Shown here piece by piece: positions 1 to 49,250 of a DNA stretch of 49,250 nucleotides. Each line of letters begins with the position of its first letter. Position 1 is the first letter of the stretch. Where the stretch lies: NCBI GenBank assembly GCA_947169975.1, contig CAMVRT010000016.1, forward strand, positions 1 to 49,250. Direction: 5' to 3'. This DNA comes from an uncultured Oscillospiraceae bacterium. GTDB lineage: Bacteria > Bacillota > Clostridia > Oscillospirales > Oscillospiraceae. A program made the position numbers and the translations under genes. The notes under the pieces were generated by a model that was not told the DNA's origin, ran no database searches, and worked only from the letters and a program-made list of their open reading frames with translations.

Positions 1-141
1 TTTTTCTGCTTGACTGGTGCTCTTTTTTACGCGTTATTTTGCAACGCGCCCTTCTTGTAGCCTTTGCAATGACTGTTATTCCTATGCCTCGATTACTTCC
101 TTATTAGGCAGTGGCAAAAGGCGCAGGCCCTCGTTTTTTAC

Positions 142-1278
142 TTACTCGCCGGATTCCGGCTTCTCAAACTCCGCGGCCACCTGCTGCAGCAGCTCCCGGA
201 TGGGCAGATGCTGGGGGCAGGCCTCCTCGCACTGGCCGCACTGGACGCATTGGGAGGCCTTGGCGGTGTTCTGGGTGATGGTCTCGTAGTAGAAATCCGC
301 GTTCCAGTCCTGGAAACGCTTTTTGTTGTTCATGCAGGAGAACAGCCGGGGGATGCGGATGCCCATGGGACAACCGTCGGTGCAGTAGCGGCAGTCGGTG
401 CAGGGGATGAGGTTCATGCTGCGGAAGATCTCGCACACCTTGTCCACGGCGGCCCGCTCGGTCTCGTTCAGCGGCTGGAAATCCCGCATGAAGCCGATGT
501 TGTCCGCCATCTGGGCGGTGTCGCTCATGCCGCTGAGCACCATGAACATCTGGGGGAAGCCGGCGGCGAAGCGGATGGCGTAGCTGGCGTCGCTGCCGCC
601 GTTCAAGTCCGCCAGCACCTGATGGGCCTCGTCCGGCAGCCGCACCAGGTTGCCGCCCTTCACCGGCTCCATGACGATGACAGGCTTGCCGAATTTCTCG
701 CACACCTCGTAGACCTTCCGGCTCTCCACGGAGGCGTCCTCGTAGTCGGCGTAGTTGAACTGGATCTGCACCACCTCGATCTGGGGGTACTCGGTGAGGA
801 TCTGCTCCAGCACCGCGGCCTTGTCGTGGAAGGAGATGCCCACGTGGCGGATATAGCCCTGCTCCTTCAGGGCAAAGGCCGTCTCATAGGCCCGGCAGGC
901 CTTGAACTTCTGGAAGTTGTCGGCGTTCTGGGCGTGCATCAGGTAGAAGTCGAAGTATTCCACCCCGCAGGCGGCCAGCTGCTGTTTGAAGAGGGGCACG
1001 ATGTCCGCCTCACTGTTGAAATAGGGGGCGGTCAGCTTGTCGGTAAGGATGAAGCGGTCACGGGGATAGCGGCGGGCAAGGCCGTCCCGGATGGCGGTCT
1101 CGCTGCGGCCGCCGATGTAGCCGTGGGCGGTGTCAAAATAGTTGAAGCCGGCGGCGAGGAAATCGTCCACCATCTGCTCGAACTGGGGCTGATCCACCTC
1201 TTTCTCGATCATGGGCAGGCGCATGCAGCCGAAGCCGAAGTTCCCGTTGACCTCGGGGAAAAAGCGATTGCGTTCCAT
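142..1278 (-). CDS. Aldo/keto reductase with C-terminal 4Fe-4S ferredoxin-like domain
   Basis: 378 aa. The N-terminal ~280 residues form an aldo/keto reductase barrel. The catalytic tetrad is visible as Asp49 (YFDTAHGY), Tyr54, Lys81 (TDKLTA) and His115 (YLMHAQN). The C-terminal ~90 residues carry two CxxCxxCxxxCP clusters (CTDCRYCTDGCP and CVQCGQCEEACP), as in the clostridial 'aldo/keto reductase plus 4Fe-4S' family. Those proteins are thought to couple NAD(P)H and iron-sulfur electron transfer. The substrate cannot be read from sequence. The gene is monocistronic and divergent from the GH2 gene. A TTGACA lies at 1349-1354 on the minus strand, but its spacing to the AT-rich -10 candidate is too long to be convincing. 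Positions 1-141 downstream hold no gene I can support. Confidence 0.93.
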   Translation of the reverse strand: MERNRFFPEVNGNFGFGCMRLPMIEKEVDQPQFEQMVDDFLAAGFNYFDTAHGYIGGRSETAIRDGLARRYPRDRFILTDKLTAPYFNSEADIVPLFKQQLAACGVEYFDFYLMHAQNADNFQKFKACRAYETAFALKEQGYIRHVGISFHDKAAVLEQILTEYPQIEVVQIQFNYADYEDASVESRKVYEVCEKFGKPVIVMEPVKGGNLVRLPDEAHQVLADLNGGSDASYAIRFAAGFPQMFMVLSGMSDTAQMADNIGFMRDFQPLNETERAAVDKVCEIFRSMNLIPCTDCRYCTDGCPMGIRIPRLFSCMNNKKRFQDWNADFYYETITQNTAKASQCVQCGQCEEACPQHLPIRELLQQVAAEFEKPESGE

Positions 1279-1382
1279 AGGATACCTCCGTTCTCTGGGG
1301 ATGAAATGAGCGTGTCTTCCCTATTATGATGGGGGAAAACGGGGGATCTGTCAAGAAAAAATTTGCGCGTCCGTTTCTGTTC

Positions 1383-1411
1383 TTGTCAGCCCGGCTTTGT
1401 CATGTTATAAT
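1383..1411 (+). promoter_or_regulatory. SigA-type promoter of the GH2 gene
   Basis: TTGTCA (1383-1388), 17-bp spacer, TATAAT (1406-1411). It lies 70 bp before the chosen ATG at 1481. The -10 overlaps an in-frame ATG at 1397, which argues against that upstream start. Confidence 0.75.
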
Positions 1412-1428
1412 AACAATGGCAGATTAGA

Positions 1429-1449
1429 ATGCATTTTTGTATGCATTTT
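1429..1449 (+). promoter_or_regulatory. Tandem ATGCATTTT repeat, possible operator
   Basis: Two copies of ATGCATTTT at 1429-1437 and 1441-1449, 12 bp apart (about one helical turn), sit in the 5' leader just downstream of the GH2 promoter. Each contains the palindrome ATGCAT. The position suits a repressor site for sugar control. The regulator is not in the window. Confidence 0.3.
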
Positions 1450-1480
1450 GTCCAACACAAGGCGGAGAGGAGCGGATGCC

Positions 1481-3880
1481 ATGACGCAGCATTTCGACCT
1501 GAACAACGGCTGGGAGTTTGCCGAAGCCTTTACCGAGGCGGCGCTGACCGACCCCCATGCCGGGGATTTTGTCCCCGTGCGTCTGCCCCACACCTGCGCC
1601 GAAACACCCTATGATTACTTTGACGAGTCCGTCTACCAGATGGACTGCCTCTACCGCCGCACCCTGACCGTGCCGGAGAGCTGGGCGGGCAAATCCATCC
1701 TGCTGACCTTCGGCGCCGCCGGCCACTGCGCCCGGGTGTATCTGGACGGCGAGCTGATCTTCGAGCACCGCTGCGGCTACACCGCCTTTACCGTGGACCT
1801 GACCGGCCGGGCGATCCCCGGACGCACCCATCTGCTGGCCGTCCGGGTGGACAGCCGGGAGACGCTGGATCAGCCGCCCTTCGGCTTTGTCATCGACTAC
1901 ATGACCTACGGCGGCCTCTACCGGGAGGCGTGGCTGGAGGTGAAGGAGAGCGCCCACATCGCCGACGTGTTCGCCAGACCCCGCATCGACGGCACTGTGG
2001 AGAGCGATGTGCTGTGCCGCGGCCTCGCCGACGGGACGTATGACATCCGCCAAGCCCTGCGGCTGGAGCGGGATGAGCCGGGGCGCTGCACCGTCTCCGT
2101 CAGCGGCACGGGGCAGGCCGAGACCTGCGTCCCTGTGACGATGAAGGCTTCCGATATCCGCCTGTGGGATATCGACCGCCCCATCCTCTACACATTGACC
2201 ACCGAGCTGCTGCGAAACGGCGAGGTGCTGGACCGCCACACCGTCCGCATCGGCTTCCGGGAGATCCGGTTTGAAGCCGACGGCTTCTACCTCAACGGCC
2301 GCAAGGTGAAGCTCCGGGGCCTGAACCGCCACCAGAGCTATCCCTACGTGGGCTACGCCATGCCCGCATCCATGCAGCGGATGGACGCGGATGTTCTGAA
2401 GAAGGAGCTGGGGCTCAACGCCGTGCGCACCTCCCACTATCCCCAGTCCCAACACTTTATCGACCGCTGCGACGAGCTGGGCCTGCTGGTGTTCACCGAG
2501 ATCCCCGGCTGGCAGCACATCGGGCAGAGCGACGACTGGCGGCGCCAGGCGGTGGAGAACGTGGCCGAGATGGTGAAGCAGTACCGCAACCACCCGTCCA
2601 TCATCCTCTGGGGCGTGCGCATCAACGAGTCCAGGGACGACGACGCGCTGTACGCGAAAACCAACGAGACGGCCCGGCGGCTGGATCCCACCCGTCCCAC
2701 CGGCGGCGTGCGGTGCAGCAAGAAGAGCCATTTGCTGGAGGACGTCTACACCTATAACGATTTCGTCCACGACGGTCAGCAGAGGGGCTGTGAGCCCAAG
2801 AAAAACGTGACCTCCGATATGGCCAGGCCGTATCTCATCAGCGAGTACAACGGCCACATGTTCCCCACCAAGATGTTCGACAGCGAGCCGCACCTCGCCG
2901 AGCACACCCTGCGCCACGCCAACGTGCTGGACGCGGTGGCGGCGGAGAGCGACATCGCCGGCAGCTTCGGCTGGTGCATGGCGGACTACAACACCCATCA
3001 GGACTTCGGCAGCGGGGATCGCATCTGCTACCACGGCGTGCTGGATATGTTCCGCAACCCCAAGCCGGCGGCGGCAGTGTACGCGGTGGAGCAGGACGAG
3101 ACGCCTGTGCTGGAGATCAGCTCCGACATGGCCATCGGCGAGCATCCCGCCAGCAATCTGGGGAAGATCTACATCCTCACCAACGCCGACAGCGTGCGCA
3201 TGTACCGCAACGGCGTGCTGCTCCACGAGTACACCCACGCCGACAGTCCCTATAAGCACCTGCGGCGCGGGCCTATCCTCATCACCGATTTCATCGGCCC
3301 GCGGCTGGAGCGGGAGGAGGGCATGCCCCCCAAACAGGCACAGCTGGTGAAGGATATCCTCAACTACAGTGCCGTCAACGGCTTTGCCAGGCTGCCGCCG
3401 AAGATCATGGCAAAGGCCGGCGTGGCCATGGCCAAATACCGCATGACCTTCCAGGACGCCTATGACCTGTACGGCAAGTACATCGGCAACTGGGGCGATG
3501 TGGCGGTGACCTTCCGCTTTGAGGCCGTGAAGAACGGCAAGGTGGTGAAAACCGTGGAGAAAACGCCCATGCGCCGGATGACGCTGGACGTGAAGGCGGA
3601 TCACACCGAGCTGCGGGAGGGCGCCACCTATGACGTTGCCGCCGTCCGGGTGGTGGCCAGAGACCAGAGCGGCAACCGGCTCCCCTTCTGCAACGAGACG
3701 GTGGAGCTGATGACAGACGGTCCCGTGGAGATCATCGGGCCGAGGCTGATGCAGCTGCGGGGCGGCTGCGGCGGCACCTATGTAAAAACCACCGGCGGTT
3801 GCGGCCCGGGCGTGCTGACGCTCCGCTGCGGTCAGGCCGAAACGGTATGTGTTTCATTTCAAATTGAGAGAGAGCAATAA
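1481..3880 (+). CDS. Glycoside hydrolase family 2 (beta-galactosidase/beta-glucuronidase-like)
   Basis: 799 aa from ATG 1481, preceded by GGAGAGG about 10 nt upstream. An in-frame ATG at 1397 lies on the promoter -10 and is rejected. Domain order is typical of GH2: a jelly-roll sugar-binding domain (about 1-170), an immunoglobulin-like domain (about 175-265), then the TIM barrel with the LRGLNRHQ motif. The general acid/base is probably Glu383 (WGVRINES) and the nucleophile Glu455 (LISEYNG). The acid/base motif has a two-residue difference from the usual W-x-NE. A further ~250 residues of beta-rich C-terminal domain follow. There is no signal peptide, so it should act in the cytoplasm on sugars imported by the downstream transporters. 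It begins a co-directional cluster and the next gene follows after 12 bp. The exact linkage hydrolysed is not predictable. Confidence 0.92.
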   Translation: MTQHFDLNNGWEFAEAFTEAALTDPHAGDFVPVRLPHTCAETPYDYFDESVYQMDCLYRRTLTVPESWAGKSILLTFGAAGHCARVYLDGELIFEHRCGYTAFTVDLTGRAIPGRTHLLAVRVDSRETLDQPPFGFVIDYMTYGGLYREAWLEVKESAHIADVFARPRIDGTVESDVLCRGLADGTYDIRQALRLERDEPGRCTVSVSGTGQAETCVPVTMKASDIRLWDIDRPILYTLTTELLRNGEVLDRHTVRIGFREIRFEADGFYLNGRKVKLRGLNRHQSYPYVGYAMPASMQRMDADVLKKELGLNAVRTSHYPQSQHFIDRCDELGLLVFTEIPGWQHIGQSDDWRRQAVENVAEMVKQYRNHPSIILWGVRINESRDDDALYAKTNETARRLDPTRPTGGVRCSKKSHLLEDVYTYNDFVHDGQQRGCEPKKNVTSDMARPYLISEYNGHMFPTKMFDSEPHLAEHTLRHANVLDAVAAESDIAGSFGWCMADYNTHQDFGSGDRICYHGVLDMFRNPKPAAAVYAVEQDETPVLEISSDMAIGEHPASNLGKIYILTNADSVRMYRNGVLLHEYTHADSPYKHLRRGPILITDFIGPRLEREEGMPPKQAQLVKDILNYSAVNGFARLPPKIMAKAGVAMAKYRMTFQDAYDLYGKYIGNWGDVAVTFRFEAVKNGKVVKTVEKTPMRRMTLDVKADHTELREGATYDVAAVRVVARDQSGNRLPFCNETVELMTDGPVEIIGPRLMQLRGGCGGTYVKTTGGCGPGVLTLRCGQAETVCVSFQIEREQ

Positions 3881-3892
3881 AAAGGAGGGCCT

Positions 3893-5359
3893 ATGCAAGA
3901 CAAATCCAAGATCATCTTCGGCAACGTCATGTCCGGCGGCGACTTCCGCAAGGCGGAGAAATCCAAGAAGAAGTTTGCCCGCAAGTTCGGCGACGACGCC
4001 GGAACGCCCCATCCAGCCATTGTGGTGGAGAATCCCCACATCGGGCCGCTGCTGGGCGTGAAGGATATCCGCATCCAGGACGGCAAGGGCGACGCCCCCT
4101 TCGACACGGAGAAGGGCATCATCGTGGGCAACATCCGCATGGGCTTCGGCCACTACCGCATCTCCATGGCCATGGCCTCCGCCGCCCGGGCGCTGGGCTA
4201 TCAGCCCTACTGGATGGATCTGAACTCCTATCCCGACACCACCTGCACCAAGGTCATCGGCGCGCAGAACGACCTGTACTCCATGGGATCCCGCATCTCC
4301 CAGAAGAGCAAGCTGTTCAACAAGCTGGTCTGGGAGCCCATGAACTATGAGGGTTTCCGCAAGCTGAGCTACAACGCCTCCGACCAGAAGAACGCCGAGC
4401 TCATGGCCCCCGTGTTTCAGAATGTGCCCAAGGACATCCCGGTGATCGGCACCCACGTCTGGCCCGCCCAGGCCGCCATCCACGCCGGTATGAAGTACGT
4501 GGTCAACGCCATCCCTGACAACTGGCCCATGGCGCTCCACCTGGCCGAGGGCAGCGTACACACCATCCAGACCCACTTCGCCTATCAGGGCTACCGCGTC
4601 CTCAACGGCATGGCCGGAGACAAGGTATTGAAGCCCATGCCGGAGGACAGCCTGGTCTACACCGGCCACTACATCGACGACGAGCTGGTGCGGAACATCG
4701 AGTCCGACTGTGCCGCCCGTATGGCCCGGAAGGAGCAGGGCAAGCCCATGCGCTTCCTGCTGACCATCGGCGGCGCCGGCGCCCAGAAGGAGATCTTCGC
4801 CGCCATCATCCGCTACCTGCTGCCCATGATCGAATCCGGCAAGGCCGCCCTGTACGTCAACGTGGGCGACTACCGCAACGTGTGGGATGAGCTGGTGCGG
4901 GAGATCCCGGGCCTTTCCGGCGTATCCACCGAGCACTTTGAGGACTGGGCCGAGACCCAGCAGTTCGCCGAGGCCGCCGTCACCGGCGAGGTCACCGGCG
5001 TCCACGCCTTCTACCACGGCAACATCTTCCAGGCGGTGTACGCCACCAATTTGCTGATGCGCAGCTGCGACGTGCTGGTCACCAAGCCCAGTGAGCTGGC
5101 CTTCTACCCCGTGCCCAAGCTGTTCATCCGCCGCATCGGCGGCCACGAGCAGTGGGGCGCCGTCCACTCCGCCGAGATCGGCGACGGCACCCTGGAGTGC
5201 CGCGACATCCCCCATACCCTGCAGATGATCGAGCTGTTCATGAACGATCATGTGACGCTGCGGGATATGTGCGACAACATCATGCGCAACAAGTCCATGG
5301 GTATCTACGACGGCGCCTACAAGGTGGTCGAGCTGGCCATGGGCCTGCGTAAGCGCTGA
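3893..5359 (+). CDS. Cytoplasmic GT-B-like protein of unknown substrate
   Basis: 488 aa, starting 12 bp after the GH2 gene with a strong AAGGAGGG site, so almost certainly cotranscribed. I cannot assign an enzyme. Two regions recall GT-B glycosyltransferases of the MurG/MGDG-synthase type: a Gly/His motif near residue 80 (GNIRMGFGHYR) and a mid-protein LLTIGGAGAQ strand-loop followed near the C-terminus by KPSELAFYPVPKL and GGHE, where such enzymes bind the donor nucleotide or phosphate. There is no signal peptide or membrane segment. Its place between a GH2 and sugar symporters suggests a phosphorylase-like or glycosyl-transfer role. That role is inference; the fold itself is moderately supported. 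A large uncharacterised (DUF) family is the likely database hit. Confidence 0.8.
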   Translation: MQDKSKIIFGNVMSGGDFRKAEKSKKKFARKFGDDAGTPHPAIVVENPHIGPLLGVKDIRIQDGKGDAPFDTEKGIIVGNIRMGFGHYRISMAMASAARALGYQPYWMDLNSYPDTTCTKVIGAQNDLYSMGSRISQKSKLFNKLVWEPMNYEGFRKLSYNASDQKNAELMAPVFQNVPKDIPVIGTHVWPAQAAIHAGMKYVVNAIPDNWPMALHLAEGSVHTIQTHFAYQGYRVLNGMAGDKVLKPMPEDSLVYTGHYIDDELVRNIESDCAARMARKEQGKPMRFLLTIGGAGAQKEIFAAIIRYLLPMIESGKAALYVNVGDYRNVWDELVREIPGLSGVSTEHFEDWAETQQFAEAAVTGEVTGVHAFYHGNIFQAVYATNLLMRSCDVLVTKPSELAFYPVPKLFIRRIGGHEQWGAVHSAEIGDGTLECRDIPHTLQMIELFMNDHVTLRDMCDNIMRNKSMGIYDGAYKVVELAMGLRKR

Positions 5360-5570
5360 CGAAACCCACTTCGGCGCTTTGCGGTCCTTTTCCGCCACGA
5401 TTTTGCCTCGAAATCTTGAAATACACAAAGTATTCCTGCGACTTCTCGTCTTTATCGTGACGAAAAAATCCCTGCAAATCGCTCTTGCGGGCTTCATCAT
5501 TGCTTTCTTGAAGAAAAATAAATAATCCACCCCATTGCGCCGCGGTCTGAAGCGGGAAATCAATAAGAAC

Positions 5571-5614
5571 AGGAGGGAAATATTATTTCAGACGTAATAT
5601 TTCGCAATACCATG
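5571..5614 (+). promoter_or_regulatory. Shine-Dalgarno separated from ATG by a perfect hairpin
   Basis: AGGAGG (5571-5576) lies 35 nt before the ATG at 5612, much too far for normal initiation. Between them is a perfect 9-bp inverted repeat: GAAATATTA at 5577-5585, TAATATTTC at 5595-5603, with a 9-nt loop. If the hairpin forms, the gap shrinks to GCAATACC, exactly 8 nt. The alternative is a rare ATT start at 5582 or 5585, which is in frame and 5-8 nt from the same site. Confidence 0.6.
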
Positions 5615-7021
5615 AAAAGACTGACCAAAAAGCAGATGATCATCTTCGCCATCGGCCAGCTGGGCTGGTCCACCCTCAGCGGCATCATCGGCGCCTGGTT
5701 CGTGACCTTCTATCTGCCCACCGAGGGCGATATCGCCGTCGGCGCCATCCAGTACATCCGGCCCGGTCTGGTGATTCTCGGCTTCCTGACGATCCTGGGT
5801 CTCATCACCGCCTGCAGCCGTCTGTTCGACGCCATCACCGACCCGCTGATCGCCAGCATGTCCGACCGCAGCAAGAACCCCAAGGGCAGACGCATTCCCT
5901 TCATGAGAGTGGCGGCGATCCCCCTGTCCATTGTCACCGTCCTTCTGTTCTGCGCTCCCGCCGGCAATTTTGCAACGGGCAACGCCAACGTGCTGAACAT
6001 CATCTGGATCTCCGTGTTCGTGGTCCTGTTCTACCTGTTCATGACCATGTACTGCACGCCCTACAACGCCCTGATCTCCGAGTTCGGCAAGACCCAGGAC
6101 GACAGAATGTTCATCTCCACCTCCATCTCCCTGACCTTCTTCGCCGGCACCATGCTGGCCTACACCCCCTTTGTGTTCGCCGGCATGCTCCGCGGCGCCG
6201 TGGGTTTTGCCTGGAGCTACCGCATCTGCTTCATCGTGCTGGCCGTCATCGCCTGCGTGTGCATGCTGCTGCCCACCTTCCTGCTCAATGAAAAGGAGTT
6301 CGTGGACACCGCTCCCTCCCAGACCGACATGATCAAGTCCCTGATCGCCACCTTCAAAAACCGGGAGTTCCGCGTGTTTGCCGGCTCCGACATCATGTAC
6401 TGGGTCGGCCTGACCCTGTTCCAGACCGGCCTGCCCTTCTTCGTCAAGGTCTCCATGGGCCTGGATGAGAGCTACACCATGATCTTCATGGGCGGCATGA
6501 CCGTGCTTTCCGCCTGCTTCTATCCCTTCGTCACCGGGTTTGTCAAGAAGTTCGGCAAGAAGAAGCTGGTGATCCTTGCCTTCCTGGGTCTGGCCGTTGA
6601 CTATCTGGTCACCGCGCTCATCGGCATCGGCTCCTTCAAGGGCATGATCCCCGGCGTGCTGATCTGCATCCTCGCCGCCATCCCCATGGCCCTGCTGGGC
6701 ATCATCCCCCAGTCCATCGTGGCTGACGTGGCCGAGGCTGACGGCATCGTCACCGGCGAGAACCGGGAGGGCATGTTCTTTGCCGCCCGCACCTTCGCCA
6801 TGAAGTGGGGCCAGGCGCTGGCCATGCTGATCTTCACCTCTCTGGCCATTATCGGCACCACCCAGAACGCCAACTCCAACGACATCACCGCCTCCGCCCT
6901 GGGTCTGCGTGTGGTGGCCATTGTTGCCCTCTGCTTCTGCGTGCTGGGCGCCGTGATCCTGGCTCTCTACAACGAGAAGAAGATCATGAAGACCATCGAC
7001 GACAAGAAGCCCGTCAAGTAA
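5612..7021 (+). CDS. GPH-type (MelB-like) sugar:cation symporter, MFS
   Basis: 469 aa with about twelve hydrophobic segments. The glycoside-pentoside-hexuronide family signature is clear after the second helix: RLFDAITDPLIASMSDR, then GRRIPFMR. The acidic residues on helix II are those that bind the coupling cation and sugar in MelB. It probably imports a glycoside or its breakdown product for the GH2 enzyme upstream. The start is taken as ATG 5612 (MKRLTKKQ). The long gap to the Shine-Dalgarno is described separately, and initiation at an in-frame ATT 27-30 nt upstream would add nine or ten residues. The preceding 5360-5570 stretch is lower in GC, has no gene and no clear promoter. A structured repeat follows immediately in the 3' untranslated region. 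Confidence 0.9.
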   Translation: MKRLTKKQMIIFAIGQLGWSTLSGIIGAWFVTFYLPTEGDIAVGAIQYIRPGLVILGFLTILGLITACSRLFDAITDPLIASMSDRSKNPKGRRIPFMRVAAIPLSIVTVLLFCAPAGNFATGNANVLNIIWISVFVVLFYLFMTMYCTPYNALISEFGKTQDDRMFISTSISLTFFAGTMLAYTPFVFAGMLRGAVGFAWSYRICFIVLAVIACVCMLLPTFLLNEKEFVDTAPSQTDMIKSLIATFKNREFRVFAGSDIMYWVGLTLFQTGLPFFVKVSMGLDESYTMIFMGGMTVLSACFYPFVTGFVKKFGKKKLVILAFLGLAVDYLVTALIGIGSFKGMIPGVLICILAAIPMALLGIIPQSIVADVAEADGIVTGENREGMFFAARTFAMKWGQALAMLIFTSLAIIGTTQNANSNDITASALGLRVVAIVALCFCVLGAVILALYNEKKIMKTIDDKKPVK

Positions 7022-7038
7022 ATCCAAGCTACAGACGA

Positions 7039-7267
7039 AAATGCCCGGGATTTGAGGATCCCGGGCATTTCAGACTATAGACAAAGGTAAATGGCCGAAA
7101 GGCTACGATACGCATGGGGGATTGTGAAGGGGGAGGGGACTCCCCCTTCACGTGAAATCCGTGCAAATTCAGGAACATTTTTCAATGTTTCTGAATTTGC
7201 ATTTCAAGCTGTCGACACTTTGTCGACAGCTTGAAATGCCCGGGATTTGAGGATCCCGGGCATTTTT
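7039..7267 (+). repeat. Structured element, copy 1: hairpin - core - same hairpin
   Basis: Two identical 32-bp palindromes (7039-7070 and 7234-7265; 13-bp stem AAATGCCCGGGAT, loop TTGAGG) frame a 163-nt core. Only the downstream palindrome has a T-run, so only it should terminate. Core stems: GTA/TAC (7087-7089 with 7104-7106); GCATGG/CCGTGC (7112-7117 with 7159-7164) enclosing an 11-bp hairpin (7124-7134 with 7141-7151); a 15-bp AT-rich hairpin (7165-7179 with 7184-7198); and an 18-bp hairpin (7199-7216 with 7222-7239) around the loop ACTTT. The last overlaps the 5' arm of the terminal palindrome. Copy 2 is at 8817-9040. No coding potential is seen. Confidence 0.85.
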
Positions 7268-7293
7268 GCGGACGGAGGGCGCAAAATAGCCCC

Positions 7294-7322
7294 TTGCGCC
7301 GTGTCCTGCTCTGGCATATAAT
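7294..7322 (+). promoter_or_regulatory. SigA-type promoter of second GPH transporter
   Basis: TTGCGC (7294-7299), 17-bp spacer, perfect TATAAT (7317-7322), 57 bp before the ATG at 7380. It lies just downstream of the terminator that closes repeat copy 1, so the second transporter has its own transcription unit. Confidence 0.75.
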
Positions 7323-7379
7323 GGAAAAAACCCGGCGGAATCGCGCCGGAGACCGAAAACAAATGAGGAGAGAGAAACC

Positions 7380-8798
7380 ATGAAACTATCCGGAAAGGCG
7401 AGGCTGTCCTACGCTCTTGGCGCTGTGGGCAAGGACATGGTCTACATGCTCTCGGCCAGCTACGTCCTGTACTATTTTCAGGATCTGCTGGGCGTCAGCG
7501 CCGGCGCCATGGGCGTTATCCTGATGGCCGCCCGCGTATTTGACGCCTTCAACGATCCCGTCATGGGCGCCATCGTGGCCAAGACCAAGACCCGCTGGGG
7601 CAAGTTCCGTCCCTGGCTGCTGATCGGCACGCTGACCAACGCCGCCGTGCTGTATCTCATGTTCGCTGCGCCTCCCGCGCTGGACGCCAGAGGCCTGGTT
7701 GCCTACGCCGCCGTGACCTATGTTCTCTGGGGCGTCACCTACACCATGATGGATATCCCCTACTGGTCCATGATCCCCGCCTTCACCGAGGGCGGCAAGG
7801 AGCGTGAAAACCTCACCACCCTGGCCCGCACCGCTGCCGGCGTGGGCAGCGCCATCATCTCCATCGCCACCATGAAGCTGGTCCCCCTGCTGGGCAAGCT
7901 GCTGGGCGGCATGGAGGGCAACGCCGGCGAGATCATCGGCTTCAAATATTTTGCCCTGATCGTTGCTGTTCTGTTCATCGTCTTCACCGTTCTCACCTGC
8001 GTCAACGTCAAGGAAAAGTCCACCGCCGAGATGGAGACCGTTTCCGTCAAGCAGATGTTCCGCGCTCTGGTGCAGAACGATCAGGCCATGACCGTTACCA
8101 TCGCCATCGTGCTCATCAACTGCGCCATCTACATCACCTCCAATCTGGTGATCTACTTCTTCAAGTATGACTTCGGCGGCACGGGTTGGTACGACGCCTA
8201 TTTCCTCTTCAACATGTTCGGCGGCGCCATTCAGGTGCTGAGCATGATGGTGTTCTACCCGGTGCTGCGCAGGAAGTTCACCAGCCTGCAGATCTTCTAC
8301 ATCTGCCTGGGCATGGCCGTGGCCGGCTACGCCATATTGCTGGGACTGGCCTTCACCAACATGTCCAGCGTGTTCCTGCTGTTCATCCCCGCCTTCTTTA
8401 TCTTTGCCGCCAACGGCATGCTGACCGTCATCACCACCGTGTTCCTGGCCAACTCCGTGGACTACGGCCATCTGAAGAACGGCCGCCGTGATGAGTCCGT
8501 CATCTTCTCCATGCAGACCTTTGTGGTGAAGCTGGCCTCCGGCGTGGCCATCCTGATCGCCTCCCTGTGCCTGCAGTTCAACAAGCTGAAGGAGGGCACC
8601 GAGGTCACCGATGCCGACAAGCTGGTAGACTGGTCCCTGGGCGTGTCCGCCGCCTCCAAGACCGGCCTGCGCATGACCATGACCATCATCCCCATCATCG
8701 GCCTGTTCGTGGCCCTGTTCTGGTTCAAAAAGCGCTTCATCCTCAACGATCAGAAGATGCGCGAGATCAACGCCCAGCTGGAGAGCAAGGCGAAGTGA
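7380..8798 (+). CDS. GPH-type sugar:cation symporter, MFS (second)
   Basis: 472 aa, about twelve membrane segments, ATG preceded by GAGGAGAGAG. Family signature: ARVFDAFNDPVMGAI then KTRWGKFRPWLL, the version typical of XynB/UidB/YicJ-like members. It differs strongly in sequence from the symporter at 5612, so the two are not a recent duplication and may carry different glycosides. It has its own promoter upstream and the second structured element downstream. Likely role: uptake of an oligosaccharide or glycoside for the GH2 and GH3 enzymes. The substrate is unknown. Confidence 0.9.
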   Translation: MKLSGKARLSYALGAVGKDMVYMLSASYVLYYFQDLLGVSAGAMGVILMAARVFDAFNDPVMGAIVAKTKTRWGKFRPWLLIGTLTNAAVLYLMFAAPPALDARGLVAYAAVTYVLWGVTYTMMDIPYWSMIPAFTEGGKERENLTTLARTAAGVGSAIISIATMKLVPLLGKLLGGMEGNAGEIIGFKYFALIVAVLFIVFTVLTCVNVKEKSTAEMETVSVKQMFRALVQNDQAMTVTIAIVLINCAIYITSNLVIYFFKYDFGGTGWYDAYFLFNMFGGAIQVLSMMVFYPVLRRKFTSLQIFYICLGMAVAGYAILLGLAFTNMSSVFLLFIPAFFIFAANGMLTVITTVFLANSVDYGHLKNGRRDESVIFSMQTFVVKLASGVAILIASLCLQFNKLKEGTEVTDADKLVDWSLGVSAASKTGLRMTMTIIPIIGLFVALFWFKKRFILNDQKMREINAQLESKAK

Positions 8799-8816
8799 TT
8801 TCCCTGTTTCAAAAAG

Positions 8817-9040
8817 GACTCCCGAGGTTAGTATAACCTCGGGAGTTCAAACTGCAGACAAAGGTTATATGACGAAAGGTAACGACACGCATGGGGGATT
8901 GTGAAGGGGGATGGGAGTCCCCCTTCACGTGAAATCCATGCAAATTCAGAAACATTTTTTAATGTTTCTGAATTTTCTGCAGTGTGTCGACACTTTGTCG
9001 ACACACTGACTCCCGAGGTTACTATAACCTCGGGAGTTTT
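8817..9040 (+). repeat. Structured element, copy 2: hairpin - core - same hairpin
   Basis: Palindromes at 8817-8847 and 9008-9038 (12-bp stem ACTCCCGAGGTT; the pair differs by one loop base) frame a core closely matching copy 1, but these palindromes are unrelated in sequence to those of copy 1. Differences between cores preserve pairing: GTA/TAC becomes GTT/AAC (8864-8866 with 8881-8883); a T.G pair becomes T-A (8889-8894 with 8936-8941); G.T becomes A-T in the AT-rich hairpin (8942-8956 with 8961-8975); and three consecutive base pairs change together in the last stem (8980-8991 with 8997-9008). Only the downstream palindrome carries a T-run. Confidence 0.85.
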
Positions 9041-9068
9041 CCCTTTTCGGCCGGGGGGCTTGCGTCCC

Positions 9069-9097
9069 TTGCACTTTTCGGCCGTTTGACATATAAT
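9069..9097 (+). promoter_or_regulatory. SigA-type promoter of GH3 lipoprotein gene
   Basis: TTGCAC (9069-9074), 17-bp spacer, TATAAT (9092-9097), 27 bp before the GTG start. It follows the terminator of repeat copy 2. Confidence 0.78.
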
Positions 9098-9123
9098 ACA
9101 GAAAAAAAGGGAGGCGACAGCCT

Positions 9124-10479
9124 GTGAAAAAGAAAATTCTGGCGGTCTGCGTTCTGCTGCTGGCCCTGTTGCTGACGAGCTGCGCCGTCCGTGCCGATGC
9201 CCCTGTCCATCCGGACGCCCCTGTTCCGTCGGAGGAGCCTGTCGAGCCGGAGCCGACACCGGAACCCGAACCGGAACCCGAGCCGGAGCCGGAACCGGAA
9301 CCGGAGCCCACGCCCGAACCGGAGCCGCAGCCGGAGCCCACACCCGAACCGGAGCCGCAGCCGGAGCCCACACCCGAACCGGAGCCCGTACCCGAGCCGC
9401 AACCTGAGCCGGAACCCGATACCGCCGAGCAGCTTCTGTCCCGGATGACGCTGCGCCAGAAGGTGGGCCAGGTGATCTGGATCATACCGGAGCAGCTGGA
9501 TCCCGCCTTGGCCGGCAGGAACATTGCCGGAACAAAGATCCCCAACGTGACGGCGATCACCGATGAGATGGTGCGCACGCTGGAGGAATACCCGGCCGGC
9601 GGTTTCGTGCTGTTTGGCGCGAATATCAAGACGCCGGACCAGCTGAAGGACATGACCGACCGGCTGCGCGGCGCCTGCAAGGTGGCGCCGGTCATCGCCG
9701 TGGATGAGGAGGGCGGCCGCGTTGCCCGCATCGCCGGAAACCCCAACTTTGACGTGCCCCGGGTGGGCAGCATGGCGTCGCTGGCCGAGTCCGGGGATCC
9801 GGAGCGTGTCCGCCGCGCGGCGGCGGAGATCGGCGCGTATCTGGCGTCCTACGGCTTTACGCTGGACCTGGCGCCGGTGGCGGACATGAACACCAACCCC
9901 AACAACGTGGTCATCGGCGACCGCGCCTTCGGCAGCGATCCGGACACGGTGACGGACATGGTGGCGGCCTATCTGGACGGACTCCACAGTCAGGGCGTGG
10001 GAGGCGTGCTGAAGCACTTTCCCGGCCACGGGGACACCGAGGCCGATACCCACCGCGGCACCGTGACGGTGAGCAAGACCTGGGATGAGCTGCTGGACAA
10101 GGAGCTGATCCCGTTTATCCGCAATCTGGACGGAGCGGACGCGGTGATGGTGGCCCATATCACCCTGCCCAACATCACCGGCGACGGCCTGCCCGCCTCT
10201 CTTTCCAGGGAGCTGATTGACGGCAAGCTGCGCCGCGAGCTGGGCTTCAACGGCATCATCCTCACCGATTCCCTGTCCATGGGCGCCATCACCGATGAAT
10301 ACTCGGCCGGGCAGGCCGCTGTGCTGGCCTTCCGGGCGGGAAACGACGTGGTGCTGATGCCGGAGAACTACGCGGAGGCCTTTAACGGTCTGCTGTCCGC
10401 TGTGGAGAGCGGAGAGATCAGCGAGGCGCGGCTGGATGAGAGCGTCCTGCGGATCCTGCGGATGAAGCTGGGAGAGTAA
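9124..10479 (+). CDS. GH3 glycosidase lipoprotein (NagZ-like beta-N-acetylhexosaminidase)
   Basis: 451 aa, GTG start 9 nt after AAGGGAGG. A lipoprotein signal peptide ends in LLTSC, so the mature protein should be tethered outside the membrane. Residues about 35-100 are an almost pure Pro-Glu repeat (PEPEP type), likely a rigid spacer to or through the cell wall. The catalytic domain follows, with the NagZ-type motif [14 protein letters not shown] (carrying the acid/base His/Asp pair) and the probable nucleophile Asp382 in [12 protein letters not shown]3 NagZ enzymes remove beta-linked N-acetylglucosamine from muropeptides or glycans. Surface placement suggests it feeds the symporters upstream, although peptidoglycan recycling is possible. 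The Pro-Glu region is encoded by degenerate GC-rich repeats at about 9240-9420 and is probably length-variable. Confidence 0.9.
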
Positions 10480-10493
10480 ACGTCAACGACAAA

Positions 10494-10525
10494 AAAGCAG
10501 TGCTGAGACGACTCAGCACTGCTTT
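10494..10525. terminator. Bidirectional terminator between GH3 and dsdA
   Basis: 14-bp stem AAAGCAGTGCTGAG with loop ACGA, flanked by A-rich and T-rich arms. It serves both convergent genes. Confidence 0.85.
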
Positions 10526-10534
10526 CTGTTTTGC

Positions 10535-11851
10535 TTAAAGCGAGGGGTTTTCCGGGGACAGGTGGGTGTGGTAAAAGACCTGCCGCTGCTCCTGTGGCAC
10601 CAGCTTGCCGCCGGTTGCCCAGGCGATATGAGTGGCGCGTGCCATGTCCAGACCGTTTTGGCGGGCGTAGTCCGCCATCTCCGGCGCGGAAACAGCGGCC
10701 GCGACGCCTTGGAAGGCGGCGCAGGCGCTGGGCTCGATGAAGATGCCCTCGCTGTCTCGCAGCGTGCGCAGGTAGTCGTAGAGCCGCCCGTCCGCCACCG
10801 TCATCTCGCCGGAGAGCAACGGCGCCATGATCCTGCCCACAAAGCCGGAAGGACGTCCCACCGCCAGCCCATCGGCATGGGTCAGGCCCGTGAGGCCCAC
10901 GTCCTGCACGCAGATTCCGTTCTGCAGCCCGGTGGCCAGTCCCAGCAGCATGCAGGGGGCCTGGATGGGCTCCGCGAAAAAGACGTGTACGTTGTCGCCG
11001 TACAGAAGCTTCAGCCCGAAGGCGATGCCCCCCGGTGCGCCGCCCACCCCGCAGGGGATGTAGACAAACAGGGGGTGTTCGGCGTTTACGCTGATATTTG
11101 CCGCCGCCAGTTGAGCCGCCAGACGCTCCGCCGCCACGGCGTAGCCGAAAAACAGGTCTTTTGAGTTCTCATCGTCCACGAAGTAACTCATGGGGTCGGC
11201 GTCAGACTCCGCCCTGCCCTGCTCCACCGCCTTGCCGTAGTCCCCGGCGTACTCGATCACTGTGACGCCGTGGGCGCGGAGATAGTCCTTTTTCCACTGC
11301 TTGGCGTCCGCCGACATGTGGACAATGGCCTGATAGCCCAGGGCGGCGCTCATCATGCCAATGGACACGCCCAGGTTGCCGGTGGAGCCCACCTGCACCT
11401 TCCGCCGGGCAAAAAAGGCCCGGGCATCGGGGGTGGCCAGCCTGGTGTAATCGTCGTCGATCCCGGTCAGCAGTCCGGCCTCCAGCGCCAGCGTTTCGCT
11501 GTGCTTAAGCACCTCATAGATGCCGCCCCGGGCCTTCACGGAGCCCGCCACCGCCAGATCGCTGTCCCGCTTGAGCAGCAGCCGTTCACAGCCCAGTCGC
11601 TTTCCCATGGCCGGAATGGCCGTCAGGGGCGACTCGATGACGCCGTCTCCCGTTTCCGGGAACAGCGCCCGCAGCAGCGGGGCAAAGCGTTTGAGCCGCG
11701 CCGCCGCGTCCGCCACCTCCGCCTTACCGAAAGGGATCTGCTTTGCCGCAACCCCAAAGGGCATGCGGCCCCGGTTGATCCACACCACCTCCTGCGCCGC
11801 CGCCGCCTGGGGCAGAACGGGATCCTCCGCCAGAATTTTCCGTACATCCAT
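10535..11851 (-). CDS. dsdA: D-serine dehydratase (D-serine ammonia-lyase)
   Basis: 438 aa, the usual length for DsdA. It is a PLP enzyme converting D-serine to pyruvate and ammonia. The PLP lysine is Lys106 (GSVKARGGIYEVL). The phosphate-binding GSTGNLG loop and the Gly-rich CGVGGAPGG motif specific to DsdA are present. It is cytoplasmic and stands alone: no DsdX transporter or DsdC regulator is seen nearby. The promoter is upstream on the minus strand, and it shares the convergent terminator with the GH3 gene. Likely function is D-serine detoxification or use as a carbon and nitrogen source. Assignment is firm from several motifs. Confidence 0.95.
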   Translation of the reverse strand: MDVRKILAEDPVLPQAAAAQEVVWINRGRMPFGVAAKQIPFGKAEVADAAARLKRFAPLLRALFPETGDGVIESPLTAIPAMGKRLGCERLLLKRDSDLAVAGSVKARGGIYEVLKHSETLALEAGLLTGIDDDYTRLATPDARAFFARRKVQVGSTGNLGVSIGMMSAALGYQAIVHMSADAKQWKKDYLRAHGVTVIEYAGDYGKAVEQGRAESDADPMSYFVDDENSKDLFFGYAVAAERLAAQLAAANISVNAEHPLFVYIPCGVGGAPGGIAFGLKLLYGDNVHVFFAEPIQAPCMLLGLATGLQNGICVQDVGLTGLTHADGLAVGRPSGFVGRIMAPLLSGEMTVADGRLYDYLRTLRDSEGIFIEPSACAAFQGVAAAVSAPEMADYARQNGLDMARATHIAWATGGKLVPQEQRQVFYHTHLSPENPSL

Positions 11852-11890
11852 GACCTGTTCCTCCCGCGTGTTGTTCGTTCTCTGCCCCTT

Positions 11891-11919
11891 ATTATAGAAG
11901 AATCCCCCGCCAAAGGCAA
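11891..11919 (-). promoter_or_regulatory. SigA-type promoter of dsdA
   Basis: On the minus strand: TTGCCT (11914-11919), 17-bp spacer, TATAAT (11891-11896), about 40 bp before the dsdA ATG. Confidence 0.65.
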
Positions 11920-11972
11920 GGATCTTCCCCGTGCGGCATTTCTGCGGGAAATATTTTTATAAAAAACACAAA

Positions 11973-12018
11973 ATTATGCGCATAATGTGTTGACAATACG
12001 CATATAATGTGCTATAAC
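11973..12018 (+). promoter_or_regulatory. Promoter and palindromic operator of the DinJ-like gene
   Basis: TTGACA (11990-11995), 17-bp spacer, TATAAC (12013-12018). A perfect 14-bp palindrome, ATTATGCGCATAAT (11973-11986), sits just upstream of the -35, and a related half-site (ACGCATATAATGTG) lies in the spacer. This is the layout expected for autoregulation by a ribbon-helix-helix antitoxin. Confidence 0.65.
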
Positions 12019-12083
12019 AAAATCAGCCAAAGGGAAGAAACCCGAGGCATACAAAAATGATTTTTATGTAGGAGGTGCCTGTC

Positions 12084-12332
12084 ATGGCGAAGGTTAGCAC
12101 GAACATCAGTCTCGATGAAGATCTGAAGAAGGAAGCACAGGCCCTGTTTGCTGAATTCGGTCTGGACCTGACCACCGCAATTACCATTTTCCTCAAGCAG
12201 TCTCTGCGCGAGGGCAGGATCCCATTCTCCATCCAGAAGGTCAAGGAGCCCTATGCCTATCAGATGCATCGGCCCGCGGAGCAGTCCCACCTGATGTCGG
12301 TGGTGGACGAGGCCGAGCGCCGCATGGGCTGA
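12084..12332 (+). CDS. RelB/DinJ-family antitoxin, apparently without a toxin
   Basis: 82 aa from ATG 12084, 8 nt after AGGAGG (12070-12075). A GTG nine bases upstream overlaps the Shine-Dalgarno and is rejected. The N-terminus VSTNISLDEDLKKEAQALF followed by GLDLTTAITIFLKQSL is the RelB/DinJ ribbon-helix-helix DNA-binding domain. The C-terminal ~35 residues would normally wrap around a RelE/YafQ toxin. No toxin follows: the next 250 bp hold a strong terminator and then the hsp20 promoter. A palindromic promoter upstream suggests autorepression persists. It may be an orphan antitoxin, a repurposed regulator, or an anti-toxin for a toxin encoded elsewhere. Confidence 0.85.
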   Translation: MAKVSTNISLDEDLKKEAQALFAEFGLDLTTAITIFLKQSLREGRIPFSIQKVKEPYAYQMHRPAEQSHLMSVVDEAERRMG

Positions 12333-12351
12333 GCGCCGCAGCAGAAGAACA

Positions 12352-12386
12352 AAGGATCTCCGGGCGACCGCCCGGAGATCCTTTTT
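12352..12386 (+). terminator. Terminator after the antitoxin gene
   Basis: 14-bp stem AAGGATCTCCGGGC with loop GACC followed by a T-run. Confidence 0.88.
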
Positions 12387-12455
12387 TGCCGGAAACCGGA
12401 AAATTCTTCCTTCACATTTGACGGTATATTTCGTAACAAATTGTTTACAATAAAA

Positions 12456-12497
12456 TTAGCACTCACCTCTTGACAGTGCTAAAAACGGTGCTATAAT
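12456..12497 (+). promoter_or_regulatory. hsp20 promoter overlapped by a CIRCE operator
   Basis: TTGACA (12470-12475), 16-bp spacer, TATAAT (12492-12497). Overlapping the -35 is TTAGCACTC-N9-CAGTGCTAA (12456-12482). This matches the CIRCE element bound by the HrcA repressor, with one mismatch in the right arm. It implies HrcA-controlled heat-shock expression. Confidence 0.88.
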
Positions 12498-12589
12498 CAT
12501 AATCGAACAGAGGAACAGAGATCCAATGACCTCCAATCCCTTGCTCGGACGACATGGAAACGTGTACATACTAAAAGGAGGAATGACGT

Positions 12590-13036
12590 ATGTTGCCGAG
12601 TATTTTTGGAGAGAGTTTGTTTGATGACTGGATGGGCTTCCCCTTCCGCGGCTTTACCGATGAAGTGGATCGCAAGCTGTACGGCAAGCACGCCGCCCAC
12701 GTGATGAAGACCGATCTGAAGGAGCACGACGATGGCTACGAGCTGGCCATCGACCTGCCCGGCTTTAAGAAGGACGAGATCCAGCTGCAGCTGGACAACG
12801 GCTATCTGACCATCAGCGCCGCCAAGGCACTGGAGGAGGACGGCAAGGACAAGAAGGGCCGCCTGGTCCACCAGGAGCGCTACACCGGCTCCATGAGCAG
12901 AAGCTATTACGTGGGCAGCACCATCCGCGAGGAGGACGTGAAGGCCCGCTTTGAAAACGGTGTGCTGACGCTGCGCTTCCCCAAGGAGGACGACAAGCGC
13001 CTGCCCGAGCGCAAGACCATCATGATCGAGGGCTAA
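12590..13036 (+). CDS. hsp20: Small heat-shock protein, Hsp20/alpha-crystallin family
   Basis: 148 aa with AAAGGAGG before the ATG. A short N-terminal arm (FDDWMGFPFRGF) precedes the alpha-crystallin domain: DLKEHDDGYELAIDLPGFKKDEIQ at its start and the closing A-x-x-x-N-G-V-L-T-L strand (FENGVLTLRFPK). An ATP-independent holdase that binds unfolding proteins in the cytoplasm. It is a single-gene transcription unit with its own CIRCE-controlled promoter and terminator. The leader between promoter and ATG is about 90 nt. Confidence 0.95.
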   Translation: MLPSIFGESLFDDWMGFPFRGFTDEVDRKLYGKHAAHVMKTDLKEHDDGYELAIDLPGFKKDEIQLQLDNGYLTISAAKALEEDGKDKKGRLVHQERYTGSMSRSYYVGSTIREEDVKARFENGVLTLRFPKEDDKRLPERKTIMIEG

Positions 13037-13047
13037 GAAAGACATCA

Positions 13048-13082
13048 AAAAGACCCCGGTTCAATTTGAACCGGGGTCTTTT
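13048..13082. terminator. Bidirectional terminator between hsp20 and flavin reductase-like gene
   Basis: 17-bp stem with core AAAAGACCCCGGTTCAA and matching T-rich arm. It is symmetrical, so it can serve both convergent genes. Confidence 0.88.
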
Positions 13083-13097
13083 GCTATATGTGGTTCG

Positions 13098-13658
13098 TTA
13101 CAGCAGAGGCTTGCCGGAGCCCCAGGCGTCGCCCACCTTCTCGCCCAGTACGTGATAGGCGCGGTTAAAGGGATCGAAGCAGATGGGGGCCACCTTGGCC
13201 ACGTCCACCTTGCCGTCGGTCATGGCGGATTCGTCCACGCTGACGTTGACGATCTCGCCCCGCAGGATGCAGCTCTCGGTGTCATAGCTGATGACGCGGC
13301 ACTCCAGGCAGACGGCCAGCTCGTTGATGATGGGGGCGTTGACCAGCTCGCTCTTCGTGGCGGTGAAGCCGGCGCGGGCAAACTTGTCCTCCGTCTTGTT
13401 GCCGGTGGAGATGCCCACGTAGTCACAGGCTGCCACGTGAGCCGCGTCCGCCATGCTGACGGTAAAGGCGCCGGTCTTGGCGAAGTTGAGGCAGGTCTTG
13501 TGACCGGGAGAAAGGCAGACGGAGATCTCCTTCTCCTCGCTGATGCCGCCCCAGGCGGCGTTCATGGCGTTGGGTACGCCGTTTTCGTCATAGGTGGCGA
13601 TGATCCAAACCGGCTGCGGATAGCTCAGGGGCTTGGCGCCGAAGTTCTTTCTTCCCAT
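13098..13658 (-). CDS. Flavin reductase-like (FMN-binding split barrel) protein
   Basis: 186 aa from ATG 13658 (MGRKNFGAKPL). A Met six codons upstream lies across the Shine-Dalgarno AAGGAGG (13667-13673) and is rejected. The order KPLSYPQPVWIIATYDENG, then NAAWGG, a short SPGHKT loop and TGAFTVSMAD is that of the clostridial flavoredoxin/flavin reductase family, which binds FMN in a split-barrel dimer. Members reduce flavin or carry electrons to unknown partners. The gene lies downstream of degV with a 34-bp gap and no terminator, so it is probably cotranscribed. Specific substrate unknown. Confidence 0.88.
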   Translation of the reverse strand: MGRKNFGAKPLSYPQPVWIIATYDENGVPNAMNAAWGGISEEKEISVCLSPGHKTCLNFAKTGAFTVSMADAAHVAACDYVGISTGNKTEDKFARAGFTATKSELVNAPIINELAVCLECRVISYDTESCILRGEIVNVSVDESAMTDGKVDVAKVAPICFDPFNRAYHVLGEKVGDAWGSGKPLL

Positions 13659-13692
13659 AGGTAAGTCCTCCTTCAAAATTGGTTTGATTTCG

Positions 13693-14577
13693 TCATTCGG
13701 GTCTGCGGCCGCTGCAGAGATAGAACACGGTCAGCAGGCCGGGTCCGCAGTGGGCGCCGATCACCACGCCCAGCTGGGTGATGGTGATCTCCCCCACCTG
13801 GGGGTATGCCTTTTTGATTTCGTCCCGGATAAACTGTGCGTCGGACAGGCAGTCGGCGTGGAGGATGTGGATCTCCGTCCCCGCGGCGTCGATTTCGGAC
13901 AGGTCGTGAAGCACGCCGTCCCGGATGGCGTTCAGGGCCGCCTTGCGGCCATGGGCCTTTTTCACCACATCCAGCGTGCCGCCGTCCGGCACGTAAAGCA
14001 CCGGCTTGATGCTCAGCAGCGAGCCCACCAGCGCCGATGTGTTGGAGACACGGCCGCCCATCTTCAGGTATTTCAGGTCGTCCACCGTGAAACGGTGGGC
14101 GATCTTCAGCTTGTTGGCCTCGCCCCAGGCGATCACGTCGTCAAAGCTCTCCCCCGCCTCCATGCGGCGCACCATGTTCACCACCAGAGTGCCCAGACCG
14201 CCGGAGATGCAGCGGGTGTCCATGACGAACAGCCGCTGATCCGGGTACCGGGCGCGGATCTTCTCCGCCGCGATGGCGCAGTTGCGATAGGAGGCGGACA
14301 TCTCCTTGGACATATCCAGGAAAATCACGTCCTTGCCGGTGTCCAGCAGCTTCTGAAAGAAGTCATAGTAAACGAACTCGTTGATCATGGACGTCTTCAG
14401 CAGATCGCCCCGGCGCATGCCGGCGTAGACGGCGGCGCGGCTCTCCTCCCGGCAGTCATCCTCCCGGGCCTCGTCGTTGACGGTGTAGCCGTAGGGAATG
14501 AAGGGGACGTTGTGATCGTCCAGCCAGGTGCGGGGCAAATCGGAGGTGGACGAGGTGGCGATCAGGTAATCTCTCAT
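13693..14577 (-). CDS. DegV-family fatty-acid-binding protein
   Basis: 294 aa, the usual DegV length. It begins with a strand and the conserved TSSTSDLP segment, has the KTSMI motif, a mid-protein MSASYRNC segment, the DTRCISGGLG motif and the IKPVL strand. DegV/FakB proteins bind a fatty acid, and in organisms with FakA they present it for phosphorylation. No fakA is nearby. An SigA-type promoter lies just upstream. The product is cytoplasmic. The family call is firm; the actual ligand is not. Confidence 0.92.
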   Translation of the reverse strand: MRDYLIATSSTSDLPRTWLDDHNVPFIPYGYTVNDEAREDDCREESRAAVYAGMRRGDLLKTSMINEFVYYDFFQKLLDTGKDVIFLDMSKEMSASYRNCAIAAEKIRARYPDQRLFVMDTRCISGGLGTLVVNMVRRMEAGESFDDVIAWGEANKLKIAHRFTVDDLKYLKMGGRVSNTSALVGSLLSIKPVLYVPDGGTLDVVKKAHGRKAALNAIRDGVLHDLSEIDAAGTEIHILHADCLSDAQFIRDEIKKAYPQVGEITITQLGVVIGAHCGPGLLTVFYLCSGRRPE

Positions 14578-14634
14578 GTATCTCTCTTCCTTTTATCTGT
14601 GATGGATGGACCGGTTTTACGGCGCACCGGCATT

Positions 14635-14664
14635 ACTATACCACGTTTTCCCGCTCTCCGTCAA
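14635..14664 (-). promoter_or_regulatory. SigA-type promoter of degV and the flavin reductase gene
   Basis: Minus strand: TTGACG (14659-14664), 18-bp spacer, TATAGT (14635-14640), about 60 bp before the degV ATG. Confidence 0.65.
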
Positions 14665-14692
14665 CGCCGTTGTACCGGCAGCGCGATGACCG

Positions 14693-16513
14693 TCAGGTCT
14701 GCTGTCCGGCAAACTGGGTCATGTAGAGCCGGTAGTAGTCGCCCTTCCGCGCCAGCAGCTCCCTGTGGGTGCCGGTCTCCACAATGGAGCCGTGATCCAT
14801 GACGATGATCTGGTCGGCGTCCTGAATGGTGGAGATGCGGTGGGCGATGATGAGACTGGTGCGTCCGGCCATCAGGGTGTGCATGGCGTCCTGAATGTGC
14901 TTTTCCGTCCGGGTGTCCACGCTGGAGGTGGCCTCGTCCAGAATCAGAATATGGGGATAGGACAGGAAGGCCCGGCCGATGGCCAAAAGCTGCCGCTGGC
15001 CTTGAGAGAGGTTGGCCCCGGCGGAGGCCAGATAGGTGTCGTAGCCCTGCGGCAGAGCGGCGATCACACCGTCGCAGTTGCTGGAGCGTGCAGCCGCGTC
15101 CATCTCCTCCCGTGTGGCGGAGGGGTTGGCGTAGGCCAGGTTGGCTCCCGCGGTGTCGGAGAACAGAACGGTGTCCTGCAGCACGATGCCGATGCTGTCC
15201 CGCAGGCTGCGGAGACTGAGATCCCGGATGTCCACGCCGTCCAGTGTGATCTGCCCGCTGTCGGTTTCATAAAACCGCATCAGCAGATTGATGATGGTGG
15301 TCTTGCCGCTGCCGGTGGAGCCAACCAGCGCGATCTTTTTGCCGGACTCGATCTTCAGATTGAAGTCGGAGATCACCTTGGCGCCGGGCACATAGGAGAA
15401 ATCCACGTGCTTGAACTCGATGACGCCCCGCACCGGCTGCGCCGGCTCCTGACCGGAGGTATCCTCGCTGCTTTCATCCAGAATGGAGAAGATCCGTTCG
15501 GCGCCGGCAATGGCGGTCTGGATCTGGCCGTAGAGCTGGGACAGCTCATTGATAGGCCGGGAGAACTGCTTGGAATAGATGATGAAGGCGGAGATCACGC
15601 CCACGGAGATGGACCCGTTGAGCACGAACTGCGCGCCGAACACCGCCACGATGATGAAGGAGAAGTTGCTGAACATATTCATCACCGGGCCCATCATATT
15701 GCCGATGATCTCGGCGATGATGCCGGTCCGGGTCAGGGCGTCGGAGGTCTCGGTAAAGGTCTCCACGGCGTCGGATTGCTGGTTGTAGGCGGTGACGGTG
15801 CGGGTGTTGGTGACCATCTCCTCCACGGTGCCGTTGACCTTGCCCAGCAATTTCTGCCGCTGCACGTAGTATTTCCGCATATATTTGGTGATGATCCGGG
15901 TGAACACCACCGTCAGCACGATGGTGGTGCAGCACAGCAGCGTCAGCGGCACGCTGTACCACAGCATCACCGTAAGTGTGCCGATCAGCGTCAGCACGCC
16001 GGAGAACAGGGAACTGAGGGACTGGGAGATGACGTTGGAGATATTCTCCGCGTCGTTGGTCATGCGGCTCATGATGTCGCCATGTGAGTGGTTGTCGATA
16101 TAGCTGACGGGCAGGGACACGATCTTCCGGAACAGATCCGAGCGCATCCGCCGCACCACCCGCTGGCTCAGGGAGGCGCTGAGATAGCCCTGGATCAGCG
16201 TGGCAACGCCCTGGGCCAGATAGAAGATCAGCATGGCGGTGAGGATGGGCGTCAGATCGCCGAAGATCCCGGCAACGATCCGGTCCACCGCCTTGCTCTG
16301 GATGCCGGGGGCCACCACGGAGCAGACCACCGACACGGTGACCACTGCTGCCAGCAGGCCCACCAGCGGCAGCTCCGAGCGGAAATACTGCAGCAGCCGG
16401 CGGAAGGTAGCACCGGCGTTTTTGGCCTTCTGCACCGGCGCGCCCATACCGGGGCCGCGGCGGCCTACTCCCTGCTGGATGGTGGAGGAGGTGACTTTTG
16501 CGGTCTGGCTCAT
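14693..16513 (-). CDS. ABC exporter half-transporter, subunit 2
   Basis: 606 aa: six-helix exporter domain (about 30-340) fused to a nucleotide-binding domain. Walker A is GSTGSGKTT, Walker B is ILILDEATSSVD with the catalytic Glu present, and the signature is unusual: LSQGQ instead of LSGGQ. Its start overlaps the stop of subunit 1 (ATGA, 16510-16513), so the two are translationally coupled. The family is heterodimeric drug or lipid exporters such as BmrCD, LmrCD and TM287/288. The degenerate ATP site in such pairs is made from one subunit's Walker motifs and the other's signature, which fits the LSQGQ here and the altered Walker B of subunit 1. Confidence 0.93.
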   Translation of the reverse strand: MSQTAKVTSSTIQQGVGRRGPGMGAPVQKAKNAGATFRRLLQYFRSELPLVGLLAAVVTVSVVCSVVAPGIQSKAVDRIVAGIFGDLTPILTAMLIFYLAQGVATLIQGYLSASLSQRVVRRMRSDLFRKIVSLPVSYIDNHSHGDIMSRMTNDAENISNVISQSLSSLFSGVLTLIGTLTVMLWYSVPLTLLCCTTIVLTVVFTRIITKYMRKYYVQRQKLLGKVNGTVEEMVTNTRTVTAYNQQSDAVETFTETSDALTRTGIIAEIIGNMMGPVMNMFSNFSFIIVAVFGAQFVLNGSISVGVISAFIIYSKQFSRPINELSQLYGQIQTAIAGAERIFSILDESSEDTSGQEPAQPVRGVIEFKHVDFSYVPGAKVISDFNLKIESGKKIALVGSTGSGKTTIINLLMRFYETDSGQITLDGVDIRDLSLRSLRDSIGIVLQDTVLFSDTAGANLAYANPSATREEMDAAARSSNCDGVIAALPQGYDTYLASAGANLSQGQRQLLAIGRAFLSYPHILILDEATSSVDTRTEKHIQDAMHTLMAGRTSLIIAHRISTIQDADQIIVMDHGSIVETGTHRELLARKGDYYRLYMTQFAGQQT

Positions 16514-18249
16514 GCGCCCACCTCCTCTCGCAGCTGGGAACTGACAATGTCCCGGTAAACCGGGCAGTTTTGCAGCAGCGATTCATGGGTGCCGCAGCCC
16601 ACGATCCGGCCACGGTCCAGTACGGCGATCTGGTCGGCGTCCTTGATGGAGGCCACCCGCTGAGCCACAATGATCTTGGTGAGGCCGGGATAGTCCCGCT
16701 TCAGCGCTTCGTAGAGAGCGGCCTCGGTCCGCAGATCCAATGCGCTGGTGGCGTCGTCGAAAATGAGGATCTCGCCCCGGCGCAGCAGCGCGCGGCTGAT
16801 GGCAACGCGCTGACGCTGTCCGCCGGAGAGACTCATGCCACGCTCTGCCACAGGGGTGTCGTAGCCCTCCGGCTGTCGGGAGATGAACTCGTCGGCCTGT
16901 GCGGCCTTTGCCGCGGCACGGAGTTCCTCGTCGGTGGCGTCACGGCGTCCCAGCGCGATGTTGTCCCGGATGGTGGTGCTGAACAGCTCACTCTTCTGCA
17001 GCACCACGGAAACCCGGCTGCGCAGATCGCGGAGCCCCAGGGAACGCACGTCCACCCCGTCCACCTCCACGGCGCCGTCGGTGACGTCGTAGAACCGAGG
17101 GATCAGATTCACCAGCGTGGTCTTGCCGCTGGCGGTGGCGCCGATGATGCCCAACGTGGTGCCGGGGGCCACGTCCAGATCGACGTCGTGGAGCACCTCC
17201 GTGCCGGTGCCGGGATAGGAGAAGCTGACGTGGCGGAGGCGGATGGAGCCGCCCGGCGCCTGGGAAAAGCCGTCGGGCGCGTCGCCGTCCCGGATGGAGG
17301 GCACAGTGTCCAGCACCTCCCGCAGACGGCGGGCGGAGGCCCGTCCCCGGGTCAGGGTCTGGAAGATCATGGCAAGCATCATCATGCCGTTGAGGATCTG
17401 GGAGATGTAAGTGATGGCCGCCATCACGGAGCCGGGCGCCACGGCGCCTGCCTGCACACGGCCTGCGCCCACGTAGAGAATGGCCACCACGGCCAGATTC
17501 AGCACGATGTTCATCACGGGCCGCAGCCACGAGAGAAGCACCAGCACACGCAGCTGGGTGTCCACCAGCTGACCGTTGGCCGACTCAAAACGCTCCGTCT
17601 CCGTGTCCTCCTGCACGAAGGCCTTCACCACACGGGCGCCGGCCACGTTTTCCTGCACCACGGCGTTGACCCGGTCCAGCCGGGTCTGGAGGAGGGAGAA
17701 CAGGGGATTGGTCTTCCACAGCACGAAGCCCACGTCCAGCAGCACCAGCGGGATGGTACAGGCCACGATGACGCCGAAGCTCAGGTCCATCCGCAGCAGG
17801 GCGAAGCTGCCGCCGACGAAGAACATCATGCACCGCACCATGCCCCGGATGATCTGGGCCACCATGTTCTGCACCTGGGTCACGTCGTTGGTCATGCGGG
17901 TCACCAGGGAGCCGGTGGAGAACCGGTCCGTCTGCTCGTAGGAGAAGCCCATGATCCGGCGGAAGCAGTCCTTACGCAGGTCGTTGCCGTAATTCTGGGC
18001 GCAGAGGTTGGTGAACACGCCGCTGAGGATGCCGCAGCAGCCGCCTGCCAGCACGATCAGCAGCATGCGGATGCCGGTGGATACGATCAGCGCCACGTCG
18101 GGCGTGCCGTCCCGATCCAGGCCCAGGATGCCGTTGTTGACGATCTCGGCCATCAGTCGGGGCTGATAGAGGTCGATGGACACCTCGCACACCATGAACA
18201 GCGAGGCCAGAAGCCCCAGATACCAGTATTTTTTCAGATATTTCAGCAT
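16510..18249 (-). CDS. ABC exporter half-transporter, subunit 1 (degenerate Walker B)
   Basis: 579 aa from ATG 18249 (MLKYLKKYW), preceded by AAAGGGG. An ATG 35 codons upstream would add an unlikely non-membrane extension and lacks a ribosome site. Six-helix exporter domain, then Walker A GATASGKTT, signature LSGGQ and Walker B ILIFDDATSALD, in which Asp replaces the catalytic Glu. The ATP site formed by these Walker motifs and the LSQGQ of subunit 2 should therefore be hydrolysis-poor, as known for heterodimeric multidrug exporters. No regulator gene is adjacent. Substrate unknown. Confidence 0.93.
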   Translation of the reverse strand: MLKYLKKYWYLGLLASLFMVCEVSIDLYQPRLMAEIVNNGILGLDRDGTPDVALIVSTGIRMLLIVLAGGCCGILSGVFTNLCAQNYGNDLRKDCFRRIMGFSYEQTDRFSTGSLVTRMTNDVTQVQNMVAQIIRGMVRCMMFFVGGSFALLRMDLSFGVIVACTIPLVLLDVGFVLWKTNPLFSLLQTRLDRVNAVVQENVAGARVVKAFVQEDTETERFESANGQLVDTQLRVLVLLSWLRPVMNIVLNLAVVAILYVGAGRVQAGAVAPGSVMAAITYISQILNGMMMLAMIFQTLTRGRASARRLREVLDTVPSIRDGDAPDGFSQAPGGSIRLRHVSFSYPGTGTEVLHDVDLDVAPGTTLGIIGATASGKTTLVNLIPRFYDVTDGAVEVDGVDVRSLGLRDLRSRVSVVLQKSELFSTTIRDNIALGRRDATDEELRAAAKAAQADEFISRQPEGYDTPVAERGMSLSGGQRQRVAISRALLRRGEILIFDDATSALDLRTEAALYEALKRDYPGLTKIIVAQRVASIKDADQIAVLDRGRIVGCGTHESLLQNCPVYRDIVSSQLREEVGA

Positions 18250-18363
18250 AGAAATGCCCCTTTCATACGGGGATATTGTAACGGAAACGGGACTTTTTGG
18301 CAAGGAATAATCCACCGAAACCGGCAGCTTCCGTATCTGTTCCGAATCCATCACCTGAAAAAT

Positions 18364-18399
18364 AAATACCGAGCTGAGAAAAATCTCAACTCGGTATTT
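18364..18399 (-). terminator. Terminator of the tRNA-Thr/tRNA-Tyr unit
   Basis: Stem AAATACCGAG / CTCGGTATTT extended by TGAGA/TCTCA, followed on the minus strand by a T-rich tract. It abuts the tRNA-Tyr 3' end. Confidence 0.85.
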
Positions 18400-18483
18400 G
18401 GTGGGGGATGGTGGATTCGAACCACCGAAGGCATCGCCAGCAGATTTACAGTCTGTCCCCTTTGGCCACTCGGGAAATCCCCC
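18399..18483 (-). tRNA. tRNA-Tyr (GTA)
   Basis: 85 nt including an encoded CCA. Acceptor GGGGGAT pairs with ATCCCCC. Long variable arm as in class II tRNAs. Anticodon GTA in the loop ACTGTAAAT. T-arm GGTGG-TTCGAAT-CCACC. Second gene of a Thr-Tyr unit. Confidence 0.97.
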
Positions 18484-18492
18484 ATATAAAAT

Positions 18493-18568
18493 TGGAGCTG
18501 GTGGACGGATTCGAACCCCCGACCTGCTGATTACAAATCAGCTGCTCTACCAGCTGAGCTACACCAGC
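18493..18568 (-). tRNA. tRNA-Thr (TGT)
   Basis: 76 nt with encoded CCA. Acceptor GCTGGTG, D-arm GCTCAGCTGGTAGAGC, anticodon TGT within CTGATTTGTAATCAG, T-loop TTCGAAT. It is 9 bp upstream of tRNA-Tyr. Confidence 0.97.
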
Positions 18569-18583
18569 ATGTCCAGCTTGGCT

Positions 18584-18612
18584 ATATTAACACGGTCAGC
18601 CCCGTTTGTCAA
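18584..18612 (-). promoter_or_regulatory. Promoter of the tRNA-Thr/tRNA-Tyr unit
   Basis: Minus strand: perfect TTGACA (18607-18612), 17-bp spacer, TAATAT (18584-18589), 16 bp before the tRNA-Thr 5' end. Confidence 0.7.
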
Positions 18613-18880
18613 TAGAAAATTTTGCGGAATGAGAGAGTTTCAGTCCTATGTGATGGAAAACAGGCCGGTGGGCGTGCAGCGGGCGACGAGTCTCGCCCGG
18701 CGGCTCGCGCTGCTTGGGGCTGAATACAGAACTGCTCGGCACACTCCGGCGCAGCCGTTGTGTGCCGCGAGGCTCTCCTCTCACTGCGCAAACGTGCCAC
18801 CGGCACGTTTGCTGCTGCTTTTGCCTGCGCGCTCCGCTTGCGCAAAAGCAGAGCTCGTTTCGAGCCTCCTCTTCTATCCG
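18613..18880. other. Gene-free hairpin-rich spacer between tRNA units
   Basis: No gene seen. It contains an 11-bp hairpin built on GCAAACGTGCC (about 18788-18812), a weaker one closed by GCTTTTGC/GCAAAAGC (about 18817-18850), and an 18-bp partial copy of the tRNA-Gly 3' end (listed separately). Base composition and short open frames look non-coding. Confidence 0.6.
18678..18695 (-). repeat. Partial copy of the tRNA-Gly 3' end
   Basis: AGCGGGCGACGAGTCTCG matches 17 of 18 bases at 18925-18942, the acceptor and T-arm part of tRNA-Gly, in the same orientation and 247 bp away. Duplicated tRNA 3' ends are the usual footprint of integrated elements (attL/attR). No integrase remains. Confidence 0.5.
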
Positions 18881-18926
18881 CTCCAAAAGCAAAGGACACC
18901 CCACAGGGTGTCCTTTGCTTTTGGAG
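18881..18926 (-). terminator. Long hairpin overlapping the tRNA-Gly 3' end
   Basis: 21-bp perfect stem (18881-18901 with 18906-18926; loop CACA). One arm includes the last bases of the tRNA (CTCCA). It probably stops tRNA-Gly transcription, though the T-tract is short. In the precursor it could compete with acceptor-stem folding. Confidence 0.65.
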
Positions 18927-18997
18927 CGGGCGACGAGGCTCGAACTCGCTACCTCGACCTTGGCAAGGTCGCGCTCTACCAGATGAGCTACGCCCGC
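18922..18997 (-). tRNA. tRNA-Gly (GCC)
   Basis: 76 nt with encoded CCA. Acceptor GCGGGCG/CGCCCGC, D-arm GCTCATCTGGTAGAGC, anticodon GCC inside CGACCTTGCCAAGGTCG, T-loop TTCGAGC. Separate promoter and terminator from the Thr-Tyr unit. Confidence 0.97.
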
Positions 18998-19010
18998 AAA
19001 CGCAAGGCTG

Positions 19011-19039
19011 ATTATAGCGCACGAAGCGCTGTTTGTCAA
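19011..19039 (-). promoter_or_regulatory. Strong SigA-type promoter of tRNA-Gly
   Basis: Minus strand: TTGACA (19034-19039), 17-bp spacer, TATAAT (19011-19016), both hexamers perfect, 13 bp before the tRNA 5' end. Confidence 0.85.
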
Positions 19040-19055
19040 CCCCGCATTTTCAAAT

Positions 19056-19880
19056 TTATTTGCCGCCCAGAATGACCTCCACGATACCGGACGTTCCCTC
19101 GGCGGGATAGAAGTTTACCTGCCAGGGCGTCACATCGTCGGGCAGGGACGGCTCCGGCGTGTTCGCGCTCTCCGGGTCATCCGGGTCCACGGGTACATCC
19201 ACCGGCTCCTGGGGCTCATCTCCGGGCTCCTCCGGGTTTTCCGGCGGTTCCTGGGGCTCATCTCCGGGCTCCTCCGGGTTTTCCGGCTCCGCGGGCGGAT
19301 GCTCGGCAAGGTATCGCTCCAGCTGAATGGCGGCCACGGCGGCGCGGATCTCGTCATGGGTCTGGCCGAAGTAAGTGACCTGCACCGCCACAGAGGCCGC
19401 ACCCCGGCCGGCGGCGGTGGGCAGCAGGTCGTACAGGGCGCTGACGCCGGTGGCGTGGACAATGGCATTTACCTGCTCGACAGTGCGCCGGTAACCGATA
19501 TTCAAATGCAGAACACTGTAGTTGTGGGAGCTGTCATCCACGGTGTAGCTCAGATAATCCACGGCAAAGGCGCCCAGGGGGGTGTCCAGACGCACCTCGT
19601 TGCAGGCCCGGGACATGGCCGTGGCGGCATTGGGCGTCTCCTTGCTGGGATAGTACCAGATGGTGGCCTCCGGCACACGCTGCTCTACCAGCATCAGAAG
19701 GGCGCTGACCAGATCCTGATAATTCTCCACCCGCAGCACGGAGCGATCCTCGCTGGGGAAGTAGCCGGCGCTGTGGGGCTCGGCGACGCTGTATTCCCGG
19801 TTGAGGAAGGAGCCGCAGCCGCTGAGCAGCATGCATATCAGAGCCAGGGATAACAAACGGATCAGATTCCTACGATTCAT
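19056..19880 (-). CDS. Lipoprotein of unknown function with Pro-Glu linker
   Basis: 274 aa. The signal peptide ends in a clear lipobox, MLLSGC, so the product should be anchored outside the membrane. Residues about 30-190 are a mixed alpha/beta domain I do not recognise. It is followed by an acidic Pro/Glu linker containing two copies of PENPEEPGDEPQEP, then a short C-terminal segment ending in a beta strand. It is located after the topoisomerase genes on the same strand, with a REP-like repeat between. Function cannot be assigned; the linker suggests a surface-exposed or wall-spanning protein. Confidence 0.82.
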   Translation of the reverse strand: MNRRNLIRLLSLALICMLLSGCGSFLNREYSVAEPHSAGYFPSEDRSVLRVENYQDLVSALLMLVEQRVPEATIWYYPSKETPNAATAMSRACNEVRLDTPLGAFAVDYLSYTVDDSSHNYSVLHLNIGYRRTVEQVNAIVHATGVSALYDLLPTAAGRGAASVAVQVTYFGQTHDEIRAAVAAIQLERYLAEHPPAEPENPEEPGDEPQEPPENPEEPGDEPQEPVDVPVDPDDPESANTPEPSLPDDVTPWQVNFYPAEGTSGIVEVILGGK

Positions 19881-19913
19881 GGATGGGCCTCCTTTCGTGG
19901 GAGATGGGGATCA

Positions 19914-19950
19914 CGGATTGCCGCGGGCTGCGGCCCTCGCAATGACAGGG
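19914..19950. repeat. REP-like intergenic repeat
   Basis: Contains GGATTGCCGCGG and CTCGCAATGACAGG around a GC-rich palindromic centre. It is the same pattern as at 43159-43197 and 48879-48917, and lies between two genes. Confidence 0.65.
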
Positions 19951-19954
19951 AAAT

Positions 19955-22198
19955 TTACAGCAGCTCCAGTTGCTTCTCGTCGGTGTCCTCCGCCTTCAAC
20001 AGGGCGCCGGCGGCGGGAATGGAGCGGGCGCGGTAGCGGCTCAGGTTGACGATGCCAGTATCCTTGGCGAGAGCCACACGCTCCAGCCGGTACTTGGGCT
20101 TGATGTTCATCACCGCCACGCCCTGGGTGGCCCGGGTGGCCTTGGGCAGCAGCAGCGACGTGTGGAACAGCATGGCCCGTGGCTCACCGGTGTAGAGGGC
20201 CAGCTCCGTGTCCTCGGGCAGATAGATCATGTCGGCCAGAGGGAACTTGTCGCTGTAGGCGCCGGTGAGCTTGCGGCGGTTGGAGGTGGTGCGGTAGGCG
20301 TCCAGCGGCACCTTGGCGGCCTTGCCGTTTTCAAAGAAGAAGAGCATGTGGCCGCTGTAATCCCCGGGCAGGCAGGCATAGATCACGTTCTCGCCCTCGT
20401 CCATGCCCAGCTTGCCGGGCAGATAGTCGCCCAGGGCCGAGGCCTTGGTGTCGCCGAAGTCGGCGGCCCGGGTCTTGTAGACCTGCTGGCGGTCGGTGAA
20501 GAACATGATCTCCGCGGCGTTGGTGGCGGCAAAGGTCTGGCGGAGACTGTCGCCCTCCTTGAACTTCTGCTCGCCGGACATCCGCAGGGACTGGGGGGTG
20601 ATCTTCTTGAAATACCCCTCCCGGCTGAGGAACAGGTGGACGGGATAGTCCTCCACCGTCTCCGTCTCCTCATAGGTTTCCACCTGATCGCCGTAGACGA
20701 TCTCGGTTTTCCGGGGCTGGGCGTACTTCTTGCCCACGGCGGTAAGCTCGTCGATGATGATCTTCTTCACACGCTGGGGCTTGGCCAGCGTGTCGGCCAG
20801 ATCGTCGATCTCGTCCTGCAGGGCGGACACCTCCGCTACCCGCTTGAGGATATACTCCTTGTTGATGTTGCGCAGCTTGATCTCGGCCACGTACTCCGCC
20901 TGGATCTGGTCGATGCCGAAGCCGATCATCAGGTTGGGGATGACCTCGGCCTCCTCCTCCGTCTGGCGAATGATGGCGATGGCCTTGTCGATGTCCAGCA
21001 GGATCCGCTTCAGGCCTTGGAGCAGGTGCAGCTTCTCCTTCTTGCGGCTCATGACGAAGTAGAGCCGCCGCCGGACACACTCGGTGCGCCAGGCGATCCA
21101 CTCCTCCAAGATCTCCGCCACGCCCATGACCCGGGGATTTCCGGCGATGAGGATGTTGAAGTTGCAGCTGTAGGCATCCTCCAGCGGCGTCAGCTTGAAG
21201 AGCTTTGCCATCAGCTTCTCCGGGTCCACGCCCCGCTTCAGGTCGATGGCCAGCTTCAATCCGCTCAGGTCGCTCTCGTCCCGCATGTCCCCCAGCTCCT
21301 TGATCTTGCCGGCCTTCACCAGCTCGGCCACCTTGTCCAGAATGGCCTCGATGGAGGTGGAATAGGGGATCTCGTAGATCTCGATGACGTTTTCCTTTTT
21401 GTCGTAACGGTATCTGGCCCGGACACGGACGCTGCCCCGGCCGGTGTTGTAGATCTGCCGCAGCTCGTTCTCCTCCAGGATCAGCTGGCCGCCGGTGGGA
21501 AAATCGGGGGCCAGCAGGGTGGAGGCCACGTCGTGGTTGGGGTTTTTCAGCAGGGCAATGGTGGTGTCGCACACCTCGCCCAGGTTGAAGCCGCAGATCT
21601 GGCTGGCCATACCCACGGCAATGCCCAGGTTGGCGCTGACCAGCACGTTGGGGAAGGTGGTGGGCAGCAGGGTGGGCTCGGTGGTGGAGTTGTCGTAGTT
21701 GGGCATGAAGTCCACGGCGTCGCTGTCCAGATCCCGGAAGAGCTCCGCGCAGATGGGGGAGAGCTTTGCCTCGGTGTAGCGGCTGGCGGCATAGGCCATG
21801 TCGCGGGAGTAGACCTTGCCGAAGTTGCCCTTGCTGTCCACAAAGGGGTGGAGCAGGGCCTCGTGGCCCCGGCTCAGGCGCACCATGGTCTCGTAGATGG
21901 CGGCGTCGCCGTGGGGGTTAAGGCGCATGGTCTGGCCCACGATGTTGGCGGACTTGGTGCGCCCGCCGGTGAGGAGGCCCATCTTGTACATGGTGTACAG
22001 CAGCTTCCGGTGGGAGGGCTTGAAGCCGTCGATCTCCGGAATGGCGCGGCTGACAATGACGCTCATGGCATAGGGCATGAAGTTGGTGTCCAGCGTATCG
22101 GTGATGAGCTGGTCCACCACGGCGCCCCGGAGTCCCATGACGTTGGGGTTGTCGATGTGCCGCACGGCCTGTTCGTCGGTTTGTTTTTTCTTTGCCAT
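19955..22198 (-). CDS. Type IIA topoisomerase, GyrA/ParC-type subunit
   Basis: 747 aa, with the DNA-cleaving winged-helix and tower domains and a C-terminal beta-pinwheel. The catalytic Tyr is Tyr141 (AASRYTEAKLS). The quinolone-region motif reads NPHGDAAIYE: the residue equal to E. coli GyrA Ser83 is Ala, and the position equal to Asp87 is Glu. A canonical GyrA-box (QRRGGKG) is not seen, which favours a topoisomerase IV-like decatenase over gyrase. It lies 16 bp downstream of the partner subunit, so it is cotranscribed. It is one of the divergent clostridial topoisomerase pairs. The gene name parC is likely but not certain. Confidence 0.92.
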   Translation of the reverse strand: MAKKKQTDEQAVRHIDNPNVMGLRGAVVDQLITDTLDTNFMPYAMSVIVSRAIPEIDGFKPSHRKLLYTMYKMGLLTGGRTKSANIVGQTMRLNPHGDAAIYETMVRLSRGHEALLHPFVDSKGNFGKVYSRDMAYAASRYTEAKLSPICAELFRDLDSDAVDFMPNYDNSTTEPTLLPTTFPNVLVSANLGIAVGMASQICGFNLGEVCDTTIALLKNPNHDVASTLLAPDFPTGGQLILEENELRQIYNTGRGSVRVRARYRYDKKENVIEIYEIPYSTSIEAILDKVAELVKAGKIKELGDMRDESDLSGLKLAIDLKRGVDPEKLMAKLFKLTPLEDAYSCNFNILIAGNPRVMGVAEILEEWIAWRTECVRRRLYFVMSRKKEKLHLLQGLKRILLDIDKAIAIIRQTEEEAEVIPNLMIGFGIDQIQAEYVAEIKLRNINKEYILKRVAEVSALQDEIDDLADTLAKPQRVKKIIIDELTAVGKKYAQPRKTEIVYGDQVETYEETETVEDYPVHLFLSREGYFKKITPQSLRMSGEQKFKEGDSLRQTFAATNAAEIMFFTDRQQVYKTRAADFGDTKASALGDYLPGKLGMDEGENVIYACLPGDYSGHMLFFFENGKAAKVPLDAYRTTSNRRKLTGAYSDKFPLADMIYLPEDTELALYTGEPRAMLFHTSLLLPKATRATQGVAVMNIKPKYRLERVALAKDTGIVNLSRYRARSIPAAGALLKAEDTDEKQLELL

Positions 22199-22214
22199 TT
22201 GTCAGCACACCTCC

Positions 22215-24200
22215 TCAAGAGACATCGATCATGTCCATATACTTGTAGCCGTTCTCGGCGATATAGTCCTTGCGTCCGGCCAGATTGTCCCCCAGCAGCA
22301 GGTCGAAGACCCGGGCGGTCTCCGCCGCGTCGTCGGGCATGACGCGGATGAGCCGCCGTGTGGCCGGATTCATGGTGGTCATCCACATCATCTCCGGGTC
22401 GTTCTCGCCCAGTCCCTTGCTGCGCTGGACGGTGAACTTCTTGCCCTCCAGGGATTGGATGATGTCCGCGCGCTCCTTTTCGGAGTAGGCGAACCAGGTC
22501 TTTTCCTTGCAGGTGATCTCAAAGAGGGGCGTCTCGGCGATGTAGACGTAGCCCTCGGCGATCAGCGTGGGGCACAGGCGGTAGAGCATGGTGAGGATCA
22601 GGGTGCGGATCTGAAAGCCGTCCACGTCGCCATCGGTGCAGATGACCACCTTGTTCCAGCGGAGGTTGTTGATGTCGAACTGGTTCAGCTCCTTCACCGC
22701 CTTGCCGGACACCTCCACGCCGCAGCCCAGCACCTTCATGAGGTCGGTGATGATCTCGCTCTTGAAGATGCGGGGATAGTCGGCCTTCAGGCAGTTGAGG
22801 ATCTTGCCCCGGACGGGCATGAGGCCCTGGAACTCCGCGTCACGGCTCTGCTTGCAGGCGCCCAGAGCGGAGTCGCCCTCCACGATATAGATCTCCCGGC
22901 GGTCCACGTCCTTGGTGCGGCAGTCCACGAACTTCTGGACCCGGTTGGCGATGTCGATCTTCTCGGTGAGCTTTTTCTTCTGGTTGATGCGGGTGCGCTC
23001 CGCCGTCTCCCGGCTGCGCTTGTTGATCAGCACCTGGGCGGCGATCTTCTCCGCCGCCTCCCGGTTCTCGATGAAGTACACCTGCAGCCGGTCCCGCAGG
23101 AACTCGCTCATGGCGTCCTGGATGCCCTTGTTGGTGATGGCGTACTTGGTCTGGTTGGCGTAGCTGGCCCGGGTGGAGAAGTTGTTGGAGATCAGCACCA
23201 GGCAGTCCTGCACGTCGGCAAAGGTGATCTTGGCCTCGCCCTTCTGGTACTTGTTGTTGTCCCGGAGATACTTCTCGATGGCGGCGGTGAAGGCCAGGCG
23301 TGTGGCCTTTTCCGGCGCGCCGCCCTCCCGCAGGAAGCTGGAGTTGTGGTAGTGCTCACAGATGGCTACCCGGTTGGAAAAGCAGCAGGCCACGTGGAAC
23401 TGCACCTTGTACTCCGGCTGGTCGGCCCGGTCCCGGCAGCGGCGCTCCGCGTCCCATACCACCGGCTCGGTGAGGGCGTTGTCCCCCGCCAGCTCGGCGA
23501 TGTAGTCCCGGATGCCGTTTTCGTACAGGAAATCCTCCGCCTCGAACCTTCCGGCGGAGACCTCGCTGCGCAGGCGGAAGGTGACCCCGGCGTTGACCAC
23601 CGCCTGGCGGCGCATCACGTCCCGGTAGTAGTCCAGGGGGATGTCGATGTCGGTGAAGACCTCCAGATCCGGCAGCCAGCGGATGGTGGTGCCGGTGCGC
23701 TTTTTGTTGGCGGTCAGCTCGGTTTTCTCCAGCTTGCCCACGATCTCGCCCCGCTCGAAGTGGAGGCGGTACTCCATGCCGTCCCGCCAGACGGTGACGT
23801 CCATGTACCGGGAGGCGTACTGGGTGGCGCAGGAGCCCAGACCGTTGAGGCCCAGGGAGAACTCATAGTTCTCGCCGCCCTCCTCGTACTTGCCGCCGGC
23901 GTACAGCTCGCAGAACACCAGCTCCCAGTTGTAGCGCCCCTCCTTCTCGTTCCAGTCCACGGGGCAGCCGCGACCCTGGTCCTCCACCTGGATGGACTTG
24001 TCCAGGAACCGGGTCACGGTGATCAGCTTGCCGTGACCGCCCCGGGCCTCGTCGATGGAGTTGGAGAGGATCTCGAATACCGCGTGCTCGCAGCCCTCCA
24101 GCCCGTCGGAGCCGAAAATGACGCCGGGGCGCTTGCGGACCCGGTCCGCCCCCTTCAGACTGGAGATGCTCTCGTTATCGTAGACGTTCTTTTTAGCCAT
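22215..24200 (-). CDS. Type IIA topoisomerase, GyrB/ParE-type ATPase subunit (divergent)
   Basis: 661 aa. GHKL ATPase: EILSNSIDEA (Mg-binding Asn), DQGRGCPVD in place of DNGRGIPVD, and LGLNGLGS in place of the near-invariant GGLHGVG. The transducer domain follows. The TOPRIM domain has VEGDSALGACKQ and TDGDVDG, keeping the catalytic Glu and the Asp-x-Asp pair. It pairs with the ParC-type gene 16 bp downstream. The substitutions in normally fixed ATPase motifs mark this as a divergent branch rather than the housekeeping gyrB. The upstream 24201-24547 stretch holds a promoter and overlapping palindromes (listed separately). Confidence 0.92.
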   Translation of the reverse strand: MAKKNVYDNESISSLKGADRVRKRPGVIFGSDGLEGCEHAVFEILSNSIDEARGGHGKLITVTRFLDKSIQVEDQGRGCPVDWNEKEGRYNWELVFCELYAGGKYEEGGENYEFSLGLNGLGSCATQYASRYMDVTVWRDGMEYRLHFERGEIVGKLEKTELTANKKRTGTTIRWLPDLEVFTDIDIPLDYYRDVMRRQAVVNAGVTFRLRSEVSAGRFEAEDFLYENGIRDYIAELAGDNALTEPVVWDAERRCRDRADQPEYKVQFHVACCFSNRVAICEHYHNSSFLREGGAPEKATRLAFTAAIEKYLRDNNKYQKGEAKITFADVQDCLVLISNNFSTRASYANQTKYAITNKGIQDAMSEFLRDRLQVYFIENREAAEKIAAQVLINKRSRETAERTRINQKKKLTEKIDIANRVQKFVDCRTKDVDRREIYIVEGDSALGACKQSRDAEFQGLMPVRGKILNCLKADYPRIFKSEIITDLMKVLGCGVEVSGKAVKELNQFDINNLRWNKVVICTDGDVDGFQIRTLILTMLYRLCPTLIAEGYVYIAETPLFEITCKEKTWFAYSEKERADIIQSLEGKKFTVQRSKGLGENDPEMMWMTTMNPATRRLIRVMPDDAAETARVFDLLLGDNLAGRKDYIAENGYKYMDMIDVS

Positions 24201-24343
24201 GCCGCTGTAATCCTTCCGAAAAGCATAATTTCACAAATACATATTTTAGCGTATTTTCCCCCATCTGGCAAGGGGGCTTTTTCCCCTGCCGCAGATTGAC
24301 AAAAAGTGCCGCAAGGGGAAAAATAATACCCCTCTCCCACAAA

Positions 24344-24418
24344 ATAATAACAAAGGTGACAACCGGTTACAACCTTGTAACCACAAGGTTTTTCACAGTT
24401 TCCACAAAGTTTTCCACA
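24344..24418 (-). promoter_or_regulatory. Topoisomerase promoter with overlapping palindromes and DnaA-box-like cluster
   Basis: Minus strand promoter: TTGTAA (24367-24372), 17-bp spacer, TATTAT (24344-24349). The -35 lies inside GGTTACAA-CC-TTGTAACC (24365-24382), which overlaps a second perfect palindrome AACCTTGT-AACC-ACAAGGTT (24371-24390). Just upstream are three DnaA-box-like 9-mers on the plus strand: TTTTTCACA (24389-24397), GTTTCCACA (24398-24406) and TTTTCCACA (24410-24418). The first and third fit TTWTNCACA. Confidence 0.5.
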
Positions 24419-24547
24419 TCTGTTATGTCAACAATAAATCGGGCAAAAACTTCCCATAATCCCGCCGTTTCCATAAAAGAAGCCCTTGTGGGGCATGAAA
24501 CGATTGTCCGCGTATCATGAACAGCTGTGCGCAGCACGCAACAAAAA

Positions 24548-24573
24548 GAGCGCCGGACCGTGGTCCGGCGCTC
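24548..24573 (-). terminator. Terminator of hpf
   Basis: 12-bp stem GAGCGCCGGACC with a 2-nt gap, followed on the minus strand by TTTTTGT. Confidence 0.85.
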
Positions 24574-24608
24574 GGTATCATCAAAGGCGCTGCGGGGCGG
24601 AAGAAAGA

Positions 24609-25148
24609 TCATTTCTCGGCGACGATCAGGCCGTAGCCGCCGTCCTTGCGCTGATAGACCACGCAGGTCTCCTCCGTGTCCACGTTGCGGAACATGTAGA
24701 AGGGGTGGTCCAGCAGGTTCATCTGCAGGATGGCCTCGTCGATGGTCATGGGTACCAGGGCGAAGCGCTTGGTGCGCACCACGTTGAACTCCACGTCCTC
24801 CACCACGTCGTACTCGGCGGGAACCTCGGGCGTCAGGGCGTCGGGCCGCAGGTTCTTGGCCAGACGGGTCTTGTTCTTGCGGATGCGGCGCTCGATAAAC
24901 GCCACGGCCGCGTCGATGGCACCGCGCATATCGCCGTCGGTATCCTGCTGCTGTGCGCGGAACAGCGTTCCGTTGGCCGCACGGATGGTCACCTCAACGG
25001 TGCAGCGGTTTTTCTTTTCTACGGCGAAGGTCACAAATGCTTCCGCCTCCTTCGCGAAGTAGCGATCCAGCTTGCCGATCTTCTTCTCCGCGTATTCCTT
25101 GATGGAATCATTCAGGGGGATCTTCTTGCAGGTAAATGTGAACTTCAT
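24609..25148 (-). CDS. hpf: Long-form ribosome hibernation promoting factor
   Basis: 179 aa from ATG 25148 (MKFTFTCKKI), with AAAGGAG upstream. The open frame continues further upstream but without a ribosome site. N-terminal domain (about 1-100) is the HPF/YfiA fold that occupies the mRNA and A/P-site channel of the 30S subunit. A short linker leads to the C-terminal dimerisation domain (about 125-179: VRTKRFALVPMTIDEAI, then DHPFYMFRN and GYGLI), which joins two ribosomes into 100S dimers in stationary phase. Single-gene unit with its own promoter and terminator. Confidence 0.95.
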   Translation of the reverse strand: MKFTFTCKKIPLNDSIKEYAEKKIGKLDRYFAKEAEAFVTFAVEKKNRCTVEVTIRAANGTLFRAQQQDTDGDMRGAIDAAVAFIERRIRKNKTRLAKNLRPDALTPEVPAEYDVVEDVEFNVVRTKRFALVPMTIDEAILQMNLLDHPFYMFRNVDTEETCVVYQRKDGGYGLIVAEK

Positions 25149-25217
25149 GTTGTTGGCTCCTTTCCTCGGTTGGGTCCGGCAAGGGTCGGGGAGGCGTATC
25201 CCTTTATCCTTATAAAG

Positions 25218-25246
25218 AGTATAGCACATTGTTGCGCCGTTGAAAA
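25218..25246 (-). promoter_or_regulatory. Promoter of hpf
   Basis: Minus strand: TTTTCA (25241-25246), 17-bp spacer, TATACT (25218-25223), 70 bp before the ATG. Confidence 0.55.
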
Positions 25247-25287
25247 GAGAGTGAAAGCCGATTTGTGCAAAATTAACAAATTTGTAA

Positions 25288-25443
25288 GATAATGGGCCGC
25301 CGGCGACCGAAAACCCCAAAACTCGCGGCGGCGCGACAAAACCTCCTATTTACAAAAGCGGGACAAGGGCGTATCCTATGAATCGGAAGCTTTCCAATAT
25401 CCCACCCGCTTGGGCCGCTCTGCTTGCAGGGCGGCTCCTTTTT
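25288..25443 (+). ncRNA. Candidate structured RNA upstream of hpf, ending in a terminator
   Basis: The gene-free stretch reads on the plus strand as GATAAT (25288-25293, a weak -10 whose -35 spacing is poor), a stem GCCGCCG/CGGCGGC (25296-25302 with 25326-25332), a second stem AAGCGGG/CCCGCTT (25356-25362 with 25405-25411) with inner pairing, and a Rho-independent terminator (GCCGCTCTGC/GCAGGGCGGC, 25414-25435, then TCCTTTTT). A terminator with no gene before it suggests a small RNA. No known family recognised. Confidence 0.35.
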
Positions 25444-25458
25444 ATGCGCCGACAAAAA

Positions 25459-25488
25459 CCGCCCCGATCCCATGCGGGATCGGGGCGG
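25459..25488 (-). terminator. Terminator of the PadR-HAAS-secreted protein operon
   Basis: 13-bp stem CCGCCCCGATCCC with loop ATGC, followed on the minus strand by GGTTTTTG. It meets the candidate RNA terminator at 25443 head-on. Confidence 0.85.
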
Positions 25489-25508
25489 AGGAAAAGTCGC
25501 GGAAGCCG

Positions 25509-26441
25509 TCAGCTCAGATAACCGTCCCTGTCACAGGAGAGAGTCAGCGTGTAGGGAGTCTGGCTGACAGTGATGCCCAGCACGCGATGACCGACGGTGA
25601 AGCTGACTGTGGCGATGTTGCCCAGCTTCGTTGTGTGACGGGTGACCTCAAAGTAGCTGCCGCTGCTGAATTCCAGGGACAGCGAGGAGGAGAGGCAGAG
25701 GGCCGTGTTCCCGTCGTAGCGGAAGCTGGCGCTGAGGGTGGCCGTCCACAAAACGGCGCCGTCGGAGTCGTGATGCGTATATGTTTTGCTGCCGCTTTTA
25801 ATGGTGGGAGTGACGGGCTCCGGCTCCGCCTCATCACCGGGGGCACCGAGCATCTCCTCCACCGTCATCTCCCCGTTTTTCAGTGGCTCCGTCGTCCAGT
25901 CGTCAAAGTCGATGGCGGTGATATACCATACGCCGTCCTGCTTCACCAGCTCGAAGCGGTAATCAAGACCTTCGCCGGAGTCCGTGATGATATCATTATA
26001 GGGGATTCTGCTGTCCATATAGCAGAACCACTCATAGAACGATACCGACGCCCGGTCCCCGGACACGGACACATCCTGAAACGTCAGGATTTCCTCCGTG
26101 TCATAGAAATATGCGTCTTTCTTCGCCAGCAGTCCCTTCCGCAGCGCAATGCAATCCTCAAAGTACTGCAGGCCGTCCTTTTTATCAGCCTCCGGCGCCC
26201 AGAAGTTTGAATAATCAAAGGGCTCCTTTCCCGTTCCGGTGAGCTGGTCGCATTTTACATCGAAAAGAAGGGAGACCGTGCCCTTGATCAGCTCCTCATC
26301 TGTCGCGGTCTCGCCGCGGAGCTCCTGCAGCCGCGCATCGGCGTCAAGGGACGCCCCTGACGCGGTTTCGGCCCAGGCCGTCGCGGGCAGCAGAAGAACC
26401 GCCAGCATCAGTACAGCCAGCAAATATAAGAGTTTTTTCAT
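25509..26441 (-). CDS. Secreted protein A of the modular family
   Basis: 310 aa from ATG 26441, 6 nt after AGGAGG (an in-frame TTG touching the Shine-Dalgarno is rejected). Sec signal peptide to about residue 25 (ATAWA). Shared module: about 35-200, starting at DADARLQELRGETATDEELI and running to the motif EEMLG; its role is unknown. The C-terminal module (about 210-310) is beta-rich, begins KTYTHHDSDGAVLW and ends TLSCDRDGYLS, resembling small Ig-like domains of clostridial secreted proteins. Last gene of an operon with PadR and a HAAS-like protein. 402 bp are almost identical to gene B at 27440 but inverted. Confidence 0.82.
   Translation of the reverse strand: MKKLLYLLAVLMLAVLLLPATAWAETASGASLDADARLQELRGETATDEELIKGTVSLLFDVKCDQLTGTGKEPFDYSNFWAPEADKKDGLQYFEDCIALRKGLLAKKDAYFYDTEEILTFQDVSVSGDRASVSFYEWFCYMDSRIPYNDIITDSGEGLDYRFELVKQDGVWYITAIDFDDWTTEPLKNGEMTVEEMLGAPGDEAEPEPVTPTIKSGSKTYTHHDSDGAVLWTATLSASFRYDGNTALCLSSSLSLEFSSGSYFEVTRHTTKLGNIATVSFTVGHRVLGITVSQTPYTLTLSCDRDGYLS
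25854..26255 (-). repeat. Inverted 402-bp repeat, copy in gene A
   Basis: Matches 27800-28201 in opposite orientation, with one difference seen over 402 bp. Both copies lie inside coding sequence in the corresponding frame, so recombination would invert the 1.5 kb between them and exchange the C-termini of genes A and B. Confidence 0.85.
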
Positions 26442-26443
26442 CG

Positions 26444-26878
26444 TCAACCTCCTGTCTCGCCGTCGACCGGGCGATGCAAAGCGGTTTGGTATGGATCGTC
26501 CTCGGGAAAGGACGGCCCGTCCTTTACGGTGACGGTGTCATAACCGCGGGAGTTCTTTGTCTCCACGACGGCGACCCAGCCCACCACGCCGGCCCAAAGA
26601 GCCAAGGCCGCCAGTACTGCCGCCGCGATGACCCGGAACAGCTTTTCCCGGCGCCAGCGCGCCGCGTCCCGGTCGGTGAGCTCCTCGGCCATCTGGGCCG
26701 CCGCGGCGTCCGGCGTGCCCAGGGCCCGCTCCAGCGCCTGGCGGGTCACCGGCCGCTCCGGCAGGCGATCCAAAAGCTCCTCCCGGAGACCGGCTACCAG
26801 CTCTTTTCGGCGGGCCCGGCCGCAGGGAAGACGGCAGCCCACCGCCCGGAGATACTTCTCCAATGCCCTTTCTCTCAT
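26444..26878 (-). CDS. HAAS/DUF1700-like PadR-associated membrane protein
   Basis: 144 aa. A helical N-terminal domain (about 1-70) has the pattern of the HAAS domain, including an L-x-E-x-x-D/L run and ALGTPDAAAAQMAEEL. It is followed by one membrane helix (about 85-108, AAAVLAALALWAGVVGWVAV) and an extracytoplasmic tail. Such proteins are typically encoded directly after PadR-like regulators and are thought to sense membrane or envelope state. Here the start overlaps the PadR stop (26875-26878, ATGA), and secreted gene A starts 3 bp beyond its own stop. Assigned by pattern and context. Confidence 0.75.
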   Translation of the reverse strand: MRERALEKYLRAVGCRLPCGRARRKELVAGLREELLDRLPERPVTRQALERALGTPDAAAAQMAEELTDRDAARWRREKLFRVIAAAVLAALALWAGVVGWVAVVETKNSRGYDTVTVKDGPSFPEDDPYQTALHRPVDGETGG

Positions 26879-27219
26879 AATTGTCCCCCCTCTGTCAAAC
26901 GCCGGAAGTCGTCGCTGATGGCCCGATACTCCGCCAGCGTCCGATCCAGATAGTCCTGTCCTGCCTCTGTCAGCTGGTAGTAGTTCCGCACGCGGCCGTC
27001 CACCACCTCCTGGGCGGCAATCTCGATATACCCCTGCTCCTCCAGCCGGTACAAAATGGGATACATCACCGAGATCGTGTAGCGCCCCTCCGTCCGCTCC
27101 TGGATCAGGGTGCTGATCTCGTACCCGTACATGGGCCGCTCCCGCAGGGTGGACAGCACGATGACCGGGCTGGACATCCGCTTAAAGTATGCGATAAAGG
27201 AATGCGAGCTCTCGGCCAA
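26875..27219 (-). CDS. PadR-family transcriptional regulator
   Basis: 114 aa from a TTG at 27219. Winged helix: LSTLRERPMYGYEISTLIQERT, then SVMYPILYRLEEQGYIE and the wing VVDGRVRNYYQLTEAG, all classic PadR. Only the short C-terminal helix for dimerisation follows. The start is uncertain: a run of seven G lies just upstream (27227-27233 on this strand), followed by an ATG in another frame, and an in-frame ATG 14 codons later lacks a ribosome site. First gene of the PadR-HAAS-protein A operon, divergent from gene B. The CATATATATG palindrome over gene B's -35 could be its operator, but this is conjecture. Confidence 0.85.
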   Translation of the reverse strand: MAESSHSFIAYFKRMSSPVIVLSTLRERPMYGYEISTLIQERTEGRYTISVMYPILYRLEEQGYIEIAAQEVVDGRVRNYYQLTEAGQDYLDRTLAEYRAISDDFRRLTEGGQL

Positions 27220-27292
27220 GGCTCATCCCCCCCTTTTTTTCATCTTTCAAAAAAAGTGTATCATAAAACATGCGAAACGTCTATAACTATGA

Positions 27293-27321
27293 TTGACATA
27301 TATATGGAAATGTGGTATATA
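27293..27321 (+). promoter_or_regulatory. Promoter of secreted gene B
   Basis: TTGACA (27293-27298), 17-bp spacer, TATATA (27316-27321). A 10-bp palindrome CATATATATG (27297-27306) overlaps the -35 and is a possible repressor site for the divergent PadR. Confidence 0.68.
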
Positions 27322-27439
27322 AAGGGTGAGAGCTATTCTGGGGGTGATTCCGATGGGTAGGTCAGGCGCAGGATGTGCCGCACTGTGACAGGATAAGGAT
27401 CCATTTGAAGGGAATATAACGGAAAAGGAGCGTATCAAT

Positions 27440-28291
27440 ATGAAACGGCTAAAAGGTGTCATCGCGCTGGCGGCGGCGGTCGTTATGGCGCTGTCGCTCT
27501 GTTCGCCGGCCGCATTCGGCGCGGACAAAAGAGCAGAAACCAACCGAGCAGAAAACAGCAGAACAGAAATCAGCAAAGCAGAAACCGACAGAACGGAAAT
27601 CGGAGAAGCGGAGGCGGAACCCTCCGCGCCGGAGGTGGCCGTTTTGCAGGAGGAGACTGAACAGTCGACAGACGTCGAAGCCGAAGTCCGCGGTGCGGAA
27701 CCGTCCTTTGACGCCGACGCGCGGCTGCAGGAGCTCCGCGGCGAGACCGCGACGGATGAGGAGCTCATCAAGGGCACGGTGGCCCTTCTCTTTGATGTGA
27801 AATGCGACCAGCTCACCGGAACGGGAAAGGAGCCCTTTGATTATTCAAACTTCTGGGCGCCGGAGGCTGATAAAAAGGACGGCCTGCAGTACTTTGAGGA
27901 TTGCATTGCGCTGCGGAAGGGACTGCTGGCGAAGAAAGACGCATATTTCTATGACACGGAGGAAATCCTGACGTTTCAGGATGTGTCCGTGTCCGGGGAC
28001 CGGGCGTCGGTATCGTTCTATGAGTGGTTCTGCTATATGGACAGCAGAATCCCCTATAATGATATCATCACGGACTCCGGCGAAGGTCTTGATTACCGCT
28101 TCGAGCTGGTGAAGCAGGACGGCGTATGGTATATCACCGCCATCGACTTTGACGACTGGACGACGGAGCCGCTGAAAAACGGGGAGATGACGGTGGAGGA
28201 GCTGCTCGGTTTTCCCGACGACGTGGTTCAGCCGGCGGAGTTCCTCGGCGGCGATCCAAACTGCGACACATACGGCGACGCAGGCATATGA
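27440..28291 (+). CDS. Secreted protein B of the modular family, short C-terminus
   Basis: 283 aa. Sec signal peptide (AAFGA) followed by six degenerate pentapeptides of the form [RK]-[AT]-E-x-x (residues 31-60, from 15-bp DNA repeats), an acidic stretch, then the shared module (about 90-260) also found in A and C. The product ends 25 residues after that module, with no C-terminal domain. In the +1 frame translation would run about 16 codons further (TATQAYDWRQDDPNPVV at the end), so a frameshift near 28250 is possible. The first half is nearly identical in DNA to gene C, the second half to gene A inverted. Function unknown. Confidence 0.8.
   Translation: MKRLKGVIALAAAVVMALSLCSPAAFGADKRAETNRAENSRTEISKAETDRTEIGEAEAEPSAPEVAVLQEETEQSTDVEAEVRGAEPSFDADARLQELRGETATDEELIKGTVALLFDVKCDQLTGTGKEPFDYSNFWAPEADKKDGLQYFEDCIALRKGLLAKKDAYFYDTEEILTFQDVSVSGDRASVSFYEWFCYMDSRIPYNDIITDSGEGLDYRFELVKQDGVWYITAIDFDDWTTEPLKNGEMTVEELLGFPDDVVQPAEFLGGDPNCDTYGDAGI
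27462..27882 (+). repeat. Direct 421-bp repeat, copy in gene B
   Basis: Matches 29314-29734 in gene C with two differences, at constant offset 1852. It covers signal peptide, pentapeptide region and the start of the shared module. Recombination would delete 1852 bp and fuse B to C. Confidence 0.88.
27800..28201 (+). repeat. Inverted 402-bp repeat, copy in gene B
   Basis: Partner of 25854-26255. Identity stops abruptly at both ends (a substitution at 27799 and the C-terminal divergence at 28202), the pattern left by gene conversion or inversion. Confidence 0.85.
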
Positions 28292-28361
28292 TTGGAGGCA
28301 GGATGATCCTAACCCCGTGGTGTAATGATCCACCAAAACAAAGGCAAGGGAGGAATTCGCG

Positions 28362-28946
28362 ATGAAAAAGATGATGACGTTTTTGCTGGCGTTGGCGTTG
28401 ACACTTTCCTTGGCTGCCTGCGGGAACGGAGGCAAAAGGCCGACAGAGATTCCGGAAAAGGAGAGAGCCCAAGAGGATCAGCCGGGCGAGGAATCCTCAC
28501 TGCCTGCACCGATCCGGTGCCACGTGGAGACGCTGTTTTCACGCAACGGATTCCGCGTGACAAGCGAGGAGGTTACGTCGCTCAACTGCACAGTTCTTCT
28601 CCCGGCGTCCTGGGCCGGCAAGTGGGATCTATGTGTGAATCCCTCCGGCATAACGGTTTATTGCACGGAGGCGCGGGACGCTTTTACCCGATGGGATGAC
28701 ACCGGCGGCCCGGTGGACGAAAACCTGCTCATGGGCCGCAGGGGGGGCATGCTGTTTTACATGGAATGGCGGCAGGGCGACTACACATCCTACGCACCGG
28801 GGCTTTTAAAGGTCTTGCGAAAAAATGAGACTGTTCTTGTTGAGATGGATTACGCTCGAGATGTGCAATACACCGACGAGACAGCGGAGCTGTACCAGGC
28901 CATGACCGCCGACGTCGATCAGATCCAATTCCTCTTTGACAACTGA
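28362..28946 (+). CDS. Small lipoprotein D, homologous to the C-terminal module of protein C
   Basis: 194 aa with GGGAGG before the ATG. Lipoprotein signal ends LSLAAC. The mature part has a short acidic linker and a beta-rich domain: VLLPASWAGKWDL, GITVYC, then VLRKNETVLVEMDY and a final DVDQIQFLF. The same series of motifs forms the C-terminal module of protein C (VLLPDSWTGKYDL, SISFYC, IIRDDETLFL, TVDQVQII). So D is the stand-alone, membrane-anchored version of that module. It lies 70 bp after gene B. Function unknown. Confidence 0.85.
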   Translation: MKKMMTFLLALALTLSLAACGNGGKRPTEIPEKERAQEDQPGEESSLPAPIRCHVETLFSRNGFRVTSEEVTSLNCTVLLPASWAGKWDLCVNPSGITVYCTEARDAFTRWDDTGGPVDENLLMGRRGGMLFYMEWRQGDYTSYAPGLLKVLRKNETVLVEMDYARDVQYTDETAELYQAMTADVDQIQFLFDN

Positions 28947-29291
28947 CGGGCGATAAGCTGCGCCTTGAGGCCGCGGCAATCGTGGCCTCCAGGTTTTTTC
29001 GCCTTTTGCGCCTCGGCGGGTACGCCGGTCTTGCGCTGGCGTATCCCTACGGCCCAGCGGGAGCGATCTGCGGAAAAACGCCCGCGAAAAAACAGCTCGC
29101 ATATACATTTCTTACAAAATATATGTGTCAGCTTTGTATAGTTTAGCGAATGATCGGTGGTTTCGAAAGGCATATAATGATTATCAGCTATAATAGGAAA
29201 AAGAGGGTAAATCCAATGGATGCGTAAGGGACAGGAAACGGTTGTCTGCGGCGGAATCTCGAGGATATGCAATGGAAAGGAGTGCTTTTAC
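28947..29291 (+). other. Intergenic region: terminator, copy of rSAM leader segment, possible promoter
   Basis: A terminator (GAGGCCGCG/CGTGGCCTC, 28967-28989, T6 at 28994-28999) is followed by about 45 bp resembling the sequence after gene C's terminator at 30533-30580 (GCGCCTTTTGCGCCT, ACGCCGGTCTTGCGC). So module, terminator and downstream flank were duplicated together. Two TATAAT boxes (29173-29178 and 29189-29194) precede gene C, but neither has a good -35. Confidence 0.6.
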
Positions 29292-30482
29292 ATGAAGAGG
29301 GTGAAATTAGTTCTCGCGCTGGCGGCGGCGGTCGTTATGGCGCTGTCGCTCTGTTTGCCGGCCGCATTCGGCGCGGACAAAAGAGCAGAAACCAACCGAG
29401 CAGAAAACAGCAGAACAGAAATCAGCAAAGCAGAAACCGACAGAACGGAAATCGGAGAAGCGGAGGCGGAACCCTCCGCGCCGGAGGTGGCCGTTTTGCA
29501 GGAGGAGACTGAACAGTCGACAGACGTCGAAGCCGAAGTCCGCGGTGCGGAACCGTCCTTTGACGCCGACGCGCGGCTGCAGGAGCTCCGCGGCGAGACC
29601 GCGACGGATGAGGAGCTCATCAAGGGCACGGTGGCCCTTCTCTTTGATGTGAAATGCGACCAGCTCACCGGAACGGGAAAGGAGCCCTTTGATTATTCAA
29701 ACTTCTGGGCGCCGGAGGCTGACAAAAAGGACGGGCTTCGGCATTTTGAGGATTGCATTGCAAGCGCGAAAGAGAGAACGGCAAAGGGAAATGCGTACTA
29801 CTATGATACAGGGGAGATCTTGACATTTCGGGAGGTGGAGGTGAGCAAACAAAGCGCCTCCGTGTCTGTCCATGAATGGTTTGGCTTTAAAGACAGCCGA
29901 ATCCCTTATGACGATTTGATTACTGATTCCGGCGAAGGCCGTGACTATCGCTTCGAGCTGGTGAAGCAGGACGGCGTATGGTTTATTTCGGAAATAGATT
30001 TCCTTGATGATAACCAGGAAGCGGCGATAATCTGGGAAAATACGGTTGAGGAATCATATTCTGTGACAGATGTTGACGCCGCGGATCAAAGCGGATACAT
30101 TCAAGCCGTCGTAGAAAAGGATCTCGACCAAAACCGGATCCATGTGTACAGCAAGAAGTACCCCGCGCTGGACTATCTTGTGTTGCTTCCGGACTCTTGG
30201 ACAGGGAAATATGACCTGGAAGTTTACCCGGGATCAATTTCCTTCTATTGTTCGTCGTTTAGAAAGGATAATCCGTTCCTTGGCAGACTATTTACGCTTT
30301 CCTGGAATTACGGTTCGTCAGAGCCGAGAGGTGTGAATTGGGGCGTCCCCTGCAAGATTATACGGGACGATGAGACGCTCTTCCTTATAGTGACGTATCC
30401 CTCGGATCTGCAGGGACTGGGAGAGGAGTACGAGGCCATGGAGAATACGGTTGATCAGGTTCAGATCATCCCCGGCGGTTGA
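29292..30482 (+). CDS. Secreted protein C, fusion of B-type and D-type modules
   Basis: 396 aa from ATG 29292, 9 nt after AAAGGAG. Signal peptide, pentapeptide region (31-60) and the first part of the shared module are nearly identical to gene B at DNA level. From about residue 148 the module diverges (FEDCIASAKERTAKGNAYYY), and from about residue 270 a D-type beta domain is attached (VLLPDSWTGKYDLEVYPG and following). C therefore looks like a fusion of the B and D genes that later recombined with B. It has a terminator downstream and no lipobox, so it is probably released. Function unknown. Confidence 0.85.
   Translation: MKRVKLVLALAAAVVMALSLCLPAAFGADKRAETNRAENSRTEISKAETDRTEIGEAEAEPSAPEVAVLQEETEQSTDVEAEVRGAEPSFDADARLQELRGETATDEELIKGTVALLFDVKCDQLTGTGKEPFDYSNFWAPEADKKDGLRHFEDCIASAKERTAKGNAYYYDTGEILTFREVEVSKQSASVSVHEWFGFKDSRIPYDDLITDSGEGRDYRFELVKQDGVWFISEIDFLDDNQEAAIIWENTVEESYSVTDVDAADQSGYIQAVVEKDLDQNRIHVYSKKYPALDYLVLLPDSWTGKYDLEVYPGSISFYCSSFRKDNPFLGRLFTLSWNYGSSEPRGVNWGVPCKIIRDDETLFLIVTYPSDLQGLGEEYEAMENTVDQVQIIPGG
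29314..29734 (+). repeat. Direct 421-bp repeat, copy in gene C
   Basis: Partner of 27462-27882 with two mismatches. Confidence 0.88.
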
Positions 30483-30501
30483 GATAAAGCTTTGCGCATC
30501 A

Positions 30502-30537
30502 CCGGGAGGCCGCGATAGCCGCGGCCTCCCGGTTTTT
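30502..30537 (+). terminator. Terminator of gene C
   Basis: 13-bp stem CCGGGAGGCCGCG with loop ATAGC, followed by TTTTT (30533-30537). Confidence 0.85.
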
Positions 30538-30568
30538 GCGCCTTTTGCGCCTTGGCCATACGCCGGTC

Positions 30569-30597
30569 TTGCGCAGGCGGGGAAAAGTTGGTATACT
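30569..30597 (+). promoter_or_regulatory. Promoter of the radical SAM/Cys-tail operon
   Basis: TTGCGC (30569-30574), 17-bp spacer, TATACT (30592-30597), 30 bp before the rSAM ATG. Confidence 0.65.
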
Positions 30598-30627
30598 ATG
30601 TACCAACGAACGAACAAGGAGGGCGCC

Positions 30628-32010
30628 ATGAAAAAGATGACCTTTCTGGAGCGCCGCTACCGGCGCAAGCATCTGGACTGCGTGCGCCACGTGACCCTGG
30701 ATCCCCGGGGCCCCGGCGTGGTGCGGATGCACATGATCCCGCCGGGATCGGACGATCCCGCCGATCCCTTTCTGCTGCTGCTCAACGGCGCCAAGCTGGT
30801 GCCGCTGAATCTCAGCTGGGCGGTGCTGCTGGCCAACTTCATGGATCAGCTGGAGCCCTATTCCGGCCGGGAGATCGGCCCGGAGGACTGGGAGACTATG
30901 GAGAAAAAGGCGGTTTCCGCTACCCGCCGCACCTATCCCGGCACGAAGCGCGAGCAGCTCGCCGGTGACCTGGAGCTGATGCTGGACAGCCTGGTAGAGA
31001 TCGCCCGGGGCGGCGAGCCCCCGGTGGAGGTCGCAGCACTGAGTCTGGGCGAATACGCGGACAAGATGACGGCGCCGCACCGGATGGATCTCATGGTCAG
31101 CGCCATGACGAAAAACGGCGGCTGGCACTGCAACCAGAAGTGCCTCCACTGCTACGCCGCCGGACAGCCCATGGGCGAGAGCAAGGAGCTGACCACGGAG
31201 CAGTGGAAGGAGGTCCTCGCCAAGCTGCGGGAGGCCAAGGTGCCCCAGGTGACCTTCACCGGCGGCGAACCCACGCTGCGCGGCGATCTGGTGGAGCTGG
31301 TGGAGGCGGCCCAGTGGTTCGTCACCCGGCTCAACACCAACGGCCTGCTGCTGACGCCGGAGCTGTGCCGCGGCCTGTACCGCGCCAGTCTGGACAGCGT
31401 GCAGGTGACGCTGTACGCCGCCGACGCCGCCACCCACAACGCGCTGGTGGGCACCGACGGCTTTGAGCGCACGGTGCAGGGCATCCGCAACGCCGTGGCG
31501 GCGGGGCTGATGGTATCCGTCAACACGCCGCTATGCTCGGTGAACACCGACTACGCCGCCACGCTGGAGCTGGCCAGCTCCCTGGGCGTGCGCTACGCCA
31601 CCTGCTCCGGCCTCATTCCCTCCGGCGCCGCCGAGGGCGAGGCCAGTAAAGCCACCGCTCTGACGCCCGACGAGCTGGCGGCGGTGCTGCGCAGGGCGTC
31701 CTCCACCGCTTTTGAGCTGGGTATGGAGCTGGACTTCACCTCCCCCGGTTGGCTGGATGAGCAGACGCTGCGCGGCATGGATCTCCATCTGATCCCCAGC
31801 TGCGGCGCCTGCCTGTCCAACATGGCCATTGCGCCGGACGGCGCGGTGGTGCCCTGTCAGAGCTGGCTGGGCGGCGTGACGCTGGGCAATATCCTCACCG
31901 ACCCCTGGGAGAACATCTGGAACAGCGGGAAATGCAAGGCTATCCGCGCCGAGAGCGCCAAGATGGAGCACATCTGCCAGCTGCGGCAGGGCAACAAGGG
32001 AGGGTGCTGA
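30628..32010 (+). CDS. Radical SAM/SPASM-like enzyme, likely peptide- or protein-modifying
   Basis: 460 aa from ATG 30628 with AAGGAGGG upstream. N-terminal ~130 residues contain an LLNGAKLVPLNLSW segment with the look of a PqqD-like peptide-recognition fold. The radical SAM cluster motif is CX3CX2C at Cys168, Cys172 and Cys175 (WHCNQKCLHCYAAG), followed by the GGEPTLR motif for SAM binding. The C-terminal region has CGAC-x8-10-DGAVVPCQSW and a final pair of Cys (CQLRQGNKGGC), the pattern of an auxiliary SPASM/twitch Fe-S site. Such enzymes crosslink or epimerise ribosomal peptides. The next gene starts 1 bp after the stop and encodes a protein with a Cys-Ala repeat tail, the obvious candidate substrate. 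Confidence 0.9.
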   Translation: MKKMTFLERRYRRKHLDCVRHVTLDPRGPGVVRMHMIPPGSDDPADPFLLLLNGAKLVPLNLSWAVLLANFMDQLEPYSGREIGPEDWETMEKKAVSATRRTYPGTKREQLAGDLELMLDSLVEIARGGEPPVEVAALSLGEYADKMTAPHRMDLMVSAMTKNGGWHCNQKCLHCYAAGQPMGESKELTTEQWKEVLAKLREAKVPQVTFTGGEPTLRGDLVELVEAAQWFVTRLNTNGLLLTPELCRGLYRASLDSVQVTLYAADAATHNALVGTDGFERTVQGIRNAVAAGLMVSVNTPLCSVNTDYAATLELASSLGVRYATCSGLIPSGAAEGEASKATALTPDELAAVLRRASSTAFELGMELDFTSPGWLDEQTLRGMDLHLIPSCGACLSNMAIAPDGAVVPCQSWLGGVTLGNILTDPWENIWNSGKCKAIRAESAKMEHICQLRQGNKGGC

Positions 32011-32011
32011 C

Positions 32012-33115
32012 ATGAAGAAGAGACTATCCGCTTTTCTCACCGCGCTGCTGCTGTGTCTGCTGCTCCTGCCGCTGACAGTCACCACCGCCCGGGCCGCGGA
32101 CACCGACAAGATCGTCAATTATGACATCACGGTGGAGCCCAGCGTGGACGACGGCAGCCTGCTGTTTACGGTGAGCTTTGACTGGAAGGTGCTGGAGACG
32201 CTGGACCACGGCACGGAGCTGAAGATCGGCATCCCCAACGGCGCCATCCGCGAGAGAAAGGCCCTCACCGACAGTATTGAGCGCCTGTCCAACGACAACA
32301 GCTACATGTACGTCTACCTGAACCGCACCGTCAAGGCCGGCGAGACGGTACACTTTGCCTACTCCTGGGTGCAGCAGTACATGTATACCCTGGACGGCGA
32401 CGCCGTCAACTTCGATTACACCCCCGGCTGGTTTCCCGATTTCAAAATCGATCACATGACCGTCACGTGGAAGTCCCCTGCGGGTGTTGACGGAAAGGTA
32501 CGCTATGAGGCCGACGATCCCGACTGCTGGAGCGCCTCCGGTGAAACCGTCACCGGCAGGAATCTGCCTCACGGATCGACGGTGCGCCTGATCGTGGATT
32601 ATCCCTACTGGCCCGTGGGACTGAATGAGGGAATGACCCGCGAGAACATTCCGGAGGATTATATGGCGGGCTACAGCGATGACGGCGACGGCTGGATCAT
32701 TCCCCTCATCGTCGTGGTGCTCATCGTGGTCATCTTCATTGTGATTCCCTATCTCGCCACCCGGCGTGACGGCTACGCCGGCGGCTTCGGCACCCACTAC
32801 GTGTTCGTCAACAACCTGTGGTACCCTGCCGGGGCGGACGGCAAGCCCAAGCCCGGCAGTACGGGCACGGTACACAAGCCAAAGCCTCCTGTGACGCACA
32901 GCTCCGGCGGCTTCGGCGGCGGCAGCCGGGGCGGCGGCTTTGGCGGCGGCGGCTTCGGCGGCGGCAGCCACTGCGCCTGTGCCAGCAGCTGCGCCTGTGC
33001 CTGCGCCTGCGCCTGTGCCGGCGGCGGCCGTGCCGGCTGCAGCGCCAAGAACCTCTACGGCGCCGTCAAGCTGAACGAGAAGCTCAGCCGCGCCCTGACA
33101 GAGAAAACGAAGTAG
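32012..33115 (+). CDS. Membrane protein with Gly-rich, Cys-Ala-repeat C-terminal tail (putative rSAM substrate)
   Basis: 367 aa with AGGGAGGG upstream and one base between the rSAM stop and this ATG. Signal peptide to about residue 29 (ARAAD). An extracellular beta-rich domain (about 30-200) resembles DUF2207-like domains. One membrane helix (228-248, IIPLIVVVLIVVIFIVIP). Cytoplasmic tail: about 295-319 is Gly-rich (FGGGS repeats), then eight Cys at 321, 323, 327, 329, 331, 333, 335 and 343, most in a Cys-Ala alternation, ending GRAGCSAKNLYG. The predicted topology puts the Cys tail in the cytoplasm beside the rSAM enzyme. It could be thioether-crosslinked or bind metal. A role as substrate is inferred from context. 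Confidence 0.85.
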   Translation: MKKRLSAFLTALLLCLLLLPLTVTTARAADTDKIVNYDITVEPSVDDGSLLFTVSFDWKVLETLDHGTELKIGIPNGAIRERKALTDSIERLSNDNSYMYVYLNRTVKAGETVHFAYSWVQQYMYTLDGDAVNFDYTPGWFPDFKIDHMTVTWKSPAGVDGKVRYEADDPDCWSASGETVTGRNLPHGSTVRLIVDYPYWPVGLNEGMTRENIPEDYMAGYSDDGDGWIIPLIVVVLIVVIFIVIPYLATRRDGYAGGFGTHYVFVNNLWYPAGADGKPKPGSTGTVHKPKPPVTHSSGGFGGGSRGGGFGGGGFGGGSHCACASSCACACACACAGGGRAGCSAKNLYGAVKLNEKLSRALTEKTK

Positions 33116-33125
33116 TAAACGGCAC

Positions 33126-33162
33126 AAAAAGGAAGGACCGGCTCTGCCGGTCCTTCCTTTTT
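33126..33162. terminator. Bidirectional terminator between Cys-tail gene and zinc-ribbon gene
   Basis: 17-bp stem AAAAAGGAAGGACCGGC with loop TCT and T5 arm, with matching A/T-rich flanks on both strands. Confidence 0.9.
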
Positions 33163-33178
33163 GCTAACAGTGAATCCG

Positions 33179-33709
33179 TTACAGCTTTTGGCCGCACTTG
33201 GCGCAGAACAGGACGCCGGGGGCCACGGGAGCGCCGCAGTTGGGGCACACATTGGCCTTGGGTGCGGGCGCGAGCATGGGAGCGCCGCAGGCCTTGCAGA
33301 ACTTGGAGCCCTCGGGCACCTGAGCGCCGCAGGCCGGGCAGAACACCATACCGGCGGGGGGCTCCGGCTGGGGCATAGCGGTGCCGCACTTGGCGCAGAA
33401 CAGGACGCCGGGCTCCACATCGGCGCCGCAGTTGGGGCACTGGCGCACGCCGCGCAGCGTGCTGATCTGGGACTGATAGTCCGCAATCTTGCCTTGAGCG
33501 GCCTTGATGGCACTCACCATTCCGGCCAGACGCTCCTCGGGATCGTCGGCGTGCAGGGCGAGATAGGTCTCGCCAATCTGCATCTTGAGCTTGGCGATCT
33601 CGCGCTCCTCGTCGCCCATCAGACCCTTGAGGCGGTTGATCTCGGTATAATCCTTTGTCTTCTGCCCCATTTGGGACATCTTTGCACCGAGATTGTCCAA
33701 AAATGCCAT
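33179..33709 (-). CDS. Coiled-coil protein with three zinc ribbons
   Basis: 176 aa. The N-terminal ~80 residues are charged and helical (EINRLKGLMGDEEREIAKLK), probably a coiled coil. Then three CxxC...CxxCG zinc ribbons: CPNCG/CAKCG, CPACG/CKACG and CPNCG/CAKCG, each ~25 residues and separated by Pro-rich linkers. No signal peptide; cytoplasmic. Such ribbon arrays usually mediate protein contacts rather than catalysis. It is followed by a convergent terminator and preceded by the larger zinc-ribbon gene on the same strand (68-bp gap). Function unknown. Confidence 0.88.
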   Translation of the reverse strand: MAFLDNLGAKMSQMGQKTKDYTEINRLKGLMGDEEREIAKLKMQIGETYLALHADDPEERLAGMVSAIKAAQGKIADYQSQISTLRGVRQCPNCGADVEPGVLFCAKCGTAMPQPEPPAGMVFCPACGAQVPEGSKFCKACGAPMLAPAPKANVCPNCGAPVAPGVLFCAKCGQKL

Positions 33710-33777
33710 GATATATTCCTCTCTTTCTTATCTGTGAAGATGTGATTACGTGATGTGAATCGGCCGCTATGTCAGCT

Positions 33778-35802
33778 TCATTCCAGCGTCAGCCGCGTGC
33801 CGCACATGAGGCAGAACTTCTGGCCGGGGCTCACCGTTGCGCCGCAGTTGGGGCACTTGCTGCCGGGCTCGGGCTGCTTTCTGCCGCAGTGTGTGCAGAA
33901 CCGGGCGGTGGCGGGCAGGGTGGCACCGCACTCACAGGTCCATGTGGCGGCTGCCGCAAAGGCCGGGACAGCTTGGGAAACCGGCTCGGAAATCGGTTCG
34001 GGGATGGGCTCGGAAAGCAATTCGGTAACAGGTTCGGTTTCAGGCTCGGTGAGCAATTCGGTGACGGGCTCGGGGATCGGCTCGGGCTCGGGGATCGGCT
34101 CGGGAACGGGCATGGGCTCAGGGACGGGCTCGGACAGAGGCTTCTGGTAGTTGTCCGGAGCAGGAGTGAAGAGGGACGGCGCGGAAGTGAGCTTGGGTGC
34201 AGGCGCGGCGGGCTCGGGCCGCTTGGAACCGCAGACGGTGCAGAACTTGGCGGTGTCCTTGCAGACGGCGCCGCAGGACGGGCAGGTCCAGGTGTCCGGA
34301 GCGGGAACAGGTGCGGGCGCAGCAACAGGCTCGGCGGCGGGCTCGGGGCGCTTGCCGCCGCAGACGGTGCAGAACCTGGCGGTGTCCTTGCAGACGGCGC
34401 CGCAGGACGGGCAGGTCCAGGTGCCCGGAGCGGGAACAGGTGCGGGCGCAGCAACAGGCTCGGCGGCGGGCTCGGGGCGCTTGCCGCCGCAGACGGTGCA
34501 GAACCTGGCGGTGTCCTTGCAGACGGCGCCGCAGGACGGGCAGGTCCAGGTGCCCGGAGCGGGAACAGGTGCGGGCGCAGCAACAGGTTCGGCGGGGGTT
34601 TCGGGCCGCTTGGAACCGCAGACGGTGCAGAACCTGGAGGAGTCCTTGCAGACAGTGCCGCAGGACGGGCAGGTCCAGGTGTTCGGAACGGGAGCGGGGG
34701 CGGCAACAGGGGCGACAGGGGCGACAGGGGCGACAGGAGCAGCCGCAGGGACAGTATCCGCAACGGTGATCTTGGAGCGCTTGCGCCAGAGGATGGCGGC
34801 GATAATGCAAATCAGCACACCGGCCGCGCACGCCACAATCATCCAGTAAGTAGGCGCGGGGAGGATCGTGCCGTCAGACAGCAGCTCCTCAATGCCGGCA
34901 CCCAGATTCAGCTGGGGGGCGATGGCGGACGCCAGCCAGCGAACCAGCATCACCAGCAGCAGCGCCAGCAGGGACATGACGGTGGCGATGATGCCGCAGA
35001 TCTTCACCAGCAGACGCTTGCCGAAGATGGCGCCCAGCAGGACGCAGATCAGCATGATGGCGTAGAGGGCGTGGAGCGCCATAAACACGATACCGCCCAC
35101 AGACAGCCCGGCGGTGACGGGAGTGAGATCACTGCTTCCGGAATTCGGCAGGATCCGGAAGAAGCCCGACTGGGACAGCATGGTGATCCGGAAGGCGATC
35201 ATGTTCATGTCGAAGGGAGAGAGCTCCTGGCGGCCCAGATAGGAGGCAAAGCCCTGCACCTGACGCATGGTGCTCTTCACGTTTACCTTCTCGTCGGATT
35301 TGTTGAGGGCGTCGGCAACCGTGGCATACAGGTAGCGGGCAAGAAGATCCCGAAAGTCCTCGTCATTCTTCATTCGCCAGTTGATCTCGTTGATGGCGAT
35401 GTCCGTATCCATGTCGCCGGTAAGGACGGAGTCGAGGTCAACGAAGCCCTCCAGCTCCTCCTTGATCTCCTCCAGGGCGCGGTCAGCCTCGTCAAAGCCG
35501 TAGGTATGGCCGCCGCTGGCGTGCAGATCATCCTCGGTCAGCTTGGCAAACTGGGCGGAGAGCTCCTGAATGGGGCTTTCCTCGTCGTCGTCGGCGGAAA
35601 AGGATCCGGTGATGACTTCACAGAGAACCTTGTCCTGATTATCCAGATCCTTTCCGATGATCTGGCGGTACACTTCGGTCAGAGAGTCATCCGGAACGGG
35701 CATCTTGATGGAGGGCATAAACAGGGCAAACAACATCAGCGCAGCCAGAATGGCGCAGAGAATCCGTGCCGGGATATTTTTACTGTTCGCTGTTTTCTTC
35801 AT
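33778..35802 (-). CDS. Membrane protein with tandem zinc ribbons
   Basis: 674 aa. Helix 1 at about 12-31, a large extracytoplasmic helical domain (about 40-230), three more helices (about 235-258, 266-288, 319-339), then a cytoplasmic tail. The tail holds four near-identical 43-residue units, each a WTCPSCG...RFCTVCG zinc ribbon plus an Ala/Pro linker, then an acidic Pro-Glu linker (about 570-610), then two more ribbons (CECG/CTHCG and CPNCG/CLMCG). The four units are encoded by 129-bp DNA repeats (34231 on), so copy number could vary by slippage or recombination. Resembles Firmicutes zinc-ribbon membrane proteins of unknown role. Same strand as the smaller ribbon gene. Confidence 0.87.
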   Translation of the reverse strand: MKKTANSKNIPARILCAILAALMLFALFMPSIKMPVPDDSLTEVYRQIIGKDLDNQDKVLCEVITGSFSADDDEESPIQELSAQFAKLTEDDLHASGGHTYGFDEADRALEEIKEELEGFVDLDSVLTGDMDTDIAINEINWRMKNDEDFRDLLARYLYATVADALNKSDEKVNVKSTMRQVQGFASYLGRQELSPFDMNMIAFRITMLSQSGFFRILPNSGSSDLTPVTAGLSVGGIVFMALHALYAIMLICVLLGAIFGKRLLVKICGIIATVMSLLALLLVMLVRWLASAIAPQLNLGAGIEELLSDGTILPAPTYWMIVACAAGVLICIIAAILWRKRSKITVADTVPAAAPVAPVAPVAPVAAPAPVPNTWTCPSCGTVCKDSSRFCTVCGSKRPETPAEPVAAPAPVPAPGTWTCPSCGAVCKDTARFCTVCGGKRPEPAAEPVAAPAPVPAPGTWTCPSCGAVCKDTARFCTVCGGKRPEPAAEPVAAPAPVPAPDTWTCPSCGAVCKDTAKFCTVCGSKRPEPAAPAPKLTSAPSLFTPAPDNYQKPLSEPVPEPMPVPEPIPEPEPIPEPVTELLTEPETEPVTELLSEPIPEPISEPVSQAVPAFAAAATWTCECGATLPATARFCTHCGRKQPEPGSKCPNCGATVSPGQKFCLMCGTRLTLE
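34231..34690 (-). repeat. Four tandem 129-bp repeats encoding zinc ribbons
   Basis: The marker GCAGACGGTG recurs at 34231, 34360, 34489 and 34618, exactly 129 bp apart. Units two and three appear identical over most of their length; the outer two are more diverged. Being a multiple of three, loss or gain keeps the reading frame. Confidence 0.92.
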
Positions 35803-35955
35803 GGTGAGACCTCCGTTTTTTCATTAAAGTCAGGTTGCCCGTCTGCGTCGGCGGGCTGAACTTTTAATACAATAAAGCATATCACAAAAAACAGGCGACC
35901 ACAAGAGCGCGATGGAGGGAAAAACAATTTTTCCGGCGAAAGAGAGCGGAAAATG

Positions 35956-36690
35956 CTACAGAATAAAGCCGCCGTCCACGGTGAGCACCTGACCGGTAAT
36001 AAAATCTGCGCCGTCTCCGGCCAGAAAGGCCACGGCCCGGGCAATGTCCTCGGGGGTGCCCAGGCGGCCCAGGGGCGTCTCTTCCGCCAGCTGGGGCAGC
36101 ACTTCCGGCGGCAAGGCGTCCAGCATGTCGGTGCGGATGACGCCGGGGGCCACGCAGTTGACCCGGATGTGGGTGGGGGCCAGCTCCGCGGCAAGGGACC
36201 GGGTCAGCCCGATCAGGGCGGCCTTGGTGGCGGAATAGGTCACCTCGCAGCTGGCGCCCCTCTGGCCCCAGATGGAGGAGATGTTGACAATGCAGCCCTC
36301 GTGGGCGTGGAGCATGTGGGGCAGCACCGCCTGAATGGTGTGGAAGGCACCGTCCACGTTGACGGAGAAATAGCGGTGCCACAGCTCATCGGTGACGTCC
36401 TGGAACAGGGCCTGGCCCGCCACACCGGCGTTGTTCACCAGCAATGACACGGGGCCGAAGGCCTCCTCCACGGCGTGCACCATGCCGTGGACCTGCTCCC
36501 GGACGGATACGTCGGCCTGATATGTCATGCAGCGGCAGCCCTCGGCACGCAGCCGGTCCGCCAGCTTCTCGGCGCAGTCCTGACGCACCCGGTAGTTGAT
36601 GCAGACAGCCCAGCCGCTGCGGGCCAGCTGCGCCGCTACAGCCCGGCCGATGCCCCGGGACGACCCGGTGACAAGAGCGATCTTTTCCAT
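35956..36690 (-). CDS. SDR-family oxidoreductase, FabG-like
   Basis: 244 aa from ATG 36690 (MEKIALVTGSSRGIG), 7 nt from AGGAGG. A longer in-frame start would run through the hairpin that ends the upstream gene and is rejected. Rossmann motif TGSSRGIG, NNAGVAG, the catalytic Ser in NISSIWG, and the catalytic pair in YSATKAAL (Tyr-x-x-x-Lys). Family members reduce 3-oxoacyl-ACP or other ketones with NAD(P)H. A stand-alone gene with no fatty-acid genes nearby, so the substrate is open; naming it fabG would go too far. Confidence 0.92.
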   Translation of the reverse strand: MEKIALVTGSSRGIGRAVAAQLARSGWAVCINYRVRQDCAEKLADRLRAEGCRCMTYQADVSVREQVHGMVHAVEEAFGPVSLLVNNAGVAGQALFQDVTDELWHRYFSVNVDGAFHTIQAVLPHMLHAHEGCIVNISSIWGQRGASCEVTYSATKAALIGLTRSLAAELAPTHIRVNCVAPGVIRTDMLDALPPEVLPQLAEETPLGRLGTPEDIARAVAFLAGDGADFITGQVLTVDGGFIL

Positions 36691-36713
36691 GGAGCATTCC
36701 TCCTGACAATAAT

Positions 36714-36746
36714 AATAGCAGGCGATCTCTTCGATCACCTGCTATT
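36714..36746 (-). terminator. Terminator-like hairpin after the yabR-type gene
   Basis: 14-position stem AATAGCAGGCGATC with one C.A mismatch, loop TCTCT, followed by a U-rich but interrupted tract. It probably ends the yab/div operon. Confidence 0.6.
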
Positions 36747-36777
36747 GTAACGGCACATCATAAAATATGCAAGGGGG

Positions 36778-37194
36778 TTATTTCCTGCGCCTTCCGCCCC
36801 GCTTGCCGGCCATGTGGCGGTTGAACTCGGACTGCTTGCTGTCAGACGCGGAGAGGAACTGCTTGAGCTTGTCCTCAAAGGTGGGTTCCGCCGCGGCTGC
36901 GGCCACAGCGGAGCCGGCTGCATGAGGCGCACGGGCGGGGCGGGGACGGCTGACGCTCTGCGGCTGGGCCTGCTTGATGGAGAGATTGATCTTGCCCTCC
37001 GGCGTGACAGACAGGACCTTCACCTGCACCTCCTGCCCCTCGGAGAGAAAATCGTGGACGTCATTGACAAAGCTGCCTGACACCTCGGAAATATGCACCA
37101 GGCCGGACTTGCCGTTCCCCAGCGCCACAAAGGCGCCAAACTTGGTGATCCCGGTCACGCGGCCGGGGACAATGCTGCCAACTTCCCATTCCAT
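36778..37194 (-). CDS. yabR: S1-domain RNA-binding protein, YabR-like
   Basis: 138 aa from ATG 37194 (MEWEVGSIVPGRV); a longer frame starts at 37269 but the S1 fold begins here. One S1 domain (about 1-75): GRVTGITKFGAFVALGNGKSGLVHISE then VKVLSVTPEGKINLSIK. A basic, low-complexity tail follows. It lies after divIC, the same place as yabR in Bacillus. Related S1 proteins bind ribosomes or mRNA and act in stress and translation control. The Shine-Dalgarno (AAAGGAAG) is about 13 nt away, a rather long spacing. Confidence 0.88.
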   Translation of the reverse strand: MEWEVGSIVPGRVTGITKFGAFVALGNGKSGLVHISEVSGSFVNDVHDFLSEGQEVQVKVLSVTPEGKINLSIKQAQPQSVSRPRPARAPHAAGSAVAAAAAEPTFEDKLKQFLSASDSKQSEFNRHMAGKRGGRRRK

Positions 37195-37305
37195 GCTGTC
37201 TGTACTGCTTCCTTTCGCCTTGCTGTTATACCAGTCTCCCATGAAAAGCAGACAATGTCTTTTTTTCATAGCGCGGCGGCGCGTCGGAGACTGTATGAGA
37301 TCCCG

Positions 37306-37608
37306 TCAATCACCCACGCCGTTGATGTCGATAAAAATGCGCTCGTTGGGGAAGACATAATCGGCCTCTTCCCGGGCTTTTTCCAGCATGAACGCCGGGT
37401 CGTCCGCTTTGTCCAGATCGCTGCGCATGGTTTCGTTCTCCTGGGTGAGCTGCAGCTTCCGGGCCTCCAGCGTGCTTTGGCTGTTCTGACCGGCTTTGAT
37501 GTCGCCTGCCATCTTTACCAGCTCAACGCCCACGACGGCGATGAGAACCAGCAGCACCAGCATGGGGATGAAGCCGGGACCGCGCCTGGTTTTGTTGGCC
37601 TTTTTCAC
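37306..37608 (-). CDS. divIC: Septum formation initiator, DivIC/FtsL-type
   Basis: 100 aa from GTG 37608 (VKKANKTRRG as MKKANK), 11 nt after AAAGGAGG. An in-frame ATG ten codons upstream includes the Shine-Dalgarno within its coding part and is rejected. Short basic cytoplasmic start, one membrane helix (about 15-33), then an extracellular coiled coil (ARKLQLTQENETMRSDLDK) and the DivIC-type end with DPAFMLEKAREEADYVFPNE. Part of the DivIB-DivIC-FtsL divisome core. The 5' end overlaps yabQ by 86 bp in another frame. Confidence 0.92.
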   Translation of the reverse strand: MKKANKTRRGPGFIPMLVLLVLIAVVGVELVKMAGDIKAGQNSQSTLEARKLQLTQENETMRSDLDKADDPAFMLEKAREEADYVFPNERIFIDINGVGD

Positions 37609-38098
37609 GGTGTATGTGACCTCCTTTGCCGTCCGCATTTCTGCGGATCAGAAGAATATCCCATGTATACCTTTTTATTGTAGCGTAACGGCGGAGAAAA
37701 TGAAAGTGTTTTTTTAGCAATTTACATAATTTTTTTATCAGACCCAGCAAAAGGTTCGCCGGGAGCAGCAAAAGGCGGCCCAGCTGGGCGGCGGAGGCCA
37801 TCCAGAAGGCCCACAGAGGCCGCAGCAGGGGCGAGAGGAGCAGCAGGTAGAGCGCCGCTCCCAACGCCGCGTACAGCAGGGTATAGAGCCGCACCTCCCC
37901 GCCGCCCGGACGCATGCCGAAGGCAGCCAGAGCCAGCGCCGCAAGCACCACGTAGATCCCGTCCAGCAGATGCGTCAGCGCCCGGACGGAGACGCCGCGG
38001 CGGACGGCGCGCAGCATGTCGTACACAGCCGCCAGCGCAGCGCCCAGCAGCGCCGAAAGCAGCAGCAGATGCAGCTGGGGCAGGACATGGTTTTCCAT
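37523..38098 (-). CDS. yabQ: Spore cortex biosynthesis protein YabQ
   Basis: 191 aa. Four to five hydrophobic helices (LLLSALLGAALAAVYDMLRA at the start; the YDMLRAVRR motif is typical of YabQ), then a basic helix (KKLCKLLKKHFHFLRR). The last ~45 residues (from about RNADGKGG on) are charged, low in structure and encoded where the frame runs into divIC, so the natural stop seems lost. An A7 run at about 37730-37740 lies just before the tail and could cause slippage. YabQ is needed for cortex formation during sporulation. It sits 4 bp after yabP. Confidence 0.85.
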   Translation of the reverse strand: MENHVLPQLHLLLLSALLGAALAAVYDMLRAVRRGVSVRALTHLLDGIYVVLAALALAAFGMRPGGGEVRLYTLLYAALGAALYLLLLSPLLRPLWAFWMASAAQLGRLLLLPANLLLGLIKKLCKLLKKHFHFLRRYATIKRYTWDILLIRRNADGKGGHIHREKGQQNQARSRLHPHAGAAGSHRRRGR

Positions 38099-38101
38099 GG
38101 A

Positions 38102-38386
38102 TCACCCGAACAGACGCTGCAGCAGGGATCCGCGCTCGGGGCGGCTGTCCTCGTAGGTGACGGCGTCCACCTGACCGTCCACGTGGAGCTCGCCGCCGTC
38201 CAGGGTCAGCTTGCCGATGTGGAGGTTATCCCCCGTGACCACCATGGTGCCCACGCAGGTGGTCATGACAATGCAGTTTTCGTCAAACCGCACCACGTCC
38301 TCCACGCCGGAGACCGTCAAACGCTCCCGTCCCTCCAGCTGCACCCGATGCTCCATCGGGGCTGTGCTGCTGACATCATACGCCAT
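38102..38386 (-). CDS. yabP: Sporulation protein YabP
   Basis: 94 aa from ATG 38386 with GGGAGG upstream. EHRVQLEGRERLTVSGVEDVVRFDE and the beta-rich LHIGKLTLDGGELHVDGQVDAV are the YabP/YqfC signature. In Bacillus YabP works with SpoIVA in coat and cortex assembly around the forespore. Adjacent to yabQ (4-bp gap) and yabO. Strong evidence that the organism belongs to a spore-forming lineage. Confidence 0.92.
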   Translation of the reverse strand: MAYDVSSTAPMEHRVQLEGRERLTVSGVEDVVRFDENCIVMTTCVGTMVVTGDNLHIGKLTLDGGELHVDGQVDAVTYEDSRPERGSLLQRLFG

Positions 38387-38446
38387 AAAAATCGCGCCTC
38401 CCATACAGTTTGTCTACGTAACTGTATGAGAGGCGCGGGGGTTTTA

Positions 38447-38701
38447 TTACTGGTTGTCCCCGGGGATCTCCCGGTACATGGCGGCGGCGTCCGCCTTGCC
38501 GGCGTTTTCCTGCACGCTGACCACCTCCACCGTCAGCGTCCGTGCGCCGAAGCGGATGGCGATCCGGTCCCCCGGCTTCACCTCATAGGAGGCGCGCTGC
38601 ACCCGTCCGTTGACGGATACCCGCTCGTTGTCGCAGGCCTCGTTGGCCACGGTCCGCCGCTTGATGAGGCGGGAGACCTTCAGATATTTATCCAGTCGCA
38701 T
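38447..38701 (-). CDS. rqcP: S4-domain RNA-binding protein RqcP (YabO)
   Basis: 84 aa. S4 fold from residue 1: MRLDKYLKVSRLIKRRTVANEACD, then VSVNGRVQRASYEVKPGD. RqcP binds stalled 50S subunits with RqcH and promotes alanine-tail addition in ribosome-associated quality control. Its place just before yabP-yabQ matches Bacillus. The Shine-Dalgarno (AAGGAGT) abuts the hairpin that ends the HU gene. Confidence 0.93.
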   Translation of the reverse strand: MRLDKYLKVSRLIKRRTVANEACDNERVSVNGRVQRASYEVKPGDRIAIRFGARTLTVEVVSVQENAGKADAAAMYREIPGDNQ

Positions 38702-38718
38702 GGGATCACTCCTTAAAA

Positions 38719-38750
38719 ATGCGCCGGTGCGTCAAAACACACCGGCGCAT
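38719..38750 (-). terminator. Terminator of the HU gene
   Basis: 11-bp stem ATGCGCCGGTG/CACCGGCGCAT followed on the minus strand by TTTTTAAGGAG. The T-run merges with the rqcP ribosome site, so HU and the yab block may be partly separated transcriptionally. Confidence 0.75.
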
Positions 38751-38765
38751 GATAAACCGTTTCTT

Positions 38766-39041
38766 TTACTTGGCCACGGCGTTCTTCAGGGCCTGGCCGG
38801 CCTTGAAAACGGGAACCTTGGTGGCGGCGATCTTCACGGGCTCCTTGGTGCGGGGATTCAAACCGGTGCGCTCGGCTCTCTTCTTCACCTCAAAGGAGCC
38901 AAAGCCCACCAGCTGGACCTTCTCCTCGTCGGCCAGAGCGGCGGTGACGGCGTTGACGGCGGCGGTGATGACGGCCTCGGTGTCCTTCTTGGACATACCG
39001 GTCTTCTCGGCCACAGCGGCGATCAGTTCGGTCTTGTTCAT
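38766..39041 (-). CDS. hup: HU-family DNA-binding protein
   Basis: 91 aa from ATG 39041 (MNKTELIAAVAEKTGMSKK) with AGGAGG upstream. The canonical GFGSFEVKKRAERTGLNPRT arm and FKAGQALKNAV end are present. A small dimeric histone-like protein that bends DNA and compacts the nucleoid. An insertion into the yab block relative to Bacillus, common in Clostridia. Confidence 0.97.
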   Translation of the reverse strand: MNKTELIAAVAEKTGMSKKDTEAVITAAVNAVTAALADEEKVQLVGFGSFEVKKRAERTGLNPRTKEPVKIAATKVPVFKAGQALKNAVAK

Positions 39042-39116
39042 GTTTCTTCCTCCTAATGTTGTTGAAATCGTTTGTATTCTGCCCACAACGGCAATATCCT
39101 TAAGCGGCGATCCGCG

Positions 39117-39905
39117 TTAAGTACTCTTGGCTTCGTCCCACAGGGCGGTCATCTCGTCCAGGGACAGTTCCTTCAGGCTTCGGCCCTGACGGGCGGCCCC
39201 CTCCTCCACCGCACGGAAGCGGCGGATGAATTTCTCGCAGGTGGCGTTGATGGCCTCCTCCGGGTCCACCCCGGCGAAGCGGCCCACCTTCACGGCGGCG
39301 AACAGCACGTCGCCCAGCTCGTCGGCCACGCCCTCGCCGCTGTCCACGGCACGGCGCAGCTCGCCGGTCTCCTCGTCCAGCTTATCCAGCGCGCCGCGGA
39401 TATCCGGCCAGTCGAAGCCGGCGCCGGCGGCCTTCTTCTGCAGCTTCTCCGCCCGCCAAAGGCCGGGCAGAGAGCGGGCGACGCTGTCCAGCGCGTCGGC
39501 GGCGGTGGCCTGTCCCTTCTCGGCGCGCTTGAGCTTGTCCCAGCTCACCAGCACGCTCTCGGGACTGTCCTCATGGGCGTCGCCGAACACGTGGGGGTGG
39601 CGGTAGAGCAGCTTTTTCACCACCTCGTCGCACACATCCTCCATGGAGAAGCGGCCTTCCTCGGCGGCGAGATCCGCGTGGAAGACCACCTGCATCAGTA
39701 CGTCGCCCAGCTCCTCCCGGAGCATGCCGGTGTCGTCCCGGTCGATGGCCTCGGCGGCCTCGTAGGCCTCCTCCAGCATTCCGCGGCGGATGGACTGATG
39801 GGTCTGCACCTTATCCCAGGGGCAGCCATCCTCGGAGCGGAGCAGGCGGATGATCTCCACCAGATCCGCGTAGCCATAGCGGTTTTTCCTTACAAAATCT
39901 ACCAT
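39117..39905 (-). CDS. mazG: Nucleoside triphosphate pyrophosphohydrolase MazG
   Basis: 262 aa with two MazG domains. First: LRSEDGCPWDKVQTHQSI, EEAYEAAEAI and EELGDVLMQVVFHA (ExxE and ExxD metal sites). Second: LDEETGELRRAV and ADELGDVLFAAVKVGR. It hydrolyses NTPs and dNTPs to monophosphates, probably as housecleaning. In Bacillus the equivalent (YabN) carries an extra tetrapyrrole methylase domain; this copy is MazG only. Located between the SpoVB-type and HU genes. Confidence 0.94.
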   Translation of the reverse strand: MVDFVRKNRYGYADLVEIIRLLRSEDGCPWDKVQTHQSIRRGMLEEAYEAAEAIDRDDTGMLREELGDVLMQVVFHADLAAEEGRFSMEDVCDEVVKKLLYRHPHVFGDAHEDSPESVLVSWDKLKRAEKGQATAADALDSVARSLPGLWRAEKLQKKAAGAGFDWPDIRGALDKLDEETGELRRAVDSGEGVADELGDVLFAAVKVGRFAGVDPEEAINATCEKFIRRFRAVEEGAARQGRSLKELSLDEMTALWDEAKST

Positions 39906-39953
39906 ACTTATGTCTCCTTTGCAAGAGCTTTTCCCGCCTGTGCCGGGAAAAGT

Positions 39954-41540
39954 TTATCGGACGTGCAGAAAATCGGCGATCTTTTCGCCGTTGGGCAGGG
40001 AAACGATATCCTCCCGCCGCACGGCGCCTGTTGCCAGCGCCAGCGCCGCATATACGGCGGCCGCCATCAGCACCGTCAGCGCGGCGGCGGGACGGGGCGA
40101 TACGGCGCGGCTGATGAGGCCGAAAACAGCGCGGGCGGCAACGGCCATGACGGCGGTGGCTGCCGCCGGACGGAGAAAGACGGACAGATAACCGGGCTTT
40201 TCCGGCACGGTGCGCGCCACGGCCATGAGGTTCAGCACGGCGATGAGCCCGTAGCACAGCAGGGTGCTCCAGGCGGCGCCCCGGATGCCGATGGCGCTGT
40301 TCCCCACCAGCAGGTAATTGGAGATGATCTTGGTCAGGCCGCCGATGAGCAGCGTCCACAGGGGAATGTCCTCCCGCCCGTGGGCCTGGAGCAGACCGTT
40401 GGTCAGGGCCATGATGCACACAAACACGCTGGCGATGCCCAGCACGGTGAGATGCCCGGCGGCGGCTGCGGCGGTCCGGGGGATGTCGGGGTACAGCAGA
40501 TCCATCAGCGGACGGGCCAGTACGCTGAGCCCCACGCCCAGGGGCAGGGCCAGCAGGGCGGTGAATCGGAAGGCGGCGGCGGTGTGGCGCCGGGCGGAGG
40601 CGGCGTCATGCCGGGCCCGTGCGGCGCTGACGGCGGGGATGAGACTGATGGTCATGGGGGCGATGAAGGCCGCCGGCAGGGTAAACAGGTTGAGGGCGTA
40701 GGTGTACTCGCCGTAGAGGGCGGCGGCCTGCGCCTGGGTCCAGCCGGAGCCCTGCAGGGTGCCCAGCACCAGAGCGGTGTCCAGCAGGGTGATAAGGCTC
40801 ATGCCGCAGGCGCCGGCGGTGATGGGCACGCCGGTGCGCAGCAGGCGGCGGAGGATGGCCCGGCGGCTCTGGGGCACGTCCCGGGAGGGACGGCGATAGC
40901 GGCGGCCCAGCAGATAGAAGGCCAGCGCCAGCAGCGCCAGGGCTGTGGCCACGGTGACGCCGCCGATGGCGCCGGCGGCGGCGATATGGCGGGGGAAGCC
41001 CCGGCGCAGCAGATACCAGGCCAGGAAGTAGCCTGCGATCGCCTTGGCGAGGGACTCGACGATCTCACTGGCGGCGGTGGGCTTCATGTTGCCCTGGCCC
41101 TGGGTGAAGCCCCGGATGGGAGCCATGAGGCACACGAACAGCACCGCCGGAGCCAGCACCTGCACGGCGGTCCGGGCCGGCGTGTCGTGGAGCAGGGCGC
41201 TCAGCGGACCGGACAGAAGAAACATGGCGGCGCTGCTGACGGCGCCCAGGGTCAGAAACAGGCCCAGCGCCACGCGGAAGATGCGGTGCTTCTGGTTTTC
41301 CAGCCCCAGGGCCTCCGCCTCGGACACCATGCGGCTCATGGCCAGAGGCAGTCCGGCGGTGGACAGGGTCAGCAGCAGGCGGTAGATATTATAGGCGGCG
41401 TAGAAATGGGCCATGCCCTCGCTGTCCAGCAGATTCCCCAGGGGGATCTTGTACAGCGCGCCGATGACCTTGGTGACGGCGATGGTGGCCGTCAGGATCA
41501 TGGCGCCGCTCAAAAAGCTCTGCCGTCTCGCCTTGCCCAT
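39954..41540 (-). CDS. spoVB: Polysaccharide/lipid II flippase-type membrane protein, SpoVB-like
   Basis: 528 aa with about 14 membrane helices. It starts MGKARRQSFLSGAMILTATI, the common opening of the SpoVB/YtgP branch of the MOP (MurJ/MATE-like) superfamily, followed by GALYKIPLGNLL and a GLPLAMSRMVSEA loop. SpoVB is needed for spore cortex synthesis, presumably by moving lipid-linked precursors. The position next to mazG and yabO-P-Q matches spoVB (yabM) in Bacillus. An imperfect hairpin (39928-39952) overlaps the region between its stop and mazG but lacks a T-run. Confidence 0.92.
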   Translation of the reverse strand: MGKARRQSFLSGAMILTATIAVTKVIGALYKIPLGNLLDSEGMAHFYAAYNIYRLLLTLSTAGLPLAMSRMVSEAEALGLENQKHRIFRVALGLFLTLGAVSSAAMFLLSGPLSALLHDTPARTAVQVLAPAVLFVCLMAPIRGFTQGQGNMKPTAASEIVESLAKAIAGYFLAWYLLRRGFPRHIAAAGAIGGVTVATALALLALAFYLLGRRYRRPSRDVPQSRRAILRRLLRTGVPITAGACGMSLITLLDTALVLGTLQGSGWTQAQAAALYGEYTYALNLFTLPAAFIAPMTISLIPAVSAARARHDAASARRHTAAAFRFTALLALPLGVGLSVLARPLMDLLYPDIPRTAAAAAGHLTVLGIASVFVCIMALTNGLLQAHGREDIPLWTLLIGGLTKIISNYLLVGNSAIGIRGAAWSTLLCYGLIAVLNLMAVARTVPEKPGYLSVFLRPAAATAVMAVAARAVFGLISRAVSPRPAAALTVLMAAAVYAALALATGAVRREDIVSLPNGEKIADFLHVR

Positions 41541-41561
41541 GTACGCCTCCTTTCTTTTATC

Positions 41562-43046
41562 TCAACAGTCCCGCAGCAGCTCCTCGTGGAACTGCCGGAA
41601 GGCCTCCAGATTTTCACGGAGCTTTTCCGGGCGGGTGATGTACTCGTTGGGGTACTTGGCGTGGAACACCCGGCTGATGCGGTTGCCCTTGGGGTCCACC
41701 ATCTTGGTGGAGCCGCCGGCACCCAGCGACAGGATGCTGTGGAGCTCCTCCATGATGTAGATATTATACAGGCCTTCTGCCCCGGGTATGCACCAGCCCA
41801 CGTTTTCAAAGCTGCCGGACATGTATTTCTGCCGGTAGAGGTAGTAGGGGACAAAGCCGTGGCCGCGGAGGGTGGGGCCGGCGTAGTCCAGCATCTCCCC
41901 CACCGCCTCCGGCGCGGGGATGCGCAGCCCCTCCAGCAGGATGCGGCTGCCCTTCTTCAGCGCCAGGGTGTGGACGGTGATGTTGTCGGCACCGTAGGTG
42001 AGACACTTGTCCAGGGTTCGGCGGAAGCCCTCCGGCGTGTCCTCCGGCAGTCCCGCGATGAGATCCATGTTCACGTGGGGGAAGCCCATGGAGGCGGCGA
42101 GAGCCATAGCCTCCTCGATGTCCCTGGCGCTGTGGCGGCGGCCGATGGCGGAGAGCACATTGTCCTCCAGGGACTGGGGATTGACGCTGATGCGGTCGGC
42201 GCCGTGATCCAGCAGCACCTGCAGCTTGTCCCGGGTGATGGTGTCCGGCCGCCCCGCCTCGATGCAGTACTCCACGCAGCCGCTGAGATCGAAGGAGCGG
42301 TTCAGGTGGGTCAGCAGCCGGTCCATCTGCTGCGCCGTCAGGGTGGTGGGGGTGCCGCCGCCCATGTAGAAGGACTTGATGCGCAGGCCGGTCTCCTTCA
42401 CCATCTGCGCCGCCTCGGTGATCTCCCGGCACAGCACGTCCAGATAGGGCTCGATCATGTGGAACGATTTTTCCACCGACGCCGACACGAAGCTGCAGTA
42501 GGCGCAGCGGGTGGGGCAGAAGGGGATGCCCACATAGAGGGAGATGTCGTTGGGCAGGAGATCCGCCTTGGCCCGGAGACCGGCCTGGGCCGTCTCAATG
42601 GCCAGCTGGCGGCGCTCGGGGGCCACATAATAGGTTTTGTCCAGGATCCGGTCCACCTGCCGGGGGGACTTGCCCTCCAGCAGGAACCGCTCGGCCAGCT
42701 TGCCGGGGCGGATGCCGGTGAGAGCACCCCAGGTGGGCGTCACGCCGGTGACGGCCCGGGCAGCCTTGAAGAAGCTGAGCTTCACCGCCTTCTGCCGCCG
42801 CCGCTCCGCCTCGTAGGGATCGGAACCGTCGCCCACGGCGGTGCGGGAAAGGCCACGGGCGGTTTTGCCGTGCCAGTGGATCTCGGTGACGGCGGTATAG
42901 AAGGTTTTTCCGGCAGTCAGGCGCACGGTGGCGGCGCTGTCCTCGGCTGCGTCCGGGTCATATACGGGGCGCTCGTCGGGGAAGAAGGCCAGCAGGCTCT
43001 GCTCCACCGCGTAGCGCTGATCGTGGCCGTGAAAAATCAGTTTCAT
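41562..43046 (-). CDS. hemZ: Coproporphyrinogen III dehydrogenase-type radical SAM protein HemZ
   Basis: 494 aa. An N-terminal HemZ-specific domain (about 1-165) precedes the radical SAM core with the cluster motif CPTRCAYC at about residue 183, where CX3CX2C is followed by SF as in HemN. Then GGGTPT, the IEAGRPDTI segment and MDLIAGLPEDT. HemZ is the oxygen-independent enzyme related to HemN. The family also includes HemW-like heme chaperones, so coproporphyrinogen oxidase activity is probable but not proven. Gene ends 21 bp from spoVB. Confidence 0.9.
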   Translation of the reverse strand: MKLIFHGHDQRYAVEQSLLAFFPDERPVYDPDAAEDSAATVRLTAGKTFYTAVTEIHWHGKTARGLSRTAVGDGSDPYEAERRRQKAVKLSFFKAARAVTGVTPTWGALTGIRPGKLAERFLLEGKSPRQVDRILDKTYYVAPERRQLAIETAQAGLRAKADLLPNDISLYVGIPFCPTRCAYCSFVSASVEKSFHMIEPYLDVLCREITEAAQMVKETGLRIKSFYMGGGTPTTLTAQQMDRLLTHLNRSFDLSGCVEYCIEAGRPDTITRDKLQVLLDHGADRISVNPQSLEDNVLSAIGRRHSARDIEEAMALAASMGFPHVNMDLIAGLPEDTPEGFRRTLDKCLTYGADNITVHTLALKKGSRILLEGLRIPAPEAVGEMLDYAGPTLRGHGFVPYYLYRQKYMSGSFENVGWCIPGAEGLYNIYIMEELHSILSLGAGGSTKMVDPKGNRISRVFHAKYPNEYITRPEKLRENLEAFRQFHEELLRDC

Positions 43047-43095
43047 AGCGAAGTATCCTCATCAAAAAGCGGGCGTGTGCAAAATGCTTTGCATC

Positions 43096-43197
43096 CGTCA
43101 TTCCGAGCCGGTGACTGGAGTCACCGGCGTGGGAATCCGTCCCCTTTTGCCGGAAAAACGGATTGCCACGGCCCCGCCGGGGCCTCGCAATGACAGG
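43096..43197. repeat. Two REP-like units in opposite orientation
   Basis: First unit 43096-43140 (CGTCATTCCGAG ... GGGAATCCG with a GC palindrome), second unit 43159-43197 (CGGATTGCCACG ... CTCGCAATGACAGG). Head-to-head pairing like this forms a BIME-type array. Same family as 19914-19950 and 48879-48917. Confidence 0.7.
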
Positions 43198-43233
43198 CGC
43201 GAGGCCTTTCACAACACGCCCTTTCGTTGGTTT

Positions 43234-43854
43234 TTACAAAGTCAGTCCCCGCTTGAGATAGGGGTTGAACCGGCGCTCAAAGTCCAGCTCGGACTGCTCC
43301 TCGTGGCCGGGGAGTACGCGGTAATTGCCCGCCAGACGGCCCAGACGGCCCAGGGACTGGAGAATGTCCGGATAGCTGCCGTCGGGGAAATCGGTGCGGC
43401 CGCAGGAGCCCCGGAACAGGGTGTCGCCGGAGAAGATGACGCCGTCCGTGATGAGGCACACGGAGCCCCGGGAGTGGCCGGGCGTGGCCCACACGGTGAG
43501 CGTGATGCCGCCCACATTTACGGTGTCGCCCTCGGCGTAGTAGCGCTGGTTATGATCGTCCAGCCGGGGGAACTTCAGGTCGTTGCGGACACCGGGATCC
43601 ACCGTGTCCAGGCGATGGATATAGACGGGCACGTCCGGGTGGTGGGCCAGCAGACCGCGGACGCCGCTGCAGTGGTCGAAATGGCCGTGGGTCAGCAGGA
43701 TCATCTGCAGCTCGCAGCCGGACCGGGCCACCATCTGCTCCAGTCGCTCCGGCTCGTCGCCGGGGTCGATGAGGGCGCAGACCTTGGCCTCCTCGTCACA
43801 GAGAAGGTAGCAGTTGGTCATAATGGGTCCCACCTGGGTGGCGTAGATCTTCAT
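43234..43854 (-). CDS. MBL-fold metallohydrolase (glyoxalase II-like)
   Basis: 206 aa. The zinc-binding HxHxDH motif is THGHFDHCSG at about residue 55. Later ligands are His in TPGHSRGSVC, Asp in FSGDTLFRGSCGR and the final His in LPGHEEQ. This is the short glyoxalase II-like branch common in Firmicutes, which may hydrolyse thioesters; the true substrate is unknown. It overlaps no neighbour and lies 12 bp downstream of dtd, so it is cotranscribed with dtd and rsh. Confidence 0.92.
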   Translation of the reverse strand: MKIYATQVGPIMTNCYLLCDEEAKVCALIDPGDEPERLEQMVARSGCELQMILLTHGHFDHCSGVRGLLAHHPDVPVYIHRLDTVDPGVRNDLKFPRLDDHNQRYYAEGDTVNVGGITLTVWATPGHSRGSVCLITDGVIFSGDTLFRGSCGRTDFPDGSYPDILQSLGRLGRLAGNYRVLPGHEEQSELDFERRFNPYLKRGLTL

Positions 43855-43866
43855 AGGGCGTTCTCC

Positions 43867-44313
43867 TTATAGTTGGTCTGTGTCCACGACCAGCGTCACA
43901 GGGCCGTCGTTCACCGACTCCACCTGCATATCCGCGCCGAACTCGCCGGTCTCCACGTGGAAGCCCTTGTCCCGGCAGGCCTGCACGAACTTCTCATACA
44001 GGGGGATGGCCAGCTCCGGCCGCGCCGCGGCCAGATACTCCGGCCGGCGGCCCTTTTTGCAGTTGCCGTACAGGGTGAACTGGGAGATCACCAGGATCTC
44101 GCCGCCCACGTCCGTGAGGCTCCAGTTCATCTTGTCGTTGTCGTCGTCAAAGATCCGCAGGCCGGTGAGCTTGTCCGCCAGCTTGAGGCACTGGGCCTCG
44201 GTGTCGTTCTGGCCCACACCCAGCAGGATGAGAAAGCCCTTGCCGATCTGTCCGGCCACACGGCCGTCGATGGACACGCTGGCGCGGCTGACACGGGTCA
44301 ATACTGCTCGCAT
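43867..44313 (-). CDS. dtd: D-aminoacyl-tRNA deacylase
   Basis: 148 aa from ATG 44313 (MRAVLTRVSRASVSIDG). Conserved active-site elements SQFTLYGN (with the Gln and Phe of the SQxxL motif) and the NDGPVTL motif carrying the cross-subunit Gly-x-Pro-type loop are visible. It removes D-amino acids and glycine from mischarged tRNA. Downstream of rsh by 23 bp, as in many Firmicutes. Confidence 0.96.
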   Translation of the reverse strand: MRAVLTRVSRASVSIDGRVAGQIGKGFLILLGVGQNDTEAQCLKLADKLTGLRIFDDDNDKMNWSLTDVGGEILVISQFTLYGNCKKGRRPEYLAAARPELAIPLYEKFVQACRDKGFHVETGEFGADMQVESVNDGPVTLVVDTDQL

Positions 44314-44336
44314 AGTCGTTGCTCCTTCTTGCGAAG

Positions 44337-46532
44337 TTATTTCGCAGGTCTGCTGACCCGGCTGACGCCGGAGAGCTGCTCCAGCCGGCGCATGACGGTT
44401 TTCAGCTGCTCGCTGTCGGTGACGATGACGTCCATGGTCACCAGCACGGAGCCGTCGGGGATGATCTGGGCACTGAGCCCGCGGAACTGGGTTCTGGTGG
44501 AGGAGATCACAGTGGAGACGTCCACCATCAGACCCGGACGGTCCTTGGACACCACCTCCAGGGTGGTCTGGTACTGGCCGCCGGACTTCTCCGCCCAGCT
44601 GACCTTGATCCACCGGCCTTCTTCGCTGCCGCTCCGGCGCTCCGGCGCGGCGTTGGGACAGTCGGCGCGGTGAACGGACACGCCACTGCCCCGGGTGATG
44701 AAGCCCACCACCTCGTCGCCGGGGACGGGGGTGCAGCACTTGGCCAGCTTCACCAGGCAGTTGTCAATGCCCTCCACCACGATGCCGTGGTTGCCGGGCA
44801 CGTGGCGTTCCGGGCCTGTCTTCTCGCTCTCACCGGTCTCGCTCTCCCCGGCGGGGGTGTTCTGGCGGGCGCGGAGGATGTGGTTGATCTCCTCCCGCAG
44901 GCGGCCCACCAGCTTCAGAGCGGTGACGCCGCCGTAGCCGATGGCGGCGTACATGTCGTCCAGGGAGTTATAGCCCGCCTTATCCAGCACGGCGGGGAGG
45001 TTTTCCTCATTTGTCAGCTCCTTGAGACTGATGCCCACCCGGCGCAGCTCGGACTCGAAGGAGGCCTTGCCGCTCACGATGTTCTCGTCGCGCCGCTCCT
45101 TCTTGAACCACTGGCGGATCTTGCTGCGGGCGTTGCTGGATTTGGCGATCTTCAGCCAGTCCCGGCTGGGACCGTGGGCGGAGGGGGAGGTCTCCACCTC
45201 CACCACGTCGCCGTTTTGCAGCTTGTGGTCGAACTGCACGATGCGGCCGTTGACCTTGGCGGCCACCATATGGTTGCCCACCTGGGAGTGGATGGTATAG
45301 GCGAAGTCAATGGGCGTTGCGCCGGCAGGCAGGTTGATGACGTCGCCGGCGGGGGTGAACACAAACACCTCGTCGGCGAACAGATCCACCTTCAGGGAGT
45401 GGATGAACTCCTCGGCGTCAGCGCCCTCCTGGTTCTCCAGCAGACGGCGGACCCACTCGTAGTTCTTCTCGTCGCCGGCGCCCTGTCCGTTCTGCTTGTA
45501 CTTCCAGTGGGCGGCCACGCCGTACTCCGCCACCTCGTGCATCTCCCGGGTGCGGATCTGCACCTCGAAGGGGATGCCGCTCTGGCCCACCACCGTGGTG
45601 TGGAGGCTCTGGTACATGTTGGGCTTGGGGGTGCCGATATAGTCCTTGAACCGGCCCAGAATGGGGTGGTACAGGTCGTGGATGATGCCCAGCACGTTGT
45701 AGCAGTCGGCCACCGTGTCCACGATGACGCGGAAGGCGATCAGGTCGAACACGTCGCTGAGGCTCTTGTTCTGGGCGTACATCTTGCGGTAGATGCTGTA
45801 GGGATGCTTGAGACGGCCGTACACCACGCCGTCGATGCGGCCCTGGCGCAGCCGGGCCTCGATCTGGCGGCGGATGCCGTCCATGAAGCCCTCGTACTCC
45901 GCGGCCTTGGCGTCCAGCGCCTCCGTGATCTCCCGGAAGCCCACCGGATCCAGATATTTCAGGCTCAGATCCTCCAGCTCCCACTTCATCTTCTGCATGC
46001 CCAGCCGGTGGGCGATGGGGGCGTAGATCTCCATGGTCTCGTAGGACTTCTGCTTCTGCTTCTCCGGCGTCTGATACTCCATGGTGCGCATGTTGTGGAG
46101 CCGGTCGGCGATCTTGATGAGGATCACCCGGATGTCCTTGGCCATGGCCATGAGCATCTTGCGCAGATTCTCCATCTGCTCCTGCTCCTTGGAGGTGTAG
46201 TGGACGCGGGTCAGCTTGGTGACGCCCTCCACCAGATCGGCCACCGTGGGTGAGAAGAGCTTGGCGATCTCGGCGTGGGTGGCGCCGGTGTCCTCGATGG
46301 TGTCGTGGAGCAGGGCGGCGATGATGGATTCGCTGTCCAGCCGCAGCTCCTCCGCCAGAATCTGGGCCACAGCCAGAGGATGGGACACAAAGGGCGAGCC
46401 GTCCTTGCGCAGCTGCCCGTTGTGAGCGGCCACGGCGAAGTCATAGGCGGCGCGGATCTGCCGGAAGTCGGCAGACGGATTGTAGCCCCGTATGGTTTCC
46501 TCCAGATGCTGATATCTCTCTTCCAACGTCAT
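44337..46532 (-). CDS. rsh: Bifunctional (p)ppGpp synthetase/hydrolase (RSH)
   Basis: 731 aa. Hydrolase HD domain: HPLAVAQIL, LLHDTIEDT and ADRLHNMRT. Synthetase domain: DLIAFRVIVDTVADCY and the EVQIRTREMHEVAEYG motif. TGS domain (about 390-450: VFVFTPAGDVINLPAGATPIDF), helical/zinc region, and C-terminal ACT domain (VTMDVIVTDSEQL). All catalytic motifs look intact, so it is probably the main enzyme balancing alarmone in starvation. Its start overlaps recJ stop (46529-46532, ATGA). Confidence 0.95.
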   Translation of the reverse strand: MTLEERYQHLEETIRGYNPSADFRQIRAAYDFAVAAHNGQLRKDGSPFVSHPLAVAQILAEELRLDSESIIAALLHDTIEDTGATHAEIAKLFSPTVADLVEGVTKLTRVHYTSKEQEQMENLRKMLMAMAKDIRVILIKIADRLHNMRTMEYQTPEKQKQKSYETMEIYAPIAHRLGMQKMKWELEDLSLKYLDPVGFREITEALDAKAAEYEGFMDGIRRQIEARLRQGRIDGVVYGRLKHPYSIYRKMYAQNKSLSDVFDLIAFRVIVDTVADCYNVLGIIHDLYHPILGRFKDYIGTPKPNMYQSLHTTVVGQSGIPFEVQIRTREMHEVAEYGVAAHWKYKQNGQGAGDEKNYEWVRRLLENQEGADAEEFIHSLKVDLFADEVFVFTPAGDVINLPAGATPIDFAYTIHSQVGNHMVAAKVNGRIVQFDHKLQNGDVVEVETSPSAHGPSRDWLKIAKSSNARSKIRQWFKKERRDENIVSGKASFESELRRVGISLKELTNEENLPAVLDKAGYNSLDDMYAAIGYGGVTALKLVGRLREEINHILRARQNTPAGESETGESEKTGPERHVPGNHGIVVEGIDNCLVKLAKCCTPVPGDEVVGFITRGSGVSVHRADCPNAAPERRSGSEEGRWIKVSWAEKSGGQYQTTLEVVSKDRPGLMVDVSTVISSTRTQFRGLSAQIIPDGSVLVTMDVIVTDSEQLKTVMRRLEQLSGVSRVSRPAK

Positions 46533-48631
46533 AGCGCCCCACCTCCCCGATGCGGTTGATCCAGAATATCGCGCAGCCGCCGCAGATAGGGCGACTCCTC
46601 CAGGTCTACTTTGATGCCCCGGTTCGTCAAAAGTACGGTGATCTCATCGCCGCAGCGGCTCTGCGACAGCAGGCCGCGCTCCGCGAAGATCTCCAGGCAC
46701 AGAGCGGACCGGAGAAAGGCGTCGGTGCCGCCCAGGGCGGACGCCAGCATCCGCAGCAGCGGCAGATACGGTGTTGTCAGGCCGTCCGGCGGGACGGTTT
46801 TCTGCAGGGCACGCCACAGCCGCACGAACTGCTCCCGGCTGGGAATCAGGCGCATGGCCTCCTTTGGCAGTACCTGGCCGCCTGTGAGGCAGCGTTCCAG
46901 CAGCTGGAGAGACTCCTCCTCCCGGCCGCTGGGGGTCAGAGACGGACGCAGGTCCACCAGCTGGAGCTGGATGTCCCGGTTGCCCCGGAACTCGTTGATC
47001 TGCAGGTAGAAGGCGGCGTCCACCCGGCTGCCGGGCGGGCAGCCGCAGCTCTCGGCGGTGGCGGAGAAGAAGATGCCGTCAAACTGGGCGCTGCCCTTGG
47101 AAAGCCGCAGCTTCAGATGGCGGTTCTGGCCCACGTTTTGGCTGTGCTCCAGGGTGGCGCCCAGCAGGCAGAACACCGGGCGCAGATTGCCGGCGCCGTA
47201 GGGCTCCAGCGCGTCCAGCGCCTCCACCTCCTCCAGGGTGACGCGGCCGGGCTGACCGATGACCACGTCCACATCCAGACAGGAGACGGGAGTCTGGCCG
47301 CCCCGGTACTCCCGGGCGAACTGGTTGATGCGCTTGCGGAAGGCGGGGATGTTCTCCGCCTCGATGGTGAAGCCGGCGGCCAGCTCGTGTCCGCCGAAGC
47401 CCAGCAGCAGATCGGAGCAGGCCTCCAGCGCGGCAAACAGATTGAAGCCGCCCCAGCTGCGGCAGGAGCCCTTGCCCACGCTGCCGTTCAGGTGGATCAT
47501 GAAGCTGGGGCAGGAGAATTTCTCGCTGAGGCGGGAGGCCACAATGCCCACCACGCCCTGATGCCAGGTGTCGTCAGAGAGCACCAGCGCGCTGCGCTGA
47601 TCCTCGGGCAGCTCATCGATCATGGCCAGAGCCTGGGAGTAGATGCCCTGCTCCACGCTCTGGCGCTCCCGGTTCAGCTCGCACAGCTCCCGGGCCAGGG
47701 CCTCGGCCTGTACGGGATCGTCGCACAGCAGGAGATCGGCGGCCATATTCGCCGCGCCCATGCGCCCGGCGGCGTTGATCCGGGGCGCCAGCACAAAGCC
47801 GATCTGCACGGAGGTGATGGCCCGGTCCGCCAGCCCCGCCTCGTGGAGCAGGGCGTGGAGACCGATAAAGTCGGAATGGTGGATGGTGGCAAGACCCCGG
47901 GACACAATGGTGCGGTTCTCGTCGGACATCTGCATCACGTCGGCCACGGTGCCGATGGCGGCCAGGGTGCAGTAGCGGGAGAAGAGGGCCTCCTCCCGGT
48001 CCGGTCCGCCCAGAGCCAGCACCAGCTTCAGCGCCACGCCGCAGCCGGCCAGATGCTTGAAGGGATAGGGACAGTCCGGCCGGTGGGGGTCCACCACGGC
48101 CACGGCGGCGGGCAGCTCATCCTTGCACTCGTGGTGGTCGGTGACCACGGTGTCCATGCCCAGAGAGGCGGCGTAGGCCACCTCCTCCACCCCGGTGATG
48201 CCGCAGTCCACGGTGACCATCAGCCGGACGCCCTGCTGATACAGGGCGTCGATGGCGTCGGGGTTGAGGCCGTAGCCGTCCTCGATGCGGCGGGGAATAT
48301 AATGAAGCACGTCGGCGCCCCGGCTCTTGAGGTAGTCCACCAGGATCACGGTGGCGGTGATGCCGTCCACGTCGTAGTCACCGTATACGGCGATCTTCTC
48401 CCCGTCCGCAATGGCGCGGGAGACGCGCTCGGCGGCCTTGTCCATGTCCGCCATCAGCAGGGGGGAGTGATGCAGCCGGTGATCGCACAGCAGGAACTCC
48501 GAGGCGGCGGCGGGATCGCTGATGCCCCGGGAGGCCAGCACGCTGGACACCAGATAGGGATAGCCCGCGTCCATCAGCCGCGCGGCGTCATCCGGGCGCG
48601 ACGGCGCCGGATTCCACTGCTGGAATTTCAT
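46529..48631 (-). CDS. recJ: Single-strand DNA-specific exonuclease RecJ
   Basis: 700 aa. DHH superfamily: motif I YGDYDVDGITAT, motif II VDCGITG, and motif III TDHHEC. The DHHA1 domain has the GGHELAAGF motif. An OB-fold and a Firmicutes-type C-terminal extension follow. A 5'-3' exonuclease in recombination and repair. Translationally coupled to rsh downstream. A SigA-type promoter lies about 60 bp upstream of the start. Confidence 0.94.
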   Translation of the reverse strand: MKFQQWNPAPSRPDDAARLMDAGYPYLVSSVLASRGISDPAAASEFLLCDHRLHHSPLLMADMDKAAERVSRAIADGEKIAVYGDYDVDGITATVILVDYLKSRGADVLHYIPRRIEDGYGLNPDAIDALYQQGVRLMVTVDCGITGVEEVAYAASLGMDTVVTDHHECKDELPAAVAVVDPHRPDCPYPFKHLAGCGVALKLVLALGGPDREEALFSRYCTLAAIGTVADVMQMSDENRTIVSRGLATIHHSDFIGLHALLHEAGLADRAITSVQIGFVLAPRINAAGRMGAANMAADLLLCDDPVQAEALARELCELNRERQSVEQGIYSQALAMIDELPEDQRSALVLSDDTWHQGVVGIVASRLSEKFSCPSFMIHLNGSVGKGSCRSWGGFNLFAALEACSDLLLGFGGHELAAGFTIEAENIPAFRKRINQFAREYRGGQTPVSCLDVDVVIGQPGRVTLEEVEALDALEPYGAGNLRPVFCLLGATLEHSQNVGQNRHLKLRLSKGSAQFDGIFFSATAESCGCPPGSRVDAAFYLQINEFRGNRDIQLQLVDLRPSLTPSGREEESLQLLERCLTGGQVLPKEAMRLIPSREQFVRLWRALQKTVPPDGLTTPYLPLLRMLASALGGTDAFLRSALCLEIFAERGLLSQSRCGDEITVLLTNRGIKVDLEESPYLRRLRDILDQPHRGGGAL

Positions 48632-48689
48632 GGTGTGCAGGCCTCCCCTCTCAAAGGTTAATATTACCGGAGTTTACTGATAATAGCTT

Positions 48690-48718
48690 ATTATAACACA
48701 ATCAAAACGGTGCGTAAA
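48690..48718 (-). promoter_or_regulatory. Promoter of the recJ-rsh-dtd-MBL operon
   Basis: Minus strand: TTTACG (48713-48718), 17-bp spacer, TATAAT (48690-48695). Confidence 0.6.
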
Positions 48719-48763
48719 GAATATTTCCCCTGAATCGGCCGGGAAATTGGCAGAATTTACGCG

Positions 48764-48872
48764 TTGCACCGCAGGACGGCGTCTGCTATCATTAAACCGT
48801 CCTCCGGCGCACGAAAGAGAGAGAAACGCGCCCTGCCTTTCCGGCGGGGCGCATCGTGCGCTGTGAGGACGG
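48764..48872 (+). ncRNA. Candidate small structured RNA with its own promoter
   Basis: A plus-strand promoter, TTGCAC (48764-48769), 17 bp, TATCAT (48787-48792), leads directly into a nested stem: CCGTCCTC/GAGGACGG (48797-48804 with 48865-48872), GCGCACG/CGTGCGC (48807-48813 with 48855-48861), then GCGCCCTGCC/GGCGGGGCGC (48828-48837 with 48843-48852). A 14-nt purine-rich bulge lies at 48814-48827. No gene follows on that strand. No known RNA family recognised. Confidence 0.4.
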
Positions 48873-48878
48873 AAAAAA

Positions 48879-48917
48879 CGGATTGCCGCGTCGCTTCGCT
48901 CCTCGCAAAGACAGAGA
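48879..48917. repeat. REP-like intergenic repeat
   Basis: CGGATTGCCGCG ... CCTCGCAAAGACAGAG; a third site of the family at 19914 and 43159, slightly diverged. Confidence 0.6.
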
Positions 48918-48932
48918 AGGCGGCAGATAAAA

Positions 48933-48960
48933 AGAGAGAGCGGCGAAGGCCGCTCTCTCT
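48933..48960 (-). terminator. Terminator of the AtoE-type gene
   Basis: 12-bp stem AGAGAGAGCGGC with loop GAAG, followed on the minus strand by TTTTTATC. Confidence 0.85.
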
Positions 48961-48978
48961 TCTGGCAGTTTGGGGATT

Positions 48979-49250
48979 TTAGAACCACAGACCCCAGGCC
49001 AGGAAGCCCAGGCAGGCCACGATACCGGTGAACAGCAGCACGATGACCAGATAACCCATGACGTCGCGGGCGGACAGCTTGGCAATGGCCAGAGCAGGCA
49101 GAGCCCAGAACGGCTGGATCATGTTGGTCCACTGGTCGCCCCAGGCGATGGCCATGGCGGTGCGGCCGGCGTCGATACCCAGCTTGGCACCGGCGGGCAT
49201 CATGATGGGACCCTGGACGGCCCACTGGCCGCCGCCGGAGGGAACGAAGA
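48979..49250 (-). CDS. Short-chain fatty acid transporter, AtoE-type (C-terminal part only)
   Basis: The start lies beyond the window; about 90 C-terminal residues are visible. They read GGGQWAVQGPIMMPAGAKLG, then WGDQWTNMIQPFWALP and a final membrane helix (VMGYLVIVLLFTGIVACLGFL). This matches the last section of the AtoE/TIGR00366 short-chain fatty acid (acetoacetate/butyrate) transporter family. It would fit an organism exchanging butyrate or acetoacetate, but the partner genes are outside the window. Confidence 0.85.
   Translation of the reverse strand, partial: FVPSGGGQWAVQGPIMMPAGAKLGIDAGRTAMAIAWGDQWTNMIQPFWALPALAIAKLSARDVMGYLVIVLLFTGIVACLGFLAWGLWF

Follow-up and report, generated by a model that had tools for sequence, protein, structure and literature searches.

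A small element that duplicates whole target hairpins in Oscillospiraceae, most likely driven by an IS1182-family transposase

Introduction

The window analysed here is a 49,250-nt stretch of contig CAMVRT010000016.1 from an uncultured Oscillospiraceae bacterium (GCA_947169975.1), and it carries two similar structured units, each flanked by its own pair of 30-32-bp palindromes. The locus thus raises the question of what the two units are and how each came to stand between two look-alike hairpins. A sequence-only reading had offered as its simplest model a small mobile element that inserts at a terminator stem and duplicates that stem, and as the alternative a structured 3'UTR RNA; it knew no family with such behaviour. 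This last remark was too strong, since IS1182-family elements target hairpins, as the available text of two papers describes (PMC5678879, PMC4923244). IS1272, a member of this family, replaces stem-loops without duplicating them, and a second route (pathway b) that permits duplication of the whole stem-loop was put forward as a possible pathway (Wan et al. 2017, PMC5678879). IS1272/TnSha1 was found to target hairpins, several of them confirmed terminators, with deletion of the hairpin (Furi et al. 2016, PMC4923244), and a review cited in that paper states that some IS1182 members target palindromes. IS1182 is also one of ten families over-represented between convergent genes (PMC9208149).

Results

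The window contains a direct repeat of 155 nt, starting at 7044 and at 8821 with an identity of 83%, and the two structured units with matched palindromes around them proved to be real. Copy 1 of the element occupies 7071-7233 on the + strand, as do the features below unless stated otherwise. It opens with a left terminal repeat, CAGACTATAGACAAAG, at 7071-7086, followed by a strongly conserved centre (7106-7160) with the central hairpin (helix 2, 7124-7151) and by a third hairpin (helix 3, 7162-7201), the final 3 nt of which overlap a linker, X' (GCATTT, 7199-7204), the complement of AAATGC at the start of the downstream palindrome. The right end of the element consists of two terminal repeats placed head to head so that they form a hairpin (helix 4, 7205-7233 in copy 1, with the right terminal inverted repeat, TIR, at 7218-7233). 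The upstream copy of the target hairpin (7039-7070, 32 bp, without a T-run on the + strand) and the downstream copy (7234-7265, followed by a short T-run) are identical at 32 of 32 positions. Copy 2 occupies 8848-9008, its end having been corrected from 9007, with a left terminal repeat CAAACTGCAGACAAAG at 8848-8863, the conserved centre at 8883-8937 and the right-end hairpin (helix 4) at 8980-9008, which differs from that of copy 1 by three compensatory pairs. Its palindromes, compared over 8817-8847 and 9008-9038, are 97% identical; the downstream hairpin copy proper spans 9009-9038.

It had been claimed that only the downstream palindrome carries the T-run of a terminator. At copy 2 the terminator scan did find the downstream palindrome to be terminator-like on the + strand, but the upstream one (8817-8847) is terminator-like on the - strand, and neither palindrome of copy 1 was listed by the scan. 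With the T-runs of copy 2 on its outer sides, transcripts from each direction should terminate beyond the element. An MFS_2 transporter gene (5612-7021) lies upstream of copy 1 and a gene for a GPH-type sugar:cation symporter (7380-8798) between the two copies; as these flanking MFS transporters share only 23% identity, the repeat is not a gene duplication, in line with the earlier reading.

A search of the core against the genome and its relatives returned 13 copies in the own genome, two of them interrupted by an insert of ~110 nt at one spot, and matches at E 1e-8 in 9 of 32 genus genomes, the own one included. From the genus, 74 distinct copies or fragments were extracted, 67 of them with both flanks. 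A covariance model of the centre (74 positions) matched in 28 of 400 family genomes and 16 of 106 genera at E 1e-4, where the weakest matches (~31-36 bits) are less certain, and in 17 genomes of nine genera at E 1e-7. Several family genomes held bursts of near-identical copies. In a scan of named genomes an exact 25-nt piece of the core was found in 31 stretches, titled as Oscillospiraceae, Ruminococcaceae or Clostridia metagenome-assembled genomes, and an exact 23-nt piece had no match among viral contigs. The ~110-nt insert is GC-rich and structured. In four copies from two species (L011 1327-1598; L012 1329-1600, reverse strand; L079 711-981; L080 645-914) it interrupts the tip of the central hairpin at one and the same position and replaces part of that hairpin; it may represent a longer subfamily or a nested repeat.

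A locus-specific palindrome was present on both flanks of 11 of the 13 own-genome copies. Across the genus, the likeness of the two flanks, direct or inverted, exceeded the 99th percentile of mismatched direct flank pairs in 28 of the 67 distinct copies, and in 25 of these 28 no more than 3 nt separated the shared stretch from the element at either end. Pairing by hairpins gave 31 matched pairs from 112 candidates, many of which were truncated or imprecisely bounded; 27 pairs were direct, two loop-inverted and two tied, and the paired palindromes were ~19-41 bp long. Copies without matched palindromes had been named as evidence against insertion, and 39 of the 67 genus copies were indeed of this kind. 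Many of them are read as older insertions common to related species, or as copies with decayed ends, from which the upstream palindrome was lost: the insertions common to G012, G016, G023 and G029 retain only the downstream palindrome. Some unmatched copies may have inserted without duplication.

Differences between paired palindromes fell at 14 of 602 stem positions and 6 of 114 loop positions, which was not significant (p 0.11). The loop-inverted pairs (L002, L011, L009, L260) are not predicted by simple fill-in; at L260 (G042) the loop is inverted even in a recent-looking copy. In G218, the paired palindromes of L285 and of L286/L287 have identical stems and different loops beside near-identical copies of the element, and L286 and L287 may be separate insertions.

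Comparison of occupied and empty sites gave a direct view of the state without the element. In G030, G023, G016, G015, G010 and G022, the ~400 nt downstream of the relative of the 7380-8798 transporter gene contain one hairpin and no MITE, and G030 and G015 keep the downstream gene as well. In G018, the relative of the gene at 5612-7021 likewise stops at a single terminator hairpin with no element. None of these seven syntenic empty sites carries two palindromes, as the insertion model had predicted. Given the palindrome pairs of the own genome and these empty sites, the element is a non-autonomous insertion, a miniature inverted-repeat transposable element (MITE), whose target-site duplication is a whole hairpin. 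In G029 the same transporter terminator is immediately followed by CAGATTGTCAAAAAAGC, the end of another IS1182-like element; at this locus (L107 3200-3700, G029 C16) the terminator, which is empty in G016 and G023, is followed by CAGATTGTCAAAAAAGC and then by the right half of a MITE with a different palindrome, so that one site was targeted repeatedly.

The MITE terminal repeats are ~16 bp long and follow the pattern CARRCTGTMGACAAAG. With one mismatch allowed, this pattern matched 17 sites in the own genome, of which 14 belong to MITE copies, and the reversed pattern matched one; the sites outside MITE copies lie at C1:212879, inside an apparent coding sequence, and at C9:25001 and C18:21731. 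Among the nine MITE-bearing genus genomes, which like G019 are incomplete drafts, the DDE_Tnp_1 profile had a single match, in the own genome (L113). This transposase belongs to the IS1182 family (NF033551, 397 bits, cut-off 270) and, used as a query, had matches in 5 of 32 genus genomes, its own being the only MITE carrier. One end of the own-genome IS1182 element, CAGCTTGTCAAAG, lies one base from a terminator palindrome; no second palindrome accompanies it, and the other end looks truncated. Upstream of the transposase gene (L113 2909-3130) there are repeats containing TGTCATTCCGAGG, and the same locus holds a GC-rich stretch, CGCTTCGCTGATTT, the reverse complement of which also occurs in the ~110-nt MITE insert.

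Genome G019 of the same genus has no MITE and carries an IS1182 element that duplicates hairpins. Its ends, CAGATTGTCAAAGAACC and CAGTCTGTCAAAAAAC, are flanked by identical palindromes in direct orientation, the duplications being exact over 34 bp (L190/L184) and 33 bp (L182/L179), each insertion having been paired across contig ends. None of the contigs read contained an autonomous IS1182 element complete with its two ends and a palindrome at each. The MITE repeat CARRCTGTMGACAAAG and the IS1182 ends CAGCCTGTCGAAAAAG, CAGTCTGTCAAAAAAC and TGGGGCTGTTGACAAAG are alike, not identical; TIRs such as TGGGGCTGTTGACAAAG are those of full IS1182 elements elsewhere in the family. IS1182-type ends were also found with the MITE outside the genus. 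In G361 (genus g12), where the core match is strong, the left end is CAGACTGTCAAAAA in 3 of 10 copies read (L271, L274, L276); of two weak core matches, L247 (E 6.7e-5) has ends CAGCTTGTCGAAAAAC...CTTTTTCGACAGCCTG of IS1182 type and a duplicated palindrome, and L238 (E 3.2e-6) has the IS1182-type end CAGGCTGTCGAAAAACC. The likeness of the terminal repeats, the hairpin duplications of G019 and the IS1182-type left ends in another genus point to an IS1182-family transposase as the likely mover of the MITE, judged from sequence comparison.

Hairpin association was also seen in a wider scan, in which 14 IS1182-type ends abutted hairpins of 9-23 bp; the 53 loci scanned include four rve loci and some overlapping ones, and the count has no control. 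A palindrome listing of IS loci showed a single palindrome per locus, in most cases on both strands. Six family IS1182 loci, whose paired ends have TIRs of other types, showed no palindrome duplication, and this, together with the hairpin deletion by IS1272, shows that hairpin duplication is not general in the IS1182 family. When the MITE centre was searched for in 44 autonomous IS1182 loci, only one weak match (E 0.055) was obtained; the internal sequence of the MITE is thus not derived from the IS1182 loci searched, nor need a MITE be so derived. DDE_Tnp_1_6 was present in 38 of 150 family genomes, and IS1182 co-occurred weakly with the core (5 of 9 core-positive and 33 of 141 core-negative genomes, p 0.046), the sample of 150 being assumed to be G000, G001, G023 and G032-G178. 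Transposases of the rve type (PF00665), which matched in four of the nine MITE-bearing genomes, were rejected as movers: L109, L111 and L112 have no MITE-like TIR and L110 only loose, 3-substitution matches. Among other transposable elements, IS1202 makes duplications of 27 bp. A right-end-like hairpin without a core at G012 C22:12414 is accompanied by no recognisable transposase frame. In G090 (L136), a palindrome of ~35 nt occurs at 1907-1942 and again at 2873-2908, 966 nt apart, near and not around a decayed fragment of an IS1182-type transposase.

The cores of copies 1 and 2 fold far better than their shuffles (z -10.4 and -11.1). In a larger alignment of 35 copies, 97.9% of the pair cells held standard pairs, compared with 91.2% in shuffles and 37-48% with slid partners, and 16 of 44 pairs, in three stems, showed two-sided changes, so that the covariation expected of a structured element is present. 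The three adjacent compensatory pairs described for the last stem were confirmed, and other copies show them too (alignment A2, columns 142-144). The claim that at least four helices differ by compensatory changes counted too many: between the window copies such changes affect three pairs of the last stem and one pair at the tip of the second stem, while the third stem has a one-sided change and the 5' stem is absent from the consensus structure. On the + strand G-U pairs outnumbered A-C pairs by 114 to 12 overall, and by 18 to 7 after removal of helix 1 and of the G-U-rich columns 56, 68 and 107; this excess favours an RNA over a DNA hairpin, on a structure drawn by RNAalifold, which is biased towards structures with G-U. 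Long antisense open frames occurred at most loci in the gene-orientation comparison. At gathering score, Rfam matched three tRNAs and nothing else in the whole window, and had no match in L011, L079, L247 or L236; the best sub-threshold match was STnc70, on the opposite strand (31.4 bits against 40), and at gathering score no known Rfam RNA family fits the element.

The centre of the element is also its slowest part. For 12 pairs of insertions inherited in separate species, positions 36-90 differed at 9 of 659 sites, as against 79 of 1205 elsewhere (p 7e-8), the other three parts contributing 27 of 427, 32 of 500 and 20 of 278. These counts omit L060, which is split, and the right part of L086, which is rearranged; the right part is covered by 11 pairs. 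A reduced set of nine pairs, in which L054 is still used twice, gave 8 of 494 against 41 of 954 (p 0.008). The central ~55 nt thus change at a third to a fifth of the rate seen elsewhere in the element, among copies that were collected with the core as query and are biased towards those keeping it. The centre may be an RNA that the host retains, or it may be required for mobility, and gene conversion between copies may be a source of its likeness.

The linker X' comprises the 3-8 nt before the last hairpin and is complementary to the start of the downstream palindrome, with a mean run of 3.85 over 53 copies as against 1.28 in mismatched pairs, a value not reached in any of 2000 shuffles. Such a match would be expected if X' were a guide (splint) that chooses targets by pairing to the hairpin foot, as in IS200/IS605. 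In agreement with this, GCCTCT is common to six copies of G005, which sit at terminators that begin with A(A)GAG or AGGAG; the guide reading is favoured both in G005 and in the G012/16/23/29 clade against terminator backgrounds that are small (14 and 71, from a crude finder), and the match is good in some copies with identical palindrome feet on both sides (L001, L005, L050, L251, L265, L270). The bursts argue otherwise. In the recent burst of G218, six copies have GCTTTT in common, and a copy fits its own target no better than it fits those of the others (1.5 in both cases); in that of G207, five copies with TGCGCT gave runs of 1, 5, 2, 3 and 1. Over all 34 burst copies with a usable right end (of 60 burst loci, 26 lacked one, and none came from G265 or G327), X' did match its own target better than in within-genome shuffles (2.68 against 1.88, 0 of 5000). 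Copies whose X' is unlike the commonest one of their genome often match, as L251, L256 and L269 do, and L254, L260 and L261 are exceptions; in G361 two copies at different palindromes, L270 and L275, have one common X' that matches both.

The upstream palindrome, taken as a record of the original foot, allows the direction of change to be read. The two feet agreed over 8 nt in 34 of 43 copies; in the nine others the adjoining foot fitted X' better in seven, equally well in two and worse in none. Four of these seven differ in the first base only, and L010, L274 and L275 differ inside; in L274 and L275 it seems to be the foot of the palindrome that moved closer to X'. From the burst copies and the differing feet, X' appears to be inherited on insertion, with X' or the adjoining foot later changed to match by a local process, and a general guide function of X' is disfavoured and quite improbable, though X' may have guided single copies. 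Template switching within a quasi-palindrome is a known mechanism for such matching and is the likely cause; selection may also have acted.

Discussion

The reading that we consider very probable is that each unit is a ~160-bp non-autonomous MITE, moved in trans by an IS1182-family DDE transposase, with duplication of the target hairpin. The many independent insertions, their close abutment on the hairpins, the empty syntenic sites and a matching autonomous element uphold the simplest model offered earlier. In the proposed mechanism, the transposase would recognise the ~16-bp terminal repeats and take a DNA hairpin or cruciform as its target. On each strand a 3' end of the element would be attached to the hairpin at its 5' foot, and after gap repair a hairpin would stand on either side of the element where there had been only one. 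The T-runs would remain outside, so that transcripts from either side would still end, past the element, which would become a 3'UTR. The upstream hairpin copy would often be lost later, and X' and the adjoining palindrome foot would afterwards come to match, with template switching in the quasi-palindrome at the junction as the probable cause.

The main rival takes the structured 3'UTR RNA as the selected unit, the centre acting as RNA in the transcripts of many genes and the element being kept for it. The slow centre, the two-sided changes in three stems and the predominance of G-U over A-C on the + strand, as expected for RNA, lend this earlier alternative some support as far as a conserved centre goes. 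It leaves the duplicated palindromes, the TIRs and the multi-copy bursts unexplained, and the core-based collection of copies, gene conversion and the preference of RNAalifold for G-U structures each weaken the signal in its favour; we regard it as possible, yet doubtful. A related proposal, which combines both, has the centre as a functional structured RNA that rides hairpin-targeted transposition into 3'UTRs before terminators and is kept by selection while the transposon ends decay. This is somewhat less likely still and is offered tentatively; if true, it would be a regulatory RNA module that a transposase makes mobile, in at least nine genera of one family (16 at the looser cut-off).

Group IIC introns also insert beside terminator hairpins, and a retro-element or group IIC-like intron inserting downstream of such hairpins would have the same class of target. 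The MITE has TIRs and a long duplication, measures only ~160 nt and has no Rfam match to intron RNA domains, which speaks against a group IIC intron and makes this whole class of explanation very improbable. Twin terminators might instead have been made repeatedly and convergently by recombination or slippage, without transposition, since palindromes are unstable and some of the pairs are loop-inverted; that the same 160-bp sequence stands between palindromes at many unrelated loci in many species, and that syntenic sites are empty, leaves this scarcely credible.

The MITE, most likely IS1182-driven and duplicating whole hairpins, differs from known systems in several ways. It resembles IS1272/TnSha1 in the presence of an IS1182-family transposase, in the similar TIRs of related IS1182 elements and, going by the available text of the two papers, in a hairpin target that is often a terminator and has no fixed primary sequence (PMC5678879, PMC4923244). 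For IS1272 these texts describe the hairpin as deleted or replaced without duplication, whereas the MITE duplicates it whole, and IS1272-type stem-loop replacement does not fit the hairpin on both sides. A further difference from IS1272/TnSha1 is that the MITE is not autonomous and carries a structured, conserved centre that was not found in the IS loci. Like other bacterial MITEs it is short, multi-copy and non-coding, with TIRs, target duplication and bursts; unlike them, its duplication follows the length of the hairpin (~19-41 bp) and is not fixed, its right end is made of two head-to-head TIRs and its centre is more conserved than its ends. In IS200/IS605 and REP/BIME elements, hairpin ends are accompanied by a short complementary stretch at the hairpin foot, a feature that the MITE has as well; it differs from them in its TIRs, its long direct duplications and a complementarity that arose at least in part after insertion. 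A limited search of titles and abstract openings, with incomplete coverage, found no published description of a terminator-duplicating MITE or IS.

The MITE therefore appears to supply the missing case of a proposed pathway, namely structure-dependent transposition that duplicates the whole target hairpin, seen in many natural insertions and with an autonomous and a non-autonomous element in one genus. Its centre, RNA-like and slow to evolve, makes it possible to test whether hosts retain an RNA that a transposon carries. Because both outer sides keep a terminator, insertions of this kind may do almost no harm, and terminator hairpins may be a safe niche for mobile DNA.
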